A DNA stretch of 62,967 nucleotides from an uncultured Acidobacteriota bacterium. Its GTDB lineage: Bacteria > Acidobacteriota > Terriglobia > Terriglobales > Acidobacteriaceae. The stretch is taken from assembly GCA_903873705.1 (NCBI GenBank), contig CAIQPK010000020.1:1-62967 (forward strand). The letters run 5' to 3'. Positions 1-62,967 of this stretch are shown piece by piece; positions within the stretch are counted from its first letter, which is position 1; the number at the start of each line of letters is the position of its first letter. The notes under the pieces are model-generated. The model ran no database searches, was not told the DNA's origin, and worked only from the letters and a program-made list of their open reading frames with translations. A program made the position numbers and the translations under genes.

Positions 1-905
1 TGCAGGTTATGGATGGCCTGGAGCTTGACGTCGAACGAGTTGCCGACCTTGCGGTGGGAGTTGGCAGCGTTGCCGATGCCGTCGAACTGCAGGTAAGCGT
101 AACGCAGACCGGCTTCCGCCGCGGCGCGCGAAAACTCAGCCGACTTGGCAAACTCGATGCCGTTGGTAGCCGCCTGCACGGAGTTGTAACCGACCTTGCG
201 GGCGTACGCGACGGCGTCGAGGAAGTAAGGCGACAGGGTCGGCTCGCCACCCGAGAACTGCACGGACATCTGCCGCCTGGGCTTGATGGTGATGGCGTTG
301 TCGAGCATGGTCTTGATCTCGTCCCACGTCAATTCGTGGACGAAGCCGACCTGGTTGGCGTCCATGAAGCAGGGGTCGCACATCATGTTGCAGCGGTTGG
401 TGAGGTCGATGGTGAGAACTGAGCCGCGGCCGTGGGTGACGGTGGAGGTGCCGTGGTTGTGCAGCTTGGAGTCGTTGTGGGCGCGGATATCGCGGCCCGG
501 GAAGACGTCTTCGAGGTGCTTCATCATCGGCGGATCGATGGACATGACGTCTTCGAAGTGGCCGTGGACGGGGCAATCCTTGACCATCAGGATCTGGCCG
601 TCGCGCTCGATGATCTGGGCCTTGATTTCGCCGACCTTCTCGTTGAGGAGGATCTCGTGAGGCAGCTTGCCATCGACGATCTGCTGACGGATTTCGGGGA
701 CGCACTTGGGACAGAGGGAGTCGGTGGTGCGGGGCCAGCCGAGGGGCGGCTTCTCTTTCTGGTAGCTCTTGAGCAGCGGCTTGTCAGACCACTTCGGTGT
801 GAACGATGCGTTGGGGCTGATGGCATTCAGCTTGTCGAACACGGCCCATCCCGCTTTTGCTCCGAGGACGACGCCCTTTTCAACGATCTTAGTAACTTTT
901 CCCAT
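1..905 (-). CDS. Radical SAM protein, Tes/MJ0619-like (3' part outside window)
   Basis: About 301 N-terminal residues are visible; the gene runs off the left edge. The core is a MoaA-like radical SAM domain: the cluster motif C172-x3-C176-x2-C179 (TNRCNMMCDPC) is followed by GGEP at 219-222. Ahead of it lies an extra metal-binding module, C65-P-K-C68 and C111-P-V-H-G. The CPxC plus CPxHG arrangement is known from the MJ0619/Tes family, whose archaeal members join two lipid tails by an sp3 C-C bond (tetraether lipid synthase). Acidobacteria make membrane-spanning iso-diabolic acid and branched tetraether lipids, so a lipid-coupling role is a reasonable inference. Other members of the family are methylases, so this is not proven. 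The ATG is preceded by AGGAG at about 10 nt. The reading frame is open with no stop to the window edge. Confidence 0.8.
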   Translation of the reverse strand, partial: MGKVTKIVEKGVVLGAKAGWAVFDKLNAISPNASFTPKWSDKPLLKSYQKEKPPLGWPRTTDSLCPKCVPEIRQQIVDGKLPHEILLNEKVGEIKAQIIERDGQILMVKDCPVHGHFEDVMSIDPPMMKHLEDVFPGRDIRAHNDSKLHNHGTSTVTHGRGSVLTIDLTNRCNMMCDPCFMDANQVGFVHELTWDEIKTMLDNAITIKPRRQMSVQFSGGEPTLSPYFLDAVAYARKVGYNSVQAATNGIEFAKSAEFSRAAAEAGLRYAYLQFDGIGNAANSHRKVGNSFDVKLQAIHNL

Positions 906-1211
906 GTGTATCTTTCTCCTGAAGTTTTCCGCCGCAGCGGTGAAATCCGTATCAGCTTTTGATGTATCAGCGTGGAGCTTGATTCGGGCCCGTAAGTACT
1001 TTCTGGATTTGTCCTGATGCCGTTGTATCGAGGCTTCAGGAACGCACAGCAAGGACAAACGCTAATTCACCATCAAGCCTATTCATCCGGATGACGAACA
1101 TGAAGCGCAACACGGTGAACGGCGAGATTCTGCATTGAATGGCAACGCCGCGACCTGAACGGTCGCGGCGGTTAGTGGCACCTGGATGTTGTCTGGCGCA
1201 CATTGCGTGAG
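906..1211. other. Intergenic region with radical SAM promoter and prpD terminator
   Basis: About 300 bases separate the prpD stop codon from the radical SAM start. The left half should hold the radical SAM promoter and its AGGAG ribosome binding site. The right half holds the inverted repeat listed separately. I see no credible small gene in either strand. Confidence 0.5.
1144..1173 (-). terminator. Stem-loop downstream of prpD, probable terminator
   Basis: A GCCGCGACC / GGTCGCGGC stem with loop TGAAC lies about 40 nt past the prpD stop and can be extended with one bulge. No clear U-tract follows on the minus strand, so it may be an imperfect intrinsic terminator or only a 3' stabilising hairpin. 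Confidence 0.55.
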
Positions 1212-2660
1212 TTACACGACGAAGAGGCTAACGAAAGCGTCTACCGGCATGGATTCGAGTTGGGACTGGTCGGCGGTGGCGGCCAGGATTTTTTGCTGGG
1301 CGGCGGGAGAAAGACGGTGGGCCAGGTTGGTTTTGAACTTTTCGAGGAGGAGGGGGATGCCGTCGGTTCGGCGTAGGCGGTGGCCGATGGGGTACTCGAC
1401 GACGACTTCGGGGAGAGTGGTGCCGTCGTTCAGCTCGACCCTGAGGGCGTTGGCGATGGAGCGCTTTTCGGGGTCGTGGTAGTCGGCGGTGAACTGCTTG
1501 TCTTCGACGCAGTGGATGTTGGCGCGGAGGGTGTCGATTTTTGCGCCGAGGGTGGGGTGTTTGGCGACGGCGTCGTCGTAGTCCTCGGCGCGGAGATGGC
1601 CGGTGAGCAGGGGGACGGCGACCATGTACTGGATGCAGTGGTCGCGGTCAGCGGGATTGTTGAGCGGGCCCTGCTTGTCGATGATGCGGATGCAGGCCTC
1701 GTGGGTGCGGATGGTGACCTGCTTGATGTCGGCGGCGGTCTTGCCGGCGGCGGCGAGTTGGGCGTGGAGAGTTACGGCGGCTTCGACGGCGGTCTGGGAG
1801 TGGAACTCGGCGGGGAAGGAGATTTTGAAGAGGACGTTTTCCATGACGTAGCTGCCGTAGGGGCGCTGAAACTTGAAGGGCTGGCCCTTGAAGCTGACGT
1901 CGTAAAAGCCCCATGTTTTGGCGCTGAGGACGCTGGGGTAGCCCATCTCGCCGGTCTGAGCGATGAGGGCGAGGCGCACGGCGCGGGAGGTGGCGTCGCC
2001 TGCGGCCCAGCTTTTGCGGCTACCGGCGTTGGGCGCGTGGCGATAGGTGCGGAGGGACTGACCGTCGACCCAGGCGAGTGAGACGGCGTTGAGGATCTCG
2101 TCGCGGGTGAGACCGAGCATCTGGGCGACGACAGCGGTGGAGGCGACCTTGACGAGGACCACGTGGTCGAGGCCGACGCGGTTGAAGGAGTTTTCGAGCG
2201 CGATGCAGCCCTGGATTTCGTGGGCCTTGATCATGGCGGTGAGGACGTCGCGGACGGTCATGGCGCCGCCGTTGCGGGTGAGCCAGTCGGCTACGGCGAG
2301 GATGCCGCCGAGGTTGTCGGAGGGGTGGCCCCACTCGGCGGCGAGCCAGGTGTCGTTGAAGTCGAGCCAGCGGATGAGGGTGCCGAGGTTGAAGGCGGCG
2401 GCGACGGGGTCGAGCTCGTAGCTGGTGCCGGGGACGCGGGCGCCGTTCTTCATGGTGAGCCCGGGGACGATGGGGCCGAGGAGCTTGGTGCAGGCGGGGA
2501 AGTCGAGTGCCTGCAGGCCGCAGCCGAGGGTGTCGAGGAGGCAGGAGCGGGCGGTCTCGTAGGCCAGGGGGGACTTGATTTCGGAGTTGAGGCCGTAGTC
2601 GACGATGTCGATCAGGGGCTGGTCGAAGGGGGGGCGGATGTTGGAGATGTGGGATGACAT
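1212..2660 (-). CDS. prpD: 2-methylcitrate dehydratase, MmgE/PrpD family
   Basis: At 482 aa the protein matches the usual PrpD length. The N-terminal third carries the family's conserved block RWLDFNDTW...WGHPSDN, which contributes to the active site. PrpD dehydrates 2-methylcitrate to 2-methyl-cis-aconitate in the propionate-degrading methylcitrate cycle. The assignment rests on the family fold motifs and on prpC and prpB lying upstream on the same strand. The cluster is not contiguous: a lipoprotein gene and a hicBA pair lie between prpC and prpD. The start is preceded only by a weak AGAAAAGA. Some MmgE/PrpD members act on other substrates, but the context makes PrpD the best call. Confidence 0.9.
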   Translation of the reverse strand: MSSHISNIRPPFDQPLIDIVDYGLNSEIKSPLAYETARSCLLDTLGCGLQALDFPACTKLLGPIVPGLTMKNGARVPGTSYELDPVAAAFNLGTLIRWLDFNDTWLAAEWGHPSDNLGGILAVADWLTRNGGAMTVRDVLTAMIKAHEIQGCIALENSFNRVGLDHVVLVKVASTAVVAQMLGLTRDEILNAVSLAWVDGQSLRTYRHAPNAGSRKSWAAGDATSRAVRLALIAQTGEMGYPSVLSAKTWGFYDVSFKGQPFKFQRPYGSYVMENVLFKISFPAEFHSQTAVEAAVTLHAQLAAAGKTAADIKQVTIRTHEACIRIIDKQGPLNNPADRDHCIQYMVAVPLLTGHLRAEDYDDAVAKHPTLGAKIDTLRANIHCVEDKQFTADYHDPEKRSIANALRVELNDGTTLPEVVVEYPIGHRLRRTDGIPLLLEKFKTNLAHRLSPAAQQKILAATADQSQLESMPVDAFVSLFVV

Positions 2661-2680
2661 TCTTTTCTGGCTTTCTTTGC

Positions 2681-3067
2681 TTAGGGTAATTTCTCGACGG
2701 TGACGTCTTTGCCAAATGCCTTGATCGCCTGAAAGGTGATCGGAGTATTGCCGCGATAGGTGATGTTCAGGTTTTGCGGAGACGCCCAGTTCATCCTGAT
2801 GTCGTGAACAGGATCAGGACCGCCATCCTGATCGAACATAAGCACTTGAACGGACTCACCGTTTGGTATGTCCTGTTTCATCTCGACCATCGTCCACACA
2901 GATTCTCCGCCAAAGCCGTGGTTTGTATGTTCAGTCCGAGCCAAGGCGAGCCACGCATGATCGGAAGACCCACTTTGGGCTGACCATGTAATTTCGTTCG
3001 GCTTGCGGCATCCGCCGAATGCGACACAAATGGTGGCCACTGCGCATGCTTGTCGGCTAAGTTTCAT
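2681..3067 (-). CDS. Small putative lipoprotein, unknown function
   Basis: This is a 128-aa protein with a short hydrophobic N-terminus ending in a lipobox-like VAFGGC, so it is probably lipidated at Cys20 and membrane anchored. I recognise no domain in the mature part. It contains a central GGPDPVHDIRMNW stretch and otherwise looks like a small beta-rich domain. It ends 20 nt before prpD and starts 14 nt after the hicB stop, so it is probably cotranscribed with both. Nothing ties it to propionate metabolism; it may have arrived together with hicAB. Confidence 0.65.
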   Translation of the reverse strand: MKLSRQACAVATICVAFGGCRKPNEITWSAQSGSSDHAWLALARTEHTNHGFGGESVWTMVEMKQDIPNGESVQVLMFDQDGGPDPVHDIRMNWASPQNLNITYRGNTPITFQAIKAFGKDVTVEKLP

Positions 3068-3081
3068 TTGCTCATCCCCAG

Positions 3082-3495
3082 CTAGGCGACGCGCAGTTCA
3101 AGCCGCTTGCCGAGTGCATTCAAAGCCTTGGCGGTGGTATCGATCTTGGTGTTGTGCCTCCAATCAAGCATCCGCGTCACTTCCTGGCGCGGAACGCCCA
3201 GCCGATTGGCCAAATCGATGGGACGCACGTGTTGACGCACCATTTCATTGTGCAAGAGGATTTTTGCGGAGACGCTCGGAGGAAGTTCAATCACCTTATG
3301 GCTTGGCTTAGCGGGAGATGGCAACGGTATTTGCCGGCCATCCTCGAAGTAGAAGTCAAGAGCGGTTTCGAATGCATCAAGGGCTTGGCGGCGAGCGTCC
3401 GCGGCATCATCGCCCTGTGTGATTGCTTCAGGAATATCTGGAAATGTCACGACGATCACACCATCGCTACTTCTGAACCGCGCGGGATACCGCAT
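3082..3495 (-). CDS. hicB: HicB-family antitoxin
   Basis: The 137-aa protein has the HicB layout. An N-terminal partial RNase-H-like domain (RYPARF...VTFPDIPEAITQGDDAADA, about residues 2-60) neutralises the toxin. A C-terminal helix-turn-helix (about 80-125, with LANRLGVPRQEVTRML) should bind the operator. It follows hicA directly with a 16-nt gap, the normal toxin-antitoxin order for this family. ATG 3495 is chosen over the adjacent upstream GTG because the GGAGG box spaces better to it. Autorepression through the helix-turn-helix is expected from the family. Position inside the prp cluster is unusual. Confidence 0.88.
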   Translation of the reverse strand: MRYPARFRSSDGVIVVTFPDIPEAITQGDDAADARRQALDAFETALDFYFEDGRQIPLPSPAKPSHKVIELPPSVSAKILLHNEMVRQHVRPIDLANRLGVPRQEVTRMLDWRHNTKIDTTAKALNALGKRLELRVA

Positions 3496-3511
3496 CACTC
3501 CTCCTCTTTCG

Positions 3512-3691
3512 CTACTTGAGACCTAGCTGCTTCTTGATCGCGTTGACAGTACCGGTGGCCAGTTCCTTGCTTGGGTGCATAGGCATGACCGTGCTTCTGC
3601 CATTCAGAGAGACCTTAAGGTGAGAGCCTTTCCGTTCACCAAATTCCGCGCCACACTTCGACAACCATCGCTTCAATTCGCTGCTGGTCAC
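3512..3691 (-). CDS. hicA: HicA-family mRNA interferase toxin
   Basis: This 59-aa protein has the compact dsRBD-like fold signature of HicA: a GAEF..RKGSH segment with the presumed catalytic His24, then HPSKELATGTVNAIKKQLGL at the C-terminus. HicA toxins cleave mRNA during translation when free of HicB. GTG 3691 is chosen because it has GGAG at 7 nt and gives the normal family N-terminus (TSSELKRWL); the longer upstream reading adds seven atypical residues. It lies 48 nt after prpC and just before hicB. Confidence 0.88.
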   Translation of the reverse strand: MTSSELKRWLSKCGAEFGERKGSHLKVSLNGRSTVMPMHPSKELATGTVNAIKKQLGLK

Positions 3692-3739
3692 AATACTACT
3701 CCACGTAAGCAAAAATGATGACAGCGAGTTGCAGCACTC

Positions 3740-4918
3740 CTAGACGCGATCTTCGATAGGCACGAACGCTACATTCTCCGGCCCGGTGTAGTTGGCGGCG
3801 GGGCGGATGATTTTGCCGTCTACGCGCTGCTCCATGACGTGGGCGCTCCAGCCGCTGGTGCGGGCTATGGCGAAGATGGGGGTGAACATGGCGGTGGGGA
3901 TGCCCATTACGTGGTAGCTGACGGCGGAGAACCAGTCGAGGTTGGGGAACATTTTTTTGATCTCCCACATGACGCTCTCGAGGCGTTTGGCTACGTTGTA
4001 CATGGCCATGTCGCCAGCGGCGCGGGAGAGGTCTTCAGCGACTTTTTTGATGACGACGTTGCGGGGGTCGCCGGTGGTGTAAACGGGGTGGCCGAAGCCG
4101 ATGACGACTTCCTTGTTGGCGACGCGCTGGCGGATGTCGGCTTCGGCGGCGTCGGGTGAAGCGTAACGCTGCTGGATTTCTAATGCCACCTCGTTGGCGC
4201 CGCCGTGCTTGGGGCCTTTGAGTGCGCCGATGGCGCCGGCGATGGCGGAGAACATGTCCGAACCGGTGCCGGCGATGACGCGGGCGGTGAAGGTGGAGGC
4301 GTTGAACTCGTGCTCGGCGTAGAGGACGAGCGAGATATTCATGGCGCGGACCCACTCGGCGCTCTGTGGCTGGCCGTGGAGGAGGGTGAGGAAGTGGCCG
4401 GCGATGTCGTCGTCGGCGGTCTCGACTTCGATGCGCTTGCCTGAGTTGGCGAAGTGGTACCAGTAGAGAAGCATGGAGCCCATGGAGGCCATGAGGCGGT
4501 CGGCAACATCTAGCGCGGAGTGGGCGGTGAACTTGACGCTTTCGAGGGTGGTGGCTCCGGCTTCGGGTTCGGTGGTGGCGAGGACGCTGACGCCGACGCG
4601 GAGGACGTCCATGGGGTGCGAGGTTTTGGGGAGCTGCTCGAGCGCGATTTTGACGCCGGGGGTGAGAGCGCGCAGGCCGCGGAGGCGGGTCTTGTAGGCG
4701 TCGAGCTCGGATTGCGTGGGCAGCTTGCCGTAGAGCAGGAGGTAGGCGACTTCTTCGAACTCGCACTTGGCGGCGAGGTCGAGGATGTCGTAGCCGCGGT
4801 AGTGGAGGTCGTTGCCGTTGCGGCCGACGGTGCAGAGCTCGGTGTTGCCGGCGGGGACGCCGGAGAGGGCGACGGATTTTTTGGGCTTGAAGCCGGGGGT
4901 GATTTCTTCAGAGGACAT
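3740..4918 (-). CDS. prpC: 2-methylcitrate synthase / citrate synthase
   Basis: This 392-aa type II citrate synthase condenses propionyl-CoA, and usually also acetyl-CoA, with oxaloacetate. Visible active-site histidines are H203 in [12 protein letters not shown]238 in GPKHGGANE and H277 in GFGHPVY. The GPKHGGANE plus [14 protein letters not shown] combination and the short length favour the PrpC subgroup over hexameric citrate synthase. Position directly downstream of prpB supports this. The start at 4918 has AAGGTG just upstream; a longer in-frame start at 5023 would run back into an intergenic repeat and gives an implausible N-terminus. Confidence 0.93.
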
Positions 4919-4984
4919 AGGCACCTTGATGGAAAGCAGTCGTGGCTGATGGTTCGAACAGTACGGTGATACGAGCGGAGTGGC

Positions 4985-5040
4985 GGGTCCTTCGACTGCG
5001 TGAGCCGCAAGTGCGCGTCTCACTTCGCTCAGGATGACGG
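4985..5040. repeat. Intergenic repeat of the 'TCCTTCGAC...CGCTCAGGATGAC' type
   Basis: The segment between prpB and prpC reads GGTCCTTCGACTGCGTGAG...CTCACTTCGCTCAGGATGACGG. It contains a GTGAG/CTCAC inverted repeat. Sequences of this form occur as dispersed intergenic elements in many soil bacteria, which is general knowledge rather than something testable from one copy. It separates the two prp genes without a terminator-like U-tract. Confidence 0.45.
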
Positions 5041-5047
5041 ATTTTGG

Positions 5048-5941
5048 TTAGGTCTTTGCTTTGGTGAAGAGTTGGTCGAGCTTGTCTTCGTAGGCGTGGT
5101 AGCCGAGGAAGTCGTACAGCGCGGCGCGGGTTTGCATGGTGTTGACGACGCTTTTCTGGGTGCCGTCTTTGCGGACTGTTTCGTAGACCTTGAGCGCGGC
5201 CTGGTTCATGGCGCGGAAGGCGGAGAGCGGATAGAGGGCGATGGCGACGTTGACGGCGCGGAGCTCGTCGAGGGTGAAGAGCGGCGTGGAGCCGAACTCG
5301 GTGAGGTTGGAGAGGACGGGGACCTGTGTGCGGTCGACGAAGGCTTTGTACTGCGCGAGTTCGGTGAGGGCTTCGGGGAAGACCATGTCGGCGCCGGCTT
5401 CAACGCAGGCGGCAGCGCGGTCGAGTGCGGCGTTGAGGCCTTCGTTGGCGAGGGCGTCGGTACGGGCCATGATGACGAAGCTGGGGTCGGTGCGGGCATC
5501 GACGGCGGCCTTGATGCGGTCGACCATTTCTTCGCTGGAGACGATGGCCTTGCCGGGGCGGTGGCCGCAGCGCTTGGCCTGGACCTGGTCTTCGATGTGG
5601 CAGGCGGCGGCTCCGGCCTTGATGAGGGAGCGGACGGAGCGGGCGAGATTGAAGGCGCCGCCGAAGCCGGTGTCGATATCGACGAGCAGCGGGAGGGAGC
5701 AGACGTCGGTGATGCGGCGAGCATCAGTCAGAACATCCTCGATCGTTGAAATGCCGAGGTCGGGCATGCCGAGCGAGCCGGCGGCGACGCCTCCGCCGGA
5801 GAGGTAGAGCGCGCGGTAGCCGACGCGCTCGGCCATGCGGGCGGCGTAGGCGTTAATGGCGCCGATGATCTGGAGGGGCTGCTCTTCAGTGATGGCAGCG
5901 CGGAGGCGGGCTCCGGGGGTGAGATTTGCTGGGTTGCTCAT
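5048..5941 (-). CDS. prpB: Methylisocitrate lyase
   Basis: This 297-aa member of the isocitrate lyase/PEP mutase superfamily cleaves 2-methylisocitrate to pyruvate and succinate, the last step of the methylcitrate cycle. The signature KRCGH is at 123-127 with catalytic Cys125, and the Mg-binding block VDIDTGFG is at 87-94. The length is typical of PrpB and much shorter than isocitrate lyase. ATG 5941 has a GAGAGG box immediately upstream and is preferred to the in-frame ATG four codons earlier. It is the first gene of the minus-strand prp cluster. I see no adjacent PrpR-type regulator. Confidence 0.94.
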
Positions 5942-5990
5942 GGCCTCTCGCATCGCGCAGGGCGAAAGGTCATCCTAGCAGTTTCGGCGG

Positions 5991-7493
5991 CTACGGCGCA
6001 GGTGTTCCGGCTGACGGAACGGGGCAGATGCAGGTCTTGTAGGCGGCGGGGGTGTTGTTCTGCATCATGCAGACGTACTGCGGCCAGACGAGGCGGATGG
6101 CGAGGGAGCGGAGGCCGCCGTTGACCATGAAGTTCTGCTCGAAGGCGTTGGATTCCGGCTTTTCGCTCTGGGCGTCGGCGCGAAAGGTCTTCAGGATGGT
6201 GGCGAGGGTGGCGGGCGTATAGGCGGAGGCGTGGTAGGCGGTGGAGAACTTGTAGGTCTGGGCCCATTTGGCGGCTACGCCGGTTTTGCTGTCGGAGGCG
6301 AGGACGCGGAAGTCTTTGAGGATGGCTGTTTTGGGGTCGACTTCGGCGAGCGTGAAGGCGGGGTAGTTGCCGTTGATGGGACTGATGGAGGGAACGAGTT
6401 TGCCCGCGACCAGGGCTGAGCCGTCGGCGCTCTGGAAGAGGCGCATTTCGTCGTTGTGAGTGTGGGCGAAGATGGCGAGGCGGATGTCGGGGGCGAAGTC
6501 GGTGAGGACGTCGACGAGCTTTTCGTCGTGCAGAAACATGACGGGGGCTTGACCGCCGCAGACGTCGCGATTGCCGGTGGTGGTGGAGTAGAGGTCGAGG
6601 CCGGGAGGTATGTGGGCCATGACCCAGACCTGCTCGTGGGCGGCGTGGGCGGTGGAGAGCTGCTGGCGGAGCCAGTCGAGTTGCGCGGCTGCGGCTGCGG
6701 TGTCTGGCTTGCCGTTGCAGCCGGCGTAGGTGCGGGCGAGGAAGAGATCCTGCAGAACGATGAGGCGGCCTTTGACGACGGGGGCGGGGAGGGCGACGGT
6801 GTAGCTGCCGGAGTCGGGGAAGACGGTGAGGATGTCTTTCATGGCGTCGGTGGAGGCGACGTCTTCGGCGAAGCTTTCGGCCGCGTTCTTGAGGAAGGGG
6901 CTGTTGCTGGACTCGCGGTAGTCGCCGCAGCCGGAGTCGTTATTGCCGAGGGCGAGATAGACGGGTGTTTTGCCGAAGGTGCGATGCATTTCGGCGGCGA
7001 CGTAGGCGAGGGTTTTGGCGGCGAAGGCGCTGTAATCACCTTCGGCGGGTTTGGTGGCGAGCGCGTTGAAGCGGCAGTCGAAGAGGTGGGCGAGGAGGTC
7101 GCCGGAGACGGTAACGAAGAGGGCGTGGGGCGACTCGGCGTGAGCGGCGGCGAGGCTGGATTCGAGGAGAGTCCAGGGAGTGTCGACGCCACGGGAGCGG
7201 CATTTGGCGTTGAGCTTGGCGATGTCTTCGGTGATGGTGGGGGAGTCGGGCTCGGCGAGGATTTTTTGCCACTGCTCTGCGGGGGCGGCGCGGAGGCGAT
7301 CGAACTTGGCGGGGTCGTGGAAGGGGTCGAAGTGGAGGTCGCTAAGCATGACGACCGGGACGGTTGTGGATGCTGCCGGAGCTGGGGTTCGCTTGACGGT
7401 CGGGGTCTGTGCGCGGCACGTTGCCGGGGCGAGGGCAAGTGCGCTGCCGAGCAGCATCAAATTCAGCGTGCGATAAGACCGGAGGCAGGTCAT
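5991..7493 (-). CDS. Secreted metallophosphoesterase, acid-sphingomyelinase-like
   Basis: The 500-aa protein has a signal peptide ending near CRA-Q and then a calcineurin-like metallophosphoesterase core. Metal ligands are visible in order: SDLHFDP (DxH), SGDLLAH (GD), GNND, AHIPPG and FAHTHND (HxH). Cysteine-containing stretches and the C-terminal extension resemble secreted sphingomyelin phosphodiesterases, so a phospho-lipid or phosphodiester substrate in the periplasm or outside the cell is likely, but specificity is inferred. ATG 7493 has GTGGAG upstream; an in-frame GTG five codons earlier is possible. It begins near the start of the divergently read yiaK-like gene. Confidence 0.82.
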   Translation of the reverse strand: MTCLRSYRTLNLMLLGSALALAPATCRAQTPTVKRTPAPAASTTVPVVMLSDLHFDPFHDPAKFDRLRAAPAEQWQKILAEPDSPTITEDIAKLNAKCRSRGVDTPWTLLESSLAAAHAESPHALFVTVSGDLLAHLFDCRFNALATKPAEGDYSAFAAKTLAYVAAEMHRTFGKTPVYLALGNNDSGCGDYRESSNSPFLKNAAESFAEDVASTDAMKDILTVFPDSGSYTVALPAPVVKGRLIVLQDLFLARTYAGCNGKPDTAAAAAQLDWLRQQLSTAHAAHEQVWVMAHIPPGLDLYSTTTGNRDVCGGQAPVMFLHDEKLVDVLTDFAPDIRLAIFAHTHNDEMRLFQSADGSALVAGKLVPSISPINGNYPAFTLAEVDPKTAILKDFRVLASDSKTGVAAKWAQTYKFSTAYHASAYTPATLATILKTFRADAQSEKPESNAFEQNFMVNGGLRSLAIRLVWPQYVCMMQNNTPAAYKTCICPVPSAGTPAP

Positions 7494-7593
7494 GCGGGAA
7501 ATCTCCACTAAGCGTTTAATCTAAAAAGGCTAATCGAGGGATGCATGTTCAGTGTATTCGCCGGAGCCATTTTCACCTTGCGAGCTTGCGACC

Positions 7594-8667
7594 ATGCTTG
7601 TCCGTTTCGATGAACTTCGCGGTACTTTGGAACGCGCCCTGCTTCGGCTGGGGGTTACGGGCGAGCGCGCGGCGCTGTCTTCGCGGCTGATTGCCGAAGC
7701 TGATCGGGATGGCGTGCATACGCATGGGATCGCGCGGTTTCCGCTGTTTGCGGACATGATTACAGCGGGGCATTTGAGTGCGACGGCAGAGCCGACGGTG
7801 ACGGCGAGGTTTGGCGCGCTGGAGCGGTGGAACGGCAACCTGGGGCCGGGAAATCTGGCGGCTCATGCGGCGATGGCGCGGGCGATGGAGCTGGCGGCGC
7901 AACATGGGCTGGGCGGCGTGGCGATGGCGAACACGGCACACTGGCAGCGGGGCGGGACGTATGGGTGGCAGGCGGCGGAGGCGGGGTTTGCGGCGATCTG
8001 CTGGACCAATACGCTGCCTAACCTGCCGCCGTGGGGAGCGACGACGCCGGCGCTGGGGAATAATCCGCTGGTGATCGCGATTCCGCGGGAAGGGGATGGG
8101 GGACCGGCGCCGATTGTGCTGGATATGGCGATGTCGCAGTACTCGTATGGGACGTTGGCGGCTTATCGACAACGGGGACAGGCGTTGCCGTTTGCGGGTG
8201 GGTTCGATGCGGCGGGAGAACTGACGACGGATGCGGGCGCGATTGAGACGTCGCGGCGGGCGCTGCCGATCGGGTTGTGGAAGGGGTCGGGGCTGTCGTT
8301 TGCGCTGGATGTGCTGGGTGCGATGCTCGCAGATGGGCAGGCGACGTATCAGATTCCGAATGACTTTACGCAGGAGATGGGGTTGTCGCAGGTGTTTTTG
8401 GCGATGTCTCCTGAGGCGCTGCGGTCGAACGAGGGGATGAGGGCTATAGCGTCGGAGGCGATTGCTTTTCTGCATGCGGCTGAGCCAATTGTGGCGGGGC
8501 GGCCGGCGCGGTATCCGGGGGAACGGACGCTGGAGACGCGGGCGGAGAACCTGGCTAAGGGTGTGCCTGTTCCCGAAGCGCCCTGGGCGACGACGCAGCG
8601 GCTGGCGGCTGGGGAAGTGCGGGTTGCGCCGGTGGATAGAGGACCGCTGGGGTTTGCGGAGAGGTAG
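7594..8667 (+). CDS. YiaK-like 2,3-diketo-L-gulonate dehydrogenase, LDH2/MDH2 family
   Basis: This 357-aa NAD(P)H-dependent oxidoreductase belongs to the malate/L-lactate dehydrogenase (LDH2) family. It has close block similarity to YiaK: SHGIARFP-like (HTHGIARFP), NTAHWQRGGTYGWQAAEAGFAAICWTN split across the cofactor region, PPWG, and LPIGLWKGSGLSFALD. YiaK reduces 2,3-diketo-L-gulonate, and that is the best functional guess. Without neighbouring ascorbate or gulonate genes, another 2-keto acid is possible. ATG 7594 gives an N-terminus aligned with YiaK; the GTG at 7552 adds 14 residues with no ribosome binding site. It ends on the base before the convergent ligase gene. Confidence 0.84.
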   Translation: MLVRFDELRGTLERALLRLGVTGERAALSSRLIAEADRDGVHTHGIARFPLFADMITAGHLSATAEPTVTARFGALERWNGNLGPGNLAAHAAMARAMELAAQHGLGGVAMANTAHWQRGGTYGWQAAEAGFAAICWTNTLPNLPPWGATTPALGNNPLVIAIPREGDGGPAPIVLDMAMSQYSYGTLAAYRQRGQALPFAGGFDAAGELTTDAGAIETSRRALPIGLWKGSGLSFALDVLGAMLADGQATYQIPNDFTQEMGLSQVFLAMSPEALRSNEGMRAIASEAIAFLHAAEPIVAGRPARYPGERTLETRAENLAKGVPVPEAPWATTQRLAAGEVRVAPVDRGPLGFAER

Positions 8668-10572
8668 TCAGGCTTCGGGTGTTTCGACGGGGCGATCTGG
8701 TTGGGACTGGTAGATTTCTTCGACGCGGGCGAGGGTGTCGATTTCGCTGACGGGCTTGTCGGTGCGAATGCGGATGATGCGCGGGAAACGCATGGCGAAG
8801 CCGGAAGCGTGGCGGGTGGAGCGCATGATGTTGTTGAAGGCGACTTCGAGGACCTGGAGGGGTTCGACAGTGCGGAAGTGGCCGTGGTCTTCGAGGGTGT
8901 GGGCCTTTAGCCAGGCGGTGAGTTCGAGAATTTCGGCGTCGGTGACGCCGGAGTAGGCCTTGCCGACGTTGAGTAGCTCGCCGTCTTCGCCGCGGACGGC
9001 GAAGGTGTAGTCGGAGAGCAGGCCGGCGCGCTTGCCATGGCCGAACTCGGCTCCGGTGATGACGACGTCGAGGGTGGCGAGCTCGCGCTTGAGCTTGACC
9101 CAGGCGAGGCCGCGACGGCCGGGGAGGTAGGCGGAGTTGGCGGCCTTGAGCATGACGCCTTCGTTGGCGCGGGCGCGGGCGTCGCGGTAGGCGCGGTCGA
9201 TGGCTGCGGCGTCGACGACTTTCTGGGTGGGAGAGAGGAAGAGGCGTGCGCTTTGGGCCGAGGGTGCAGGAGCGAAGAGGGTGGCCTGATCGGCGGCTTT
9301 TTCGAGTGGTGCGGTGACGTGGGAGCCCCAGCGGGAGGTTACGGCTTCGAGTGTTGCGCGGCGCTCGGTCAGTGGTTGGGGGAGGAGGAGTTCGCCGCCG
9401 GCGTAGAGCAGATCGAAGGCCATGAAGATGACGGGGATCTGCTTGCGGATGGCGTTGGTGACGATCTTGCGACCGATGCGCTGGCCCATGATGGCGAAAG
9501 GTAGAGCATGGGCGGTGGCGTACTCCCAGCCGAGGATTTCGCCGTCGAGGATGAGGGGTTCGGTGATGTGGCTGAAGGCTTCGGCGAGCTCGGGGAAGCT
9601 TTGGGTGATGTCTTCGCGGTTGCGGGAGTAGATGACGACGCGGCCGGGCTGGGCGGGGTCGCCGCAGTGGATTTGAGCGCGCATGCCGTCGTACTTGTCT
9701 TCGAGGAAGGCGAGAACGCCGCCGGGGGTTGGCGGATTGGACGCGGCGGCTTCGGTTTCCACGTCCTCGGCGATGGCTTCTTGGGCGGCATCGACGGGGC
9801 TCAGGGCTTCGGCGGAGGAGTTCTTTTTGCGGGGTTTCTTTTCGGGTTTGGGAGGGGGCGCGGCGAAGCGGGCGACGGCCTCTTCGGGGGTGTCGACGGG
9901 GGAGGCGAGCATGAAGCCGAGGCAGTGGAAGAGTGTCATGCGGGCTTCGGCGAGGGTGTTGTCGAAGGCGCGGACTACGACGTGGGCGAGGTCGGCTTCG
10001 AGCATGACGGCGTGGCGGACCGCGGCGACATCTGTGAGGGTGGCGGCGGCGATGGCTTCTTCGACGAGGGATTGCTTTACACCGATGCGCATGTCGCCGA
10101 GCATGAGTTTGAGGAGGTACTTGGCTTCGCGTGCGGTGGTGCGGCGGAGGAGGCCTTCCACCAGCGTGGCGCGGGCGGCGGTGGTGCGGGCGGTGGCCAT
10201 GCGGTTGAAGGCTTCGTCGACGTCCGCGAGAGTGAGTGTGGGGATGACGGGGGCCGAGCCGGCGAGGAGATCGGCTGCTGCGGCTCCGAGGTCTCCGTGG
10301 CGGCGGTAGGCGGCGGTGAGGGCGGCCTGGGTGGCTGCGGCGACGGTGAGCAGGGCGCGGCTGAGGAGGGCCCCGCCGGCGTTGAGTTTGCGGAGGTCGT
10401 TCTCCGCAAAGGGCTGTCCGGCGAGGTAAAGGGCCAAACGTCCGGCGGCTGAGGGGCCGTCTGCCTGACGGGCGGCGAGGATGCCTGCCTGGATGGCGGC
10501 GCGCTTTTTGAGCCGGCTGGCGGTTCCGGCCAATGCCTCGGCCAGGTCGGCTATCGCTGCAAATCGCACCAT
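8668..10572 (-). CDS. ATP-dependent DNA ligase
   Basis: This 634-aa ligase has an N-terminal DNA-binding region (about 1-235), a charged Pro/Lys/Ala linker (about 238-285), a nucleotidyl-transferase domain with the adenylated lysine in K293-Y-D-G-M-R, and a C-terminal OB-fold domain. Further ligase motifs visible are LDGEILGW, FMAFDLLY, NEGVMLK and AWVKLKRE. It seals nicks using ATP and is probably a repair ligase alongside the NAD-dependent LigA expected elsewhere. No Ku or polymerase/nuclease partner is adjacent. ATG 10572 is favoured by GAGGA upstream; a longer N-terminal reading to 10713 overlaps the divergent promoter region. Confidence 0.9.
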   Translation of the reverse strand: MVRFAAIADLAEALAGTASRLKKRAAIQAGILAARQADGPSAAGRLALYLAGQPFAENDLRKLNAGGALLSRALLTVAAATQAALTAAYRRHGDLGAAAADLLAGSAPVIPTLTLADVDEAFNRMATARTTAARATLVEGLLRRTTAREAKYLLKLMLGDMRIGVKQSLVEEAIAAATLTDVAAVRHAVMLEADLAHVVVRAFDNTLAEARMTLFHCLGFMLASPVDTPEEAVARFAAPPPKPEKKPRKKNSSAEALSPVDAAQEAIAEDVETEAAASNPPTPGGVLAFLEDKYDGMRAQIHCGDPAQPGRVVIYSRNREDITQSFPELAEAFSHITEPLILDGEILGWEYATAHALPFAIMGQRIGRKIVTNAIRKQIPVIFMAFDLLYAGGELLLPQPLTERRATLEAVTSRWGSHVTAPLEKAADQATLFAPAPSAQSARLFLSPTQKVVDAAAIDRAYRDARARANEGVMLKAANSAYLPGRRGLAWVKLKRELATLDVVITGAEFGHGKRAGLLSDYTFAVRGEDGELLNVGKAYSGVTDAEILELTAWLKAHTLEDHGHFRTVEPLQVLEVAFNNIMRSTRHASGFAMRFPRIIRIRTDKPVSEIDTLARVEEIYQSQPDRPVETPEA

Positions 10573-10733
10573 TTTGCCAAATTCCTCATTTGAAACAGCT
10601 TGTGTGTCATTTTGAGCGTCTAAACTGGAGCAAGCCCGGTAAAACCTGACGTCGGCCAGCGTATCGTGTGCTTTCACGATCGCCAACCCAGAGACGTCAG
10701 ATGCTTTGCCCACATTTTAGGAGCGCCGACACG

Positions 10734-11873
10734 ATGAAGCCGATCTTCCGCAGCAGCTCCACCCGGCTCGCCGAGACCCTGCTTCTTGGCGTCCTGCTTA
10801 CCGTCTCGTTCGTTGCGCTGCCGGCACAGCGGCTGTTCGCGTTGAAGAAGACGCTGCCGGAAGCTCCGAGCGCGCTGCTTGCCCAGCAGGCACGCGGCGC
10901 TGAGGGGGCGGCCATTGTTACCGGTACGGTATCCGATATTCGCGGTGGCCTGGTGGCGAATGCGGAAATCAAGCTGATCGAAAAGGGCCACCAGGACGCT
11001 GATGCGCACCAACTGGCGTCCGATGCCGAAGGACGCTTTCGCTTCACCGGCATTGAGCCGGGGGTTTATAACGTCGTGATTGCTTCGCCGGGGCTGGAGA
11101 CGTTTCTGTCGCCGGCGTTCACGCTGCGACCGGGTGAGCATTATGAGCTGCCGGATATTGCTCTTCCGATTGCTTCGGCGACGGAGACGGTTAACGTCGT
11201 TATGACCGAAGTGCAGGTGGCGGATGAAGAGATCAAGGCCGAGACGCAGCAGCGGGTGCTGGGGATCGTGCCGAATTTTTATACCAGCTATCTTTGGAAC
11301 GCGGCGCCGCTGAATACCCGGCAGAAGTTCAAGCTGTCGATCCGGTCGATTACGGACCCGTTTGTGTTTGTGAATGTGGCGATTGTGGCGGGCGTGGAGC
11401 AGGCGCACGGCACGTTTCCGGAGTACGGTGACGGGCCTGGAGGCTACGGCAAGCGTTACGGCGCGGCCTATGCCGACGCGACGATTGGGCGGGTGATCGG
11501 GTCGGCGGTGCTGCCTTCGCTGTTCCGTCAGGACCCGCGCTACTTCTTCATGGGGCCTAACCACAGTACGGGCGCTCGGCTGAAGCATGCGCTGCTGGCG
11601 GGGATGATTGCGCGGGGTGACAACGGCAAGTGGCAGCCGAATTACTCGCACATTGGGGGCAATGCGGCGGCGGGGGCGATATCGACGCTGTACCGCGATA
11701 AAACCTACTCGGCGGGAGAGCTTGCCGGGTTGAATGCGGCGATCGGGATTGGCGGCGGTGCGGTGCAGGGTCTGTTCCGCGAGTTCCTGTGGCCGCATAT
11801 TACGACCAAGATTCCCAGCTATGGGAAGGGTAAACCGGCGTCGCCTGGGTCAGCCAAAGCGGCGAATCCTTAG
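10734..11873 (+). CDS. Carboxypeptidase-regulatory-like domain protein, exported
   Basis: This 379-aa exported protein starts with a signal-anchor-like segment (LLLGVLLTVSFVALPAQ). A carboxypeptidase D regulatory-like beta sandwich follows (IVTGTVSDIRGGLVANAEIKL...FRFTGIEPGVYNVVI). The C-terminal half is conserved-looking and Gly/Ala rich (IGRVIGSAVLPSLFRQDPRYF) and may be a membrane-associated or pore-like domain; I cannot name it. Such architecture is common in acidobacterial envelope proteins. ATG 10734 is preferred because AGGAG lies 10 nt upstream. It is divergent from the DNA ligase gene across a 161-nt gap. Confidence 0.7.
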   Translation: MKPIFRSSSTRLAETLLLGVLLTVSFVALPAQRLFALKKTLPEAPSALLAQQARGAEGAAIVTGTVSDIRGGLVANAEIKLIEKGHQDADAHQLASDAEGRFRFTGIEPGVYNVVIASPGLETFLSPAFTLRPGEHYELPDIALPIASATETVNVVMTEVQVADEEIKAETQQRVLGIVPNFYTSYLWNAAPLNTRQKFKLSIRSITDPFVFVNVAIVAGVEQAHGTFPEYGDGPGGYGKRYGAAYADATIGRVIGSAVLPSLFRQDPRYFFMGPNHSTGARLKHALLAGMIARGDNGKWQPNYSHIGGNAAAGAISTLYRDKTYSAGELAGLNAAIGIGGGAVQGLFREFLWPHITTKIPSYGKGKPASPGSAKAANP

Positions 11874-12076
11874 GCGCGCATCAGCGCCGTCACCACGGAT
11901 GCCGTACCGCATCGTGGCGACGTGCGATAACATCTAACTCATCATGCGTGTTGTTGCCGCACATTCGACGAGCCTTCCCCGTCACGACTTTGCCTAGCTG
12001 CGCCTAATCGGCTGCGCCTCGCATCGCTTTCCTTATGATTTGAAATTTCACGCTTCACTCTCCTTCAGGAGTCCCC

Positions 12077-13150
12077 ATGTTTGAACGCCTTGAGCAATTA
12101 GAAGAACGCTACGACGAGCTGTCGCGACAGATGTCCGACCCCGCCTTCGTCAACGACCAGGAGAATTACCGCAAGGTCTCCAAGCAGCACCGCGATATGG
12201 AAGACACGGTAGAGAAGTTCCGGCAGTACCGTGCGATCCGGCAGGGCATTGCGGATGCGAAGGCGATGCTGCTGGAGCCGGATGCGGAGATCAAGGCGAT
12301 GGCGGAAGAGGAGCTGGCACAGCTGGAGCCGCGGTTGACGACGGTTGAGGAGGAGCTGAAGGTGCTGCTGCTGCCCAAGGACCCGAACGATGAGAAGAAC
12401 ATCGTGATTGAATTGCGCGCGGGAACGGGTGGGGATGAGGCTTCGCTGTTTGTGGCGGAGATGTTCCGGCTTTACCTGCGGTTTGCGGAGCAGCACCGGT
12501 GGAAGGTGGAGGTGCTCTCGCAGACCGACTCCGATGTGGGCGGGCTGAAGGACATTACGGCGATTTTTGAAGGCAACAAGGTGTACTCGCAGATGAAGTA
12601 CGAATCTGGCGTGCACCGCGTGCAGCGGGTGCCGGCGACCGAGACGCAGGGCCGGGTGCACACGTCGGCGATTACGGTGGCGGTGCTGCCTGAGGCTGAG
12701 GAAGTGGACATCAAGATTGAGAACAAGGACCTGCGGGTGGATACGTTCTGCTCATCGGGGCCGGGCGGGCAGTCTGTGAATACGACTTACTCGGCGATCC
12801 GGATTACGCATCTCCCGACGAATACCGTGGTGAGCTGCCAGGATGAGAAGTCGCAGATCAAGAATCGCGAGAAGGCGATGCGCGTGCTGCGCTCGCGGCT
12901 GTACGAGGTTGAGGCCGAGCGCGTGCACCAGCTGCAGGCCAAGGAACGGAAGCAGCAGATCGGGTCGGGTGACCGGAGCGAGAAAATTCGGACGTATAAC
13001 TTTCCGCAGAACCGGTTGACGGACCACCGCATCGGGTTGACGCAGCATAACCTGGCGATGGTGATGGAAGGGCAGCTGCAGCCTACCGTCGATGCGCTGA
13101 TTGCTTATTACACGGCGGAAAAGATGAAGGGCGAGCCGACGGCAGCTTGA
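12077..13150 (+). CDS. prfA: Peptide chain release factor 1
   Basis: The 357-aa class I release factor recognises UAA/UAG and triggers peptidyl-tRNA hydrolysis in the ribosome. The tripeptide determinant P186-A-T188 ([10 protein letters not shown]) identifies RF1 rather than RF2, and the catalytic GGQ is at 230-232 in [12 protein letters not shown]. The start has AGGAG 6 nt upstream. prmC, the GGQ methyltransferase often next to prfA, is absent here; a good intrinsic terminator follows instead. Confidence 0.97.
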
Positions 13151-13192
13151 TGTTTGCGGTTTGGCGACGATGAAGACATCGTCATGATTTCA

Positions 13193-13235
13193 AAGGGCGT
13201 TCCGGGCAACCAAAACGGGGCGCCCTTGCTTTTTG
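13193..13235 (+). terminator. Intrinsic terminator after prfA
   Basis: AAGGGCGTTCC pairs with GGGGCGCCCTT through two G-U pairs to give an 11-bp stem. It is followed by GCTTTTTG. It lies 42 nt past the prfA stop. Confidence 0.8.
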
Positions 13236-13320
13236 ATTGCGCGGATAAGGACAACGCCGCACGGCTGTCGCCCGTCTCATTGCAGGTGTATGGGCGCTTG
13301 CGCCCGGAACCGAGGATGCG

Positions 13321-13773
13321 ATGAAGAAGACAATTGGAATTTCGATTTCGGCCCTGACGCTGGCCCTGGCAGTGAGCGCTCTGCCGATGCAGGCGCAGCA
13401 GTATCCGCAGCAAAATTACCCACAGCAGAACAACGGTTACGGTCAGCAGCAACAGCAACCACAGGGCGGCTATCGCCAGGACCGGGATCATGATCGCGAC
13501 GGCGATGGATGGGACGCTCCACCCAACGACTTCAATGAGATGAATCGCCGCGCGTTCCACGATGGCATGGACGCGGCCCGCGCCGACTTCTTTGCGCGTC
13601 GTCCGATGGATGCACGCATGTCAGCACAGTTCCGTCGTCCGCCGACGGGGCGCATGTTCCGCGATCAGTATCGCAACAGCTTCACGCGCGGCTACCAGGC
13701 AGCGATGCAGCATCGCGATCGCTGGTCAGGCCGGGATCACGATCATGACCGCGACCCGTACGATCAACGGTAG
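13321..13773 (+). CDS. Small secreted Gln- and Asp/His/Arg-rich protein
   Basis: This is a 150-aa protein with a clear signal peptide (ISISALTLALAVSALPMQAQ). A low-complexity stretch QQYPQQNYPQQNNGYGQQQQQ follows and then DRDHDRDGDGWD. A conserved-looking middle contains AFHDGMDAARADF and FRDQYRNSFTRGYQAAM, and the protein ends in another D/H/R run. It is probably periplasmic or surface exposed; the DHDRD clusters could bind metal, which is speculative. No close neighbour explains it. The ATG directly follows an ACCGAGGATGCG context. Confidence 0.72.
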   Translation: MKKTIGISISALTLALAVSALPMQAQQYPQQNYPQQNNGYGQQQQQPQGGYRQDRDHDRDGDGWDAPPNDFNEMNRRAFHDGMDAARADFFARRPMDARMSAQFRRPPTGRMFRDQYRNSFTRGYQAAMQHRDRWSGRDHDHDRDPYDQR

Positions 13774-13800
13774 GTTGTCAGAAAAGGGATGTTGCAAGAG

Positions 13801-13822
13801 CGAGGAGCCCTGGGGCTCCTCG
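13801..13822. terminator. Bidirectional intrinsic terminator
   Basis: CGAGGAGCC / GGCTCCTCG forms a strong 9-bp stem with a 4-nt loop between two convergent genes. TTCT follows on the plus strand. It can serve the Gln-rich gene on its left and the PEP-CTERM gene on its right. Confidence 0.7.
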
Positions 13823-13846
13823 TTCTGCGTTCAAGGCTCTCCTACC

Positions 13847-14485
13847 TTAGCGGATGGAGAAGCGACGGCGTGCTGCTCCGATGACCCCGAGAAGGCCTGT
13901 TCCCAGAAACACAAGGCTTGAGGGTTCAGGAACGTTGCTCACGGTAAAGGCGTTGTCGTAGTAGGTGCGGAGTGGGTAGGAGTAGCCGATGAAGCCGCTC
14001 TGTGCACCGCGACCGTCGCCATCGCTGGAAGTCGCCCAGCCCCAGTCGTCAGTTTGACCCGTGGGGACGATGCTCATCCAATATTCGACGCCGGCGAGTG
14101 CGGTGAAGGGGTCGACGCTAGTGCCATAACTGTAAAAGAAAGAGTTGAAGGGCGTGGGGCCGATCAGGGTGGGGTTACCGTCGCCTGCGATGACGGTTGT
14201 GCTGAGCAGCATGTCAGGCGTATCGAGGAGGTTGGAATAAAAGCTGATCTGGAATGACGTAATGCCATAGCCGTTGAAGGCGCCGGTCCAGTCGACCTGA
14301 TTGATGACGCCGTCGGAGGCGAGGGTGAAATTGTCATAAACGACCAGGGGGAGACCGAGTGCGTAGCCAGAAAACTCCGCGTTCAGGAAATCGGGTGCCT
14401 GGCTGTAGAGAGCCGTGGCGGACGCAGGGGTGCAGGCACTTGCAGCCAGCACAAGGCCGACGCAGAGCGAAAGAATACGTTTCAT
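13847..14485 (-). CDS. PEP-CTERM sorting domain protein
   Basis: The 212-aa exported protein has an N-terminal signal peptide (LSLCVGLVLAASACTPASA). The C-terminus is the tripartite PEP-CTERM signal: VPEPSS, a hydrophobic helix (LVFLGTGLLGVIG) and the basic cluster AARRR. Such proteins are processed by an exosortase and retained at or released from the surface, often with exopolysaccharide. The mature domain is beta-rich and Gly/Thr/Tyr-rich with no identifiable enzyme motif. No exosortase lies in the window. Confidence 0.88.
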   Translation of the reverse strand: MKRILSLCVGLVLAASACTPASATALYSQAPDFLNAEFSGYALGLPLVVYDNFTLASDGVINQVDWTGAFNGYGITSFQISFYSNLLDTPDMLLSTTVIAGDGNPTLIGPTPFNSFFYSYGTSVDPFTALAGVEYWMSIVPTGQTDDWGWATSSDGDGRGAQSGFIGYSYPLRTYYDNAFTVSNVPEPSSLVFLGTGLLGVIGAARRRFSIR

Positions 14486-14646
14486 GGGGTGTCTGGACGA
14501 GAATCGCGACGCCTTGAAGTTTGCGCCGGGAGCTTTCTACTCAGGAAGAGCGGAAAGGCGCGACATATTGTGTAGTAAATAAATGATTTATTACCGCGCA
14601 GCTCAAAAAAGTTAATTCGGCAAATCCAAGCTGATACCCTGCCGAC

Positions 14647-16893
14647 ATGCGCCGCCTGTTTCTGCTGCTCGGTTTCCCGGCCCTTTTGTGCCCTGCTCAG
14701 CAGCCCTTTACGCTGCAGCAGGTGTTGAGCGCGCCTTATGCCTTGTCGCTGACGGCGTCGCCGGTGGGGGCGCGGTTCGCGTGGGTGGAGAATGCCGAGG
14801 GGCGGCGGAATATCTGGGTGGGTGGGCCCAATGAGCCGGCACATGCGCTGACGCTTTACACGGAGGATGACGGGCAGGATCTGGCTGCGCTGACGTGGTC
14901 GGGTGATGGGAAGATGCTGGCGTTTACGCGGGGGGCGGAGACGGGAGCGGGAGGAAGGCCGGCGAATCCGGCGCATTTGCAGCGGCCGACGCCGGTGGAG
15001 ATTTTTGTTTCGAATTTGACGGGCGATCCGGTGCGGGTGGCTGAGGGAAGGTCGCCGCGGTTCACGCGCGATGGCAAGTCAATTTTGTTTGTGCGCGGCG
15101 GGCAGATATGGATGACGCCGCTGCCGCTGGCTAAGCCTGTTGCGAAGAGCGGGGTGGAGCAGCGGGGGTTGCTGGAGGGGGTGGCGGCGCTGGTGGGGAG
15201 TGTGCCGACGCCGGAGATGGCGAAGCAGTTGGTGTTTGATCGCGGGTCGGCTTCGGGTTTGACGCTGTCGCCGGATGGGACGCTGCTGGCTTATATTTCA
15301 CACCGGCGGACGCATAGTTTGCTGGCGCTGTTCAACCTGGAGACTCATGCGTTGAGTTTTCCCGCGGCTTCTACGGGGAATGATTCGGCGCCGTCGTTCT
15401 CGCCGGATGGGCATCACGTGGCGTGGCTGCGGGAGCCGTTTACGGATTTTCCGGAGTTTGCGGCGGCGAGGGTTTCGGCGAATCCGTGGTCGGTGCAGGT
15501 GATGGACCTGCTGACCGGGGAGGCGCGGACGTTGTTTGCGCCGGAAGCGAATAAGCCGGGGAGCGTGATACCGCGGATGTCTACGGGCGAGCCGCGGGTT
15601 TTTTATACGTCGAATTATCGGCTGCTGTTTTTCTCTGAGGCGGATGGGTGGGTGCATCTTTACTCGGTGAATCCGTCGGCTCCGCGCAATGCGGTTCAGC
15701 TGCTTACGCCGGGGAAGTTTGAGGTTGAAGACGTTACGGTGAGCCGGGATGGACGGCGGGTGGTTTATGCGTCGAACGGGAGCCCAGAGGGGGCGCCGGG
15801 GTCGCAGACGGATGTGGACCGGCGGCACTTGTGGGAGATCGATTTGACGGCTGCGGCGCCGGCGCCGGTGGCGATGACCTACAAGGAGTTTTACGGCAAT
15901 ATCGACACGCATCCGGCGCTGGCAGGGGAGGGGAGCGGCGAGCTGGCGTTCATCGACTCGAGCCCGGACCTGCCGCCTTATGCGGCGATGGCGGAGCCGA
16001 GAGGCGGCGGGATTATGGCGCTGCATCGCGATGCGGTGCCGGAGGGTTATCCGGAACACTTGCTGGTGACGCCGACGCAGGTGATTTTTCCTTCGGCGGG
16101 GACCGCGCCGCTACAGATTCATGGGCAGCTTTTTCTGCCGACGGGTGGGGGTGCGGGGAAGCGGCCGGCGATACTTTTTGTGCACGGAGGACCGAAGCGG
16201 CAGATGTTGCTGGGTTATCCGACGATGGATTACTACTCGGACGCGTATGCGATGAATGAGTACCTGGTGTCGCGCGGGTATGTTGTGTTGTCAATCAACT
16301 ATCGGTGTGGGATTGGGTATGGGCTGGAGTTTCGGCAGTGCGAGCATGCCGGGGCGGATGGGGCGATGGAGTACAACGATGTGCTGGGCGCGGCGGCGTT
16401 TTTGCGGGCGCGGACGGATGTCGATACGGCGCGGATTGGCATCTGGGGCGGGAGCTATGGGGGGTATCTGACGGCGCTGGCACTGGCGCGGAATTCGGAT
16501 TTGTTTGCGGCGGGTGTGGACTTTCATGGGGTGCATGAGTGGGCGGTGGAAGACAATGCGCCGGAGGACTGGCTGCATGGGCCGACGTGGGATCGCTCAA
16601 CGGTGCCGGTTGAGGTGGCGGCGATGGCTCATGCGAGCTCGCCGATGGCGGATGTGGCGAAGTGGCGGTCGCCGGTGCTGCTGATCCATGGCGATGATGA
16701 TCCGGAGGTGGCCTATGCGCAGACGCCGATGCTGGCCGATGCTCTGCGGGCGCGGAATGTGCATGTGGAGGAGTTGGTGCTGCCGGATGAGGTGCATGAC
16801 TTCATCCTGCACAAGAGCTGGCTGGCGGCGTATACGGCGGCGGCAGAGTTCTTTGACCGGATGCTGAAACCAGCGGCGGTTCCCGTAAAATAG
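14647..16893 (+). CDS. Secreted S9 family prolyl oligopeptidase / dipeptidyl-peptidase IV-like
   Basis: The 748-aa protein has a signal peptide, then beta-propeller repeats of TolB/DPP-IV type (for example LTLSPDGTLLAYIS, PSFSPDGHHVAWLRE) to about residue 480. A C-terminal alpha/beta hydrolase domain follows. The catalytic triad is visible: S603 in GGSYGG, Asp at 684-685 in HGDDDPEVAY, and H717 in DEVHDF. It should cleave small peptides in the periplasm. It begins 161 nt from the divergent PEP-CTERM gene. Confidence 0.9.
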   Translation: MRRLFLLLGFPALLCPAQQPFTLQQVLSAPYALSLTASPVGARFAWVENAEGRRNIWVGGPNEPAHALTLYTEDDGQDLAALTWSGDGKMLAFTRGAETGAGGRPANPAHLQRPTPVEIFVSNLTGDPVRVAEGRSPRFTRDGKSILFVRGGQIWMTPLPLAKPVAKSGVEQRGLLEGVAALVGSVPTPEMAKQLVFDRGSASGLTLSPDGTLLAYISHRRTHSLLALFNLETHALSFPAASTGNDSAPSFSPDGHHVAWLREPFTDFPEFAAARVSANPWSVQVMDLLTGEARTLFAPEANKPGSVIPRMSTGEPRVFYTSNYRLLFFSEADGWVHLYSVNPSAPRNAVQLLTPGKFEVEDVTVSRDGRRVVYASNGSPEGAPGSQTDVDRRHLWEIDLTAAAPAPVAMTYKEFYGNIDTHPALAGEGSGELAFIDSSPDLPPYAAMAEPRGGGIMALHRDAVPEGYPEHLLVTPTQVIFPSAGTAPLQIHGQLFLPTGGGAGKRPAILFVHGGPKRQMLLGYPTMDYYSDAYAMNEYLVSRGYVVLSINYRCGIGYGLEFRQCEHAGADGAMEYNDVLGAAAFLRARTDVDTARIGIWGGSYGGYLTALALARNSDLFAAGVDFHGVHEWAVEDNAPEDWLHGPTWDRSTVPVEVAAMAHASSPMADVAKWRSPVLLIHGDDDPEVAYAQTPMLADALRARNVHVEELVLPDEVHDFILHKSWLAAYTAAAEFFDRMLKPAAVPVK

Positions 16894-16928
16894 ATGTGAC
16901 CGATACATCGCGAAGGAATACGCACATC

Positions 16929-17861
16929 ATGAGCACGAGCACCGCCCCTGCACTGCCCGGACAGATTGAAACTCTTCTTAAAGCGGCTGGCCTTTCGCTG
17001 GCTAATACGGCCTCAGGCATGGACTATACGGGCCGCGCTACGACGCGGTTTACGATTGCGCTGGCGACGGATGCGGCGAAGACCGAGACGATTGAGCTGT
17101 CGGAGGATTTTGACGCCCGGAATCCGAAGTTTGCGGCTGAACTGGCGAATTACTTCAAGGAGAGCGCGCGGCGGTTGCAGAATCCGCGGCCGGATTGCTA
17201 CCTGGCGCTGCTGGGTTTGCCGCTGAGCTTTTCGAATTTTGCGTGGCCGTTCCATGGGTCGACTTCGGGCGCGGATACGTTTTTGGTGCATGGCGAGATC
17301 AATCTTGAAACCGGCGAGCCCGCTACGCTGCACGCTAAGGTTTCCGCTTCGCTGACGCAGACGTTCGCAACTATCGTTTCGGCGCTGGAGCAGCCGTTTG
17401 CTGAGGGGTTTATCTACAACGCTGTGCGCAAGACTATCGACCAGGGGCAGCTGGAGCTGACCAAGTCGGGCAATCGGCAGCCGGTGCCGGTGACGACGCG
17501 GTACTACTCGATGAAGCAGCAGATCTTTATCTTCAACGACACGGATGAGGCGCAGCGCTCGCACTTTATCGAGGGTAAGGTGTTCTGGCTTTCGGCGGTG
17601 CTGGGTGGGGATGCGCCGGTGTGGATTGCCGATCCGCGCGATGCGCAGTATCTGAATACGACTGCAGCGGAGCTGAAGGCTGCGGCGAAGAAGCTGGCTG
17701 ATGCGGGGTTGCTGGCGCTTTCTGCGGATGGCGAAGCGGCTACGGCGACGGCGGAGTTGAAGGCGCGTGAGGCTGAGTTCCGTGAGGAAGTGGAAGAGGC
17801 GCTGACGTTTATCAAGCCGCACTTCAATGAAGACATGCGCAGCGGTCACACCAATATGTAG
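16929..17861 (+). CDS. Conserved hypothetical protein
   Basis: A 310-aa soluble protein with no signal peptide or membrane segment; I do not recognise its family. Aromatic-rich middle blocks (LPLSFSNFAWPFHGSTSGADTFLVHGEINLETGEP) and a Lys/Glu/Ala-rich, probably helical C-terminus (AELKAREAEFREEVEEALTF) are visible. ATG 16929 is chosen with GAAGGA upstream; a GTG 11 codons earlier starts inside the intergenic leader. It follows the S9 peptidase by 35 nt in the same direction and may be cotranscribed with it. Confidence 0.7.
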   Translation: MSTSTAPALPGQIETLLKAAGLSLANTASGMDYTGRATTRFTIALATDAAKTETIELSEDFDARNPKFAAELANYFKESARRLQNPRPDCYLALLGLPLSFSNFAWPFHGSTSGADTFLVHGEINLETGEPATLHAKVSASLTQTFATIVSALEQPFAEGFIYNAVRKTIDQGQLELTKSGNRQPVPVTTRYYSMKQQIFIFNDTDEAQRSHFIEGKVFWLSAVLGGDAPVWIADPRDAQYLNTTAAELKAAAKKLADAGLLALSADGEAATATAELKAREAEFREEVEEALTFIKPHFNEDMRSGHTNM

Positions 17862-17958
17862 GGTGCGCGGGAGCTGAAGTTCGGCTCACAGCGCATCGAT
17901 CAAGATGAGAGATTTTGGTGGGGTGGAGGAGAGCTGTCGTTTGCTGACGCAAACGATA

Positions 17959-18131
17959 CCCACCCTTTCGGCAAAGTGCGCCGAAAGGATGGGCCACCCG
18001 GGTCGTGGTGGTTCCAGCCGCAGGTCCCTCCGCGGCGAATGACGATGAAGCTGTCGGGCTCCCGTCGAGAGGACATATTTAGGGTGGTTTTGGGAGATCC
18101 CACGTCCGAGAATCCGGACGTGGGGCACCCG
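17959..18131. repeat. Intergenic modular hairpin repeats (two modules)
   Basis: The 330-nt gap after the hypothetical gene holds two hairpins of a shared design. Module 1 (17959-18002) has stem CCTTTCGGC/GCCGAAAGG framed by CCCA and TGGGCCACCCGG. Module 2 (18099-18131) has stem CCCACGTCCG/CGGACGTGGG followed by GCACCC. Stem sequences differ while the CCCA...TGGGgCACCC frame is kept, and related modules occur at 29254-29346 and 33906-33940. I see no gene in this gap. Two TTCACGTGA-like motifs lie near 18148 and 18170. Confidence 0.7.
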
Positions 18132-18192
18132 TAGGGAAGGTGGTTGATTCACGTGAGGATGGTGGGTCGATTCACGTGATTTGCGGGTTGAG

Positions 18193-18897
18193 TTAGTCGA
18201 GTTCGAAGAGCAGGACTTCGCCGCCGGTGGCGGTAGTGAGTGAGAGTTTCTGCTCGTTGGTGAAGGCGATTCCGTCGCCGCCCTGGAGTTTGGCGCCGTT
18301 TAGCGTTACTTCGCCTTTGACGACGTGGAGCCAGCCGTGCGGTTTGCCGAAGGTGTGCTCGACGGTTTGGCCGGGTTCGATGACGGCGGCGAAGAGGTCG
18401 GCGTCGGCATAGATGGGGAAGCTGTTGTCGCGGCCGGGAGTTTGGCCTCCGGAGGCGAGCAGGTGGAAGCGGTTGGGCTGCTCGGCTACCGAGAACTTGC
18501 GCTGGTGGTAGACGGGCTTTACGTTGCGCTGGTTGGGTTGAATCCAGATCTGCAGCGAGTGCGAGGAGTCGGTCTCGGAGGCGTTGAACTCGGAGTGGGT
18601 GACGCCGGTGCCGGCGGACATGTGCTGCAGCTCGCCGGGGACGATGATGCCTTCGCCGCCGGTGGAGTCTTTATGGGCGAATGCGCCGGAGATCATGTAG
18701 GTGAGGATCTCCATGTTGTCGTGCGGGTGCTGGCCGAAGCCGCGACCGGGGGCGACGATGTCGTCGTTGATGACGCGGAGGGCGCGGAAGCCCATCCACC
18801 TGGGGTCGTAGTAGTTGGCAAAGCTGAAGGTGAAGTTGGCATCGAGCCAGCCGTGGTTGGCGTGGCCGCGTTCTGCGGCAGGGCGCATGGTGATCAT
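18193..18897 (-). CDS. Pirin family protein (YhhW-like quercetinase)
   Basis: This 234-aa bicupin closely follows E. coli YhhW block by block: ERGHANHGWLD, TFSFANYYDP, FGQHPHDNMEILTY, HMSAGTGVTHSE and LQIWIQP. The metal ligands are the two His of HPHDN and the His and Glu of THSE. YhhW-type pirins oxidise quercetin in vitro; the cellular role is uncertain. It stands alone with its own promoter region of about 80 nt upstream. Confidence 0.92.
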   Translation of the reverse strand: MITMRPAAERGHANHGWLDANFTFSFANYYDPRWMGFRALRVINDDIVAPGRGFGQHPHDNMEILTYMISGAFAHKDSTGGEGIIVPGELQHMSAGTGVTHSEFNASETDSSHSLQIWIQPNQRNVKPVYHQRKFSVAEQPNRFHLLASGGQTPGRDNSFPIYADADLFAAVIEPGQTVEHTFGKPHGWLHVVKGEVTLNGAKLQGGDGIAFTNEQKLSLTTATGGEVLLFELD

Positions 18898-18978
18898 GTG
18901 CGGGTGTTCCAGTCTGGATACGTGGACTCAGTACCCGGATGGAGTAGATGTGGGACGGTGCGGAAAGATTCATGGGGT

Positions 18979-19518
18979 CTACTTAGTCTCGACCCACAGA
19001 GGCGGCGTAGGTACTGAGTACAAGTCGGTTGGTACAACTGTGGTGAAGCGGCCGTTGCCGGTGGTGTCGTAGTAGATGTAAGCCGAAAGACAGGCAGCTT
19101 CCCAGCGGTTACCGTTGGAACTGAGAGAACTGCAAGCGACGGAAATCGCATAGGCGAAGACGTTTTTGTTCCTGCTGAAGCGCCAGAGCTTGTAGACGTG
19201 AACCTGATGTGGTCGATCTTGTTTCCATGGGCCGGGCCCTTGCAACACGGAGTAGGGCGTGGGCGTCATCTCGTTCAGCGTTAGGCCGGTGGGCTGGTCG
19301 CAGGCATTGAGAGTCATCTCCTTGTGTGCGGTGGCGCCTCGCAAGCCCGGTATGGTGAAGCCAGCGGGGTCGTTAAAGCCTGTTCCTGCAGTAGGTAGTG
19401 GTGTGCGCCTGCACTGAGCGGCGCTATGGGCGCATAGCCAAAGCATGAAGAAGGCTGTGACGCGATGCGGGGTAAAGGGCTTTATCACGGCGATGCTCCG
19501 GTCTTGCGCGTTCACCAT
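18979..19518 (-). CDS. Hypothetical exported protein
   Basis: A 179-aa reading frame with a hydrophobic signal-like segment (VTAFFMLWLCAHSAAQC) and a mature part with several Cys, Tyr and Trp residues. I recognise no domain. It is shorter on G/C-rich third positions than its neighbours. The ATG at 19518 is used; a GTG three codons upstream sits too close to the AGAGG box. It ends about 80 nt upstream of the pirin gene on the same strand. Confidence 0.55.
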   Translation of the reverse strand: MVNAQDRSIAVIKPFTPHRVTAFFMLWLCAHSAAQCRRTPLPTAGTGFNDPAGFTIPGLRGATAHKEMTLNACDQPTGLTLNEMTPTPYSVLQGPGPWKQDRPHQVHVYKLWRFSRNKNVFAYAISVACSSLSSNGNRWEAACLSAYIYYDTTGNGRFTTVVPTDLYSVPTPPLWVETK

Positions 19519-19533
19519 GATAAACACGCCTCT

Positions 19534-20025
19534 TCATGGTCGGTGGGCGGCCATGAAGAGGTAGTCCATGTGCCAGTCGGGGGCGATGCCGGCGTGGCGC
19601 ATGAGGGTGGCCAACTGGGCGTAGTGGCGGATGCCGTGGAGCAGGCCGTGGAAGAGGATCACGCGGCGCGGTGCGACGAGCGGGCCTTCGGAGCGGGTGA
19701 GGAAGCGGAACTCTTCGTCCCATTTGTAGTTGGGGTCGGCGAGGAGCACGCGGTACTTGGCGACGGCGGTATCGTGGATGTGGAAGAGCTCGGCGAGGGT
19801 GGATTTGGGGAGGTCGGCGTAGTCGGTGGGCGGCTCTCCGGAGAGCTGCTGGGCGTAGCGTAGCTCGGCTGCGGCGATGTGCTGGAGCAGGTCGGCGACG
19901 GTGTTGCTGCCGCGGACGTCACAGGGCAGGGCGAGGGCTTCGGGGTGCGGTTCGAGGAGGGCGCGCCACTTCTGGGCGGTAGTGTCGTTCCAGAGCAGGA
20001 GATCCTCGGCGGAAAGATTGGGCAT
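19534..20025 (-). CDS. DinB family protein
   Basis: A 163-aa DinB four-helix-bundle protein. The three metal-binding histidines fit H49 (LLQHIAAAELR), H126 and H130 (FHGLLHGIRHYAQL). The family includes thiol-dependent metalloenzymes (bacillithiol and mycothiol transferases) and many proteins of unknown role. It starts 15 nt upstream of the following small exported gene on the same strand and is divergent from the Nramp gene. Confidence 0.85.
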   Translation of the reverse strand: MPNLSAEDLLLWNDTTAQKWRALLEPHPEALALPCDVRGSNTVADLLQHIAAAELRYAQQLSGEPPTDYADLPKSTLAELFHIHDTAVAKYRVLLADPNYKWDEEFRFLTRSEGPLVAPRRVILFHGLLHGIRHYAQLATLMRHAGIAPDWHMDYLFMAAHRP

Positions 20026-20121
20026 GGGGCGAGCTCCTTTTGTGCGATGAGATGAGCGGGGGAGGGCAAACGGCGCAGAATCAGTAGAGTGGAGCGGCGG
20101 TGCACTCTATACTCAAAGATA

Positions 20122-21522
20122 ATGGCCGGTCCTCACTCCCAACATGACGACATCGATAGAGAAGTGGCGGCTTCTCCTGCGGCGAGCGCGGCAGCGACGG
20201 CGGGGCTGAAGGTGAAGGAATCAGGGGCGGGGATTCTGCCTCCGTTTCGTCGCAACGAGATGTGGAAGTACTTTGGGCCGGCGTTTGTGGCGTCGATTGC
20301 GTATATCGACCCGGGTAATTTTGCGACCAACATCCAGGGCGGGAGCCGGTTTGGGTATCGGTTGCTTTGGGTGTTGCTGTGGTCGAATGCGATGGCGATC
20401 CTGATCCAGTATCTGAGCGCAAAGCTGGGGATTGTGACCGGACTGACGCTGCCGCAGAACTGCCGCAAACATTTCTCTCGGCCGATGGCGATTGCGCTTT
20501 GGGTGGCGGCGGAGGTGGCGGCGATTGCGACCGACCTGGCGGAGTTCCTGGGGGCGGCGCTGGGGCTTTATCTGCTGTTTGGGCCGGCGTTGCTGGCGCG
20601 GGGGTGGAGCGCGACTCAGTCGCTGCTGGCGGCGGCGCTGGTGTCGACGGTACTGGTGTTTGGGATACTGGCGCTGGACCTGGCGGGGTTCCGGTGGTTT
20701 GAGCGCGGGATCATGGTGTTCCTGGCGATCATTGGCGCGTGCTATGCGATTGAAGTTTTCCTGGTTCATCCGGACTGGCAGAGTGCGGCGCTCCATGCCG
20801 TGCTGCCGACGTTTGCGGTGGGCAGCAAGAAGGACCTGAGCGACAGTGTGTATCTTGCGGTGAGCATGCTGGGGGCGACGGTGATGCCGCACGTGATTTA
20901 TCTGCACTCGGCGCTGGTGCAGCCGCGGCTGATTGAAATGGCGCCGCCACCCAAGCGGGTGCTGCCGGCGATGGTGCGGGAGTATTTGCGGTATGAGTTG
21001 ATCGATGTGTTTGTGGCGATGAATGGGGCCTGGCTGATCAATTCGGCGATGATTATCATGGCGGCGGTGGCGTTTACGCACGGCGTGGTGGTGGACGACG
21101 TCGAAGTGGCGTACAAGACGCTGGGGCCGCTGCTGGGGCCGATGGCGGCGGGGGCGTTTGCGATTGCGCTGCTGTGCTCGGGGCTGTCGAGCTCGACGGT
21201 GGGCGTGATGGCCGGGCAGGTGATTATTGAAGGGTTCCTGAATATTCGCTTCCCGATTTTTGTGCGGCGGCTGATCACGATCATTCCGGCGATTGCGGTG
21301 ATTGCGACGGGGTTCTCGCCGTTGAAGATCATCGTGCTGTCGCAGGCAGTGTTGAGCTTTACGCTGCCGGCGGCGCTGATCCCGCTGCTGATCCTGACCA
21401 ATCGCCATGGTGTAATGGGGGATTTTGCTTCAGCAGGGCGCACGCGGGTGGCGGGGTGGGCCTGCGTGGGGATTATTGTGTCGCTGAACGTGGTGCTGCT
21501 GGTTCAGTTGGCGATGGGGTAG
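20122..21522 (+). CDS. Nramp family divalent metal transporter
   Basis: About 466 aa with roughly 11 hydrophobic segments. The transport-site motifs are DPGN at 63-66 in the first membrane helix and ATVMPHVIYLHSALVQ in the sixth, matching proton-coupled Mn2+/Fe2+ transporters of the MntH type. The canonical MPHN of bacterial MntH is MPHV here, a substitution next to the metal site worth noting. The start is uncertain: ATG 20122 has no obvious ribosome binding site, and a GTG at 20089 is possible. No riboswitch or MntR box was recognised. Confidence 0.88.
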   Translation: MAGPHSQHDDIDREVAASPAASAAATAGLKVKESGAGILPPFRRNEMWKYFGPAFVASIAYIDPGNFATNIQGGSRFGYRLLWVLLWSNAMAILIQYLSAKLGIVTGLTLPQNCRKHFSRPMAIALWVAAEVAAIATDLAEFLGAALGLYLLFGPALLARGWSATQSLLAAALVSTVLVFGILALDLAGFRWFERGIMVFLAIIGACYAIEVFLVHPDWQSAALHAVLPTFAVGSKKDLSDSVYLAVSMLGATVMPHVIYLHSALVQPRLIEMAPPPKRVLPAMVREYLRYELIDVFVAMNGAWLINSAMIIMAAVAFTHGVVVDDVEVAYKTLGPLLGPMAAGAFAIALLCSGLSSSTVGVMAGQVIIEGFLNIRFPIFVRRLITIIPAIAVIATGFSPLKIIVLSQAVLSFTLPAALIPLLILTNRHGVMGDFASAGRTRVAGWACVGIIVSLNVVLLVQLAMG

Positions 21523-21525
21523 AGC

Positions 21526-21558
21526 AGGGAATAGGGAATAAGGAATAGGGAATAGGGA
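21526..21558. repeat. Short tandem GGGAATA-type repeat
   Basis: Four near-identical copies of AGGGAATA / AGGAATA lie directly after the Nramp stop. A related double GGGATTA occurs at about 34349, after the chorismate mutase gene. The function is unknown; they look like slippage-prone intergenic satellites. Confidence 0.5.
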
Positions 21559-21584
21559 TCGACTTCGCGGTGGGAAAAAGGTGA

Positions 21585-21613
21585 GGCCCGCTGTTGGCGG
21601 GCCCTGACTTTTT
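21585..21613. terminator. Bidirectional intrinsic terminator
   Basis: The GGCCCGC / GCGGGCC stem with loop TGTTG is followed on the plus strand by CTGACTTTTT. On the minus strand it is followed by TCACCTTTTTC. It separates the convergent Nramp and Gln-rich lipoprotein genes. Confidence 0.85.
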
Positions 21614-21634
21614 GGTTTGGGTGATGTTTGGTGG

Positions 21635-23287
21635 TTACTTGTGGCCGTCATGGCCATTTCCGCCGCCGTGGGGATTTCCGCCGCCGCCGTTACCTCCTGC
21701 ATTACCGTGGGGGGCTTCGACGTGGGGAGCTGCGGCGGGCGGGGGAGCCGGCGCCGGATGGGGTGGCTCAGCACGCGGGGCAGGAGCTGCTGCGGGCGCA
21801 GGTCGTGGGGCTTCTACGCGCTGCTGCTGTTGGCGCTGCTGCATCTGCTGTTGCACTTGCTGTTGACGCTGCTGCTGCTCGGCCTGGTGCTGCTGCATCT
21901 GCTGCTGCTGGCCCTGCTGCCGTTGCTGCTGTTCTGCCTGGCGCTGCTGTTGGCGAACCTGCTCCTGCTGGGCCTGACCCGGCTGTTGCTGGCGAACCTG
22001 TTCCTGCTGCTGGCGTTGCTGATTCTGTAACTGCTGCTGCTGCTGGCGGCCCTGCTGCTGTAGTCGCTGCTGATTCTGCGCCTGGCCTTGCTGCTGCTGG
22101 CGGAGTTGCTCCTGTTGCTGGTGTTGCTGGTTCTGTACCTGGCCCTGCTCCTGCTTCTGGCGCAACTGGTTTTGTAGTTGAACCTGCTGTTGCTGGCGAA
22201 CCTGATCCTGTTGCTGGCGCTGCTGATTCTGGACCTGCGTCTGCTGTTGGCGTTGTTGCTCCATCTGCATGCGCTGGTCCTGCTGCACGGCGTTGTTTTG
22301 CGCGGGGCGACCATTGAAACCGCCGCGTTCGGCGGGAGCGGCGATGCCGGGAGTAGCGGCTACGGGGCGGGCGAAGGTGGCCTGGTTGGGGCGGCCGTGA
22401 TTGGCGTTGAAGGACTGGTTGCGGTCGCGTGCGGCATCGTTGCGGATGGCGATCTGGGTCTGCATGGGAGCGGTGTGCTGCTCGTGCATAGCTGAGAGTT
22501 CAGCCGGGCGCGGACGATACTGGCTGCCGCCGGGGCCGTTATAGCTGAAGCGCGAGCGATTGGCATCGTTGTAGTTAGGGGCGGGGCGCTCGTAGATGTA
22601 GCGGACGTTGTTGTTAATGCGGTTGTAAGTGCGGTTGTAGTAGAAGTCGTTGCCCTGCCAGTACCCGCCTTCATAACCGAAGCCGATGTAGCCGAAGCCG
22701 TAGTTGATGCCGCCGTAGTAGCCGATGTGGCGTCCCCAGTAGCCGTGGTGCCAGCGATAGCGGCTGGCGGAGTGATCCCAGTAGCCGGGGGTCCAGAGCG
22801 CGCCGTAGTAAGGTGCCGCGACCCAGGCCCCGGGGACCCAGTAGTAGCCGTAGGTGCCGTAATCCCAGTAGCCGGGAGTCCAGATGTAGTTGGGGCCGGG
22901 TGCGGGAGGCTGTTCATAGTCGGGCAGCGGGGGAGGCGCCTGGTCGGCGTAGATGTTGTCGTCGTAGGGCTGATCGTCGTAGTAGCCGTCGGGCGTTTGG
23001 GCATAGTTGCGCTGGACGGGGGCTGGACCGTAGTTCTGCGCCTGTTGCTGCGGGGCGTAAGAAGCGCTTTGGCCGAGAACCTGGGTGGGCTGCGAGCCGT
23101 CGGCTGGGGCCAGGTTGCCGGCTGCCGGGTCGGCGCCATTGGCGGTGTTATCGACGATGGGGGCCTGCTGGGTGTCGCTCTTGCAGCCGACGAAAGTGAG
23201 GGCCAAGGCTGCGGACATCACGATAAGGCCGGCAGCTCGTACTGAGAGGGAACGCGGAGAAGATGGGTTGAGACGGGTCGAACGCAT
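21635..23287 (-). CDS. WXXGXW-repeat, Gln-rich putative lipoprotein
   Basis: A 550-aa envelope protein. A signal peptide ends in a lipobox-like TFVGC, giving a probable lipidated Cys. The middle has several WXXGXW-type repeats (WTPGYWDYG, WVPGAWV, WTPGYWDHS, WHHGYWG), then Gly/Tyr-rich strands. From about residue 330 to 510 the chain is dominated by Gln runs broken by Arg, Val and Asn, predicted coiled or disordered. It ends in a Pro/Ala and Gly/His tail. ATG 23287 has GAGGA at 9 nt; the open frame extends further upstream but without signal. Role unknown, possibly surface or cell-wall associated. Confidence 0.75.
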   Translation of the reverse strand: MRSTRLNPSSPRSLSVRAAGLIVMSAALALTFVGCKSDTQQAPIVDNTANGADPAAGNLAPADGSQPTQVLGQSASYAPQQQAQNYGPAPVQRNYAQTPDGYYDDQPYDDNIYADQAPPPLPDYEQPPAPGPNYIWTPGYWDYGTYGYYWVPGAWVAAPYYGALWTPGYWDHSASRYRWHHGYWGRHIGYYGGINYGFGYIGFGYEGGYWQGNDFYYNRTYNRINNNVRYIYERPAPNYNDANRSRFSYNGPGGSQYRPRPAELSAMHEQHTAPMQTQIAIRNDAARDRNQSFNANHGRPNQATFARPVAATPGIAAPAERGGFNGRPAQNNAVQQDQRMQMEQQRQQQTQVQNQQRQQQDQVRQQQQVQLQNQLRQKQEQGQVQNQQHQQQEQLRQQQQGQAQNQQRLQQQGRQQQQQLQNQQRQQQEQVRQQQPGQAQQEQVRQQQRQAEQQQRQQGQQQQMQQHQAEQQQRQQQVQQQMQQRQQQQRVEAPRPAPAAAPAPRAEPPHPAPAPPPAAAPHVEAPHGNAGGNGGGGNPHGGGNGHDGHK

Positions 23288-23806
23288 AGGAAAAGTCCTC
23301 ACTCTTTGAGATGCATGCGGGGGTTGGCAAGGCCCCCTGAGCGGAACGGAGAAGCATGACGATTCGTTCAGCGAGAAAAGTTGCGGTCGCACAGCCAGGA
23401 AGCACGCTGGTGTACCCAGAGCGGTGGCCCTGAAGTTTCTTATTGAGCGAAGAGGGTCGTGCGGGCATGATGTTCTGCAGGTGAGCTCGATGCCAACCAG
23501 CCTCGGGCGAGAAATGTTTCCGGGGTGTCGGAAGAAGGATGCATGAGGAAGGGCGGCAGGGGTAAAATTGGGAGCATGTTGAGCTGCGCTCCCATCAAGC
23601 GCTTTCGCCGTGGCCGCCACGATCGCGGCTGGTTTCTATAGACCCCGCGCATCCTGCGCACTCGCTCTGCTACCCTCATTTTGATTTTTTTGCCGCTCGG
23701 CGAAGCGTTTTGAAGACGCTTCAGCTTTCAGCCGTTGCGCCCTCACTCGATCCGGAGATTACCCGCGCCCTGGTGCGCGCTCCGCGACATACAGGAGAGA
23801 TGAACC
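23288..23806. other. Divergent intergenic region between lipoprotein gene and acnA
   Basis: About 520 bases carry the promoters of two divergent genes. The acnA side contains an AT-rich tract (TTTTGATTTTTTTGCCG near 23680) and ends in an AGGAGAG box. I found no convincing small gene or known regulatory RNA. An iron-related control element upstream of acnA cannot be recognised by eye. Confidence 0.4.
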
Positions 23807-26695
23807 ATGCCAAACACTCAGCACCCGAACAGCTTCAACGCCGCCGCTACGCTTACGTCGGGCGGAAAGACGGTGGACTACTTCAACCTTGAGGCGATGG
23901 AAGGCGTCAACCTGAAGCGGCTACCGTTTTCGCTGCGCATACTGCTGGAAAACCTGCTGCGGCGGGAGGACGGCGAGACTGTCACTGCTGACGACATCAC
24001 GTTCCTGGCAAACTGGGACCCCAAGGCGGAGCCCTCGCGCGAGATCGCTTACATGCCGGCGCGGGTGTTGATGCAGGACTTTACGGGCGTGCCGGCGATC
24101 GTCGATCTGGCCGCGATGCGGGATGCGATGCGGGCGCTGGGTGGGAACCCGGAGAAGATCAATCCGCTGCAGCCGGCGGAGCTGGTGATCGACCACTCGG
24201 TGCAGGTGGATGAGTACGGCACGGCCAACGCTTATGACTTCAACGCGGCGCTGGAGTTCCAGCGGAACCGCGAGCGGTATGCGTTTTTGAAGTGGGGACA
24301 GACGGCGTTCCGCAATTTTTCTGCGGTGCCTCCCGGTATGGGAATCTGCCACCAGGTGAACCTGGAGTACCTGGCACGGGTGACGTTTACGACCGAGATT
24401 GACGGCAAAACCGTGGCTTATCCGGATACGGTTGTGGGCACGGACTCGCACACGACGATGATCAACGGGCTGGGCGTTCTGGGATGGGGCGTCGGTGGCA
24501 TTGAGGCCGAGGCCGCGATGCTGGGGCAGCCGGTGTCGATGCTGATTCCGCAGGTGGTGGGCTACAAGCTGGTTGGGAAGCTGAAGGAAGGGTCGACTGC
24601 GACGGACCTGGTGCTGGTTGTGGTGGAGGCGCTGCGCAAGCTGGGAGTGGTGAACAAGTTCGTGGAGTTCTACGGGCCGGGCGTGAGCGAACTGCCGCTG
24701 GCGGATCGCGCGACGATTGCGAACATGGCTCCGGAGTATGGGGCTACGTGCGGCATCTTCCCGGTCGATAAAGAGACGCTGAATTATCTGCGGCTGACGG
24801 GCCGCCCTGAAGAGCAGATTGCGCTGACCGAGGCTTATTACCGTGCGCAGGGTCTGTTCCATACGCCGGATGCTCCGGAGGCGGAGTATTCGGCTACGCT
24901 GACGCTGGATCTCTCGACGGTGGAGCCTTGTGTTTCGGGGCCGAAGCGTCCTCAGGACCGGGTGCTGCTATCGAAGACGCCGGAGAGCTTTGCGCAGCAG
25001 CTGCCGAGCCTGCTGGGGCCGAACGCGAACAAGAGCGTGGCGCGGCAGATGGTGCGCTGGGAAGGTGAGGGCGGTCATGCTTCCGCAAACGGCGACGTGA
25101 GCGGAACGGTGGGTGCGCCTGCGCCTGCGGTGCCTGAGCTGGTGCAGGTGAACACGACCACCCACGATGGCAAAGGCGGCGGAACGGCGCTGTTGGAGGC
25201 GCCGAACTCGGTAGAGGCGCGGTTTGGTGTGCAGCCGGAGAAGTATCTGGACAACGGGTCGATTGTGATTGCGGCTATTACGAGCTGCACGAACACGTCG
25301 AACCCCTACGTGATGATGGCTGCCGGCCTGGTGGCGAAGAAGGCTGTTGAGGCCGGGTTGACGATGCCGCCGTGGGTGAAGACGTCGCTGGCGCCGGGGT
25401 CGCGGGTGGTGACGGACTATTACACGCGGGCAGGGTTGCTGCAGTACCTGGATGCGTTGCGCTTCAACGTTGTGGGCTATGGCTGCACGGTGTGTATTGG
25501 CAACTCGGGGCCGCTGCCGACGGATGTTTCCAAGGCGATTGAGGACCATGGGCTGGTGGCGGTTTCGGTGCTCTCGGGCAATCGTAACTTTGAGGGACGT
25601 ATCTCGGCTGAGGTGCGTGCGAATTACCTGATGTCGCCTCCGCTGGTGGTGGCCTATGCGCTGGCGGGGCACATTTCGCATAACTTCGATACCGACCCGC
25701 TGGGTTATGGCAAGGACCGGAAGCCGGTTTTCCTGAAGGACATCTGGCCGACACAGCAGGAAGTCGCGGACACGGTGAACCAGTGCATCGATGCGGAGAT
25801 GTACAAACACCAGTACTCGACGGTGTCGTTGGGCGATGCGAACTGGCAGAAGATGGAGTTTCCTTCCGGCGATACGTATGCGTGGGACCTGGAGTCGACG
25901 TACATCCGCAAGGCGCCGTACTTTGACGGGATGCCGGCGACGCCGAAGGAAGTGGAAGACATTGTCGACGCGCGGGTGCTGGCTGTGCTGGGCGACTCGG
26001 TGACGACAGACCATATTTCTCCGGCGGGATCGATCAAGAAGGGTGGACCTGCGGGCAACTACCTGGAGAAGCATGGTGTGAAGCCGTCGGAGTTCAACTC
26101 TTATGGCTCGCGGCGCGGCAACCATGAGGTGATGGCGCGGGGCACGTTTGCGAATGTGCGGCTAAAGAACAAGCTGGCTCCTGGCACTGAAGGCGGCGTG
26201 ACGCGGTTGCTGCCGGAGGGTGAGGGCATGTCGATCTATGACGCCAGTGTTAAGTATGCCGAGCGTGGCGTGAAGCTGGCGATCATTGCGGGCAAGGAGT
26301 ATGGTTCGGGGTCGTCGCGCGACTGGGCGGCCAAGGGGCCGAAGCTGCTGGGGATCACGTTTGTGATCGCCGAGAGCTATGAGCGCATTCACCGGTCGAA
26401 CCTGGTTGGCATGGGCATTCTTCCGCTGCAGTTTGAGCCGGGAGAGACGGCGGAAACGCTGGGCCTGACCGGTGAGGAGACGTACACGATCGGCGGCGCG
26501 CCGGGTGAGCTGAAGGCCATGCTGGACGGGAAATTCGCTAACGGTAAGAACATCACCGTGGTGGCGACGTCGCCTGAAGGCGAGGTGACGGATTTCCCGG
26601 TGGTGGTGCGGATCGATACGCCGCAGGAGATCCTCTACTACCAGCACGGCGGCATTCTGCAGTACGTGCTGCGGCAGCTGGCGGGGAAGGCGTAA
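23807..26695 (+). CDS. acnA: Aconitate hydratase A
   Basis: At 962 aa this is an AcnA/IRP-type aconitase, longer than the usual ~890-910. It isomerises citrate and isocitrate in the TCA cycle. The [4Fe-4S] cluster cysteines are near residue 490 (SCTNTSNP) and near 559 and 562 (GCTVCIGNSGP). The extra length is mainly a linker at about 420-468, rich in Gly, Ala, Pro and Thr, between domains. It may also hydrate 2-methyl-cis-aconitate for the methylcitrate cycle, as AcnB-type or AcnD enzymes do elsewhere, but nothing here proves that. The start has AGGAGAG at 8 nt; a terminator follows. Confidence 0.96.
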   Translation: MPNTQHPNSFNAAATLTSGGKTVDYFNLEAMEGVNLKRLPFSLRILLENLLRREDGETVTADDITFLANWDPKAEPSREIAYMPARVLMQDFTGVPAIVDLAAMRDAMRALGGNPEKINPLQPAELVIDHSVQVDEYGTANAYDFNAALEFQRNRERYAFLKWGQTAFRNFSAVPPGMGICHQVNLEYLARVTFTTEIDGKTVAYPDTVVGTDSHTTMINGLGVLGWGVGGIEAEAAMLGQPVSMLIPQVVGYKLVGKLKEGSTATDLVLVVVEALRKLGVVNKFVEFYGPGVSELPLADRATIANMAPEYGATCGIFPVDKETLNYLRLTGRPEEQIALTEAYYRAQGLFHTPDAPEAEYSATLTLDLSTVEPCVSGPKRPQDRVLLSKTPESFAQQLPSLLGPNANKSVARQMVRWEGEGGHASANGDVSGTVGAPAPAVPELVQVNTTTHDGKGGGTALLEAPNSVEARFGVQPEKYLDNGSIVIAAITSCTNTSNPYVMMAAGLVAKKAVEAGLTMPPWVKTSLAPGSRVVTDYYTRAGLLQYLDALRFNVVGYGCTVCIGNSGPLPTDVSKAIEDHGLVAVSVLSGNRNFEGRISAEVRANYLMSPPLVVAYALAGHISHNFDTDPLGYGKDRKPVFLKDIWPTQQEVADTVNQCIDAEMYKHQYSTVSLGDANWQKMEFPSGDTYAWDLESTYIRKAPYFDGMPATPKEVEDIVDARVLAVLGDSVTTDHISPAGSIKKGGPAGNYLEKHGVKPSEFNSYGSRRGNHEVMARGTFANVRLKNKLAPGTEGGVTRLLPEGEGMSIYDASVKYAERGVKLAIIAGKEYGSGSSRDWAAKGPKLLGITFVIAESYERIHRSNLVGMGILPLQFEPGETAETLGLTGEETYTIGGAPGELKAMLDGKFANGKNITVVATSPEGEVTDFPVVVRIDTPQEILYYQHGGILQYVLRQLAGKA

Positions 26696-26728
26696 GGGCA
26701 GACGGTAGAGTGTAGATGGTAGAGAAGA

Positions 26729-26757
26729 GCGAGCCCGCGGTTGGGGCTCGCTTTTTT
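26729..26757 (+). terminator. Intrinsic terminator after acnA
   Basis: GCGAGCCC / GGGCTCGC stem-loop followed by TTTTTT, 33 nt past the acnA stop. Confidence 0.9.
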
Positions 26758-26837
26758 CTTTGTGCGGTGGATGAATTTTTCGTCACGTGGGCGGCTTTGG
26801 CTTGCGGGTGGGTTGGGTAACGGGAGAGCATAGGCGC

Positions 26838-27410
26838 ATGGAAATTACGGCTCGGGGACTTTGGACGCTGGTGCATGGGATGGGGTTTGGGGCGTTGTAC
26901 TTGCTGGCGTGCTCGGGTGCGCTGGTGGAGCTGTACCGCTTTACCATGCCGGATCGGCCGGGGCATTTCAGCGAGAATCGGTCGGGGTTTTTGCGGGGGT
27001 ACATGCTGGCGATGGTGGTGCTGGCGTGGCTGGCGGTGTTGAGTGGCGCTTACGTGATTTATCCGTGGTATCGGGCGGTGGCGCCGGCGGGGACGGTGGA
27101 TTTGGCGGGCTATCCGCAGCTGTATCTGCGGGCGCACCCGGAGATGGTGGGATGGCACACGCTGGGCATGGAGTGGAAGGAGCACGTGGCGTGGTTGACA
27201 CCGATCGCGATCACGATGGCGGCTGCGGTGTTTATCCGCTACGGGCGTGAGCTGCGATCGCATCGCGGGTTGCGGCAGGCGGTGGTGGGGTTTACGGCGG
27301 TGTCGTTTTTTGCGGCGGGTGTGGCGGGGTTCTTTGGCGCGATGATCAATAAGACGGCACCGACGCAAGGCGGAGACACGATCCGCATCATGGGTGAGGT
27401 GGCGCGATGA
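26838..27410 (+). CDS. Membrane protein of unknown function
   Basis: The 190-aa protein has four or five hydrophobic segments (VHGMGFGALYLLACSGALVEL, MLAMVVLAWLAVLSGAYVI, WLTPIAITMAAAVFI, VGFTAVSFFAAGVAGFFGAMI). Histidines near the membrane (LVHGMGFG, RAHPEMVGWHTLGMEWKEHVAW) could suggest haem or quinone contact, as in some cytochrome-b-like proteins, but I cannot assign a family. Its last four bases overlap the start of the next membrane gene (ATGA), so the two are translationally coupled. Confidence 0.7.
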   Translation: MEITARGLWTLVHGMGFGALYLLACSGALVELYRFTMPDRPGHFSENRSGFLRGYMLAMVVLAWLAVLSGAYVIYPWYRAVAPAGTVDLAGYPQLYLRAHPEMVGWHTLGMEWKEHVAWLTPIAITMAAAVFIRYGRELRSHRGLRQAVVGFTAVSFFAAGVAGFFGAMINKTAPTQGGDTIRIMGEVAR

Positions 27411-27736
27411 GCGACGAACGGGTGAGCTCGCTGACGAATGGGCCGGGAGCGGCTGCGGTGCTGGCGGCGGGGATGGGGTCGTTTGCGCTGGGTGTGCTGA
27501 CGGTGGCGGGAGACAAGCTGCCCAAGGTGCGGGCTGCGATGAATTTTTATCGGCCTACGGGGCCGCTCTCTGGCGTGACGACCGTGACGATTGCCGTGTG
27601 GCTGCTGGCGTGGGTGCTGCTGGAGTGGCGGTGGGGGAAGAAGAGCGTGCGGCTGGCGCAGGTGAATGGTGTGGCGCTGGCGTTGCTTTGCCTGGGGCTG
27701 CTGTTGACGTTTCCGCCGGTGATCGATCTCTTTTAG
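27407..27736 (+). CDS. Small membrane protein, partner of preceding gene
   Basis: The 109-aa protein has three hydrophobic helices (AAVLAAGMGSFALGVLTVAG, VTTVTIAVWLLAWVLLEW, VALALLCLGLLLTFPPVIDLF). Its start codon overlaps the stop of the upstream membrane gene, implying a two-subunit membrane complex made in fixed proportion. I recognise no motif. Confidence 0.7.
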   Translation: MSDERVSSLTNGPGAAAVLAAGMGSFALGVLTVAGDKLPKVRAAMNFYRPTGPLSGVTTVTIAVWLLAWVLLEWRWGKKSVRLAQVNGVALALLCLGLLLTFPPVIDLF

Positions 27737-27749
27737 CCGGAGAGCAACG

Positions 27750-28361
27750 CTACTTTTTGACGGCGCCGGTTGCTTCCTTGTATCGAGCGGCCCTGGTGGC
27801 GCGGAGCCGCTTTGACGTAATGCCAATCGCGACGGGAGCGACCCAGAGCCATTGGACCGGAAGGAACGTGGCTGAGACGAGACCTGACGCCATGGCGAGG
27901 CACATGGTGAAGAGCCGCAGGCGAAGGAGCGAGGTCTCGGGCCCGACGCGAAGGTGGCCGTGATAGCGAGCGAGTTCCAGCTTGACCGTCAGAGCCACCG
28001 CAATTGCGGCCTGGTTGGCGAAGTACAGGATGAACGCCAGCGGCGTCTGTATGTAGAGGCCGAGCAGGTGGGTGGTGAAGGGAAGTATGGCGACCAGGCC
28101 GAGGAAGACAAAGGTGGGGATCAGCGTTTCGTGGCTCATGTGCTGCATCAGGTCGAAGGTGCGGTGTTGCAGCGTCCAGAAGAGCGACGCGATGGCGAAC
28201 GTGATGAGGAAGCTGAACCACGCATGGCCGCCATGGCGAATTGTTGCGCCGAGCAGTGCAGCGGGCGCGCCCGGTTCGACCTTGAGGTCGAGGACGAGCA
28301 GGGTCATGGTGATGGCGAAGATGCCGTCGCTGAGGGCTTCAATGCGGTTCTTGGTGAACAT
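27750..28361 (-). CDS. TMEM175-like potassium channel family protein
   Basis: A 203-aa integral membrane protein that begins with the TMEM175/DUF1211 signature RIEALSDGIFAITMTLLVLDL. Residues 10-13 (LSDG) correspond to the FSDG motif of the pore-lining first helix, here Leu instead of Phe. Bacterial members have one six-helix repeat and act as tetrameric K+-permeable channels. The open frame extends far upstream, through and past trpC in antisense, but ATG 28361 starts exactly at the family N-terminus. Confidence 0.85.
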   Translation of the reverse strand: MFTKNRIEALSDGIFAITMTLLVLDLKVEPGAPAALLGATIRHGGHAWFSFLITFAIASLFWTLQHRTFDLMQHMSHETLIPTFVFLGLVAILPFTTHLLGLYIQTPLAFILYFANQAAIAVALTVKLELARYHGHLRVGPETSLLRLRLFTMCLAMASGLVSATFLPVQWLWVAPVAIGITSKRLRATRAARYKEATGAVKK

Positions 28362-28416
28362 GGCGGTTGGCTTCCATAGTGAGGCCTGAGGCGGAAAGCG
28401 GCAAGTTTGCCGTAGC

Positions 28417-29241
28417 ATGGAAGCGATGACTTCTACGGCGACAGAACGCACGATGTATCTGCCGGAGATCCTGACGCACCACCGCGCGGATGTGGCGCGG
28501 CGGAAGGCAGAGGCAGATTTTGCGGTGCTGGAGCGAGCGGCGGCGGCGCATACGCCGCGGGGATTTGCGCGGGCGCTGCGGGAGAAGGCAGCGGCTGAGG
28601 GTGTCGCGGTGATAGCGGAGTTGAAGAAGGCTTCGCCGTCGAAAGGGCTGATACGCGCGGAATTCGATCCGGCGGCGCTGGCGCGGCAGATGGAGGCCGG
28701 TGGGGCGGCGGTGCTATCGGTGTTGACCGACGAGAAGTTCTTCCAGGGGTCGCTGGAGAATTTGCGGCTGGCTTCGGCGGCGGTGGGGATTCCTTGTCTG
28801 CGGAAAGACTTTATGGTGGATGCGTTCCAGGTGCTGGAGGCGCGGGCTAATGGGGCGGATGCGATTCTGCTGATCGTCGCTGCGCTGACCGATGCGGAGC
28901 TGCGGACGCTGCGGGATGAGGCGCGGCGGATGGAGCTGGATGTGTTGTGCGAGGTGCATGATGCGGAGGAGCTGGAGCGGGCGCGAGAGCTGGAGTGTGA
29001 ATGCGTGGGCGTGAACAGCCGGGATTTGAAGACGTTTACGGTTTCGCTGGAGCGCGCGGTGGAGCTGGCGGGGTCGCTGCCGAAGGAAGCGGTGAAGGTG
29101 GCCGAGAGCGGGATCCATACGCCGGAGGACATGCGGCAACTGCGGGATGCGGGGTATGAGGCGTTCTTGATTGGGGAGTCGCTCATGCGGAAGGCGGAGC
29201 CGGGTGCGGCGCTGCGGGCGTTGCTGGACGCGGTTGGTTGA
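28417..29241 (+). CDS. trpC: Indole-3-glycerol phosphate synthase
   Basis: The 274-aa TIM barrel closes the indole ring in tryptophan biosynthesis. Active-site blocks seen are IAELKKASPSKG, LSVLTDEKFFQGS, LRKDFMVDAFQV, CEVHD, GVNSRDLKTF and AESGIHTPED. Starts at 28426 or 28453 are also possible; the later ATG gives the most family-like N-terminus (MYLPEIL). trpF follows 125 nt downstream after two intergenic hairpin modules. There is no trpE, trpG or trpD in the window. Confidence 0.95.
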   Translation: MEAMTSTATERTMYLPEILTHHRADVARRKAEADFAVLERAAAAHTPRGFARALREKAAAEGVAVIAELKKASPSKGLIRAEFDPAALARQMEAGGAAVLSVLTDEKFFQGSLENLRLASAAVGIPCLRKDFMVDAFQVLEARANGADAILLIVAALTDAELRTLRDEARRMELDVLCEVHDAEELERARELECECVGVNSRDLKTFTVSLERAVELAGSLPKEAVKVAESGIHTPEDMRQLRDAGYEAFLIGESLMRKAEPGAALRALLDAVG

Positions 29242-29253
29242 AGATAATGCCAA

Positions 29254-29346
29254 CCCACCCGTGCCGCAAAAAGCGCGGCACGAATGGGGCACCCGGGCTG
29301 TAGTGGAAGCCCATGTCCCTGAGTGCGAGGGACATGGGACACCCGG
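29254..29346. repeat. Intergenic modular hairpin repeats between trpC and trpF (two modules)
   Basis: Module 1 (29254-29296) has stem CGTGCCGC/GCGGCACG framed by CCCAC and AATGGGGCACCCGG. Module 2 (29310-29346) has the 11-bp perfect stem CCCATGTCCCT/AGGGACATGGG followed by ACACCCGG. Both match the design seen at 17959-18131. Lying inside a trp transcript, they may modulate readthrough or RNA stability. Confidence 0.7.
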
Positions 29347-29366
29347 ATTTGAGGTGAGTTAGCGCG

Positions 29367-30029
29367 ATGTGGGTGAAGATTTGTGCGACTACGAATTTGG
29401 AAGACGCGCTGCTGGCTGTTGAGGCGGGCGCGGATGCGGTGGGGTTCGTGTTTGCGGCGAGCAAGCGGCAGGTGACGGCGGAGCAGGTGGCGGCGATAAC
29501 GGCGCATTTGCCTGCGGGTGTGAGCAAGGTTGGGGTGTTTACCGCGACCGATGCTGCGGAAATATTGGCGCAGGCGGGGATGGCGGGGCTCGATGTTGTG
29601 CAGCTGCATAGCGTCTTCAATGCAGGTTTGATTGAGGCCGTGGCGGGTGCGGGTCTTAGGGCGCTGCAGGTGATCGATGTGCCGGCGGAGGCGGGTGCGG
29701 ATGAGATCCGAGCGAGCCTGGTGGAGGCTCTGCAGCATCCTCAGGTGTACGCGGTGCTGCTGGATGCGTCGCATGGCGGGCACTCGGGCGGGACCGGGAA
29801 GACATTTGACTGGGAACGGATGGCTGGCGCGGTGAGAGAGGCTGAGAGCGCAACCGGCGGGCGAGTGGTGATTGCGGGTGGACTTCGGCCGGAGAATGTC
29901 GGGCTGGCGATTGTGAGGTTTGAGCCGTGGGGCGTGGACGTGGCCAGCGGTGTCGAGGCAGTGCCTGGGAAAAAGGATCCGAGCCGGGTAAAGGCTTTCA
30001 TTTCAGCAGCGAGGGGCGTGGTCCCTTAA
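29367..30029 (+). CDS. trpF: Phosphoribosylanthranilate isomerase
   Basis: The 220-aa TIM barrel carries out the Amadori rearrangement before TrpC. Catalytic Cys6 lies in VKICATTN and the general-acid Asp in LLDASHGGHSGGTGKTFDW. The phosphate site VVIAGGLRPENV and GVDVASGVE are present. GAGGTGAG lies upstream of the ATG. It ends the trpCF unit; the next genes are on the opposite strand. Confidence 0.95.
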   Translation: MWVKICATTNLEDALLAVEAGADAVGFVFAASKRQVTAEQVAAITAHLPAGVSKVGVFTATDAAEILAQAGMAGLDVVQLHSVFNAGLIEAVAGAGLRALQVIDVPAEAGADEIRASLVEALQHPQVYAVLLDASHGGHSGGTGKTFDWERMAGAVREAESATGGRVVIAGGLRPENVGLAIVRFEPWGVDVASGVEAVPGKKDPSRVKAFISAARGVVP

Positions 30030-30036
30030 ACACGGA

Positions 30037-30054
30037 AGCCCGCCGTGGCGGGCC
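30037..30054. terminator. GC-rich hairpin between trpF and small secreted gene
   Basis: GCCCGCC / GGCGGGC hairpin with a 2-nt tip just after the trpF stop and just past the stop of the convergent 51-residue gene. On the minus strand it is followed by TTCCGTGTTT, a weak U-tract. Confidence 0.6.
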
Positions 30055-30078
30055 TGAGTGGCTAGACATCCTGGCGCG

Positions 30079-30234
30079 TTATTTGTGCGGGAGGATGGCG
30101 TGGGAACGCATTTTGGGACTGCGGTCGTGCGGTGCACTGACGTGGGATTTAATGCCACCCGGAGTGGATGGCGCTGCCTGCGCGGCAACGGTGGTAAGCA
30201 ATGCCAGAGCGACGATGGTGGCGATTCGTTTCAT
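30079..30234 (-). CDS. Small secreted peptide, 51 residues
   Basis: A short gene that length filters would miss. ATG 30234 has a strong GGAGG box at 7 nt. The product starts MKRIATIVALALLTTVAAQA, a textbook signal peptide, leaving about 31 mature residues rich in Ser, Pro, His and Lys and ending ILPHK. It sits downstream of two glycine-zipper genes on the same strand, though a terminator at 30303-30333 lies between. Function unknown. Confidence 0.7.
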   Translation of the reverse strand: MKRIATIVALALLTTVAAQAAPSTPGGIKSHVSAPHDRSPKMRSHAILPHK

Positions 30235-30302
30235 AAACGGCCCTCCTGATCAATCACGTATCTGATTGCGGTACTGGATTGCACGATGCAGGTTTTTCCC
30301 AA

Positions 30303-30333
30303 TAAAAAGAGCAACCGAGGGTTCCGGTTGCTC
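30303..30333 (-). terminator. Intrinsic terminator of glycine-zipper gene
   Basis: On the minus strand, GAGCAACCG and CGGTTGCTC form a 9-bp stem followed by TTTTTATT. It lies 52 nt past the stop of the proximal glycine-zipper gene. Confidence 0.85.
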
Positions 30334-30384
30334 GAATATGTCGCGTTTCGGGTGGAAACGCAAGAAAATAATGTGTTTTAGCCG

Positions 30385-30699
30385 TTAATAACGCTCTCCG
30401 CGTTCCCGTTCGCGCACATCGCGGTCTTTGCGGGCCTTGTTGGCGAGCAAGCCACCGCCTGCGCCTACTCCGGCACCGATGATCGCGCCCTTGGGACCGC
30501 CGAGCAGGCCACCGACTACGGCTCCGCCTACGGCTGAGCCGCCGACGATCTTGGCCTTGGTGTGATGACGGGCGTCGTGGCGACGCTGAATTTCGCGCTG
30601 ACGCTCATGCTCGCGATAGCTGGTGTATTGAGCCGACGCGGCGAGGGGAAGCATCATCGTCGCGAGAACTGCGGTAGCTGAAAGGGATTTGAGGGTCAT
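30385..30699 (-). CDS. Glycine-zipper exported protein, paralogue A
   Basis: The 104-aa protein has a signal peptide (LATMMLPLAASAQ), a His/Arg/Glu-rich spacer (EIQRRHDARHHTKAK) and a glycine-zipper transmembrane hairpin. The zipper reads IVGGSAVGGAVVGGLLGG...GAIIGAGVGAGGGLLANKAR. The tail is charged. Such proteins insert in the outer membrane as helical hairpins; function is unclear. It shares the whole KAKIVGGSAVGGA block with the gene immediately upstream, so the two are a tandem duplication of identical length. Confidence 0.82.
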   Translation of the reverse strand: MTLKSLSATAVLATMMLPLAASAQYTSYREHERQREIQRRHDARHHTKAKIVGGSAVGGAVVGGLLGGPKGAIIGAGVGAGGGLLANKARKDRDVRERERGERY

Positions 30700-30760
30700 G
30701 GCCGTACTCCTGAGTGTGACGATGCCGGGCCGAGGGTCAGGCCCGGCTGGATTTGAGAGG

Positions 30761-31075
30761 TTAGCGTGATTCCGGCGACGCGTACTTTTCGCGCTGGTGG
30801 ATCGCGTGGTGCTTGCGGATGTGGTTGGCTACGAGGCCGCCACCGGCACCGACACCGGCACCGACGAGGGCGCCTGCGGGGCCGCCGACCTTGGCACCGA
30901 TAAGGGCGCCGCCAACGGCCGAGCCGCCGACAATCTTGGCCTTGTTGTGGTGGTGGGCGTCGTGGCGTTCGACCTGCGCGCGGGCATCTTCGTGCGATTC
31001 CTGGGCGAGAACACTGAGGGGCATGGAGAATACTGCGGCGCTGAGCGCGACTGCTGCAAACTTGTTGAGCTTCAT
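30761..31075 (-). CDS. Glycine-zipper exported protein, paralogue B
   Basis: The 104-aa protein has the same layout as its downstream neighbour: signal peptide ending VLAQ, a His-rich VERHDAHHHNKAK stretch, then the glycine zipper IVGGSAVGGALIGAKVGG...GALVGAGVGAGGGLVANHIR. The membrane hairpin is conserved, while the N-terminal mature part and the tail have diverged. It starts 140 nt from the divergent trpB leader, so the gap between them holds both promoters. Confidence 0.82.
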   Translation of the reverse strand: MKLNKFAAVALSAAVFSMPLSVLAQESHEDARAQVERHDAHHHNKAKIVGGSAVGGALIGAKVGGPAGALVGAGVGAGGGLVANHIRKHHAIHQREKYASPESR

Positions 31076-31215
31076 CTGGGCCTCCTGCGATCGTTTACTC
31101 CCGATCGCTTGTGTGTATGTCCGATGCGCGGCTTTGTGCGAATAGATGCATTAGATAAAAGAATTTCGCGGGCAACCCTTGTCGTGAAAGGGGCGGCGGG
31201 TGTAAGGTGGAAGCC

Positions 31216-31287
31216 ATGCGTGTGTGCTTCAGCCCGAGCTTGTTTACGTTCCGCTACTGGCCTACAGTAGCGGCCACGGCGGACTGA
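31216..31287 (+). CDS. trpB leader peptide with Phe-Thr-Phe-Arg-Tyr-Trp
   Basis: A 23-codon frame has its own AAGGTGG ribosome binding site 5-6 nt upstream. It contains aromatic residues F5, F10, F12, Y14 and W15 (FTFRYW), with Pro16 right after the tryptophan, and stops at TGA 31287. The Tyr-Trp codons overlap the 5' arm of a perfect 9-bp hairpin, and an intrinsic terminator lies 46 nt after the stop. This is the layout of a transcription-attenuation leader. A single Trp codon is few for a classical trp leader, so sensing of several aromatics or nascent-peptide arrest is also possible. Confidence 0.65.
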
Positions 31288-31366
31288 GCCTCGCTGACGA
31301 AACTCTCAGCAAGGAAACTCAAAGAACCCACCGAGCCGCGACAGCAACTGTCGGGGCTTTTGTTTT
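31251..31366 (+). promoter_or_regulatory. Putative transcription attenuator upstream of trpB
   Basis: Three nested elements are visible. First, CCGCTACTG (31251-31259) pairs perfectly with CAGTAGCGG (31265-31273) over the leader's Tyr-Trp codons. Second, CCTcGCTGA pairs with TCAGCaAGG (31289-31315). Third, an intrinsic terminator AGCCgCGACAG / CTGTCGgGGCT (31334-31358) ends in TTTTGTTTT. GCGGC at 31270-31274, freed when the first hairpin is blocked by a stalled ribosome, can pair with GCCGC at 31335-31339 in the terminator's 5' arm. That gives a possible antiterminator. The pairing scheme is by eye, not computed. Confidence 0.65.
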
Positions 31367-31397
31367 GCGCGCTAGGCGAGCAGTAGATGGAGAAGCG

Positions 31398-32645
31398 ATG
31401 AGCGTTGGTCAGTTGACGAGTCCGATGGTGGCACCGAGCACTTCGACGCCGGGCCGGTTTGGCGTGTACGGCGGACGGTATGTTCCGGAGACGTTGATGG
31501 CGGCGCTGCTGGAGCTGGATGCGGCGTATGAAGCAGCGCAGGCGGACGCGGCGTTCCATGCGGAGCTGGATGGGTTGCTGAAGGATTACGTGGGACGGCC
31601 TACTCCGCTGTACTTTGCGAAGCGGCTGACGGAGACGCTGGGTGGAGCGAAGATTTATCTGAAGCGCGAAGACCTGCTGCATACGGGCGCGCACAAGATC
31701 AACAACGCTTTAGGCCAGGCATTGTTGGCTCGCAGAATGGGCAAACAGCGGATTATCGCCGAGACCGGCGCTGGCCAGCATGGCGTGGCGACGGCGACGG
31801 TGTGTGCGCTGTTTGGGCTGGAGTGCGTGGTGTACATGGGCACCGAGGACATGCAGCGGCAGGAGTTGAACGTCTTCCGGATGCGTCTGCTGGGCGCGGA
31901 GGTGCGCGGGGTGAGTGGCGGATCGGCGACACTGAAGGACGCGATCAACGAAGCGATGCGCGACTGGGTTACGAATGTGCGGTCGACTTTTTATATTCTG
32001 GGGAGCGCGCTGGGGTCGCATCCTTATCCGACGATGGTGCGGGATTTTCATCGCGTGATTTCGAAGGAGAGCAAGCGGCAGATCCTGGAGCACGAGGGCC
32101 GGCTGCCGGATGCGATTGTGGCCTGCGTGGGCGGCGGGTCGAATGCGATTGGCGCGTTCTATGAGTACATCGGCGAGAAGGATGTGGCGCTGATTGGCGT
32201 GGAGGCCGGTGGGCGCGGGACGGCGCTGGGTGAACATGCGGCGCGGTTTCAGAAAAATGGCGGCGGGGTTCCGGGGGTGTTGCAGGGCACGTACTCGTAC
32301 GTGCTGCAGAATGATGCGGGGCAGGTGGCGGCGACGCACTCGGTGAGCGCGGGGCTGGATTATGCGAGCGTGGGACCGGAGCACGCGATGCTGCATGACT
32401 CGGGGCGCGCCACGTATACGTCGGCGACGGATGCGGAGGCGCTGGATGCGGTGCGTGTGCTGTCGCGGACCGAGGGGATTATCCCGGCGTTGGAGAGCGC
32501 GCATGCGGTGGCGGAGGCGATCAAGCTCGCGCCAAAGATGGGTAAGGACAAGATTTTGATGGTGAATGTGTCGGGGCGCGGGGATAAGGATATTGGGATC
32601 ATGACGCGGGAGATGAATTTGAGTGGTGTGGAGGCGAAGGGATGA
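31398..32645 (+). CDS. trpB: Tryptophan synthase beta chain
   Basis: The 415-aa PLP enzyme joins indole and serine. The PLP lysine is K100 in [13 protein letters not shown]; the Gly-rich phosphate loop is [10 protein letters not shown], and [17 protein letters not shown] is also typical. ATG 31398 follows GGAG and begins a normal-length chain; the frame is open further upstream through the leader but that is the attenuator region. Its stop overlaps the next gene's start (ATGA). Confidence 0.97.
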
Positions 32646-33079
32646 AGCATCTTTTCGTCCTAGCTCTTGCGGTGAGCGCTGTTGCGACGCCTCTATGCGC
32701 GCAGACCATCACCGTGCGCCTGCTCGACGGCAAATCCGGCAAGCCGATTACCGATAAGAACATCACCTTTCATTGGAATTCTGACCATTTTGAGGAGAGT
32801 GTCGTTCGCATTGGCAAGGATGGAGTGGGAAAGGTAACCGCTCCGGCAAAGGCAACCGACTTTTTCCTTATGGAGGGACCAAAAGACGGAGATGAACCTT
32901 TTCGCGTTGCGTACTTCGATTGCAACACACCAGCACACAGTCGCAACTCCATTTCTGAGGTGCTTTCTCGTGGCATTGTGCCGGGAAACGAATGCAGCAA
33001 GAGAAGCGCTAAAGCAGAGCCGGGCGTAATCATTTTCTGGGGACTCACGCGCCGCTGGTACGAACCGGACATGCAATAA
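32642..33079 (+). CDS. Secreted protein of unknown function between trpB and trpA
   Basis: The 145-aa protein has a signal peptide ([16 protein letters not shown]). A small beta domain follows ([23 protein letters not shown]), reminiscent of carboxypeptidase-regulatory-like or transthyretin-like folds. Two later cysteines, in YFDCNT and GNECSK, may form a disulfide. The start overlaps trpB by 4 nt, so it is translationally coupled to trpB despite being a secreted product. No role in tryptophan synthesis is evident. Confidence 0.75.
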
Positions 33080-33108
33080 CTGAAAAATCGAAAAGAAATT
33101 GAGAACCG

Positions 33109-33873
33109 ATGCCCATTACGTTTAGTCGCAAACCCGGACTTGTTATTTACTTCACCGCTGGTGATCCTGATCTCGCGACTACGCGGGATATGGCGATTGC
33201 GGCTATCGATAATGGTGCTGAGGTGATTGAACTGGGTGTGCCGTTTAGTGATCCGCTGGCGGATGGGCCGGTGATTCAGCGGGCTTCGGAGCGGGCGGTG
33301 GCGCGGGGGACGCGGCTTTCGGATGTGCTGGGGATCTGTAAGGAGATTCGTGAGGCGCGGCCGGGGGCGGGGATTATTTTGTTCAGCTATCTGAATCCCG
33401 TGGTTCGGTTTGGGATCGAGGCGTTTGGCAAGGCGGCGAAGGCTGCGGGGGCGGATGGGGTTTTGCTGACTGACATGATTGTCGAGGAAGCGGACGAGTA
33501 TCTGCGCGTGATGGCGGCGAATGAGTTGATGCCGGTGTTCCTGGCGGCTCCGACTTCGCCCGATGAGCGGCTGAAGGCTATTGCGGAGAACTCGCGTGGG
33601 TTTGTTTATGCGATTTCGCGGGTGGGCATTACGGGGACGCAGACGGAGCTGGCGGCGGATGCGGCTTCGCTGGTGGCGCGGATCAAGCAGTTCACTACTC
33701 TGCCGGTGGCGCTGGGGTTTGGGATTTCGAATGCGGCGCATGTGGCTGAGGTTGGCAAGTTTGCGGATGCCGCAGTGGTGGGGAGTGCGATTGTCGGGCT
33801 GATTGAGAAGACGCCACAGGATGAGGTGGTAGCGGCGGTGGGGAAGTTTGTGGCGGAGTTGCGTCATGGGTAA
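33109..33873 (+). CDS. trpA: Tryptophan synthase alpha chain
   Basis: The 254-aa TIM barrel cleaves indole-3-glycerol phosphate and channels indole to TrpB. Catalytic Glu and Asp lie in VIELGVPFSDPLADGP and LLTDMI; the phosphate-binding GISNAAHV and VVGSAIV are present. TrpA normally follows TrpB directly; here a secreted-protein gene intervenes with a 29-nt gap before trpA. Confidence 0.96.
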   Translation: MPITFSRKPGLVIYFTAGDPDLATTRDMAIAAIDNGAEVIELGVPFSDPLADGPVIQRASERAVARGTRLSDVLGICKEIREARPGAGIILFSYLNPVVRFGIEAFGKAAKAAGADGVLLTDMIVEEADEYLRVMAANELMPVFLAAPTSPDERLKAIAENSRGFVYAISRVGITGTQTELAADAASLVARIKQFTTLPVALGFGISNAAHVAEVGKFADAAVVGSAIVGLIEKTPQDEVVAAVGKFVAELRHG

Positions 33874-33905
33874 AGCGTTTGTGTCTGCGGGGAGAGTAGT
33901 GGAAA

Positions 33906-33940
33906 CCTCTGTCCCCAAAAGCGAGGGACATGGGGCACCC
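33906..33940. repeat. Intergenic modular hairpin repeat downstream of trpA
   Basis: TGTCCC / GGGACA hairpin with loop CAAAAGCGA, ending in TGGGGCACCC. The stretch AGTGGAAAC...GCGAGGGACATGGGGCACCC closely matches module 2 of the trpC-trpF spacer, so it is a third site of the same family. Confidence 0.65.
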
Positions 33941-34077
33941 TGCTGTGATGTTGGGTGCTGCTTAGATTCTGTTGTGAAGACGTATCATCGACTAGGGCTT
34001 GTGGCCGCTGCTGGCGGCCGCCAAAACATTTTGCGCGGCGCGGATTTTGAAGGTGCGCGGGCGCTGGACGAGGCAGC

Positions 34078-34341
34078 ATGGAGATCGCCGACTGGCGGGA
34101 CAAAATCGATTCACTGGATGAGCAGATTGTGCAGATGCTCAACGAACGCGCCGCAGCGGCGATTGCTATTGGCGAGATCAAGCGGCAGAATAGCGCACCA
34201 ATTTATGAGCCGAATCGTGAGAACACGGTTTATGAGCACATCCGCGCCGTCAATCCCGGGCCGCTCAGCGGGGCGCAGGTGCAGGACATTTATGAGCGCG
34301 TGATTGACGTGATGCGGGCGCTGCAACGGCCGAGGGATTAG
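34078..34341 (+). CDS. Chorismate mutase, AroQ type
   Basis: An 87-aa monofunctional all-helical chorismate mutase makes prephenate for phenylalanine and tyrosine. It aligns with the AroQ/PheA N-terminal domain: WRDKIDSLDEQIVQMLNERAAAAIAIGEIKRQ carries active-site R7, R24 and K35, and PIYEPNRE provides the next conserved Arg/Glu. It stands 77 nt upstream of DAHP synthase, and many DAHP synthases form inhibitory complexes with a separate AroQ mutase. The start has GAGGC nearby. Confidence 0.9.
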   Translation: MEIADWRDKIDSLDEQIVQMLNERAAAAIAIGEIKRQNSAPIYEPNRENTVYEHIRAVNPGPLSGAQVQDIYERVIDVMRALQRPRD

Positions 34342-34418
34342 CGAACAGGGATTAGGGATTAGAAAAGCACACGCGACGCCCGGCGTCAGCGAATTAGATA
34401 AGAAGAGGAAACGAAGTG

Positions 34419-35462
34419 ATGATCGTAGCTATGCAGTCCCACGCCACCGATGAGCAGATTCAGAACGTAATTGAGCGGATGGTTGAGCTCGGCTTCAACG
34501 TGCACCGCACTACCGGAGAGACGCAGACGATCCTGGCCGGCGTCGGCACACCGTCGCACTTTGAGGTGACGGAGTTCCAGGTACTTTCGGGAGTGCACCA
34601 GGCTTACCGGATTTCGTCGCCGTACAAGCTGGCGGGGCGCGGGTTCCGTCCGGAGGGCACGCGGATTACGTTCCCCAACGGGCTGGTGATTGGCGGCGAT
34701 GAGATCGTCGTGATGGCGGGGCCGTGTTCGGTCGAGAGCCGCGACCAGATTCGGCTGAGCGCGTCGCAAGTGGCCGCCGCGGGGGCGCGCTTCCTGCGCG
34801 GTGGAGCGTACAAGCCGCGCAGCTCGCCGTACAGCTTCCAGGGCATGGGCGTTGAAGGCCTGAAGATCATGCGCGATGCGGCCGATGAGTATGGCCTGCT
34901 CGTCATCACCGAGGTGATGGAGATTTCGCAGATTGAGCAGATGCTTCCTTACATCGACTGCTTCCAGGTGGGCGCGCGCAACATGCAGAACTTCAACCTG
35001 CTGCGTGAGCTGGGCCAGGTGCGCAAGCCGGTGGCGATGAAGCGTGGCCTGGCGGCGACGATTGAGGAAGTGCTGCTTTCGGCCGAGTACATTCTCTCCG
35101 GCGGCAACTACGACCTGATGCTGGTGGAGCGCGGCATTCGCACGTTTGAGACAGCAACGCGCAACACGATGGACATTTCGGCGATCCCGGTGCTGAAGAA
35201 GCTGACGCATCTGCCGGTGCTGGGCGACCCGTCGCACGGCGTGGGTATTCGCGACTTCGTTCCGCCGATGGCGCTGGCGTCGGTTGCGGCGGGAGCGGAT
35301 GGCTTGCTGATCGAGATGCACCCGAATCCGGATAAGGCGATGTCGGATGGCGCGCAGTCGTTGCGGCCGGAGCAGTTGACGGAGTTGATTGCGAAGCTGC
35401 GCAAGCTGGCGCCGGTGGTTGACCGCAGCATTTCGCCGGCGGTTGACGCTGTGACGGCGTAA
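34419..35462 (+). CDS. aroF: 3-deoxy-7-phosphoheptulonate synthase, type I-beta
   Basis: The 347-aa DAHP synthase is the entry step of the shikimate pathway. The N-terminal ~80 residues form a ferredoxin-like regulatory domain (MQSHATDEQIQNVIERMVELGFNVHRT). The barrel carries GPCSVES, RGGAYKPRSSPYSFQG, KRGLAATIEE and DPSHG metal and phosphate motifs. The regulatory domain implies feedback control by an aromatic amino acid as in Thermotoga-type enzymes. ATG 34419 is preferred to the GTG one codon upstream; GAGGA precedes it. Confidence 0.95.
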   Translation: MIVAMQSHATDEQIQNVIERMVELGFNVHRTTGETQTILAGVGTPSHFEVTEFQVLSGVHQAYRISSPYKLAGRGFRPEGTRITFPNGLVIGGDEIVVMAGPCSVESRDQIRLSASQVAAAGARFLRGGAYKPRSSPYSFQGMGVEGLKIMRDAADEYGLLVITEVMEISQIEQMLPYIDCFQVGARNMQNFNLLRELGQVRKPVAMKRGLAATIEEVLLSAEYILSGGNYDLMLVERGIRTFETATRNTMDISAIPVLKKLTHLPVLGDPSHGVGIRDFVPPMALASVAAGADGLLIEMHPNPDKAMSDGAQSLRPEQLTELIAKLRKLAPVVDRSISPAVDAVTA

Positions 35463-35471
35463 GGAGTGGAT

Positions 35472-36284
35472 GTGCGACGCATTGTCGTCAAGCTCGGAAC
35501 GAACGTCATCATGCGCGCGGATGGCAAGGTGGCGCTCGGCCTGGTGTGCGGGCTGGTAGAGCAGATTGCGGCGCTGCGCGAGCAGGGTGTCGAGGTGCTG
35601 GTTGTTTCTTCTGGCGCGATTGCGCTGGGCGTGGAGCGGCTGGGGCTGAGCGAGAAGCCGAAGGCGGTGGAGCAGGCGCAGGCCTGTGCCGCCGTCGGCC
35701 AGTCGCGGCTGATGAACTTGTATGAGGACGCTTTTGATCGCCTGGGCTGCCGGGTGGCGCAGGTGTTGCTTACTGAAGAAGACTTCCGCGATCCGGTGCG
35801 TCATGCGAACCTGCGTGCGACGCTGCGCGCGCTGCTGTCGCTGGGTGTGATTCCGATCGTCAACGAGAATGACACGGTGTCGACGATGGAGATTGACCGG
35901 CCGGCGGAGTCGCCGCAGCGGGAGCGGATCTTTGGCGACAACGACAAGCTGTCGGCGCTGCTGATGAAGCATGTGGATGCCGATATGCTGGTGCTGCTGT
36001 CTGATGTAGACGGCCTGTATGACCGCAACCCGGCGGACCCGAGCGCGATGCTGTTGCCTGAGGTGCATACGATTGACGCGAGCATCCTGGCGCTGGCGCA
36101 TGGGGGCAACGGGCGCGGGCGCGGGGGGATGACGTCGAAGCTGGAGTCGGCGCGGATTGCCCTGGAGGCGGGCAAGCCGGTGGTGATCGCCAATGGGCGG
36201 ACGCCGCGGGTGCTGGAACGGATTGTGGCGGGTGAGGCAGTCGGGACACGGTTTGCAACGGCAGGGCACGAGGTGTTGCGATGA
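35472..36284 (+). CDS. proB: Glutamate 5-kinase, short form without PUA domain
   Basis: The 270-aa amino-acid kinase phosphorylates glutamate in proline biosynthesis. It has RRIVVKLGTNV at the N-terminus, VVSSGAIALG, VNENDTVS, GDNDKLSAL and GRGGMTSKLESAR. It lacks the C-terminal PUA domain of the ~367-aa E. coli enzyme, a known short variant. GTG 35472 is chosen because AAGGAG lies 5 nt before it; a GTG two codons earlier overlaps that box. It sits 9 nt after the DAHP synthase stop and overlaps proA by 4 nt. Confidence 0.92.
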   Translation: MRRIVVKLGTNVIMRADGKVALGLVCGLVEQIAALREQGVEVLVVSSGAIALGVERLGLSEKPKAVEQAQACAAVGQSRLMNLYEDAFDRLGCRVAQVLLTEEDFRDPVRHANLRATLRALLSLGVIPIVNENDTVSTMEIDRPAESPQRERIFGDNDKLSALLMKHVDADMLVLLSDVDGLYDRNPADPSAMLLPEVHTIDASILALAHGGNGRGRGGMTSKLESARIALEAGKPVVIANGRTPRVLERIVAGEAVGTRFATAGHEVLR

Positions 36285-37903
36285 AGTCGGTTCACGAGAT
36301 TGCTGAGGGAGCGAAGAAGGCTTCGCGGGTGCTCGCACCGCTGGGCGAAGACTGGCGTAACAAAGCGCTGGAAGCGATGGCGAAGGCGGTGCTTGGCGCC
36401 AAGGAAGAACTGCTGGCGGCTAACGCGGAGGATCTGAAGACCGCCGCGGCGATGCAGGCGAGCGGCGAGCTTTCCGGCGCGACGATTGAGCGGCTGAACC
36501 TGGATGAGGGGAAGCTGGCGGAGATGGTGGCGCAGATACGGTCGGTCGCGGCGCTGCCCGATCCTCTGGGCAGGAAGCTGGATGCGGTGGAGCTGGATGA
36601 CGCGGATCCGGGTGATGTCCGGGCTGAGGCTGTCGGTTTGCGGATGGAGAAGGTCAGTGTGCCGCTGGGTGTGCTGGCGGTGATCTTTGAGGCGCGGCCG
36701 GATGCGGTGACGCAGATTGCGGCGCTGGCGTTGAAGAGCGGCAACGCTGTCATTATGAAGCCGGGGCGTGAGGTTGAGCGCACCGCTGAGGCACTGGTGC
36801 GCGTACTGCGCGGCGCGTTGAAGGAACAGGGCCTGCCGGAGGATGCGATTGCGCTGGTGCTGGGGCGCGAGCAGGTGCATGAGCTGCTGGGCGAGCATGC
36901 GCTGGTGGACATGGTGATTCCGCGCGGCTCCAAGGCTCTGGTGGAGTTTGTGCAGGCGAATACGCGGATCCCGGTGCTGGGTCACGCGGAAGGTGTCTGC
37001 CATATCTATGTCGATCGCTTGGTTGACGAAGAGATGGCGCTGCGGGTGATCGCGGATGCGAAGTGCGATTATCCGGCGGCGTGCAATGCGGTGGAGACGG
37101 TGCTGGTGCATGCGGAGATTGCACCGACGTTTCTGCCGAAGCTGGCCGCGAAGCTGCGTGGGTGTAACGTGGCGATCCACGCGGGTAGCGAGCATGTGGA
37201 GATGCTGAGTCTGAATGCGGCGGATAGTCCGGACAATCCGGGTGGGCCGCAGGGCGGCGTCGATCCGGGCGATAACTGGGTTCCTTACAGCCGCACTGTC
37301 CAAGCCGATGCGCAGGCGGATGCGCCTGCTGATCCGCCGCAGGGCGGTGTCGATCCGGGTGACGATTGGGTGCCGCTGATGCGCACGGTGTCAGCGGACG
37401 CTTCCGATCCGACCGGGCCGCAGGGTGGAATCGATCCGGGTGATGACTGGCAGCCGCCGCGGCATGTGCATCCGGTGCACGGCGGCGGTAAGGACGATGT
37501 GTTGCCGGTGAAGGACTGGCACACGGAGTATGGGGAGCTCGCGCTGTCGGTGGGCGTGGTGGCGTCTTTGGATGAGGCGATCGAACATATACACCGGCAT
37601 GGATCCTGTCATACGGAAAGCATCCTTACCGAGGATGACGCTGCGGCGGCGCGTTTCCTGCAGGAAGTGGATGCGGCGGGGGTGTTTCATAACGCGTCGA
37701 CGCGGTTTGCGGATGGGTTCCGTTATGGTTTCGGTGCGGAGGTTGGGATTTCGACGAGCAAGTTCCATGCGCGTGGCCCTGTGGGGCTGGATGGGTTGAC
37801 GACGTATAAGTACGTGCTGCGCGGGAATGGGCACGTGGCCGGGGATTATCGCGGCAAGGATGCGCGGGCCTTTACGCATCGCCGGGCGGACAAGACCGCG
37901 TGA
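36281..37903 (+). CDS. proA: Gamma-glutamyl phosphate reductase with internal repeat insertion
   Basis: The 540-aa ProA reduces gamma-glutamyl phosphate to glutamate semialdehyde; the family norm is about 415-430 aa. Catalytic Cys268 lies in DYPAACNAVETVL, and NASTRFADGFRYGFGAEVGIST plus HARGPVGLDGLTTYKY mark the C-terminal domain. Residues about 317-410 are an insertion absent from standard ProA. It is Gly/Pro/Asp-rich and holds three copies of PQGG(V/I)DPGD(N/D)W, and it falls where other ProA proteins have a short loop before the strand leading to LSVGVV. The frame is intact on both sides, so activity is plausible. The start overlaps proB, and the stop overlaps tyrA as TGATG. Confidence 0.93.
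   Translation: MKSVHEIAEGAKKASRVLAPLGEDWRNKALEAMAKAVLGAKEELLAANAEDLKTAAAMQASGELSGATIERLNLDEGKLAEMVAQIRSVAALPDPLGRKLDAVELDDADPGDVRAEAVGLRMEKVSVPLGVLAVIFEARPDAVTQIAALALKSGNAVIMKPGREVERTAEALVRVLRGALKEQGLPEDAIALVLGREQVHELLGEHALVDMVIPRGSKALVEFVQANTRIPVLGHAEGVCHIYVDRLVDEEMALRVIADAKCDYPAACNAVETVLVHAEIAPTFLPKLAAKLRGCNVAIHAGSEHVEMLSLNAADSPDNPGGPQGGVDPGDNWVPYSRTVQADAQADAPADPPQGGVDPGDDWVPLMRTVSADASDPTGPQGGIDPGDDWQPPRHVHPVHGGGKDDVLPVKDWHTEYGELALSVGVVASLDEAIEHIHRHGSCHTESILTEDDAAAARFLQEVDAAGVFHNASTRFADGFRYGFGAEVGISTSKFHARGPVGLDGLTTYKYVLRGNGHVAGDYRGKDARAFTHRRADKTA
37247..37450 (+). repeat. Tandem in-frame coding repeats inside proA
   Basis: Three DNA repeats begin with CCGCAGGG(C/T)GG and encode PQGG(V/I)DPGD(N/D)W. 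They start about 90 and then 81 nt apart. Units 1 and 2 continue as VPxxRTVxAD while the third diverges into a His/Pro-rich tail. Third codon positions differ between units, so the duplication is not very recent and the protein sequence seems to be under constraint. Confidence 0.85.
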
Positions 37904-38760
37904 TGCGGCGGGTGGCCATCGTCGGGACAGGGCTGATTGGGGCGTCGGTGGGCCTGGCGTTGAAGGCTGCGGGGTTCGATGGCGAGATTGTGGGCTGGGA
38001 TGCGAATGCGACGGAGTTAGCCGAAGCGCGTGAGCGGGGCGCGGTGGATGTGGCGCTGACCTCGCGCGATGCCGTGCTCAGTTGCGGCGCGGATGTGTTC
38101 GTGCTCGCTACGCCCGTGCTGCCGATATTGGACTGGATGCAGGCGCTGGCGCCGGTATTGAACGAATCGCAGCTGGTGACGGATGTGGGGAGTACCAAGC
38201 GCGAGATTGCGCTGGCGGCAGTGAAGCTGTTCAACCAGCCGGGGCGGGCGCGGTTTTTGCCCGGGCATCCGATGGCGGGTAAGGAGTCGGGCGGTGCGGC
38301 GCTGGGAGATGCGGAGCTGTTTCGCGGGGCTCGGTGGCTGTTTACGCCGTTTGATGAAGGCGGAGAGCAAGAAGCCGAGTGGCGGGGGTGGGTGGAGAAG
38401 ATGGGCGCGGTGGTTCGCGATCTGGAGCCGGAGGCGCATGACGAAGTGTGTGCTTGGGTGAGTCATCTGCCGCAGATGCTGTCGACGGCGCTGGCGGCGC
38501 TGCTGGAGGACACGTTTGCGGGCGACGTGGAGAAGATGGCGGCGGTGCAGGCTATCGGCGGGCGTGCGCTAAGGGAGACGACGCGGCTGGGGGCGTCGCC
38601 TTACTCGATGTGGCGGGACATTGCGTTGACCAATACCGCCGAGATTGCCGCTACGCTGCATGCACTGGAGCAGCGGCTGGCGCATGTGCGGGAGAACTTG
38701 CGGACGCCGCAGCTCCGGGAAGAGTTTTCTACGGCGAACAAGTTTCGGACGGGGAAATAG
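37903..38760 (+). CDS. tyrA: Prephenate dehydrogenase
   Basis: The 285-aa NAD-dependent enzyme converts prephenate to 4-hydroxyphenylpyruvate for tyrosine. The N-terminal Rossmann motif is AIVGTGLIGASVGLAL; HPMAGKESGG and the later AWVSHLPQMLSTALA are TyrA hallmarks. The C-terminus has no ACT domain. It overlaps the proA stop and closes the aro/pro operon. Arogenate is an alternative substrate that cannot be excluded. Confidence 0.93.
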   Translation: MRRVAIVGTGLIGASVGLALKAAGFDGEIVGWDANATELAEARERGAVDVALTSRDAVLSCGADVFVLATPVLPILDWMQALAPVLNESQLVTDVGSTKREIALAAVKLFNQPGRARFLPGHPMAGKESGGAALGDAELFRGARWLFTPFDEGGEQEAEWRGWVEKMGAVVRDLEPEAHDEVCAWVSHLPQMLSTALAALLEDTFAGDVEKMAAVQAIGGRALRETTRLGASPYSMWRDIALTNTAEIAATLHALEQRLAHVRENLRTPQLREEFSTANKFRTGK

Positions 38761-38787
38761 AAGGCTGGCTCTTCTGCCTGCAGTGGG

Positions 38788-39909
38788 TTAGCGGGTGCGG
38801 CTGCCGTGGCTGGAGCTGGAGGGCGGCGGGTAGTTGGGCTTGCGCTTTTTTGGCGCGGGGGCGGCCGGTACGACTTCGATACTGCGGTGGGCGTAGACGG
38901 CGTCGGCTATGGCGAACTTGAGTTTTTCGATGCCTTCGCCGGTGACCGGCGAGATGGTGAAAAGCGGCAGCTTTTTGCGCTTCGCCATGGCGGTCAGCTT
39001 CTTGAGCTTGTCGGGGTTGGCGATGTCGGCCTTGGCGGCGACGATCAGGGTCGGCTTGGCCGCAAGTGCGGGATCAAATGATTTCAGCTCGGCGAAGATG
39101 GTGTTGTAGTCGGCTACGGGGTCGGGGCGTCCGCTGCCTTCGATGGCGGTGCTGGAGTCGGAGACGTCGACGAGGTGGACCAGGACGCTGGTGCGTTCGA
39201 TGTGCTTGAGGAACTGCACGCCGAGGCCGGCGCCGAGGTGGGCGCCTTCGATGAGGCCGGGCATGTCGGCCACGGTGAAGGACTTTTCGTAGGGGAAGTC
39301 GCCGACCTGGACGACGCCGAGGTTGGGCTCGAGGGTGGTGAAGGCGTAGTTGGCGATCTTGGGCCGGGCGGCGGAGAGGACCGAGATCAGGGTCGACTTG
39401 CCGACGTTGGGGAAGCCGACGAGACCGGCGTCGGCGAGCAGGCGGAGTTCGAGGCGGAAGTTGCGGGCCTCGCCGGCGCGGCCGAGCTCGTGCTCGCGGG
39501 GGGCCTGGTGGGTGCTGGTGGCGAAGTGCTGGTTGCCGCGGCCGCCGCGGCCGCCCTTGGCGATGACGATTTCCTCGCCGGGGTGCGCGAAGTCGTGGAT
39601 CAGCTCACCGGTGTCGTCGTCGTACAGCAGGGTGCCGACGGGGACTTTGAGCACGGTGTGCTCGCCGGCGTGGCCGGTCATGTTGGATCCCATGCCGTGC
39701 TGGCCGCGCTCGGATTTGTGCTCCGGGTTGAAGCGGAAGTGGATCAGGGTGTTGTGCGAAAGCGACGAGGTCATCAGGATGTCGCCGCCGTGACCGCCGT
39801 CGCCGCCGGAGGGGCCGCCGCGGGGAACGAACTTTTCGCGGCGGAAGGCCATGCATCCGTTGCCGCCGTCGCCGGCCTTGATCCTTATTCGTGCTTCATC
39901 AATAAACAT
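38788..39909 (-). CDS. obgE: Obg/CgtA GTPase
   Basis: The 373-aa ribosome-assembly and stress GTPase. The glycine-rich Obg domain (about 1-158) has [18 protein letters not shown] and [13 protein letters not shown]. The G domain has P-loop GFPNVGKST at 165-173, [10 protein letters not shown] and the guanine-specificity block AAKADI in place of the usual NKxD. The C-terminal tail is basic and Ser/Pro-rich. It is convergent with tyrA and divergent from the TonB receptor gene. Confidence 0.95.
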
Positions 39910-40066
39910 TGCAGCTCCATTAACCAGTGTATCTATTGTGCGGAAATGGTGTGGGAATCGGGGACGGCGGGCCTCCCGAATGCGGTCACTTTATTCGAAA
40001 AGTAATGAAATGCCTCACTTGCGGCTGGTACACTTGGGTTACTAACTATTCACTCTCTGCGCCCCA

Positions 40067-40145
40067 TCGCCACTCCAGGCGAGGGAAAACTCGAAGACGA
40101 GAAGCAGAAGGTAACACCGCAGTGGCGACGCCAATGGACCCTCGC
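40067..40145 (+). ncRNA. Putative structured leader RNA of TonB receptor gene
   Basis: In the 5' region of the receptor gene, TCGCCACT (40067-40074) pairs perfectly with AGTGGCGA (40121-40128). CTCG/CGAG forms a small hairpin at 40090-40101. GCGAGGG (40078-40084) can pair with CCCTCGC (40139-40145), crossing the first helix to make a pseudoknot. The element ends about 50 nt before the start codon. I could not match it to a known riboswitch class by eye. Confidence 0.35.
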
Positions 40146-40196
40146 ATAACGACTTTGGGACCGGGTGATCGCGCGAAACCCCTTTGAGGAGAGCAC

Positions 40197-43100
40197 ATGA
40201 TGCGAACAAAACTTCAGAAACTGGCTCTGATCTGCGCCGCGGTTTTCACCGCCGCCGGAACAGGATATGCCCAGTCCACTACGCAGGGCTCGATTGCCGG
40301 CACGGTATTTGACGCGACCGAAGCCGCCATTCCGAACGCGAAGGTCCTGATCCACAGCGACGGAACCAATGCTGACCAGACCCTTACCACGGATGGTTCC
40401 GGTGAATTCCGTGCGCCGCAGCTCGCCCCCGGCACCTACACCGTGACCATCACCGCCGCGGGTTTTGCTGCACAGCGGCAGAACGGCGTGGTTGTTGAAG
40501 TGAACGCGGTGACGGCAGTAAATCCTCATCTCACCACGGGTGACACGACCACCGCGATTGAAGTAACCGCCGAAGTGCCGGTGCTGAAGTTTGACAGCGC
40601 TGAGTTTGGCGGCCACCTCGACAACAAGGAAATCGAGAACATTCCGATCAACAACCGCCGCTGGTCGTCGCTTGCGCTGACCACCCCGGGTGTGACCAAC
40701 GATGCTTCCGGTTTCGGCCTGCTCAGCTTCCGCGCGATTCCGTCGGTGCTGAACATGGTGCAGATTGACGGCGCCGATGACAACCAGGCGTTCTTCTCCG
40801 AAGAGCGTGGCCGTACGCGCGCCGGGTACTCGACGTCGCAGGTTGCGGTTCGCGAATTCCAGGTGAACACGGGTGTGTACTCTGCTGAACTTGGCCGCGC
40901 CGTGGGTGGCGTGGTGAACTCGGTTACCAAGCAGGGCACGAACCAGCTCCACGGTGAGGTGTACTTCTACCACCGCGATGACGCTTTCAGCTCCAAGAAT
41001 GAGAAGACGACGCTGACGACGGTTGTGACTTCCGGCTCGACGGTGACCCCGACGACCTCGGTCATTCGGCCCAAGGATCGCCGCAACCAGTACGGCTTCG
41101 GCGTTGGCGGCCCTATCATCAAGGACAAGCTTTTCGGCTTCTACGCCTTTGACGCATACCGCCGCAACTTCCCGGGTATCGCCGTTTCGGGCAATCCTGG
41201 CACGTTTTACTCGCAGACCGCTGGCCCGTGCCAGACGAGCAACTTGTTGACGTCCACCGGCGCGAGCCTGGCCCAGTGCCAGGCTGCGTTGACTGATCTG
41301 AATGGCGACCTCGGACAGGTTCCCCGCTTTGGAAACCAGCTGATCAATACGCCGAAGCTGACGTGGCAGATCAACAGCAAGAACAGCGTGGACATCCTCT
41401 ATCACCGCCTGCGCTGGGATTCGCCCGGTGGCGTTCAGACCCAGGCTGCGTTGTCCTATGCTCGTGACGCGTTCGGTACAGATTTCGTGAAGCTCGATTA
41501 CGGCGTTGCCAAGCTGAATTCGCTGATCACAGACAAGCTGACCAACGAAGTGCGCTACCAGTATGCGCGCGAGCTGAACGACGAAGGCCAGCAGCCGTAT
41601 ACCGACTACACGAAGGCCCACCTGCTGGGTACCAGCGGTCTCTACACCTATGCTTCGATCGCGACTGCGAGCGGTGGTTTCAACGTGGGTTCGCCGTACT
41701 ACAGCTATCGCGTCTCGTATCCTGATGAGCGCAAGTGGCAGATTGGCGACACGGCCGCTTTCCTCTGGGGCAAGCACACCATTCGCTTCGGTGCTGATTT
41801 CGACCACAACTATGACCTGCAGAACAACCTTTTCCAAAGCAACGGAGCTTACAGCTACGCGAGCGTCGGCCTGTACCTGGCTGACATCCTGAAGCCTTCC
41901 GGTGCCTGCAACGCGCTGACCGCTTCCGGCACACCCGTACTGAGTGCCACGGGCGCCTACGGCTGCCATAGCGGACTTACGCAGGGCTTTGGTGGCCTGG
42001 TGTTTGACCTGGCGACCATGGATTCAGCCTACTTTGTTCAGGACGACTGGAAGGTCACCAACCGCCTCACCTTGAACCTGGGCGCGCGCTACGACTACAC
42101 GTCGCTGCCGGCACCCTACACCAGTGCGCTGAGCGCCAACGTTCCGCAGGAAGCCAATCACCCCAGCGACAAGAACAACTTCGCTCCCCGGCTTGGCTTT
42201 GCCTACGATCCGTTCGGCATCGGCAAGACGGTTATCCGCGGTGGCTTTGGCTTCTACTACGGCCGCATCCCGAATGCTGTCATCCTGAACGCGTACGTGA
42301 ACACCGGCAACACCGCCGGTGGCCAGGTACAACTGACTGCCTATAACGGAACCAACATCGGCAGCACGGCGACACCGGCGTATCTGAAGTTCCCGCAGAC
42401 GCTGACGGCGGCCCCCGCCGGTGCGTTGCTGAACGTGCAATATCTGGACAAGAATCTGCAGAATCCGTACACCGAGCAATTCGATCTCGCGATTCAGCAG
42501 GATCTCGGTTTCCACAACGTGCTGTCGGTTTCCTACATCGGCTCGCTCGGTCGTGAGTTGCCGAACTACATCAATACGAACCTCGATCCGGCGAAGTCTT
42601 ACCTGGCTACCTACACACTGGCTGCCAACGCTGCTTCCCCCGGCAACTGCCTGGTGGCTGCTTGCGGTACGACGTTCCAGCAGCGCGTGTACTCGGCGTC
42701 GGATGCGGGCGGTTCGAACACGCTCAACAAGTCCTACCTTGCGATCACGGATGTGGTGAGCAACGCCAACTCGAACTTCAACGCGCTGTCGGTGGATATC
42801 ACCAACCGCCAGTGGAAGTTCATGACGTTCGATGCCAACTACACCTGGGCGCATGCTCTGGACTATGGTGTAACGTCCTTCACTTCGGCCAGCACCAACA
42901 ACTGGATCGATCCGTTCAACGGGCGCAATAACTACGGCAACTCAGCCGTCAACGTGCGTCACCGTGCGGTAGGCTGGGCGATCTTCAACGTTCCCGGACT
43001 CAAGGGCAACGGACCGCTGACCTACCTGACCAACGGCTGGTCGGTGAAGCCGTTGATCCAGGTCCAGACGGGTCTTCCGTACTCGGTTGCCATCAGCTCC

Positions 43101-43472
43101 GGTTCGCCGGCTACGGATGCGGCCACTGGCCTGAAGCCTTACGGCTCGGGTGTTTCGGGAACGGGCGTTAGTTCCTACATCCCGTTCTTCGGCCGCAACC
43201 AGCTGAATGCACCGCGGAACATCGTTGTTGATGCCCGTCTCCAGAAGGACTTCCGGATCGGCGAGGGCAAGAGCTTCCAGATTCTTGCTGAAAGCTTCAA
43301 CCTGGCCAATCACCGTAACATCACGGGCGTGAACTCGGGTGCGTTCGCACTCGGTGCCGGCAACACGCTGACCGCGACGACGAACTTCGGTACGCCGTCC
43401 AGCTCGGGTGTGAACGGCAACTACGCCTACCAGGTACGTCAGTTCCAGTTTGGCCTGCGCCTGGCGTTCTAA
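40197..43472 (+). CDS. TonB-dependent receptor, Oar-like, with carboxypeptidase-regulatory domain
   Basis: The 1,091-aa outer-membrane protein has a signal peptide (LALICAAVFTAAGTGYAQ). A CarboxypepD_reg-like domain follows at about 30-110 (GSIAGTVFDATEAAIPNAKVLI...GEFRAPQLAPGTYTVTI). A plug domain comes next (PINNRRWSSLALTTPGV...IDGADDNQAF...GRAVGGVVNSVTKQGTN). The rest is a long 22-strand-type barrel ending in the aromatic C-terminal strand VRQFQFGLRLAF. Such receptors are abundant in acidobacteria and likely import polysaccharide fragments or act in adhesion; the ligand is unknown. It has GAGGAGAG at 6 nt and a strong terminator after it. Confidence 0.93.
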   Translation: MMRTKLQKLALICAAVFTAAGTGYAQSTTQGSIAGTVFDATEAAIPNAKVLIHSDGTNADQTLTTDGSGEFRAPQLAPGTYTVTITAAGFAAQRQNGVVVEVNAVTAVNPHLTTGDTTTAIEVTAEVPVLKFDSAEFGGHLDNKEIENIPINNRRWSSLALTTPGVTNDASGFGLLSFRAIPSVLNMVQIDGADDNQAFFSEERGRTRAGYSTSQVAVREFQVNTGVYSAELGRAVGGVVNSVTKQGTNQLHGEVYFYHRDDAFSSKNEKTTLTTVVTSGSTVTPTTSVIRPKDRRNQYGFGVGGPIIKDKLFGFYAFDAYRRNFPGIAVSGNPGTFYSQTAGPCQTSNLLTSTGASLAQCQAALTDLNGDLGQVPRFGNQLINTPKLTWQINSKNSVDILYHRLRWDSPGGVQTQAALSYARDAFGTDFVKLDYGVAKLNSLITDKLTNEVRYQYARELNDEGQQPYTDYTKAHLLGTSGLYTYASIATASGGFNVGSPYYSYRVSYPDERKWQIGDTAAFLWGKHTIRFGADFDHNYDLQNNLFQSNGAYSYASVGLYLADILKPSGACNALTASGTPVLSATGAYGCHSGLTQGFGGLVFDLATMDSAYFVQDDWKVTNRLTLNLGARYDYTSLPAPYTSALSANVPQEANHPSDKNNFAPRLGFAYDPFGIGKTVIRGGFGFYYGRIPNAVILNAYVNTGNTAGGQVQLTAYNGTNIGSTATPAYLKFPQTLTAAPAGALLNVQYLDKNLQNPYTEQFDLAIQQDLGFHNVLSVSYIGSLGRELPNYINTNLDPAKSYLATYTLAANAASPGNCLVAACGTTFQQRVYSASDAGGSNTLNKSYLAITDVVSNANSNFNALSVDITNRQWKFMTFDANYTWAHALDYGVTSFTSASTNNWIDPFNGRNNYGNSAVNVRHRAVGWAIFNVPGLKGNGPLTYLTNGWSVKPLIQVQTGLPYSVAISSGSPATDAATGLKPYGSGVSGTGVSSYIPFFGRNQLNAPRNIVVDARLQKDFRIGEGKSFQILAESFNLANHRNITGVNSGAFALGAGNTLTATTNFGTPSSSGVNGNYAYQVRQFQFGLRLAF

Positions 43473-43490
43473 CTCACCTGCTGTATCCAG

Positions 43491-43525
43491 AAGGGCGGTG
43501 GCTTCGGCTGCCGCCCTTTTGTTTT
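43491..43525 (+). terminator. Intrinsic terminator after first TonB receptor
   Basis: A 12-bp stem AAGGGCGGTGGC / GCTGCCGCCCTT with two G-U pairs is closed by a TTCG tetraloop and followed by TTGTTTT. Very strong example. Confidence 0.93.
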
Positions 43526-43630
43526 GCCTGTAGGTTTTCCCAAAAAGGGAATGACGAATTTCTCGAAGCATTCTGTCGTCCCAAAGTGGGCGTGGCGCTG
43601 TACTCTCGCGGTACTTCCTGAGGGTTCGGG

Positions 43631-46600
43631 GTGTCGTTGAGCGTGGGTAGAGCTAGGGGGCGAGTGGGGCTGGCGTTGCGCATCACGGCGCTGGTGACGG
43701 CTCTGCTCGTTGCTGGCCTTGGCGCGGCGGCGCAGACGGCGGTGGATGGCGCGGTAGGGGGAACCGTCTTCACGGCTCAGGGTGAGGCGATGGCTGGTGC
43801 ACGGGTCGTTCTGCGGGCCGAGGATGGTGACCGCGAGCGCTGGGTGACGGCGGGACGGGGCGGGTCCTTTCTGGCGTTGCGGCTGGTTCCCGGGACGTAT
43901 GTGGCCGAGTTGAGCGTGGCCGGAAAAGTGGTGGCGCGCGCCACGGTGGCGGTGAAGCTCGGTGAAGTTAGCGAGGTGGTCCTGCGCGACGGTGTGTTGA
44001 AGACTGGTGCGCGGGATGCTCCGACGGGGGATCTGCCCGTGGAGTCGCAACGCTGGGAAGACGAACGCACGTTGGTCCCCGAAGGGAGCGAGGTCAGGGT
44101 AGCGGATAGTACGGAGGAGGACGATCGCGCTCCGGGTGCAGATGATGGAGACCGCCGTGCGGCCGTGAGCCTCGTGAGTTTTCGGGGGGTTGCGCCGACG
44201 CAAAACGCCACCTTACTGGATGGCGTCTCCGGAGACCAGGGATTCAGGTCAGGAGCACGGGGAGCGTCGCCGGGAGGGCCGCGTGCGCAGTCCACGTTCA
44301 GCGCGGGGTCGGTGCGCATGTCTCGGGTATCGGTGCATGGGTACTCGGCACAATATGGGGGCGGAGCGGGGGCGGTGGTGACCACGCTTTCGCGCGGCGG
44401 TGGTGACAAGCTGCACGGCGTGCTCGGGTATGTGACGCGGCGGAGCGCGTGGGACGCGACCAATCCGTTCTCAGTGGAGACGCATTATCAGGACGGCGTG
44501 ATCACGACGGGATTCGCCAAGCCCGTCGATGACATGGAGAGCCTTAGCGCGAGCCTGGGTGGGCCGCTGTGGCGAAAGCTGACGGGGTTTGCGTCGGCTG
44601 AACAGCAGTGGAGGGACTATCCCGCAATCGCGTCACCATCACTAGCCGGGTTCTACGCGCTGACTCCCGTGCAGCGGGGTCTGTTGGCAACGCGTGGACT
44701 AAACGCTGGAGCGATCAATACAGCCTTGAATTATCTCGACAGCCTGACCGGCGAAGTGCCGCGACGCGCGGACCTGGGGCTGCAGGTAGGACGGATCGAT
44801 TGGCGGCCCGATGGATTGGACAACGTGATGCTGAGCTACGCGCGCGGCAGGTTGAGTTCGCCGGCCGGCAGTGGTCGCGGGCTCTCGGCGGCGGTGGTGG
44901 CACGCGGACGAGCGAGCCTGGGGGATGACACGGTGAGGACCGATTCGGTCACGGTGCGATGGATGCACCTGTTTGGGCGGCGAGCGACGAACGAGGTGCG
45001 CGGGCAGTTTGCGCGGGACCTCGAGTTTGAGACACCGCGGAAGTCGCTGGCACAGGAGCCTGGGGTTGGACCCGGCGGGTATGCGCCGCAGGTATCTCTG
45101 CAAGGTGGGGAGTTTGCGTTTGGAACTCCGGCCTCGCTGGGGAGGAATGCGTGGCCGGATGAGCAGCGGGTGCAGGTGGCGGATGTGCTGCAGTGGTCCG
45201 TGGGCAGACATCTGATTACGGCTGGACTGGACTGGAGCCGGGTTGAAGATCGCGTGGACGCGCTGGCGAATACTGAAGGCAGCTTTGTGTACGACAGCGG
45301 TGTGACTGGTGGCCATGCGGGTGGCCTGGTGGACTGGATTACGGATTACACCTTCAGCGTGGGCGCAGTGCGGACGGGAGGCTGCCCGGCCATCTTTGCG
45401 CCGACGCACTTCTTCTGCTTTCGCAGCTTTACGCAGAGCTTTGGGCAGCAGCAAGTGGACTTTGTGATGCACGATTTTGCGAGCTTTGCGCAGGACCGGT
45501 GGAGGCTGGCGGCAGGGCTGACGATGGAGGCCGGGGTGAGGTATGAGTACACGCTTCTGCCTCTGCCGCAGCGGCCGAATGCCGCGCTGGATGCGGCGTT
45601 CGGGGCGCGGGGAGCGACGAGTATTTTTCCGGAAGACAGGAATAACGTCGGCCCGCGCGTAGCCATTGCGTGGGTGCCGAGTTGGAAAGGAAAAGAGGGG
45701 CGATGGGGTACGGCGCGGTTGGGGTACGGGGTTTATTACGGGAGACTGCCGGGGAGCCGGGTGCGGGCGGCGCTGCTGGATACGGCGTTGCCGACGACGG
45801 CTACGCGGATCCGGATACGTCCTACGACGGAGACGTTCTGCCCTCAGGTTGCCGCGGAAGGGTTTGGGTATCCGTGCGCGTTTGTGAGTGCGCCGCCGAC
45901 GGTGGTGACGGCGACGAGCTCGGCGGCGATGTTTGCGCGGAACTTCCGTTTGCCGATGGTGCAGCAAGCGGAGTTGACGCTGGAGCGGGGGTTGGGGGGA
46001 TGGGGGCGGGTGTCGGCGACGTACTCCATGGCGAATGCGATACAGATGCCAAATACGGTAGATGTGAACATTGCACCGTCGACAGTGATGGGACGGTACA
46101 TATTGCTGGGTGGAGATGGCAAGCCGGGTGTCAAGGATGGGGAGACGTTTGTGGTGCCGCTGTATACGCAGCGGGTGACAGCGGCTTATGGGCCGGTGAC
46201 GGTGATGGAGTCCAATGCCAATGCGACTTGGCATGGACTGACGGTGCAGGCCGAGGCGCGGGTGGGAGCTGGGCTCGCGGTTCGGGGCGCTTATACGTGG
46301 TCAAAGGCGATCGACTATGGGCCTGAGCAGGGTGTGACGCCACGGGTGAATGGGCAGTTCGATCCGTTCAGTATTGGGTACGACAAGTCGCTCGCGGACG
46401 GGAACTTTCCGCAGCGGTTTGCGGGGACAGTGGTGTGGCAGAGTCGGTGGCGGAGTGGGTCTGAGCTAATGCGGAGGGTGCTGAGTGGTTGGCGGGTTTC
46501 GGGGATTGGGACGGCGGGGAGCGGGAGGCCTTATAGCTACCAGATCTTTGACGGATCAAATTTGAGTGGAGGGTCGAACAGTATCAACGGGTCGGGTGGG

Positions 46601-46939
46601 AGTACGTGGCTGCCTACGGTGGGGCGGAATACGCTGCGGCTTCCGGAGAGGTGGAATGTCAATATGCGGGTGGGGCGGGGGTTTCGGGTGGGGAGGGTTA
46701 GGGGTGAGGAGTATATTGAGGGGTTCAATGTGGCTAACCATGTGAGTGCGGCGCAGGTGAATGCGCGGGCGTTCCTGGCGGGAGATGCGGTGAATGGCGT
46801 GGTGCCGCTCGTGTACCAGGATGCGGCAACGGTGGCGGCGGAGGGATTGAATACGCCGGCGTTCGGGACGGTGACCTCGTCGACAACGGGGCTGGCGCAT
46901 GAGCGACAGCTGCAGATGGGGTTGAGGCTGACGTTTTAG
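43631..46939 (+). CDS. TonB-dependent receptor-like protein, second tandem copy
   Basis: The 1,102-aa protein has the same architecture as the preceding gene: signal peptide (ITALVTALLVAGLGAAAQ), CarboxypepD_reg domain (GAVGGTVFTAQGEAMAGARVVL...FLALRLVPGTYVAEL), plug with ATLLDGVSGDQGF and YGGGAGAVVTTLSRGG, and a barrel ending RQLQMGLRLTF. Sequence has diverged strongly from its neighbour, with a long acidic Arg/Asp-rich linker after the first domain. GTG start with GAGGG at 7 nt. The terminator between the genes suggests independent expression. Confidence 0.88.
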   Translation: MSLSVGRARGRVGLALRITALVTALLVAGLGAAAQTAVDGAVGGTVFTAQGEAMAGARVVLRAEDGDRERWVTAGRGGSFLALRLVPGTYVAELSVAGKVVARATVAVKLGEVSEVVLRDGVLKTGARDAPTGDLPVESQRWEDERTLVPEGSEVRVADSTEEDDRAPGADDGDRRAAVSLVSFRGVAPTQNATLLDGVSGDQGFRSGARGASPGGPRAQSTFSAGSVRMSRVSVHGYSAQYGGGAGAVVTTLSRGGGDKLHGVLGYVTRRSAWDATNPFSVETHYQDGVITTGFAKPVDDMESLSASLGGPLWRKLTGFASAEQQWRDYPAIASPSLAGFYALTPVQRGLLATRGLNAGAINTALNYLDSLTGEVPRRADLGLQVGRIDWRPDGLDNVMLSYARGRLSSPAGSGRGLSAAVVARGRASLGDDTVRTDSVTVRWMHLFGRRATNEVRGQFARDLEFETPRKSLAQEPGVGPGGYAPQVSLQGGEFAFGTPASLGRNAWPDEQRVQVADVLQWSVGRHLITAGLDWSRVEDRVDALANTEGSFVYDSGVTGGHAGGLVDWITDYTFSVGAVRTGGCPAIFAPTHFFCFRSFTQSFGQQQVDFVMHDFASFAQDRWRLAAGLTMEAGVRYEYTLLPLPQRPNAALDAAFGARGATSIFPEDRNNVGPRVAIAWVPSWKGKEGRWGTARLGYGVYYGRLPGSRVRAALLDTALPTTATRIRIRPTTETFCPQVAAEGFGYPCAFVSAPPTVVTATSSAAMFARNFRLPMVQQAELTLERGLGGWGRVSATYSMANAIQMPNTVDVNIAPSTVMGRYILLGGDGKPGVKDGETFVVPLYTQRVTAAYGPVTVMESNANATWHGLTVQAEARVGAGLAVRGAYTWSKAIDYGPEQGVTPRVNGQFDPFSIGYDKSLADGNFPQRFAGTVVWQSRWRSGSELMRRVLSGWRVSGIGTAGSGRPYSYQIFDGSNLSGGSNSINGSGGSTWLPTVGRNTLRLPERWNVNMRVGRGFRVGRVRGEEYIEGFNVANHVSAAQVNARAFLAGDAVNGVVPLVYQDAATVAAEGLNTPAFGTVTSSTTGLAHERQLQMGLRLTF

Positions 46940-47008
46940 GCTGGATAGAAAGGGTTGCAGACCATTCGGCGTCGGCGCGCATCCAACGTGTACACGAGGA
47001 AGCGCACG

Positions 47009-47992
47009 ATGAACTGGATGGCGGTGGTGGAGCATCACGGGTACGCGACCACGGCCGCACTTCTGTTTGTGAGCGCGTGCGGGTTGCCGCTGCCGCTTTC
47101 GGTGGTGCTGTTGACTGCGGGAGCGGCGGCGCATCATGGGTCATTGAACCTGGGTATGTTGATTTTGTGTGCGGGCCTCGCGGGATTGGCGGGCGATACG
47201 TTGATGTATGCCGGCGGGCGGTACACCGGGTGGTGGCTGCTGGCGGGGATCTGCCGGATCAGCATGAACCCCGAGACGTGCATCTTCGGGTCTGCTAACT
47301 CGTTTTACAAGCGCGGGCCGAAGACGCTGATGTTTGCGAAGTTCGTGCCGGGTTTGGCGACGGTGGCGGCGCCGCTGGCCGGCAGCCTGAACATGCGGGC
47401 GGGGCGGTTTCTGCGGCTGGATGCGGTGGGGGTGTTTGGGTATGTGACGGTTTGGTCGACGGTGGGCTACCTGTTTAGTCCGTTCATCCGGGAGATCCTG
47501 AGCTGGGTGGAGAGCGTGGGGCACTTTACCGCCGAGACGGTGCTGTTCCTGGTGCTGGTTTATGGGTGCTGGCTGGCGATCAACTGGCTGCGCGACAAGC
47601 GGTTTTCCAACGTGGAGAAGGTGGCGGCTGAGGAACTTTGGGCGCGGATGCGGGCGGCTACGCACGAAAAGCTGGTGGTGATTGCGGACGTGCGCAGCCA
47701 TGGTTATTACGATCCCGGGATGCAGCGGATCAAGAATTCGATCCGCGTGGAGCCGAGCCGGCTGAAGGATGAGCTGGTTGCGCTGCGGGAGTTCATGGCA
47801 CCGGAGTGCGAGATTTATTTGTACTGCTCGTGCGCACGGGAGGCGACCAGTGTGCGCGTGGCGCACATGCTGGAGATGGAAAACTGTTCGACCAAGGTGA
47901 TCCAGGGCGGGCTGAAGGCGTGGCTGAAGGCCGGCGGGCCAACCGAGCCGGTGCCGGCGGGGGATGTGGAGCATCTGCCGCGGTTCGACTAG
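47009..47992 (+). CDS. DedA family membrane protein fused to rhodanese domain
   Basis: The 327-aa fusion has an N-terminal DedA/SNARE-associated domain (about 1-195) with FVSACGLPLPLSVVLLTAGAAA, LAGDTLMYAGGRYTG and FAKFVPGLATVAAPLAG. DedA proteins are lipid carrier or phospholipid flippase-like. The C-terminal domain (about 225-320) is rhodanese-like: VIADVRSHGYYDPG, the active-site-like YLYCSCAREATS with candidate Cys, and VIQGGLKAWLKAGGP. The soluble domain should lie in the cytoplasm. ATG 47009 has GAGGA at 8 nt; the upstream frame overlaps the TonB 3' spacer. Confidence 0.88.
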   Translation: MNWMAVVEHHGYATTAALLFVSACGLPLPLSVVLLTAGAAAHHGSLNLGMLILCAGLAGLAGDTLMYAGGRYTGWWLLAGICRISMNPETCIFGSANSFYKRGPKTLMFAKFVPGLATVAAPLAGSLNMRAGRFLRLDAVGVFGYVTVWSTVGYLFSPFIREILSWVESVGHFTAETVLFLVLVYGCWLAINWLRDKRFSNVEKVAAEELWARMRAATHEKLVVIADVRSHGYYDPGMQRIKNSIRVEPSRLKDELVALREFMAPECEIYLYCSCAREATSVRVAHMLEMENCSTKVIQGGLKAWLKAGGPTEPVPAGDVEHLPRFD

Positions 47993-48241
47993 GGAGGGGC
48001 GTGGCCCCCCCATACTCAAATCTCTAAAATATTGATTCTGTTGGGCGAGGTCTGGGCAGACCTTTGTCTTTTTCGCCACAGCACTGCTGGTGCGCTGGGT
48101 GGTTGTTGGTGGTCCTGTGTGAGAGATTCCCTACTTCAAGGATAGCTAGCTGGGGGAATAAGTACGCCAGGTTTTTGAAATGGAAATGGCCAGTGTCGAT
48201 GGGGGTTTTGGAGGTTTCGCACGGGTGGTGGGGCTTGACAG

Positions 48242-49364
48242 GTTGGATTCAAGGCGCGAAGTGCAACATTTCTTTCAAGGAGTGTTGCGATGGGTATTGT
48301 GTACAAGCATCTGTCGATGGAGGATCGTTGTTTGATCCAGGTTCAGCTAGCTCTTGGTTTCCGTCCTGCAACGATCGCTCTGGTACTGCGGCGAGCACGC
48401 TCCACAGTGGTTCGCGAGATGCGCCGCAACGGCTGGAGCGCTAACAACGGCAAGCCCGGTTCAGGTTGCCCTTATGGGGCTGGCTATTACGCCGGCGCGG
48501 CGCATCGCCGTGCCGAAGAGTTGGAGCGCAAACCGCGGGTGGAACGCAGGCTGGTTGTGGGCAACGTGCTGTGGCGGTGCGTTGTCGGCCATCTTCGCCA
48601 GGGCTTGAGTCCGGCGCAGATAGCGGTCACACTGGCTCGTATGCCCGATCCGGTGCGGCTGTCGCATGAGACCATCTACACCGCGCTCTACGCTATGCCG
48701 CGTGGTCAACTGCGGGCTCGCGTACTGACGCTGTTGCGGCGCTCGCACAAGCAGCGCGGCGCACGCTCAGGGCGGGTGCCGCATCCCTTCACCGACACCA
48801 TGACCATGATCGATCAGGGTCCTTCCGAAGTCGACGAGCGGCTGGTTCCGGGGCACTGGGAAGGCGATCTCATCAAGGGCAGGCTCAACCAGTCCAGAGT
48901 CGGCACGCTGGTGGAACGCACCACCCTGTTCGTCGCCCTGGTCAAGCTTGAGGATGGCCGTGCCGAAACCACGGCCAATGGCTTCGCCTCCATCATGAAC
49001 CGCTTCCAGGCTCCGATGCGCCGCTCGCTTACTTACGATCAGGGTCGGGAGATGGCGCAGCACAGCCTGCTCTCGCGTCAGGCTAATCTGAAGGTCTACT
49101 TCGCCCATCCTCGCAGCCCGTGGGAGCGAGGCATCAATGAGAATACCAACGGTCTGCTGCGCCAGTACCTGCCCAAAGGCCAGGACCTCAGTGTGTTCTC
49201 CCAGCAACAGCTAGACGAAATAGCCATGCTGCTTAACGCCAGACCGAGAAAGACCCTCGGATGGAAAGCCCCCGCAGAACTCTTCCTCCCACAAGGAGAC
49301 TTCGACTTCGTCAAGTACTGGTCAAATGGAATCAAATCTGTTGCGCTTCGACCTTGAATCCAAC
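48242..49364 (+). mobile_element. IS30 family insertion sequence, intact
   Basis: The element is 1,123 bp with imperfect terminal inverted repeats of about 25 bp: left GTTGGATTCAAGGCGCGAAG, right (complement) GTTGGATTCAAGGTCGAAGC. It is flanked by a 3-bp direct repeat CAG at 48239-48241 and 49365-49367, consistent with the 2-3 bp target duplication of IS30. It contains one full-length transposase. It marks the left edge of the accessory, lower-GC part of the window. Confidence 0.92.
48290..49357 (+). CDS. IS30 family transposase
   Basis: The 355-aa DDE transposase has an N-terminal helix-turn-helix (MEDRCLIQVQLALGFRPATIALVLRRARSTVVREM, split over about 10-45) for terminal repeat binding. The catalytic RNase-H core has Asp in PGHWEGDLIKG, Asp in LTYDQGREM and Glu in SPWERGINENTNGLLRQ. 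The length is typical and there is no frameshift, so it may be active. The start is preceded by AAGGAG at 8 nt. Confidence 0.95.
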   Translation: MGIVYKHLSMEDRCLIQVQLALGFRPATIALVLRRARSTVVREMRRNGWSANNGKPGSGCPYGAGYYAGAAHRRAEELERKPRVERRLVVGNVLWRCVVGHLRQGLSPAQIAVTLARMPDPVRLSHETIYTALYAMPRGQLRARVLTLLRRSHKQRGARSGRVPHPFTDTMTMIDQGPSEVDERLVPGHWEGDLIKGRLNQSRVGTLVERTTLFVALVKLEDGRAETTANGFASIMNRFQAPMRRSLTYDQGREMAQHSLLSRQANLKVYFAHPRSPWERGINENTNGLLRQYLPKGQDLSVFSQQQLDEIAMLLNARPRKTLGWKAPAELFLPQGDFDFVKYWSNGIKSVALRP

Positions 49365-49541
49365 CAGGGTTTTGGGAGTTTAGGGTTGGGAATCGGCTTG
49401 GCTTCCAGGGGTGCGAGTTACTTTATTGAGCGCGCTTATTCGTGATGGGAAGCCGACGTATCAGTACCAATCCAGTCTTGAAGAGTTACTCGACGATTTC
49501 GCACTCATCGTCGATTACTACTGACGAACGGCGTCCGAGTA

Positions 49542-50033
49542 CTAATCCGTTCCGTCGCCACCAAACCCGCTGAAGCTACTATGCCGACGCCAAACTAGCC
49601 GAGCTGTGACTGGCAATTTGTCCGGTCCGGCTCGCCGGTTTTCCAAAGACAATCTTCGTCCTTCAAATGAATAGGTCCGCAGTTGAGAATGGTCTACAAG
49701 GTTCGGGATCAGCGCAACGATGGGCGTATGGACCACTTGTTGTGCTTCTGCATTTACGGTAAATCGACCACAATAGGCAATGTATCCCGCCGCGAGTTCT
49801 GCGAGTCCAACAGAACGAGCAATATCCCAGAGATCCCCACTCATTTCTTTCCGCCCCGACTTCATCAGTTGAGCGGAAACAAAACCTTCCTCCGTATAGA
49901 TAAGAATTCCCGAGGGACTTTCACCCAAAGGATGAACCAAGCCCGCTGCTTCTGAGTGCTCAGTGAAGCTTTCCAGCGCCCAGGTACCGATGAACGCTCG
50001 CGCTGTCGGCGTTGTTGTGGTGTTCGACGACAT
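49542..50033 (-). CDS. Lipocalin-like domain protein
   Basis: The 163-aa protein is of the Lipocalin_5-type family: FIGTWALESFTEHSEAAGLVHPLGESPSGILIYTEEGFVSAQL is the conserved opening. The family binds or acts on small hydrophobic molecules and often sits beside redox or polyketide tailoring genes; no exact reaction is known. ATG 50033 is used because an AGGAGG box lies 7 nt upstream; the open frame extends earlier without signal. Last gene of the minus-strand redox run. Confidence 0.78.
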   Translation of the reverse strand: MSSNTTTTPTARAFIGTWALESFTEHSEAAGLVHPLGESPSGILIYTEEGFVSAQLMKSGRKEMSGDLWDIARSVGLAELAAGYIAYCGRFTVNAEAQQVVHTPIVALIPNLVDHSQLRTYSFEGRRLSLENRRAGPDKLPVTARLVWRRHSSFSGFGGDGTD

Positions 50034-50082
50034 TCCGGCCTCCTGTAGTGAAGTTCTCTTGCCATAGCCGAATCCGGATGTC

Positions 50083-50457
50083 TCAGACTCCGGCAATGTT
50101 GGTGCTTTGAAAGTGCAGCAGATGAAGACGCGAGGCTGACTCCATGTACACAGCCGTTAGACGAAAGTGCGACCGAGCTTCAACGCCATTCTTTTCGGAG
50201 ACCGTCATGCTCTCACCGGTGAGAACCGCCATAGCCCCACTCAAGCGGACGTCTTGATTTCGTAACTCGATGGATTTGAAGCTTAGGTCTCCGCTGCGAA
50301 GTTCTGACAGCACCTCGCCCTTCCCGAGTGCCGTTCCGTCTGACCGCACGAGTGTGTAATCGTCCGCGTAGAGGTCAGAGAGTGCATCCCAGTCGCCGTT
50401 CAGTAAGGACGCGTAGAAGATGTTCTGGTGTGCTGCAAGCACTTCTCGTCTTGTCAT
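50083..50457 (-). CDS. NTF2-like (DUF4440) protein
   Basis: The 124-aa cone-shaped alpha+beta protein of the NTF2/SnoaL-like superfamily is recognised by HQNIFYASLLNGDWDALSDLYADDYTLVRSDGTALGKGEVL and a C-terminal strand run. The family includes isomerases, cyclases and ligand-binding proteins; its substrate is unknown. The start overlaps the upstream Old Yellow Enzyme stop by 4 nt, so the two are translationally coupled. Confidence 0.83.
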   Translation of the reverse strand: MTRREVLAAHQNIFYASLLNGDWDALSDLYADDYTLVRSDGTALGKGEVLSELRSGDLSFKSIELRNQDVRLSGAMAVLTGESMTVSEKNGVEARSHFRLTAVYMESASRLHLLHFQSTNIAGV

Positions 50458-51587
50458 CGAGCGTCCATACTTTCAATTGCACCGTCCTTCACCGCTGGCG
50501 GATAGTCGGTATAACCAAGCTCGCCACCTCCATAGAAGGTAGAGCGATCGTATGGGGCGAGCGGAGCACCGTCGGCGATGCGTTGCGCGAGGTCGGGATT
50601 CGAAATGTAGTGCCGGCCAAATGCTATGGCATCCGCAGAGCCTTCTTCGATTGTGCTCGCGGCAGAACTCGCCGTATAAGCAGCCGCCGACAACAGAACT
50701 CCATCAAAGTGAGGACGAAAGAGTTTGGCATTGTTCAAGGCGTCCTCATGCAATGCGTCCCCTAGGCCAATCTCCGAGCCGCGGCCTTCGATAAGGTGGA
50801 GGTACGCCAGACCACGTCCGCTCAGTTCCTGGATTGCGGAGGTGAACAGCTTCATTGGATTGCTATCGCGAATCCCTCCGTATTGACCAAAAGGAGAAAG
50901 ACGTACTCCGACCCGGCCAGCACCCGTTACTGCTGTCACGCTATCGAGAATTTCCATGAGGAACCGCGTGCGATTCTTGATCGATCCGCCGTACACATCG
51001 GTTCGGACATTGGTACCGTCCTCCAGAAATTGATCAATCAGATGGCTGTTTGCCGCCTGCAGCTCGATTCCGTCGAAACCTGCTTCCATCGAATTTCCGG
51101 CTGCCCGTGCAAAGTCTTGAACTATGGAGGAGATTTCGGCGATCTCAAGAGCTCTTGGTGTCTCAATAGGAACTTGTCGAAAATCTCTGGTGAACCCGGA
51201 CAGCGTGGAAGCGACTGCCGAGGGTGCAACTGGCGGCCCTCCACCAGGAATGAAAGATGAGTGAGAGTTCCGACCGTTGTGAGCGATCTGCAGAAAGATG
51301 CGGCCGCCAGCAGAATGCACGGCCTGTGTCACTGTCTTCCACCCCACGATCTGCTCTTGCGTATAGATACCAGGAGCGCTCGGGTAACCCTGCCCCTGCT
51401 CGCTCACGGCTGTGCCTTCCGCGATAATGAGGCCCGCAGTCGCCCTTTGCACGTAGTAGAGCGCATTTAGGGCGGTAGGAACATTCCCCGCTCCGGCGCG
51501 CATCCGGGTCAGCGGGGCCATTACGACGCGGTTAGGAAGGGTGATGTTTCCTATCTGTAGAGGATCGAATAGTGAAGCGTGTTTCAT
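50454..51587 (-). CDS. Old Yellow Enzyme family alkene reductase, His-to-Gln variant
   Basis: The 377-aa FMN TIM barrel of the NemA/OYE type has NRVVMAPLTRMRA, QIAHNGRNSH, DGIELQAANSHLIDQFL and GGSIKNRTRF. These reduce activated C=C bonds with NADPH. The substrate-anchoring pair is normally His plus Asn or His (HAAN in the related gene at 56560); here residues 177-180 are QAAN, so the first His is Gln. Substrate range or mechanism may differ. An inverted repeat lies about 125 nt upstream. Confidence 0.9.
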   Translation of the reverse strand: MKHASLFDPLQIGNITLPNRVVMAPLTRMRAGAGNVPTALNALYYVQRATAGLIIAEGTAVSEQGQGYPSAPGIYTQEQIVGWKTVTQAVHSAGGRIFLQIAHNGRNSHSSFIPGGGPPVAPSAVASTLSGFTRDFRQVPIETPRALEIAEISSIVQDFARAAGNSMEAGFDGIELQAANSHLIDQFLEDGTNVRTDVYGGSIKNRTRFLMEILDSVTAVTGAGRVGVRLSPFGQYGGIRDSNPMKLFTSAIQELSGRGLAYLHLIEGRGSEIGLGDALHEDALNNAKLFRPHFDGVLLSAAAYTASSAASTIEEGSADAIAFGRHYISNPDLAQRIADGAPLAPYDRSTFYGGGELGYTDYPPAVKDGAIESMDAR

Positions 51588-51710
51588 AGATTGGCCTGCC
51601 CTCCTGCTGCAAGAACCAGCGTTTGCCTATGGCACATTGCGGGGGGCGACTGCCGCTGAGAAAGACCACCACGCCGGGATTTTTGAAGAAAAGTGAAGTA
51701 TCCGTCGTCG

Positions 51711-51743
51711 CCTTGGTACAGCGGACGTACCGCTGCACCAAGG
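51711..51743. promoter_or_regulatory. Long inverted repeat, terminator or operator
   Basis: CCTTGGTaCAGCGG / CCGCTGcACCAAGG is a 13-of-14 palindrome with loop ACGTA. It lies 9 nt past the stop of the frameshifted minus-strand gene and about 125 nt before the downstream OYE start. No U-tract follows directly, so an operator or a Rho-independent terminator of poor quality are both possible. Confidence 0.55.
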
Positions 51744-51752
51744 ACAAGAAGG

Positions 51753-52468
51753 CTAGCTCACAGTGATTTCACCCATGTCGATTTTGACCAGCAACGGCTC
51801 CGGAACCAGTTGGTAGTCGCCTTCGTAGGCGTAAATGCGTCGCTTCGTTGGAAAGACGATTCCCCCGACTTCGCGGTAGTCCGTAGCGTAGTTGAGTCCC
51901 GTAGCACCACCGAGGATGTCCACGGTGTAATCGTGCCGACGGATCAATCCATCCGGGCCGAAACAAGAAATCTGCTCGCGGCTGTGGCTCTTGATGTGTT
52001 CTGGGAATGTGATCTTCAAGCGCCGCCAGGTTTCTCCGTCCACCACGATTGAGGCAATCTCCTGCGTCTGAAAACCCTCCTGCGTATAGAGAAATGGCGT
52101 GTTCAGGTAGGTCCACAACGCCTCCCCTTGGAAATAAGCGACATGCAAATCATCCCAAGGCGTCTCGCGAAGTTGTCCTTTGAAAGATTCTTCGGGATCG
52201 TTACGTTCCTGAAGGATCGTTCCATCTCGCCTCGTCATCACGACACGGTTCGGTCCGAAGATGAAGCGCTTGTCCTGTCCGGGAAAGTCGGTGACGATCT
52301 CCTCTTTGGTCGTCTCGATCGTCATCACCACATCCTTGAGATAGTCGCCCGGCTCTTGACGAACCAGATGGCCCCGGTCATAGACGCGGGTACAGTGATC
52401 TTGCTTATTTCGTTCCAACGCTCGAGCCCGCCATGTGCGTCAACGGCTTTCTGCAATAGATCATTCAT
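51753..52468 (-). pseudogene. Conserved protein of unknown function, frameshifted
   Basis: A gene of about 235 codons is split between two frames. The beginning, from ATG 52468 with a GAGGA box, reads NDLLQKAVDAHGGLERWNEI...MTGAIWFVKS. The rest, in another frame from about GDYLKDVVMTIETTK, runs to the stop at 51753 with blocks ITDFPGQDKR-like, ETPWDDLHVAYFQGEALWTYL, HDYTVDILGGATGLNYA and FPTKRRIYAYEG. The break is near 52345-52356 in CCGGGC and is explained by one missing base. A stop follows soon in the first frame. It could be a real inactivation or a sequencing error; I know similar uncharacterised intact proteins only by general memory. Confidence 0.72.
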
Positions 52469-52542
52469 CTCTGGTTCCTCGCTTCAGACTGTGGGCGCCT
52501 GCGGTGGACCTCGAAAGAACCACTACAAACGACGTTGCGAAT

Positions 52543-53295
52543 TTACGGCTGGGGAGCTTCCAACTGCTCGTTGAAGCTCGTCACAAATGCTTCCTCTGCA
52601 GGGCCAGCCCGATCCCGCAGGAACTTAGCACGCGTCACCAAGACTTCTGTCGGTTCGGTAGCCAGAGCCTTCATGGTTTCCGTGATGAATTCCTCTAGCG
52701 ACATCGCACGCGGTTCTTCGCTGCTGTTGAGGAGTTCCGTGCGTACCCAGGGAGGAATCACTTCCAACACCCGGACGGAGGTTTGCCTCAGCTTGAAACG
52801 CAGCGACATGGAGTATGAGTGGAGAGCAGCTTTCGTAGCCGAATAAACACCCGTCATCGCCATGGGAGTGAACCCCAGGACTGAGGAGACGATCAAGACA
52901 TATGCAGTCTCCTGCTTCTTGAGGTGCTCGATGAGTGCGCTGGTGAGGCGGATTGGCCCTACTAGGTTTGTCGTGATGGTCGAAGTGACCAATTCATCCG
53001 CGATCTCTGTTGCTACATCGTCGATTTGCATGACTCCGGCTTTGTTGATGAGGACATTGAGAGCGGGATAGCTCACCATCAATTTCGCTGCAACTGCAGC
53101 GATACTCTCAAGACTAGTAATGTCGAGTTCAAGCGCCTCCATCCCTGGGTTTGCTTCAAGCGCCTTCTGAAGATGCCCAGCTCGCCTGCCTGAGATGATC
53201 ACTTTATTGCCACGCTTGTGCAGCGCCTCGGCAAGCGCTCTGCCGATGCCCGAACCGCCGCCAGTAATGAAGATCGTGTTTCCTGTCAGATTCAT
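52543..53295 (-). CDS. Short-chain dehydrogenase/reductase, DltE-like
   Basis: A 250-aa classical SDR. The cofactor loop TGGGSGIGRALA is at 11-22; the catalytic Ser lies in LIVSSVLG and the Tyr/Lys pair in YSATKAALH. The usual NNAG motif reads INKAGVM, with Lys at the second position. The basic GRR after the second strand suggests NADP. It overlaps the upstream NTF2-like gene by 4 nt and should be made with it. Confidence 0.9.
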   Translation of the reverse strand: MNLTGNTIFITGGGSGIGRALAEALHKRGNKVIISGRRAGHLQKALEANPGMEALELDITSLESIAAVAAKLMVSYPALNVLINKAGVMQIDDVATEIADELVTSTITTNLVGPIRLTSALIEHLKKQETAYVLIVSSVLGFTPMAMTGVYSATKAALHSYSMSLRFKLRQTSVRVLEVIPPWVRTELLNSSEEPRAMSLEEFITETMKALATEPTEVLVTRAKFLRDRAGPAEEAFVTSFNEQLEAPQP

Positions 53296-53744
53296 GTCTT
53301 CTCCTTTGAAATCGATGAGACCGCCGCAAGGCTGGTCTGATCTGTAGCTGCGAAGCTAGAGCCAAACATCGGAAGACCGCTCTTCGACTCGGCTCTAGTG
53401 CACTCATCCTGAATGACGTCCCAGTGCTCGACCAGCATTCCGCCTTCCAGGCGGACGATGTCAGCAACTACCCAGTTCCTTGGGAGACCATGACCAGAAA
53501 AGCGTCCATGCAAGATGACTACGTCGCCATCGGCTGCGGCATGGGCGCTGTCGTAGCGCAGGGTTGCCGGTAAAGCTTTGGTCAGCTCGAATAATCCTGC
53601 GCGACCAGGAGCTATGTGAGCACTGTGCTGGACGTAGTCAGGTGACCAGAAACGAGCTGCGGCCTCATAGTCCCGTTTGTTAAAGAGGGTGTCGAAGGCC
53701 CTGAGGACCAGGAGCTTGTTGCTCTCTGCCGAAGTGATACTCAT
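53292..53744 (-). CDS. SnoaL/NTF2-like protein
   Basis: A 150-aa SnoaL-like protein: VLRAFDTLFNKRDYEAAARFWSPDYVQHSAHIAPGRAG and VVADIVRLEGGMLVEHWDVIQDE are typical of the SnoaL-like ester-cyclase/aldol group. The family often acts on small hydroxylated or lactone metabolites. It is linked by 4-nt overlaps to both neighbours, so the SDR, this protein and the Gfo/Idh enzyme form one translationally coupled trio. Confidence 0.86.
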   Translation of the reverse strand: MSITSAESNKLLVLRAFDTLFNKRDYEAAARFWSPDYVQHSAHIAPGRAGLFELTKALPATLRYDSAHAAADGDVVILHGRFSGHGLPRNWVVADIVRLEGGMLVEHWDVIQDECTRAESKSGLPMFGSSFAATDQTSLAAVSSISKEKT

Positions 53745-54847
53745 GCGGGCTCTCCGAGGACAACCGTCCGGTTCGAGGAAGCGGCGTCCACAATGACGTC
53801 GATGATCCGATGCATGGCCACAGCATCGGCGAAGTCGCGGACCGACTTTCTGCCAGTAGCGCGATCACGAGCGAACGCCGCGTAAAGCTGCGCGAGATCC
53901 TGCACGCTCACGTCCAGAGGAGACGCCGGAATGATGCGGAGTTGATCCGGAATCGGCACTTCGGCCCAGATCCCTGCTTCCCCCTGTGCACCCCTAACCA
54001 AGTCATGGCGCTTGGTCACAAAGGATCGATCATTGGAGACTTCGAGGTCGCCGGCCGTTCCCGTGATTTCAATCTGCAAACCCTTTTGATTCAGCTTCCC
54101 GCCTTCAATGTGAATCTGGAACAAGGCACCATTCTGAATTGTGCCCATAACCATCACGGCGTCAGCGTTCTCGTTTCGTACCTTAGGGCCGTCTCCCGCA
54201 GTTAGCTCTGGGAATTGCGTCTTCAGGATTGCGCTCAGAGCGACGGGCTGCCCTACTGCATGGAACAGCATGTCCATGAAATGGCCGCCGTAAATCGACA
54301 GTACATTCGAGAAGTTGATTGCAGGGAGAGTCCAATCGAGGGAGGCAGATCGAACCGGTCCAAAGCCGGACATGCTGACATGCATCCGAACGGAGAGTAG
54401 GTGTCCGACGTAGTGCGAAGCAAGAAGATCGGTCAACAACAATGAGCTTGCGCCGACAGTGCGCTGCAGGCCGACGAAATGCTTCACGCCCGCCTGATCT
54501 GCAAGACGCAGAAGCTCCTCAGCGTCCGCGGTGTTCGTCGTGAGTGGCCATTCGCAATAAACATCTTTGCCGTTTGCTATAGCCGCCTTCACGATGTCTA
54601 CGTGCTGTGGAGCGGGTGGTAGCACCACTACGAGATCGACTTCAGGATGCTCCACGAGCCTTCTGTAATCACCCAGGGCGTTCGGAATTTCGAACTGCGT
54701 CGCGAGTTTCGACGCCGTTTCCATGCTTCGGCTGGCGACAGCGATGATCTCGTATTCCGGCAGGAGCTTGAGGGCCGGAATATGCCCGTAGCGGCCCCAG
54801 TTGCCCACGCCTATCAAACCAACTCGTATCTTGTTTTCTTTAGACAT
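53741..54847 (-). CDS. Gfo/Idh/MocA family oxidoreductase
   Basis: The 368-aa NAD(P)-dependent sugar- or metabolite-type dehydrogenase has Rossmann motif GLIGVGNWGRYGHIPAL near the N-terminus and CEWPLTTN in place of the usual EKP lysine motif (Glu-Trp-Pro). The C-terminal beta sheet includes NFSNVLSIYGGHFMDML. Loss of the EKP lysine suggests altered catalysis. The start has AAGAAAACA nearby; the previous gene ends 21 nt upstream. Confidence 0.87.
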   Translation of the reverse strand: MSKENKIRVGLIGVGNWGRYGHIPALKLLPEYEIIAVASRSMETASKLATQFEIPNALGDYRRLVEHPEVDLVVVLPPAPQHVDIVKAAIANGKDVYCEWPLTTNTADAEELLRLADQAGVKHFVGLQRTVGASSLLLTDLLASHYVGHLLSVRMHVSMSGFGPVRSASLDWTLPAINFSNVLSIYGGHFMDMLFHAVGQPVALSAILKTQFPELTAGDGPKVRNENADAVMVMGTIQNGALFQIHIEGGKLNQKGLQIEITGTAGDLEVSNDRSFVTKRHDLVRGAQGEAGIWAEVPIPDQLRIIPASPLDVSVQDLAQLYAAFARDRATGRKSVRDFADAVAMHRIIDVIVDAASSNRTVVLGEPA

Positions 54848-54868
54848 CGTTTTCTCGTTTCCGCGTTC

Positions 54869-55741
54869 CTAGTAACGAAACTGCTCCGCGTTCTTCCGCG
54901 CAAAATCAGCGAGGGTCCGTGGCTGGCGGCCTGTCAGCTCTGCGAAGCCGCTGAACGTTTCGTCAGAGCGAATGTCCACGCCGTTGGTCAAATCGGCGTA
55001 ACTGTCGAAGACACACTTCATATAGGCGGGTTCCGCCCCAGCAGCCAGTACGTTGCGAAGAAAGTCGGAAGGAGGTTGCGGCTCATATGAGAAAGGCTGC
55101 CCAAGTGTCGATGTGAAGACATCGGCTAGTTCGTAGTAGGTCTTCGCTTCGTAACCCAGGCGGTAGGTTTTTCCCGCGTGCAGTTCAGGGGCAGCCAGGC
55201 ATGCCGCCGCCACTGCTGCCACATCCTCACAATCAACCCAGCTCAACCGTGCACTGCCGACGTAATGCTTGATGACGCCCTGCTTCACATAGCTCTCACC
55301 GCCGTAGCCCAGGAGATTCTGCATGAAGATCTCAGGACGAAGATGCGTGAAGCCGATCCCGGACGAAGCAATATAACGCTCGATGAACTGATGCCATCCG
55401 TAGTGAGCAACGCGCGTATCGTCGTCTCCGCAAGCGCCCAGATGGACGATTTGCTTCACTCCCGCCCGTTTGGCGCAGTTGACGAGATCTTTGCTTTGAC
55501 GCAGCATGTCGACGGTATAGCCCGTCGCCATAAAGATCCGATCGATCCCTTCGAGGGCTGGAGCGAAGGTCGCGAAGTCGTCGAGGTCGAGATGAACCGT
55601 AGGCATATCCAACTTCGCCGCCTTCGCTGGGTTCCGGGCTGCCGCTACCAGCTCGATAGCGGGATTGCCTGAAAGCAGCGGGATCACGGCTCCGCCAACT
55701 TGACCTGTCGCACCCATTACAAGAACTCGTGCTTTTGCCAT
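54869..55741 (-). CDS. NmrA-like NAD(P)-binding protein
   Basis: The 290-aa atypical SDR has GATGQVGGAV as the Rossmann loop, RNPAKAAKLD, then IVHLGACG and HLRPEIFMQNLLGY. The family covers NADP(H) sensors and quinone or isoflavone-type reductases (QOR2/NmrA). AGGAGGAGGAG directly precedes the ATG. It is part of the same-direction redox run. Confidence 0.87.
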   Translation of the reverse strand: MAKARVLVMGATGQVGGAVIPLLSGNPAIELVAAARNPAKAAKLDMPTVHLDLDDFATFAPALEGIDRIFMATGYTVDMLRQSKDLVNCAKRAGVKQIVHLGACGDDDTRVAHYGWHQFIERYIASSGIGFTHLRPEIFMQNLLGYGGESYVKQGVIKHYVGSARLSWVDCEDVAAVAAACLAAPELHAGKTYRLGYEAKTYYELADVFTSTLGQPFSYEPQPPSDFLRNVLAAGAEPAYMKCVFDSYADLTNGVDIRSDETFSGFAELTGRQPRTLADFARKNAEQFRY

Positions 55742-55818
55742 CTCCTCCTCCTGAACTTCCGTAAGCGTGACTCCGCCGGCTTCGCATTGCGCGAAGTCGT
55801 TTGCCGCGTGATGGATGC

Positions 55819-56514
55819 CTAGTTCTTCAGCGATTCGGCCGCGAGCGCGATGATGTCAGCGACCGCTTCCGGGTGAGACATGAATGGACAGTGACTCGAC
55901 GCCACGGAACGAATCGTAGCGTTCATGCGCTTCGCCATGAACTCCTGAGCAGGCGGCGGAATCATCTTGTCATCCGTGCAGGTCAGGTACCACGATGGGA
56001 CGGTCTTCCAAGCCGGCGTGGTCTCCTTACCCGCGAACGACGCGAGTGATAGGGGCTTCTGCACGGCGGCCATCACGGCTGCTTCTTCCGTTGAGGCACC
56101 ACCAGCGAACGAATCGTGGAACTTCTCGCGGTTGATCCAAAGGAAACCATTGGTGTCCGGTTCAATCGCCGCAGAACCGGGCGATGGCGAACCTTGGCTT
56201 GCGAGTGATTCGAGGCTCTCGCCCTCATCCAGTCCGAAGGCGGTTATGTAGACCAGAGCCTTGACCTGAGGTGTTTCGGTCGCCGCCCCTGTGATCACTG
56301 CACCACCGTAGGAGTGACCTACAAGAACTGTAGGTTCCTTGACGGCTGAGAGCAATCGGCGCGTGACCGCAACGTCATCGCTGAGAGACCTCAAAGGAAT
56401 CTGCGCCGCCGTCACCTTGAAACCCTTCACTTCGAGAAGCAAGATGACCTTGCTCCAACATGTTCCATCTGCCCAGGCGCCATGCACCAACATAATGTTC
56501 GCTTGCTTGCTCAT
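55819..56514 (-). CDS. Alpha/beta hydrolase, short salicylate-esterase-like group
   Basis: The 231-aa hydrolase opens MLVHGAWADGTCWSKVI (oxyanion HG) and has nucleophile S68 in GHSYGGAVI, an acid in CTDDKMIPP and a His in SSHCPFMSHP. It has no signal peptide and is cytoplasmic. It is clearly related to the gene at 59321, which shares LVHGAWADG(T/S)xWxKVI and GHSYGGA(V/I)IT but is exported. Substrate unknown; this subgroup often hydrolyses small esters. Confidence 0.88.
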   Translation of the reverse strand: MSKQANIMLVHGAWADGTCWSKVILLLEVKGFKVTAAQIPLRSLSDDVAVTRRLLSAVKEPTVLVGHSYGGAVITGAATETPQVKALVYITAFGLDEGESLESLASQGSPSPGSAAIEPDTNGFLWINREKFHDSFAGGASTEEAAVMAAVQKPLSLASFAGKETTPAWKTVPSWYLTCTDDKMIPPPAQEFMAKRMNATIRSVASSHCPFMSHPEAVADIIALAAESLKN

Positions 56515-56559
56515 AGAAATCTCCCAGTTTTTTGTAGCGTTGCGATTAGGTTCCGACAG

Positions 56560-57693
56560 CTATTTCGCCGGTGATTCCTGGTATGTGGCATAGTCCGTAT
56601 AACCAACCGCGTCGAAGGTGTAAAAACTGTCGCGGTTGTAGGGCGTCAAGGGCAGTTTTTGCTCGATGCGCCGGACAAGATCGGGGTTGGAGACAAAGTG
56701 TCGACCAAAGGCGACCGCGTCGACGGTTCCAGCTGCGACGGCAGCTTCAGCCGAGTCCGGCTCAAAGCCGCCAGCAGAGATGAGCTTGCCGTGGAAGATT
56801 GGCCTTAGCCATTCCGCAGCCACTGGGCCTTGAGTTGTGTCAATGAGATCGCTGCCTGAGATGCGCGGCTCGATCAAGCTCAGGTACGCGAGCGGAAACT
56901 GGTTCAGGTGGTCCGCCACATACGAGAACAGAGCCTTCGGATCGCTGTCGGAGATGCCGTTCCATGTTCCGTTCGGCCCGATCCGTATGCCCACCCTTCC
57001 TGGCCCCCACACGGAAATCAGAGCCGCGACGATTTCTGACAGGAAGCGGGCGCGATTCACAATAGGACCGCCGTAGTCATCGGTACGCTGATTACTGCCG
57101 TTTTGCAGGAACTGGTCTACCAAATATCCGTTCGCGGCGTGCAGCTCAACCCCATCGAAGCCCGCATCCATGGCCCGCTCGGCCGCTTGCTTGTAGTCCT
57201 GCACGATTCCCTGGATTTCAGGGACAGTAAGCGCACGGTGGGGAGATGGCTGCGTCCAGCCGCCCGGAATCGAAACAAGATGACCCGGATGAAGCCAGTA
57301 TTGCTCGTTCACAGAGGCTGAAACAGGCATCTCGCCGCCTGTCATCGATGTGTGAGACGAACGCCCTGTGTGCCAGAGCTGCGCAACCATGTGGCCGCCT
57401 TTAGCCTTCACGGCAGATGTGATCTTCTTCCAACCGGCCACTTGAGGGTCAGAGTACAGACCGGGAGCTCCAAGCCATCCTCGACTCGTGAGTGAGATGT
57501 TCGTGGCCTCGGCGATGATTAGGCCGCCCTCTGAAGCACGCTGCTCGTAATATTCCCGCATCAAATCGCCGGGAATCGAATCTGGCTGAATGGAACGTGA
57601 GCGGGTCAGCGGAGCCATAATGACTCTGTGCTTGAGTTCAACGCCACCGAGACTTACGGGACTAAAGAGTGGATTGGTGTGTTTCGTAGACAT
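56560..57693 (-). CDS. Old Yellow Enzyme family alkene reductase
   Basis: A 377-aa FMN ene-reductase with the standard motifs: HRVIMAPLTRSRS, QLWHTGRSSH, GVELHAANGYLVDQFL (H185 and N188), NRARFLSEI and FGRHFVSNPDL. It should reduce activated alkenes, nitro compounds or quinones with NADPH. It is of the same length as, and related to, the OYE at 50454, but keeps the active-site His. The start has AGGAATA upstream and the gene lies downstream of a DoxX-like gene. Confidence 0.93.
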   Translation of the reverse strand: MSTKHTNPLFSPVSLGGVELKHRVIMAPLTRSRSIQPDSIPGDLMREYYEQRASEGGLIIAEATNISLTSRGWLGAPGLYSDPQVAGWKKITSAVKAKGGHMVAQLWHTGRSSHTSMTGGEMPVSASVNEQYWLHPGHLVSIPGGWTQPSPHRALTVPEIQGIVQDYKQAAERAMDAGFDGVELHAANGYLVDQFLQNGSNQRTDDYGGPIVNRARFLSEIVAALISVWGPGRVGIRIGPNGTWNGISDSDPKALFSYVADHLNQFPLAYLSLIEPRISGSDLIDTTQGPVAAEWLRPIFHGKLISAGGFEPDSAEAAVAAGTVDAVAFGRHFVSNPDLVRRIEQKLPLTPYNRDSFYTFDAVGYTDYATYQESPAK

Positions 57694-57811
57694 TATTCCT
57701 CCGCTGCAACTTTCTCTTTGTTCAAACTAGGGCGGAGTGGCAACCTGCGCCAGACCAATTGCAGCCAAATCTCCATGGCCCTTTGGAATAAAGACGGTGC
57801 CACGTGAGGGT

Positions 57812-58177
57812 TTACCGTTTCTGACCAGAGATGACACGTCGTCCGTAGCGTTTCGCATCGATCGAATATGCTCCTGGGCCAAGGAAGAGCAACACGATCG
57901 GAAGTGCCAAAGGCACGATCAACGGCCAAGCCGCCAAGCGGCTCTCGCTCTGAATAGTGCTGAATTGCAACAATACGCAAGCGAGACATGCTGCGGGTGT
58001 GAAAACGCCGCCCACAAGTGCGAGGACGGCAATTGGAACGCCGAAGCATTTCAGCATGGGAGGGAGCTCGGTCATGAGCGGGCTCGCAAAGACGACTTGC
58101 AGAGCTACCAAACAGCGGAGAATGACGAGGGCGATCCCAGCCCGATTCGCTGGGAACATTGAATAGAGTCTTTGCAC
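57812..58177 (-). CDS. DoxX-like membrane protein
   Basis: The 121-aa protein has four hydrophobic segments (GIALVILRCLVALQVVFAS, MLKCFGVPIAVLALVGGVFT, AACLACVLLQFST, AAWPLIVPLALPIVLLFLG), matching the DoxX/DUF-type quinol-linked membrane protein family. GTG 58177 is assumed; TTG 58180 and ATG 58159 are alternatives and no strong ribosome binding site decides. It is likely the first gene of the minus-strand redox operon. Confidence 0.7.
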   Translation of the reverse strand: MQRLYSMFPANRAGIALVILRCLVALQVVFASPLMTELPPMLKCFGVPIAVLALVGGVFTPAACLACVLLQFSTIQSESRLAAWPLIVPLALPIVLLFLGPGAYSIDAKRYGRRVISGQKR

Positions 58178-58388
58178 CAATCAACTGTAGGGGCGAGTGG
58201 CAAGAGCCGAAAGCCTCCGTCGTAACCTCGAATGTTGACTCTTTAGGGCTAACCGCGAGCTGCAGTCGGCGTTCGTTCTGGGTCTACATCCTGGTATTCC
58301 GGGGCAAGACAGAAGCAACTAGCCCTTTCGAGGCAAGCTACAAACGTCGCAAGCCCCGTAGTATTGAGACACACAGAGGTCAAAAACG

Positions 58389-59018
58389 ATGAGTGACCAT
58401 CCAACAATCCGAGTGTTGACCGTCGATGACCACCCGCTCATGATGGCGGGAATCTCTGGTGAGATCAATGAGCAGCCAGACATGGATGTAGTCGCCCAGG
58501 CTACCGACGGCGATGAGGCTCTTGAGCTCTTCCGCGTCCATCGCCCCGATGTTACGTTGATGGACATCAGGATGCCCAAGGTCAATGGTATTGACGCAAT
58601 CAGCTCCATCAAGGCGGAGTTCCCGAAAGCGAGAATCATCGTTCTCACCTCAAGTGCGGGCGACATTCAAGTGCTAAAGGCTTTCAAGGCGGGTGCGGTC
58701 GGGTATCTTCTAAAGAACTTACTCCGGACGGAACTCATCACAACCATACGCAGCGTTCATGCTGGCCACATGAACATCCCGCCCGAAATTGCTCAACAGT
58801 TGGCTCTTCACGCCACAGATGACGCTCTAACTCCGAGAGAACTTGAAGTGCTTCGTAGCGTGGCTAAGGGCCAATCGAACAAGATCATTGCTTCGGATCT
58901 GAACATCGCCGAGCACACGGTGAAGAATCACATCAAGAGCATCCTCTCGAAGCTCGACGTGGATGATCGGACCGGTGCAACAGTGACAGCGTTCCGTCGC
59001 GGCTACATCGATCTCTAG
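58389..59018 (+). CDS. NarL/FixJ family response regulator
   Basis: The 209-aa regulator has a receiver domain (about 7-122) with acidic pocket D13-D14, phosphoacceptor D59 in DVTLMDIRMP, the Thr of VLTSSAG and Lys in YLLKN. The LuxR-type helix-turn-helix (about 146-205) is LTPRELEVLRSVAKGQSNKIIASDLNIAEHTVKNHI. Divergence from the DoxX/OYE run across 211 nt suggests it may control that run. Its natural partner is the HPK7 kinase at the right end, which is now truncated. Confidence 0.95.
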   Translation: MSDHPTIRVLTVDDHPLMMAGISGEINEQPDMDVVAQATDGDEALELFRVHRPDVTLMDIRMPKVNGIDAISSIKAEFPKARIIVLTSSAGDIQVLKAFKAGAVGYLLKNLLRTELITTIRSVHAGHMNIPPEIAQQLALHATDDALTPRELEVLRSVAKGQSNKIIASDLNIAEHTVKNHIKSILSKLDVDDRTGATVTAFRRGYIDL

Positions 59019-59320
59019 GCGTCGTTCCGACTGCCTCAGAACACGACACACCAGCAAGCTACGCGCAGCTCACGTCATGATCCCCATGAACGTGCGACCT
59101 CCCTGCGTACTCTGAAGGGCCATTCAAAGATGCCCAGATGGGAACTGTCGCTTTAGACCGCTCTACCCCAGAATCGGTCTTGTCACATACCTCAGCCCAT
59201 CTATCGAACTCTGCTGGACAAGCCCTGATGCATCTATGAGCAGAAGATTCGCCCAATTATCAAGTCAACCTTGCCTACGGATTCGATTGCGTCGGGTGAG
59301 TCAACATAAGGAGCCTTCCC
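59019..59320. other. Intergenic region
   Basis: About 300 bases between the response regulator and the secreted hydrolase. I see no gene-like frame with a ribosome binding site and no clear terminator. The last 20 bases hold the AAGGAG box of the hydrolase. Confidence 0.5.
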
Positions 59321-60115
59321 TTGAAACTCTTACACGCATCGTGGACGCTGATTCGAATCGCGTTCTTCCTCAGCGCGGCGATTCCAGCCACGTCACAAAC
59401 ACCTTCGACCCCAGTTCACAACATCGTCTTAGTGCATGGAGCCTGGGCTGATGGTTCAAGCTGGGCCAAAGTGATCCCTATTCTGGAAGCGAAGGGTTAT
59501 CACGTCACAGCGGTTCAGAATCCGTTGACATCGTTTGCCGAAGATGTGGCCGCGACGAAGCGCATGATTGATGCGCAAGATGGGCCTGTTCTCCTGGTCG
59601 GGCATTCCTATGGTGGTGCCATCATCACCGAAGCGGGAAACGACCCGAAAGTTGTCGGGCTTGTTTATGTTGCAGCATTCGCTCCGGACAGTGGAGAATC
59701 TGCCGGCAGTCTCGGTAAACCCTACGGTGCAACGCCCGGCGTCACTGAACTGCGCCCTATTGCAGACGGCTTTCTTGTGCTGACACCAAAGGGAGTACGG
59801 GAAGACTTTGGGCCCGATCTCCCTTTGCAAGAAAGAAATTTGCTACTGGCAACTCAAACTCCAACGCAAGGGGCGGCGTTAGGGACTCCCGTGAGCAACG
59901 CGGCTTGGCATACAAAACCGTCGTGGTTCGTCGTTGCTGCCAATGATCGAATGATCTCGCCAGAGCAAGAACGCTTCACGGCAAAACGGATGAATTCAAG
60001 AACTCTCACGCTTCCGACGAGTCACGTGCCTATGTTGTCGAAACCGAAGGAAGTGGCCGAATTCATTGGTTATGCCGCCACCGGGAAAGATCTTCCGGTT
60101 TCCCCTGCGCAGTAA
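59321..60115 (+). CDS. Secreted alpha/beta hydrolase
   Basis: A 264-aa exported protein with a signal peptide (LIRIAFFLSAAIPATSQ) and the same fold as the cytoplasmic hydrolase at 55819: IVLVHGAWADGSSWAKVI, nucleophile Ser in GHSYGGAIIT, acid in ANDRMISPE and His in TSHVPMLSKP. TTG start with AAGGAG at 8 nt. The pair of cytoplasmic and exported paralogues within one island suggests handling of the same ester both outside and inside, which is inference. Confidence 0.88.
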   Translation: MKLLHASWTLIRIAFFLSAAIPATSQTPSTPVHNIVLVHGAWADGSSWAKVIPILEAKGYHVTAVQNPLTSFAEDVAATKRMIDAQDGPVLLVGHSYGGAIITEAGNDPKVVGLVYVAAFAPDSGESAGSLGKPYGATPGVTELRPIADGFLVLTPKGVREDFGPDLPLQERNLLLATQTPTQGAALGTPVSNAAWHTKPSWFVVAANDRMISPEQERFTAKRMNSRTLTLPTSHVPMLSKPKEVAEFIGYAATGKDLPVSPAQ

Positions 60116-60131
60116 CGTACTCATGACTCCA

Positions 60132-60161
60132 GGCGGGCCGTTACGGCCCGCCTCTTTGTTT
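60132..60161 (+). terminator. Intrinsic terminator after secreted hydrolase
   Basis: GGCGGGCCG / CGGCCCGCC stem with TTA loop followed by TCTTTGTTT. Confidence 0.85.
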
Positions 60162-60200
60162 CAATGTCCCAAGTCATCGCAAATCTCCTGGAGGTTACCT

Positions 60201-60770
60201 GTGCAGATGAACATCGTAAATCCGCTCGATTTAGAGCGAAGTGAGATTTCCATTGAGCATTTTGGGGCTTTTTCTCTGTGGCAAGAAGCGAAGACCAAAG
60301 AGAATCGAGAACACATGCTCCGAGCTCACGCACTCCGTGCGGAAGACCGGCAGCCACTGATTGTGGTCGTGGATGATGAGCCCGTCGTGGCGATCACGTT
60401 GAGCGAGATACTCCGACGGCATGGTGCCAATGTGACATGGTTTACCGAACCCCTTCTCGCTCTTGCCTACGTCGCGAGCGGCCCTATCGAGCTCCTGATC
60501 TCGGACATCAACATGCCGCTATTGGACGGGCTGGACCTGGCAGCTCAGGTCTCACTATTGACGCCATCTTGCCGGATGATTCTTCTTTCGGCTGTCTGCG
60601 GTCAGACCGAGATCACGGAACGCGTCAGTGTGATGAACTTGAAGGTGAAGCTACTCACAAAGCCTATCAATGTGCCTTGCCTTCTGTCAGCAATCAGTGA
60701 AGCGCTCCCGGGATGCGATGAAGTAGCACCCGCATCCCGGCTTGGCGATGCGGCTCAGCGTCAGGACTAA
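60201..60770 (+). CDS. Stand-alone receiver-domain response regulator
   Basis: The 189-aa protein has an N-terminal ~50-residue extension of unknown function, then a receiver domain: D58-D59 in VVVDDEP, phosphoacceptor D102 in LISDINMP, and K154 in LLTKPIN. There is no output domain, so it likely acts in a phosphorelay or by protein contact, as CheY/FixJ-receiver proteins do. GTG 60201 fits the GGAGG box (6 nt); the ATG two codons later is 12 nt away. It is convergent with the sensor kinase gene. Confidence 0.85.
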   Translation: MQMNIVNPLDLERSEISIEHFGAFSLWQEAKTKENREHMLRAHALRAEDRQPLIVVVDDEPVVAITLSEILRRHGANVTWFTEPLLALAYVASGPIELLISDINMPLLDGLDLAAQVSLLTPSCRMILLSAVCGQTEITERVSVMNLKVKLLTKPINVPCLLSAISEALPGCDEVAPASRLGDAAQRQD

Positions 60771-60812
60771 GGAGCGGCAGCTTCTTCAGGCGATCAATCC
60801 CGTACCGTCCTG

Positions 60813-62906
60813 CTAACCGATGGCTGACGTTCGCGGTCGGAACCACCGGATCAACCAGCTTGGCAGAACGGAGTCCGATGGCTGCCGATATGCGGTTGTC
60901 GCAGGGATCGAAACTTCCACTTCCGTGCCACTCCCCTTACGGCTCCATAGGGTAAGCTTCCCGCCGAGTTTCTCCGATCTCTCACACATTCCTGGCAAGC
61001 CCCAATGCCCAGCACGCTTGCGTTCACGCAGTACGTCTTCATCGATACCCCGACCATCATCGCGAATCTTGATGTTCATGTAATCAGCCGTGTAGTGAAG
61101 TTCGACTTCGATCAATTCGGCCTGAGAGTGTCGAAATGCGTTATAAAGTGCTTCTCTCACGAGAGAGTAAAGCTCTGTCGATGTCGAGGGACGAAGAGGA
61201 CGAGTCTCACCGAGGACTGTTAGTTTGAACTTTGCCGGATGCAAAGATTGGAACTCATCTCCGGCGCGAGCCAACACGTCTTCCAGTAATGAACTCTCGC
61301 TGGTCTCTCGCAAATCCAGGACGAGCTTACGTCCCTCAAGCATCACGCGATCTGACTGCTCCAGAGCCTCCACAAAGATAGGCCTTGCAGGCTCCCCTAC
61401 AGGGAGGCGCGCCGTGCCTGTGTTGAAGCGGAGCAAAAGCCCTTGAATACCTTGGAAGAAGGTGTCATGCAAATCTCTGGCAATTCGTTCGCGCTCGGCG
61501 ATACGCTCCTCCAAGCGGACTTTCACAGCTTCTGTTGCCTTGGCTAGACGGTACAGATAAACCAGCCAGAGTATTAGAGCGGCGAGCGCACCCAGAAGGA
61601 CTTTGAACCAGACACGTTGATAAAAGGTCGGCGCGACGTAAAACGAGATGGAGGAGCCTTCGTTGTTCCAGACGCCGTCGTTGTTTGCCGCAATTACGCG
61701 AAACCGATACGGCCCGGGAGGCAGATCGTTGTAGAACGCTTGACGCCGCGTTCCGGCGTCTACCCATTCGGTATCGTGCCCTTCAAGCTTATAGCGAAAC
61801 TGCATTCGATCTGGCGCGACAAAGCTGAAGCCCGCATAGTCCAGACGCAAAGAATGGAGATGAGGCGGTAGCCGAGTGCCGTCTTGTACCGTGAAGCTTT
61901 TTCCATCATCCGCGAGAGCTTCGATAGCGACTGGCGGAGGCCGGCGATTGAAGATTGGATGTTCCGTATCGATCATTTGGAGCGCTCCCTCGGAGGGGGC
62001 AAACCAGATTCGGCCATCTGAGGTCACTGCCGTTGAAGGAGAATCGTAGGTATGAGCCGGGCGCGCACCGTCGCTTGCGCCGTATTCCTTAAAAACCAGC
62101 GGTGACCCCGGACTGCTCCACCAGCGCTCCATTTCTGCGGCCGAAATGGAGATGTAAGTGCAACTCATAAAGAGAAACAGCGTTCCATGAGAGTCCCGCT
62201 GGAACGCTTCCACAAAGCCTTTGCAAGGAAGTCCATTGGCTACTGTCAAGTAGTGGAAGACTTCGCCGCGCTTTTCCACTAACCCTTCGGTGCCGGCAGC
62301 AAGTACGTTACCTTGGGCTTCTGTCGTGATGTTCCAAATGGGACGTATCTTTTTCGTGGGGTACTGAGTAGGAAAGTGCAGATGATAAACGCTGGCATGT
62401 CCGCCATTGAAAGAAGCAAGGTCGCCATTCATAAGCCCGATCCAAACGCCCCCTGCGGGGTTGCGTCCGACGGAATAAGGCGGCGAATAGTCTGGGGGCA
62501 GGCTTACGTCTTCCACATGCCGGTCTAGAACGCGAGTGAGCGAAAACCCAGTCACGGAAGGATTCGTCATCCATACGCTTCCGTCCGTATCCTCCGCGAT
62601 GGAAGTGTGCTGATCTAACGAGGTTCCGTCTGCTTTCTTTATGGGCGAGAACACGCCATTGTTGTAGGTGACAAGATCGTGGTCCACACTTAGCCAAAAC
62701 TGTCCATGTGAGTCCTGATAGATGCTGTCGACGACTTTGCCAGGAAGACCTTCTTTTTGGCCAATGTGCGAAATGCTTCCTTGTTTTAGGATGTCTATCC
62801 CGCTTGCGGTCCCCAGCCAGAGGGCTCCATCCTTCGTAGCGACGACCGACGATGGGCTCGGAGAGGTTAGCCCCTGACCAACTGTGAACGTGCAGTGCCC
62901 GGTCTT
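60813..62906 (-). CDS. Reg_prop/Y_Y_Y sensor histidine kinase, 5' end truncated by insertion
   Basis: The visible part has the C-terminal half of a Reg_prop beta-propeller, a Y_Y_Y domain (QFRYKLEGHDTEWVDAG...GPYRFRVIAANNDGVWN), one membrane helix (VLLGALAALILWLVYLYRL), a HisKA_3 dimerisation domain with the phosphorylated His in ERIARDLHDTFFQG, and an HATPase (LVREALYNAFRHS, IRDDGRGID). Counting from GTG 62687 the His is residue 407. Propeller coding continues upstream of that GTG (GLTSPSSVVATKDGALWLGTASGIDIL) to 62906, where a TAA appears and IS-like DNA begins. The signal peptide and half the propeller are therefore missing. A short product could start at GTG 62687 but would not be exported. 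Confidence 0.85.
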   Translation of the reverse strand, partial: KTGHCTFTVGQGLTSPSPSSVVATKDGALWLGTASGIDILKQGSISHIGQKEGLPGKVVDSIYQDSHGQFWLSVDHDLVTYNNGVFSPIKKADGTSLDQHTSIAEDTDGSVWMTNPSVTGFSLTRVLDRHVEDVSLPPDYSPPYSVGRNPAGGVWIGLMNGDLASFNGGHASVYHLHFPTQYPTKKIRPIWNITTEAQGNVLAAGTEGLVEKRGEVFHYLTVANGLPCKGFVEAFQRDSHGTLFLFMSCTYISISAAEMERWWSSPGSPLVFKEYGASDGARPAHTYDSPSTAVTSDGRIWFAPSEGALQMIDTEHPIFNRRPPPVAIEALADDGKSFTVQDGTRLPPHLHSLRLDYAGFSFVAPDRMQFRYKLEGHDTEWVDAGTRRQAFYNDLPPGPYRFRVIAANNDGVWNNEGSSISFYVAPTFYQRVWFKVLLGALAALILWLVYLYRLAKATEAVKVRLEERIAERERIARDLHDTFFQGIQGLLLRFNTGTARLPVGEPARPIFVEALEQSDRVMLEGRKLVLDLRETSESSLLEDVLARAGDEFQSLHPAKFKLTVLGETRPLRPSTSTELYSLVREALYNAFRHSQAELIEVELHYTADYMNIKIRDDGRGIDEDVLRERKRAGHWGLPGMCERSEKLGGKLTLWSRKGSGTEVEVSIPATTAYRQPSDSVLPSWLIRWFRPRTSAIG

Positions 62907-62909
62907 TTA

Positions 62910-62967
62910 TGTACCAGTTTTAGTGAGAGAAACTGGTCTTAAAGGAGCTGAAGATGGCGCGAGGGAA
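62910..62967 (+). mobile_element. Left end of a putative insertion sequence (runs off window)
   Basis: From about TGTACCAGTTT the sequence abandons the kinase frame. It contains a perfect ACCAGTTT / AAACTGGT inverted repeat (62913-62935). A strong AAAGGAG box and a new ATG at 62954 follow. Together these look like the terminal repeat and first codons of an IS element, perhaps IS3 family. The exact boundary and target duplication cannot be fixed with only one end visible. Confidence 0.55.
62954..62967 (+). CDS. Putative transposase, first codons only
   Basis: ATG GCG CGA GGG, reading MARG, with AAAGGAGC 7 nt upstream. MxRGK-type starts are common in IS3 OrfA proteins. Too little is visible to confirm the family. 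Confidence 0.35.

Follow-up and report, generated by a model that had tools for sequence, protein, structure and literature searches.

A leader peptide with Phe, Tyr and Trp codons as a predicted attenuator of trpB in Acidobacteriaceae, with relatives before other aromatic amino acid genes

The window, the whole 62,967-nt stretch analysed (contig CAIQPK010000020.1, GenBank assembly GCA_903873705.1), derives from an uncultured bacterium of the family Acidobacteriaceae. trpB, encoding the beta subunit of tryptophan synthase (31398-32645, plus strand; Pfam PALP, E 4.9e-39), is the first gene of the putatively controlled operon. It is followed by an ORF without a Pfam match, trpA for the alpha subunit (33109-33873, plus strand; Trp_syntA, E 6.8e-78), a type II chorismate mutase gene (34078-34341, plus strand; CM_2, E 3.3e-22), a DAHP synthase gene (34416-35462, plus strand; DAHP_synth_1, E 7.3e-76), and an amino-acid kinase gene. 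The chorismate mutase and DAHP synthase genes probably belong to the same operon. DAHP synthase is the first enzyme of the shikimate pathway. The order trpB-trpA-chorismate mutase is repeated at loci L009, L010, L018, L152, and L161, and DAHP synthase follows chorismate mutase at L009 and L010 as well. The ORF between trpB and trpA (32642-33079, plus strand) encodes a product of 145 aa whose start resembles a signal peptide. Upstream of the leader described below are trpC and trpF; between trpF and the leader are two small, similar, glycine-zipper-like ORFs on the opposite strand (30385-30699 and 30761-31075, minus strand), the former with Pfam matches below the cut-off only and the latter with none.

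A leader peptide ORF of 23 codons precedes trpB at 31216-31287 on the plus strand (ATG at 31216, TGA at 31285-31287), and the same frame and pattern recur in relatives. The peptide contains FTFRYW followed by Pro, with a single Trp codon. The candidate control codons are Phe (31243-31245 and 31249-31251), Tyr (31255-31257), and Trp (31258-31260), all on the plus strand. Segments 1 and 2 form a perfect 9-bp hairpin, P1 (plus strand; CCGCTACTG, 31251-31259, with CAGTAGCGG, 31265-31273), which lies over the Arg-Tyr-Trp codons and overlaps both the Tyr and the Trp codon. The core of segment 2, GCGGC (31270-31274, plus strand), is common to P1 and to a possible antiterminator, in which it would pair with GCCGC (31335-31339, plus strand), the core of segment 3. 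The latter is also part of an intrinsic terminator with a U tract (segments 3 and 4; 31334-31366, plus strand), whose arms, AGCCGCGACAG (31334-31344) and CTGTCGGGGCT (31348-31358), form 10 pairs with one G/G mismatch and are followed by TTTTGTTTT (31358-31366). An earlier note, made from the letters alone, had named this ORF, the 9-bp hairpin, the terminator, and the GCGGC/GCCGC pairing, and every one of these elements is present. In comparison with shuffled sequences, none of 200 shuffles folded as well as 31246-31340 (z -3.6). The z value was -2.2 for the terminator stretch (31325-31370) and -1.7 for the hairpin stretch (31240-31300); the entire region 31200-31380 was less striking (z -1.75, with 9 of 200 shuffles equally good). 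A middle hairpin at 31287-31319 in the window was not conserved among the aligned relatives. The comparative support for the window leader, given below, is much stronger than that from folding of the single sequence against shuffles.

A promoter was predicted at 31179-31208 on the plus strand, with TTGTCG (31179-31184), an 18-nt spacer, and an extended TG-TAAGGT (31201-31208); the ATG follows 7 nt on. The pattern TTGnnn-16/19-TAnnnT was found upstream of 90 of the 124 leaders collected in this study, compared with a mean of 4.0 and a maximum of 10 in 100 shuffles. The distance from the end of the -10 element to the ATG was 6-12 nt in 84 of those 90. A stricter consensus scan (9 of 12 matches) detected no promoter in 29500-33500, and a profile of information per column gave a weak signal in front of the ATG. 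Pairing of the leaders with the anti-Shine-Dalgarno sequence equalled that of shuffles (mean -2.5 kcal/mol in both; 22% versus 17% at -4.4 or better). The 116 following genes had a mean of -6.6 kcal/mol, with 89% at -4.4 or better, values which are favoured by taking the best in-frame start. The motif AAGGTGG (31204-31210), which the earlier note had taken as the leader's own ribosome-binding box, overlaps the promoter-like TGTAAGGT. The Shine-Dalgarno reading was rejected, as the motif is not conserved as such a box in relatives and the anti-Shine-Dalgarno energy of the leaders is that of shuffles. AAGGTGG more likely belongs to the -10 element of the predicted leaderless start, which is also the simplest reading because TTGTCG-18-TAAGGT ends 7 nt before the ATG. 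From the placement of the -10 element, by the looser pattern rather than the strict scan, and the lack of a Shine-Dalgarno signal, we infer that the leader mRNA is leaderless.

Of 150 family genomes, 143 gave a TrpB match, a count that takes in weak hits to paralogues. Among 30 trpB loci compared, a homologous leader precedes trpB at 12. The leader is absent where trpF abuts trpB: trpF lies within 500 nt in 15 of the 18 loci without a leader and in none of the 12 with one. The usual peptide pattern before trpB is F-x-F-[TP]-[FY]-R-Y-W-x-[TP]-[VI]-A-A; deviants are ISFIDRYW at L006 and L007 and FWRFTFRYG at L010 and L018. A covariance model, R1, was built from the 12 trpB leaders, the window's own included. 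At E<=0.01, R1 matched 201 of 398 sampled family genomes, often twice per genome. For R2, a wider model made from 62 sequences, the counts were 214 of 397 genomes in the order and 55 of 396 in the phylum. All these counts include some chance matches, because matches weaker than about E 1e-5 (to 0.01) are a mixture of true leaders and chance matches at gene ends. Two of 21 named loci have a trpB leader, those of Acidobacteriaceae MAG_BO262 (L031) and Granulicella sp. bog_405 (L032). Inspection of 17 phylum matches outside the family (19 listed) yielded eight aromatic leaders, one of which (L301) is cut at its start, one likely Cys leader, and eight chance matches. Leaders rich in Phe and Tyr precede chorismate mutase, prephenate dehydratase, or DAHP synthase outside the family (L279, L296-L300, L302, L305). 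In another family of the phylum, a leader reading YYCHYWCACTF and a terminator (L311; G776:C10:228500-231700, minus strand, near 2414-2588) precede a cysteine-synthase-like PLP enzyme (Pfam PALP); this is perhaps a cysteine attenuator.

For classification, 124 leaders (123 places; L009 and L130 are the same place) were picked, from among the matches listed, for score, genus, and second copies, and not by gene; exceptions are L009, L010, L018, and L020, which had been located through trpB, and a few more that lie at known trpB places. Two weak extra model matches (L152 2372-2404 and L188 1866-2035) were dropped from 126, and L210, the same place as L155, was left unclassified. Seven reference proteins, used in a translated search, identified the first gene as trpB at 52 leaders, aroK at 23, DAHP synthase at 36, and chorismate mutase at 13. 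A second leader in the genome of the window lies upstream of aroK, the gene for shikimate kinase (R1 E 4.6e-8). The leader of the window is, as judged from these matches, one of a family that also precedes aroK, DAHP synthase, and chorismate mutase. Near the aroK locus of the same genome, an unrelated Rfam element, Acido-Lenti-1, was matched on contig C9 (L168 3276-3320; 38.9 bits against a gathering score of 37). Early stops were seen in L207, which ends within P1 (RYWFQ, then stop), and in L239, with a stop directly after RY; these are natural variants or sequence errors.

The distance from the start to CGY-TAY is in frame in 106 of 107 leaders. Stops before GCGGC occur in 1 of 121 leaders in the leader frame, versus 68 and 44 in the other two frames, a count that is low partly by construction because the ORF itself was picked. 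The synonymous-substitution signal in the leader frame is weak (synonymous fraction 0.28 in frame 0, 0.15 in frame 1, and 0.25 in frame 2). Covariation was assessed in an alignment of 62 of the 124 leaders, hand-picked for diversity from all four gene classes. P1 and the terminator were paired in 94.7% of cells, and slid versions in at most 57.8%. Two-sided changes in the two stems numbered 68 cells versus 19.2 in shuffles. The covariation score was 0.264 against 0.157, with 0 of 500 shuffles as high, although related sequences can exceed such shuffles without structure. In P1, 4 of 8 pairs showed two-sided changes and 91.5% of cells were paired; in the terminator, five pairs showed such changes and 97.2% of cells were paired. 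RNAalifold recovered both stems unprompted from the chorismate mutase leaders alone. In the aroK leaders, P1 is weak and down to four pairs. GCGGC was found in 121 of 124 leaders and GCCGC in the terminator arm of 122. Covariation is uninformative on this antiterminator core because it is nearly invariant (99.7% of 310 cells paired). The earlier note had proposed a leader-peptide attenuator of trpB and had looked to relatives for a FRYW-like peptide, hairpin, and terminator with compensatory changes. Such changes were seen for P1 and the terminator, and the short frame and the terminator, whose lack of conservation was to speak against the proposal, are both conserved. The proposal is thus borne out by conservation, covariance model, and covariation. 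A further motif, CGATTTA, occurs 5' of P1 in 66 of 124 leaders (for example, L165, L175, and L211) and is absent from the window leader. Arg-Phe is spelled CGA TTT in 76 of 96 cases, and CGA is rare: six genes of the window use it for 6 of their 122 Arg codons. This nucleotide-level constraint may reflect a pause, a slow codon, or an RNA contact.

Codon positions were counted from GCGGC in 121 leaders (three without GCGGC left out). Phe, Tyr, and Trp together make up 48% of codons at -33 to -24 nt, 88% at -15 to -9, 22% at -9 to -3, 2% at -3 to +21, and 6% beyond. Phe accounts for 42% of codons at -33 to -24, Tyr for 24% at -24 to -15, and Tyr plus Trp for 74% at -15 to -9. The trpB leaders have 3.4 Phe and 1.7 Tyr codons on average.

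Ribosome-dependent folding was modelled for 120 of the 124 leaders. In full-length equilibrium folds, the terminator was favoured in nearly all leaders at any ribosome position, as expected if the decision falls during transcription. The E. coli trp leader behaved alike; hence, after these folds were seen, transcripts ending just after segment 3 were chosen, and their partition function was computed with an E. coli-sized footprint barred from pairing. For the window, the antiterminator probability was 0.995 with the ribosome on the Trp codon, 0.12 with no ribosome, and 0.00 with the ribosome at the stop. Across the 120 leaders, the mean was 0.26 with no ribosome, 0.18 at the stop, and 0.92 at the best aromatic codon, the last being a maximum over several codons per leader (above 0.5 in 110). 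At the last aromatic codon alone, which in many leaders is nearer than 12 nt, the mean was 0.42, with only 47 of 120 above 0.5. As a control, the average was 0.66 for aromatic codons, 0.46 for the remaining codons upstream of GCGGC, and 0.08 for non-aromatic codons at GCGGC or beyond it; aromatic codons exceeded the other codons before GCGGC in 104 of 120 leaders. The antiterminator formed with no ribosome in 30 of 120 leaders and with the ribosome at the stop in 21. For the aroK copy of the window's genome, the probability was 0.97 with no ribosome, 0.89 with the ribosome at the stop, and 0.14 with it on the last aromatic codon; the model therefore shows no clean switch for this copy. The E. 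coli trp leader, taken as a yardstick by upstream pairing of segment 3, gave 0.27 with no ribosome, 0.71 at the Trp codons, and 0.05 at the stop. In these models, then, an antiterminator exclusive with P1 and the terminator would be favoured by a stalled ribosome in the window and in the average of the 120 leaders, not in every leader. The worry in the earlier note that the antiterminator segment lies partly under the stalled ribosome does not hold for the Trp codon of the window, where the footprint ends just before GCGGC, but does apply in several relatives, to aromatic codons at less than 12 nt from GCGGC.

We conclude that the trpB leader is very probably a ribosome-mediated transcription attenuator that pools the supply of charged Phe-, Tyr-, and Trp-tRNA. 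The computed basis is the anatomy, its conservation, the covariation of P1 and the terminator, the association with aromatic genes, the placement of codons, and the fold-switch model. Judged by sequence, the hallmarks of the trpL/pheL type appear to be in place: an ORF with control codons, a hairpin over these codons, and a terminator before the first gene. Transcription would begin no more than a few bases upstream of the leader ATG, and translation would proceed from the leaderless 5' end. When aromatics are sufficient, the ribosome would reach the stop codon and cover segment 2; segment 3 would then pair with segment 4, and transcription would terminate before trpB. A ribosome stalled on one of the codons of F-x-F-R-Y-W, presumably in response to a shortage of the respective amino acid, would lie over segment 1 (CCGC...), open P1, and leave segment 2 free. 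Segment 2 would capture segment 3, no terminator would form, and trpB, trpA, chorismate mutase, and DAHP synthase would be expressed. If the leader is not translated, P1 would form and termination would be the default.

The most serious rival, although improbable, is an attenuator of the classical trpL type that senses Trp alone, its Phe and Tyr codons having no sensing role. It agrees with a Trp codon upstream of GCGGC in 51 of 51 trpB leaders, including 44 Trp codons placed precisely at -12 nt, as close as a codon can lie with GCGGC still left free, and with the available part of a report in which tyrosine availability had no effect on the Phe-Tyr-Phe leader AroR of C. glutamicum (PMC11802643). 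However, many Phe and Tyr codons fall in the zone of -30 to -13 nt, where the modelled antiterminator probability at aromatic codons is 0.85-0.87. In addition, the operon also includes chorismate mutase and DAHP synthase, and the leaders of aroK and DAHP synthase share the same build.

The Trp codons differ with the gene controlled. Trp is present in the first 30 residues of 52 of 52 trpB, 23 of 23 aroK, 32 of 36 DAHP synthase, and 0 of 13 chorismate mutase leaders; L229 has a Trp at the C-terminal end. A Trp codon 6-36 nt before GCGGC was found in 51 of 51, 23 of 23, 28 of 34, and 0 of 13, respectively. Chorismate mutase leads only to Phe and Tyr, and in the leaders before its gene Tyr, Phe, Ser, or His takes the place of Trp. 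L275 and L277, Trp-less family leaders missed by the reference search, also precede chorismate mutase, with prephenate dehydratase following in L275. Contrary cases outside the family are L298 and L299, with Trp before chorismate mutase. DAHP synthase leaders without Trp are L223, L224, L236, and L239, and also L281 and L305. On a quick TrpB tree (24 rows; 4 of 28 TrpB proteins, missed by the sequence pattern, left out), the Trp/chorismate mutase pattern takes three changes, one of them forced by well-supported branches. Because of the contrary cases, the Trp-less DAHP synthase leaders, and the one to three independent changes, it is only suggestive that Trp codon content tracks the pathway branch of the controlled gene.

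This distribution fits a reading by codons and not nascent-peptide arrest as in TnaC, in which the FRYW peptide would stall the ribosome in the exit tunnel upon binding of free tryptophan, and which we regard as very improbable. No part of the peptide is more constant among the trpB leaders than Arg-Tyr-Trp, and in the window a Pro comes after the Trp, as arrest might suggest; the constancy of RYW is expected, however, because its codons pair in P1, which counts against arrest. In a TnaC-type arrest peptide, the residues responsible for arrest, Trp and a C-terminal Pro among them, do not vary. The leaders lack this invariance: Trp is followed by P, Y, W, H, R, F, S, D, Q, or C, with Pro unconserved; Trp is absent before chorismate mutase and shifted in the RYG-type trpB leaders; and the number and spacing of aromatic residues vary. 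Of the two options raised in the earlier note, multi-aromatic sensing thus stands, the codon content being aromatic rather than purely Trp, and arrest does not. Scarcely credible, finally, is a ligand-binding riboswitch or other RNA element with an incidental short frame, which would suit the conserved hairpin and terminator and the weak synonymous signal, since no Rfam family reached the gathering score at the leaders of the window and of 11 relative loci (nothing relevant appeared at a relaxed threshold), no conserved unpaired core was seen outside coding or pairing stretches except CGATTTA (not in the window), aromatic codons cluster and their clustering changes with the gene controlled, and in-frame stops before GCGGC are nearly absent, partly by construction. 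A T-box or other Rfam cis-regulatory family was likewise rejected, with no gathering-score match at the leaders of the window and of the 11 relative loci.

The multi-aromatic attenuator resembles E. coli trpL and pheL in its leader ORF with control codons, P1, antiterminator, and terminator, and its fold-switch behaviour is comparable to that of trpL in nearly the same calculation. In contrast to their tandem Trp or Phe codons, Phe and Tyr are mixed here with mostly one Trp, there is no Shine-Dalgarno signal, and one family precedes four kinds of aromatic genes. The AroR leader upstream of aroF in C. glutamicum was reportedly described by Neshat et al. in 2014. AroR is similar in having a Phe-Tyr-Phe leader, a DAHP synthase operon, and attenuation; it belongs to another phylum, and the accessible part of the source mentions neither a Trp nor kindred leaders upstream of trpB, aroK, or chorismate mutase (PMC11802643). 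The trpL leader mRNA of S. meliloti also begins at the ATG and is leaderless but, as far as the available text goes, has Trp control codons, precedes trpE(G), and has trans-acting products (PMC7298713). A leaderless ilvB leader is mentioned for C. diphtheriae in the accessible part of PMC5784534. Actinobacterial trp attenuators share GC-rich conserved complementary triples common to antiterminator and terminator; they have double or triple UGG, the portion available describes no aromatic mixture, and its authors saw no RNA structure conserved in front of operons for phenylalanine or tyrosine (PMC1262725). The "trpB motif" reported from Firmicutes and Fusobacteria is set apart here by its description only, as given in the available part of the source (PMC11109978). 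According to the accessible text of a 2010 survey, almost no predicted attenuator of Acidobacteria had an associated function (PMC2965389). In the open-access literature searched, no description of leader peptides of aromatic genes in Acidobacteria was recognised. Because no such description was found and no Rfam family matched, the leader family is taken as new, and we read the window leader and its relatives as a new multi-aromatic form of ribosome-mediated attenuation.

Acidobacteriota are abundant soil bacteria, and to our knowledge little is known about their regulation of amino acid synthesis. The wider proposal, to which we give an even chance, is that one leaderless family serves as a shared, editable three-input aromatic sensor across the shikimate pathway of Acidobacteriota; any shortage of Phe, Tyr, or Trp would open the operon, and the Trp codons would be edited per branch. 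Because the copies before different enzymes differ in their codons, they would provide a natural series on how attenuators weigh several amino acids. The family also bears on the coupling of leaderless translation to attenuation. If the reading is true, attenuators of Acidobacteria would gain a function, namely feedback control of aromatic synthesis, with three amino acids sensed jointly by one leader peptide.
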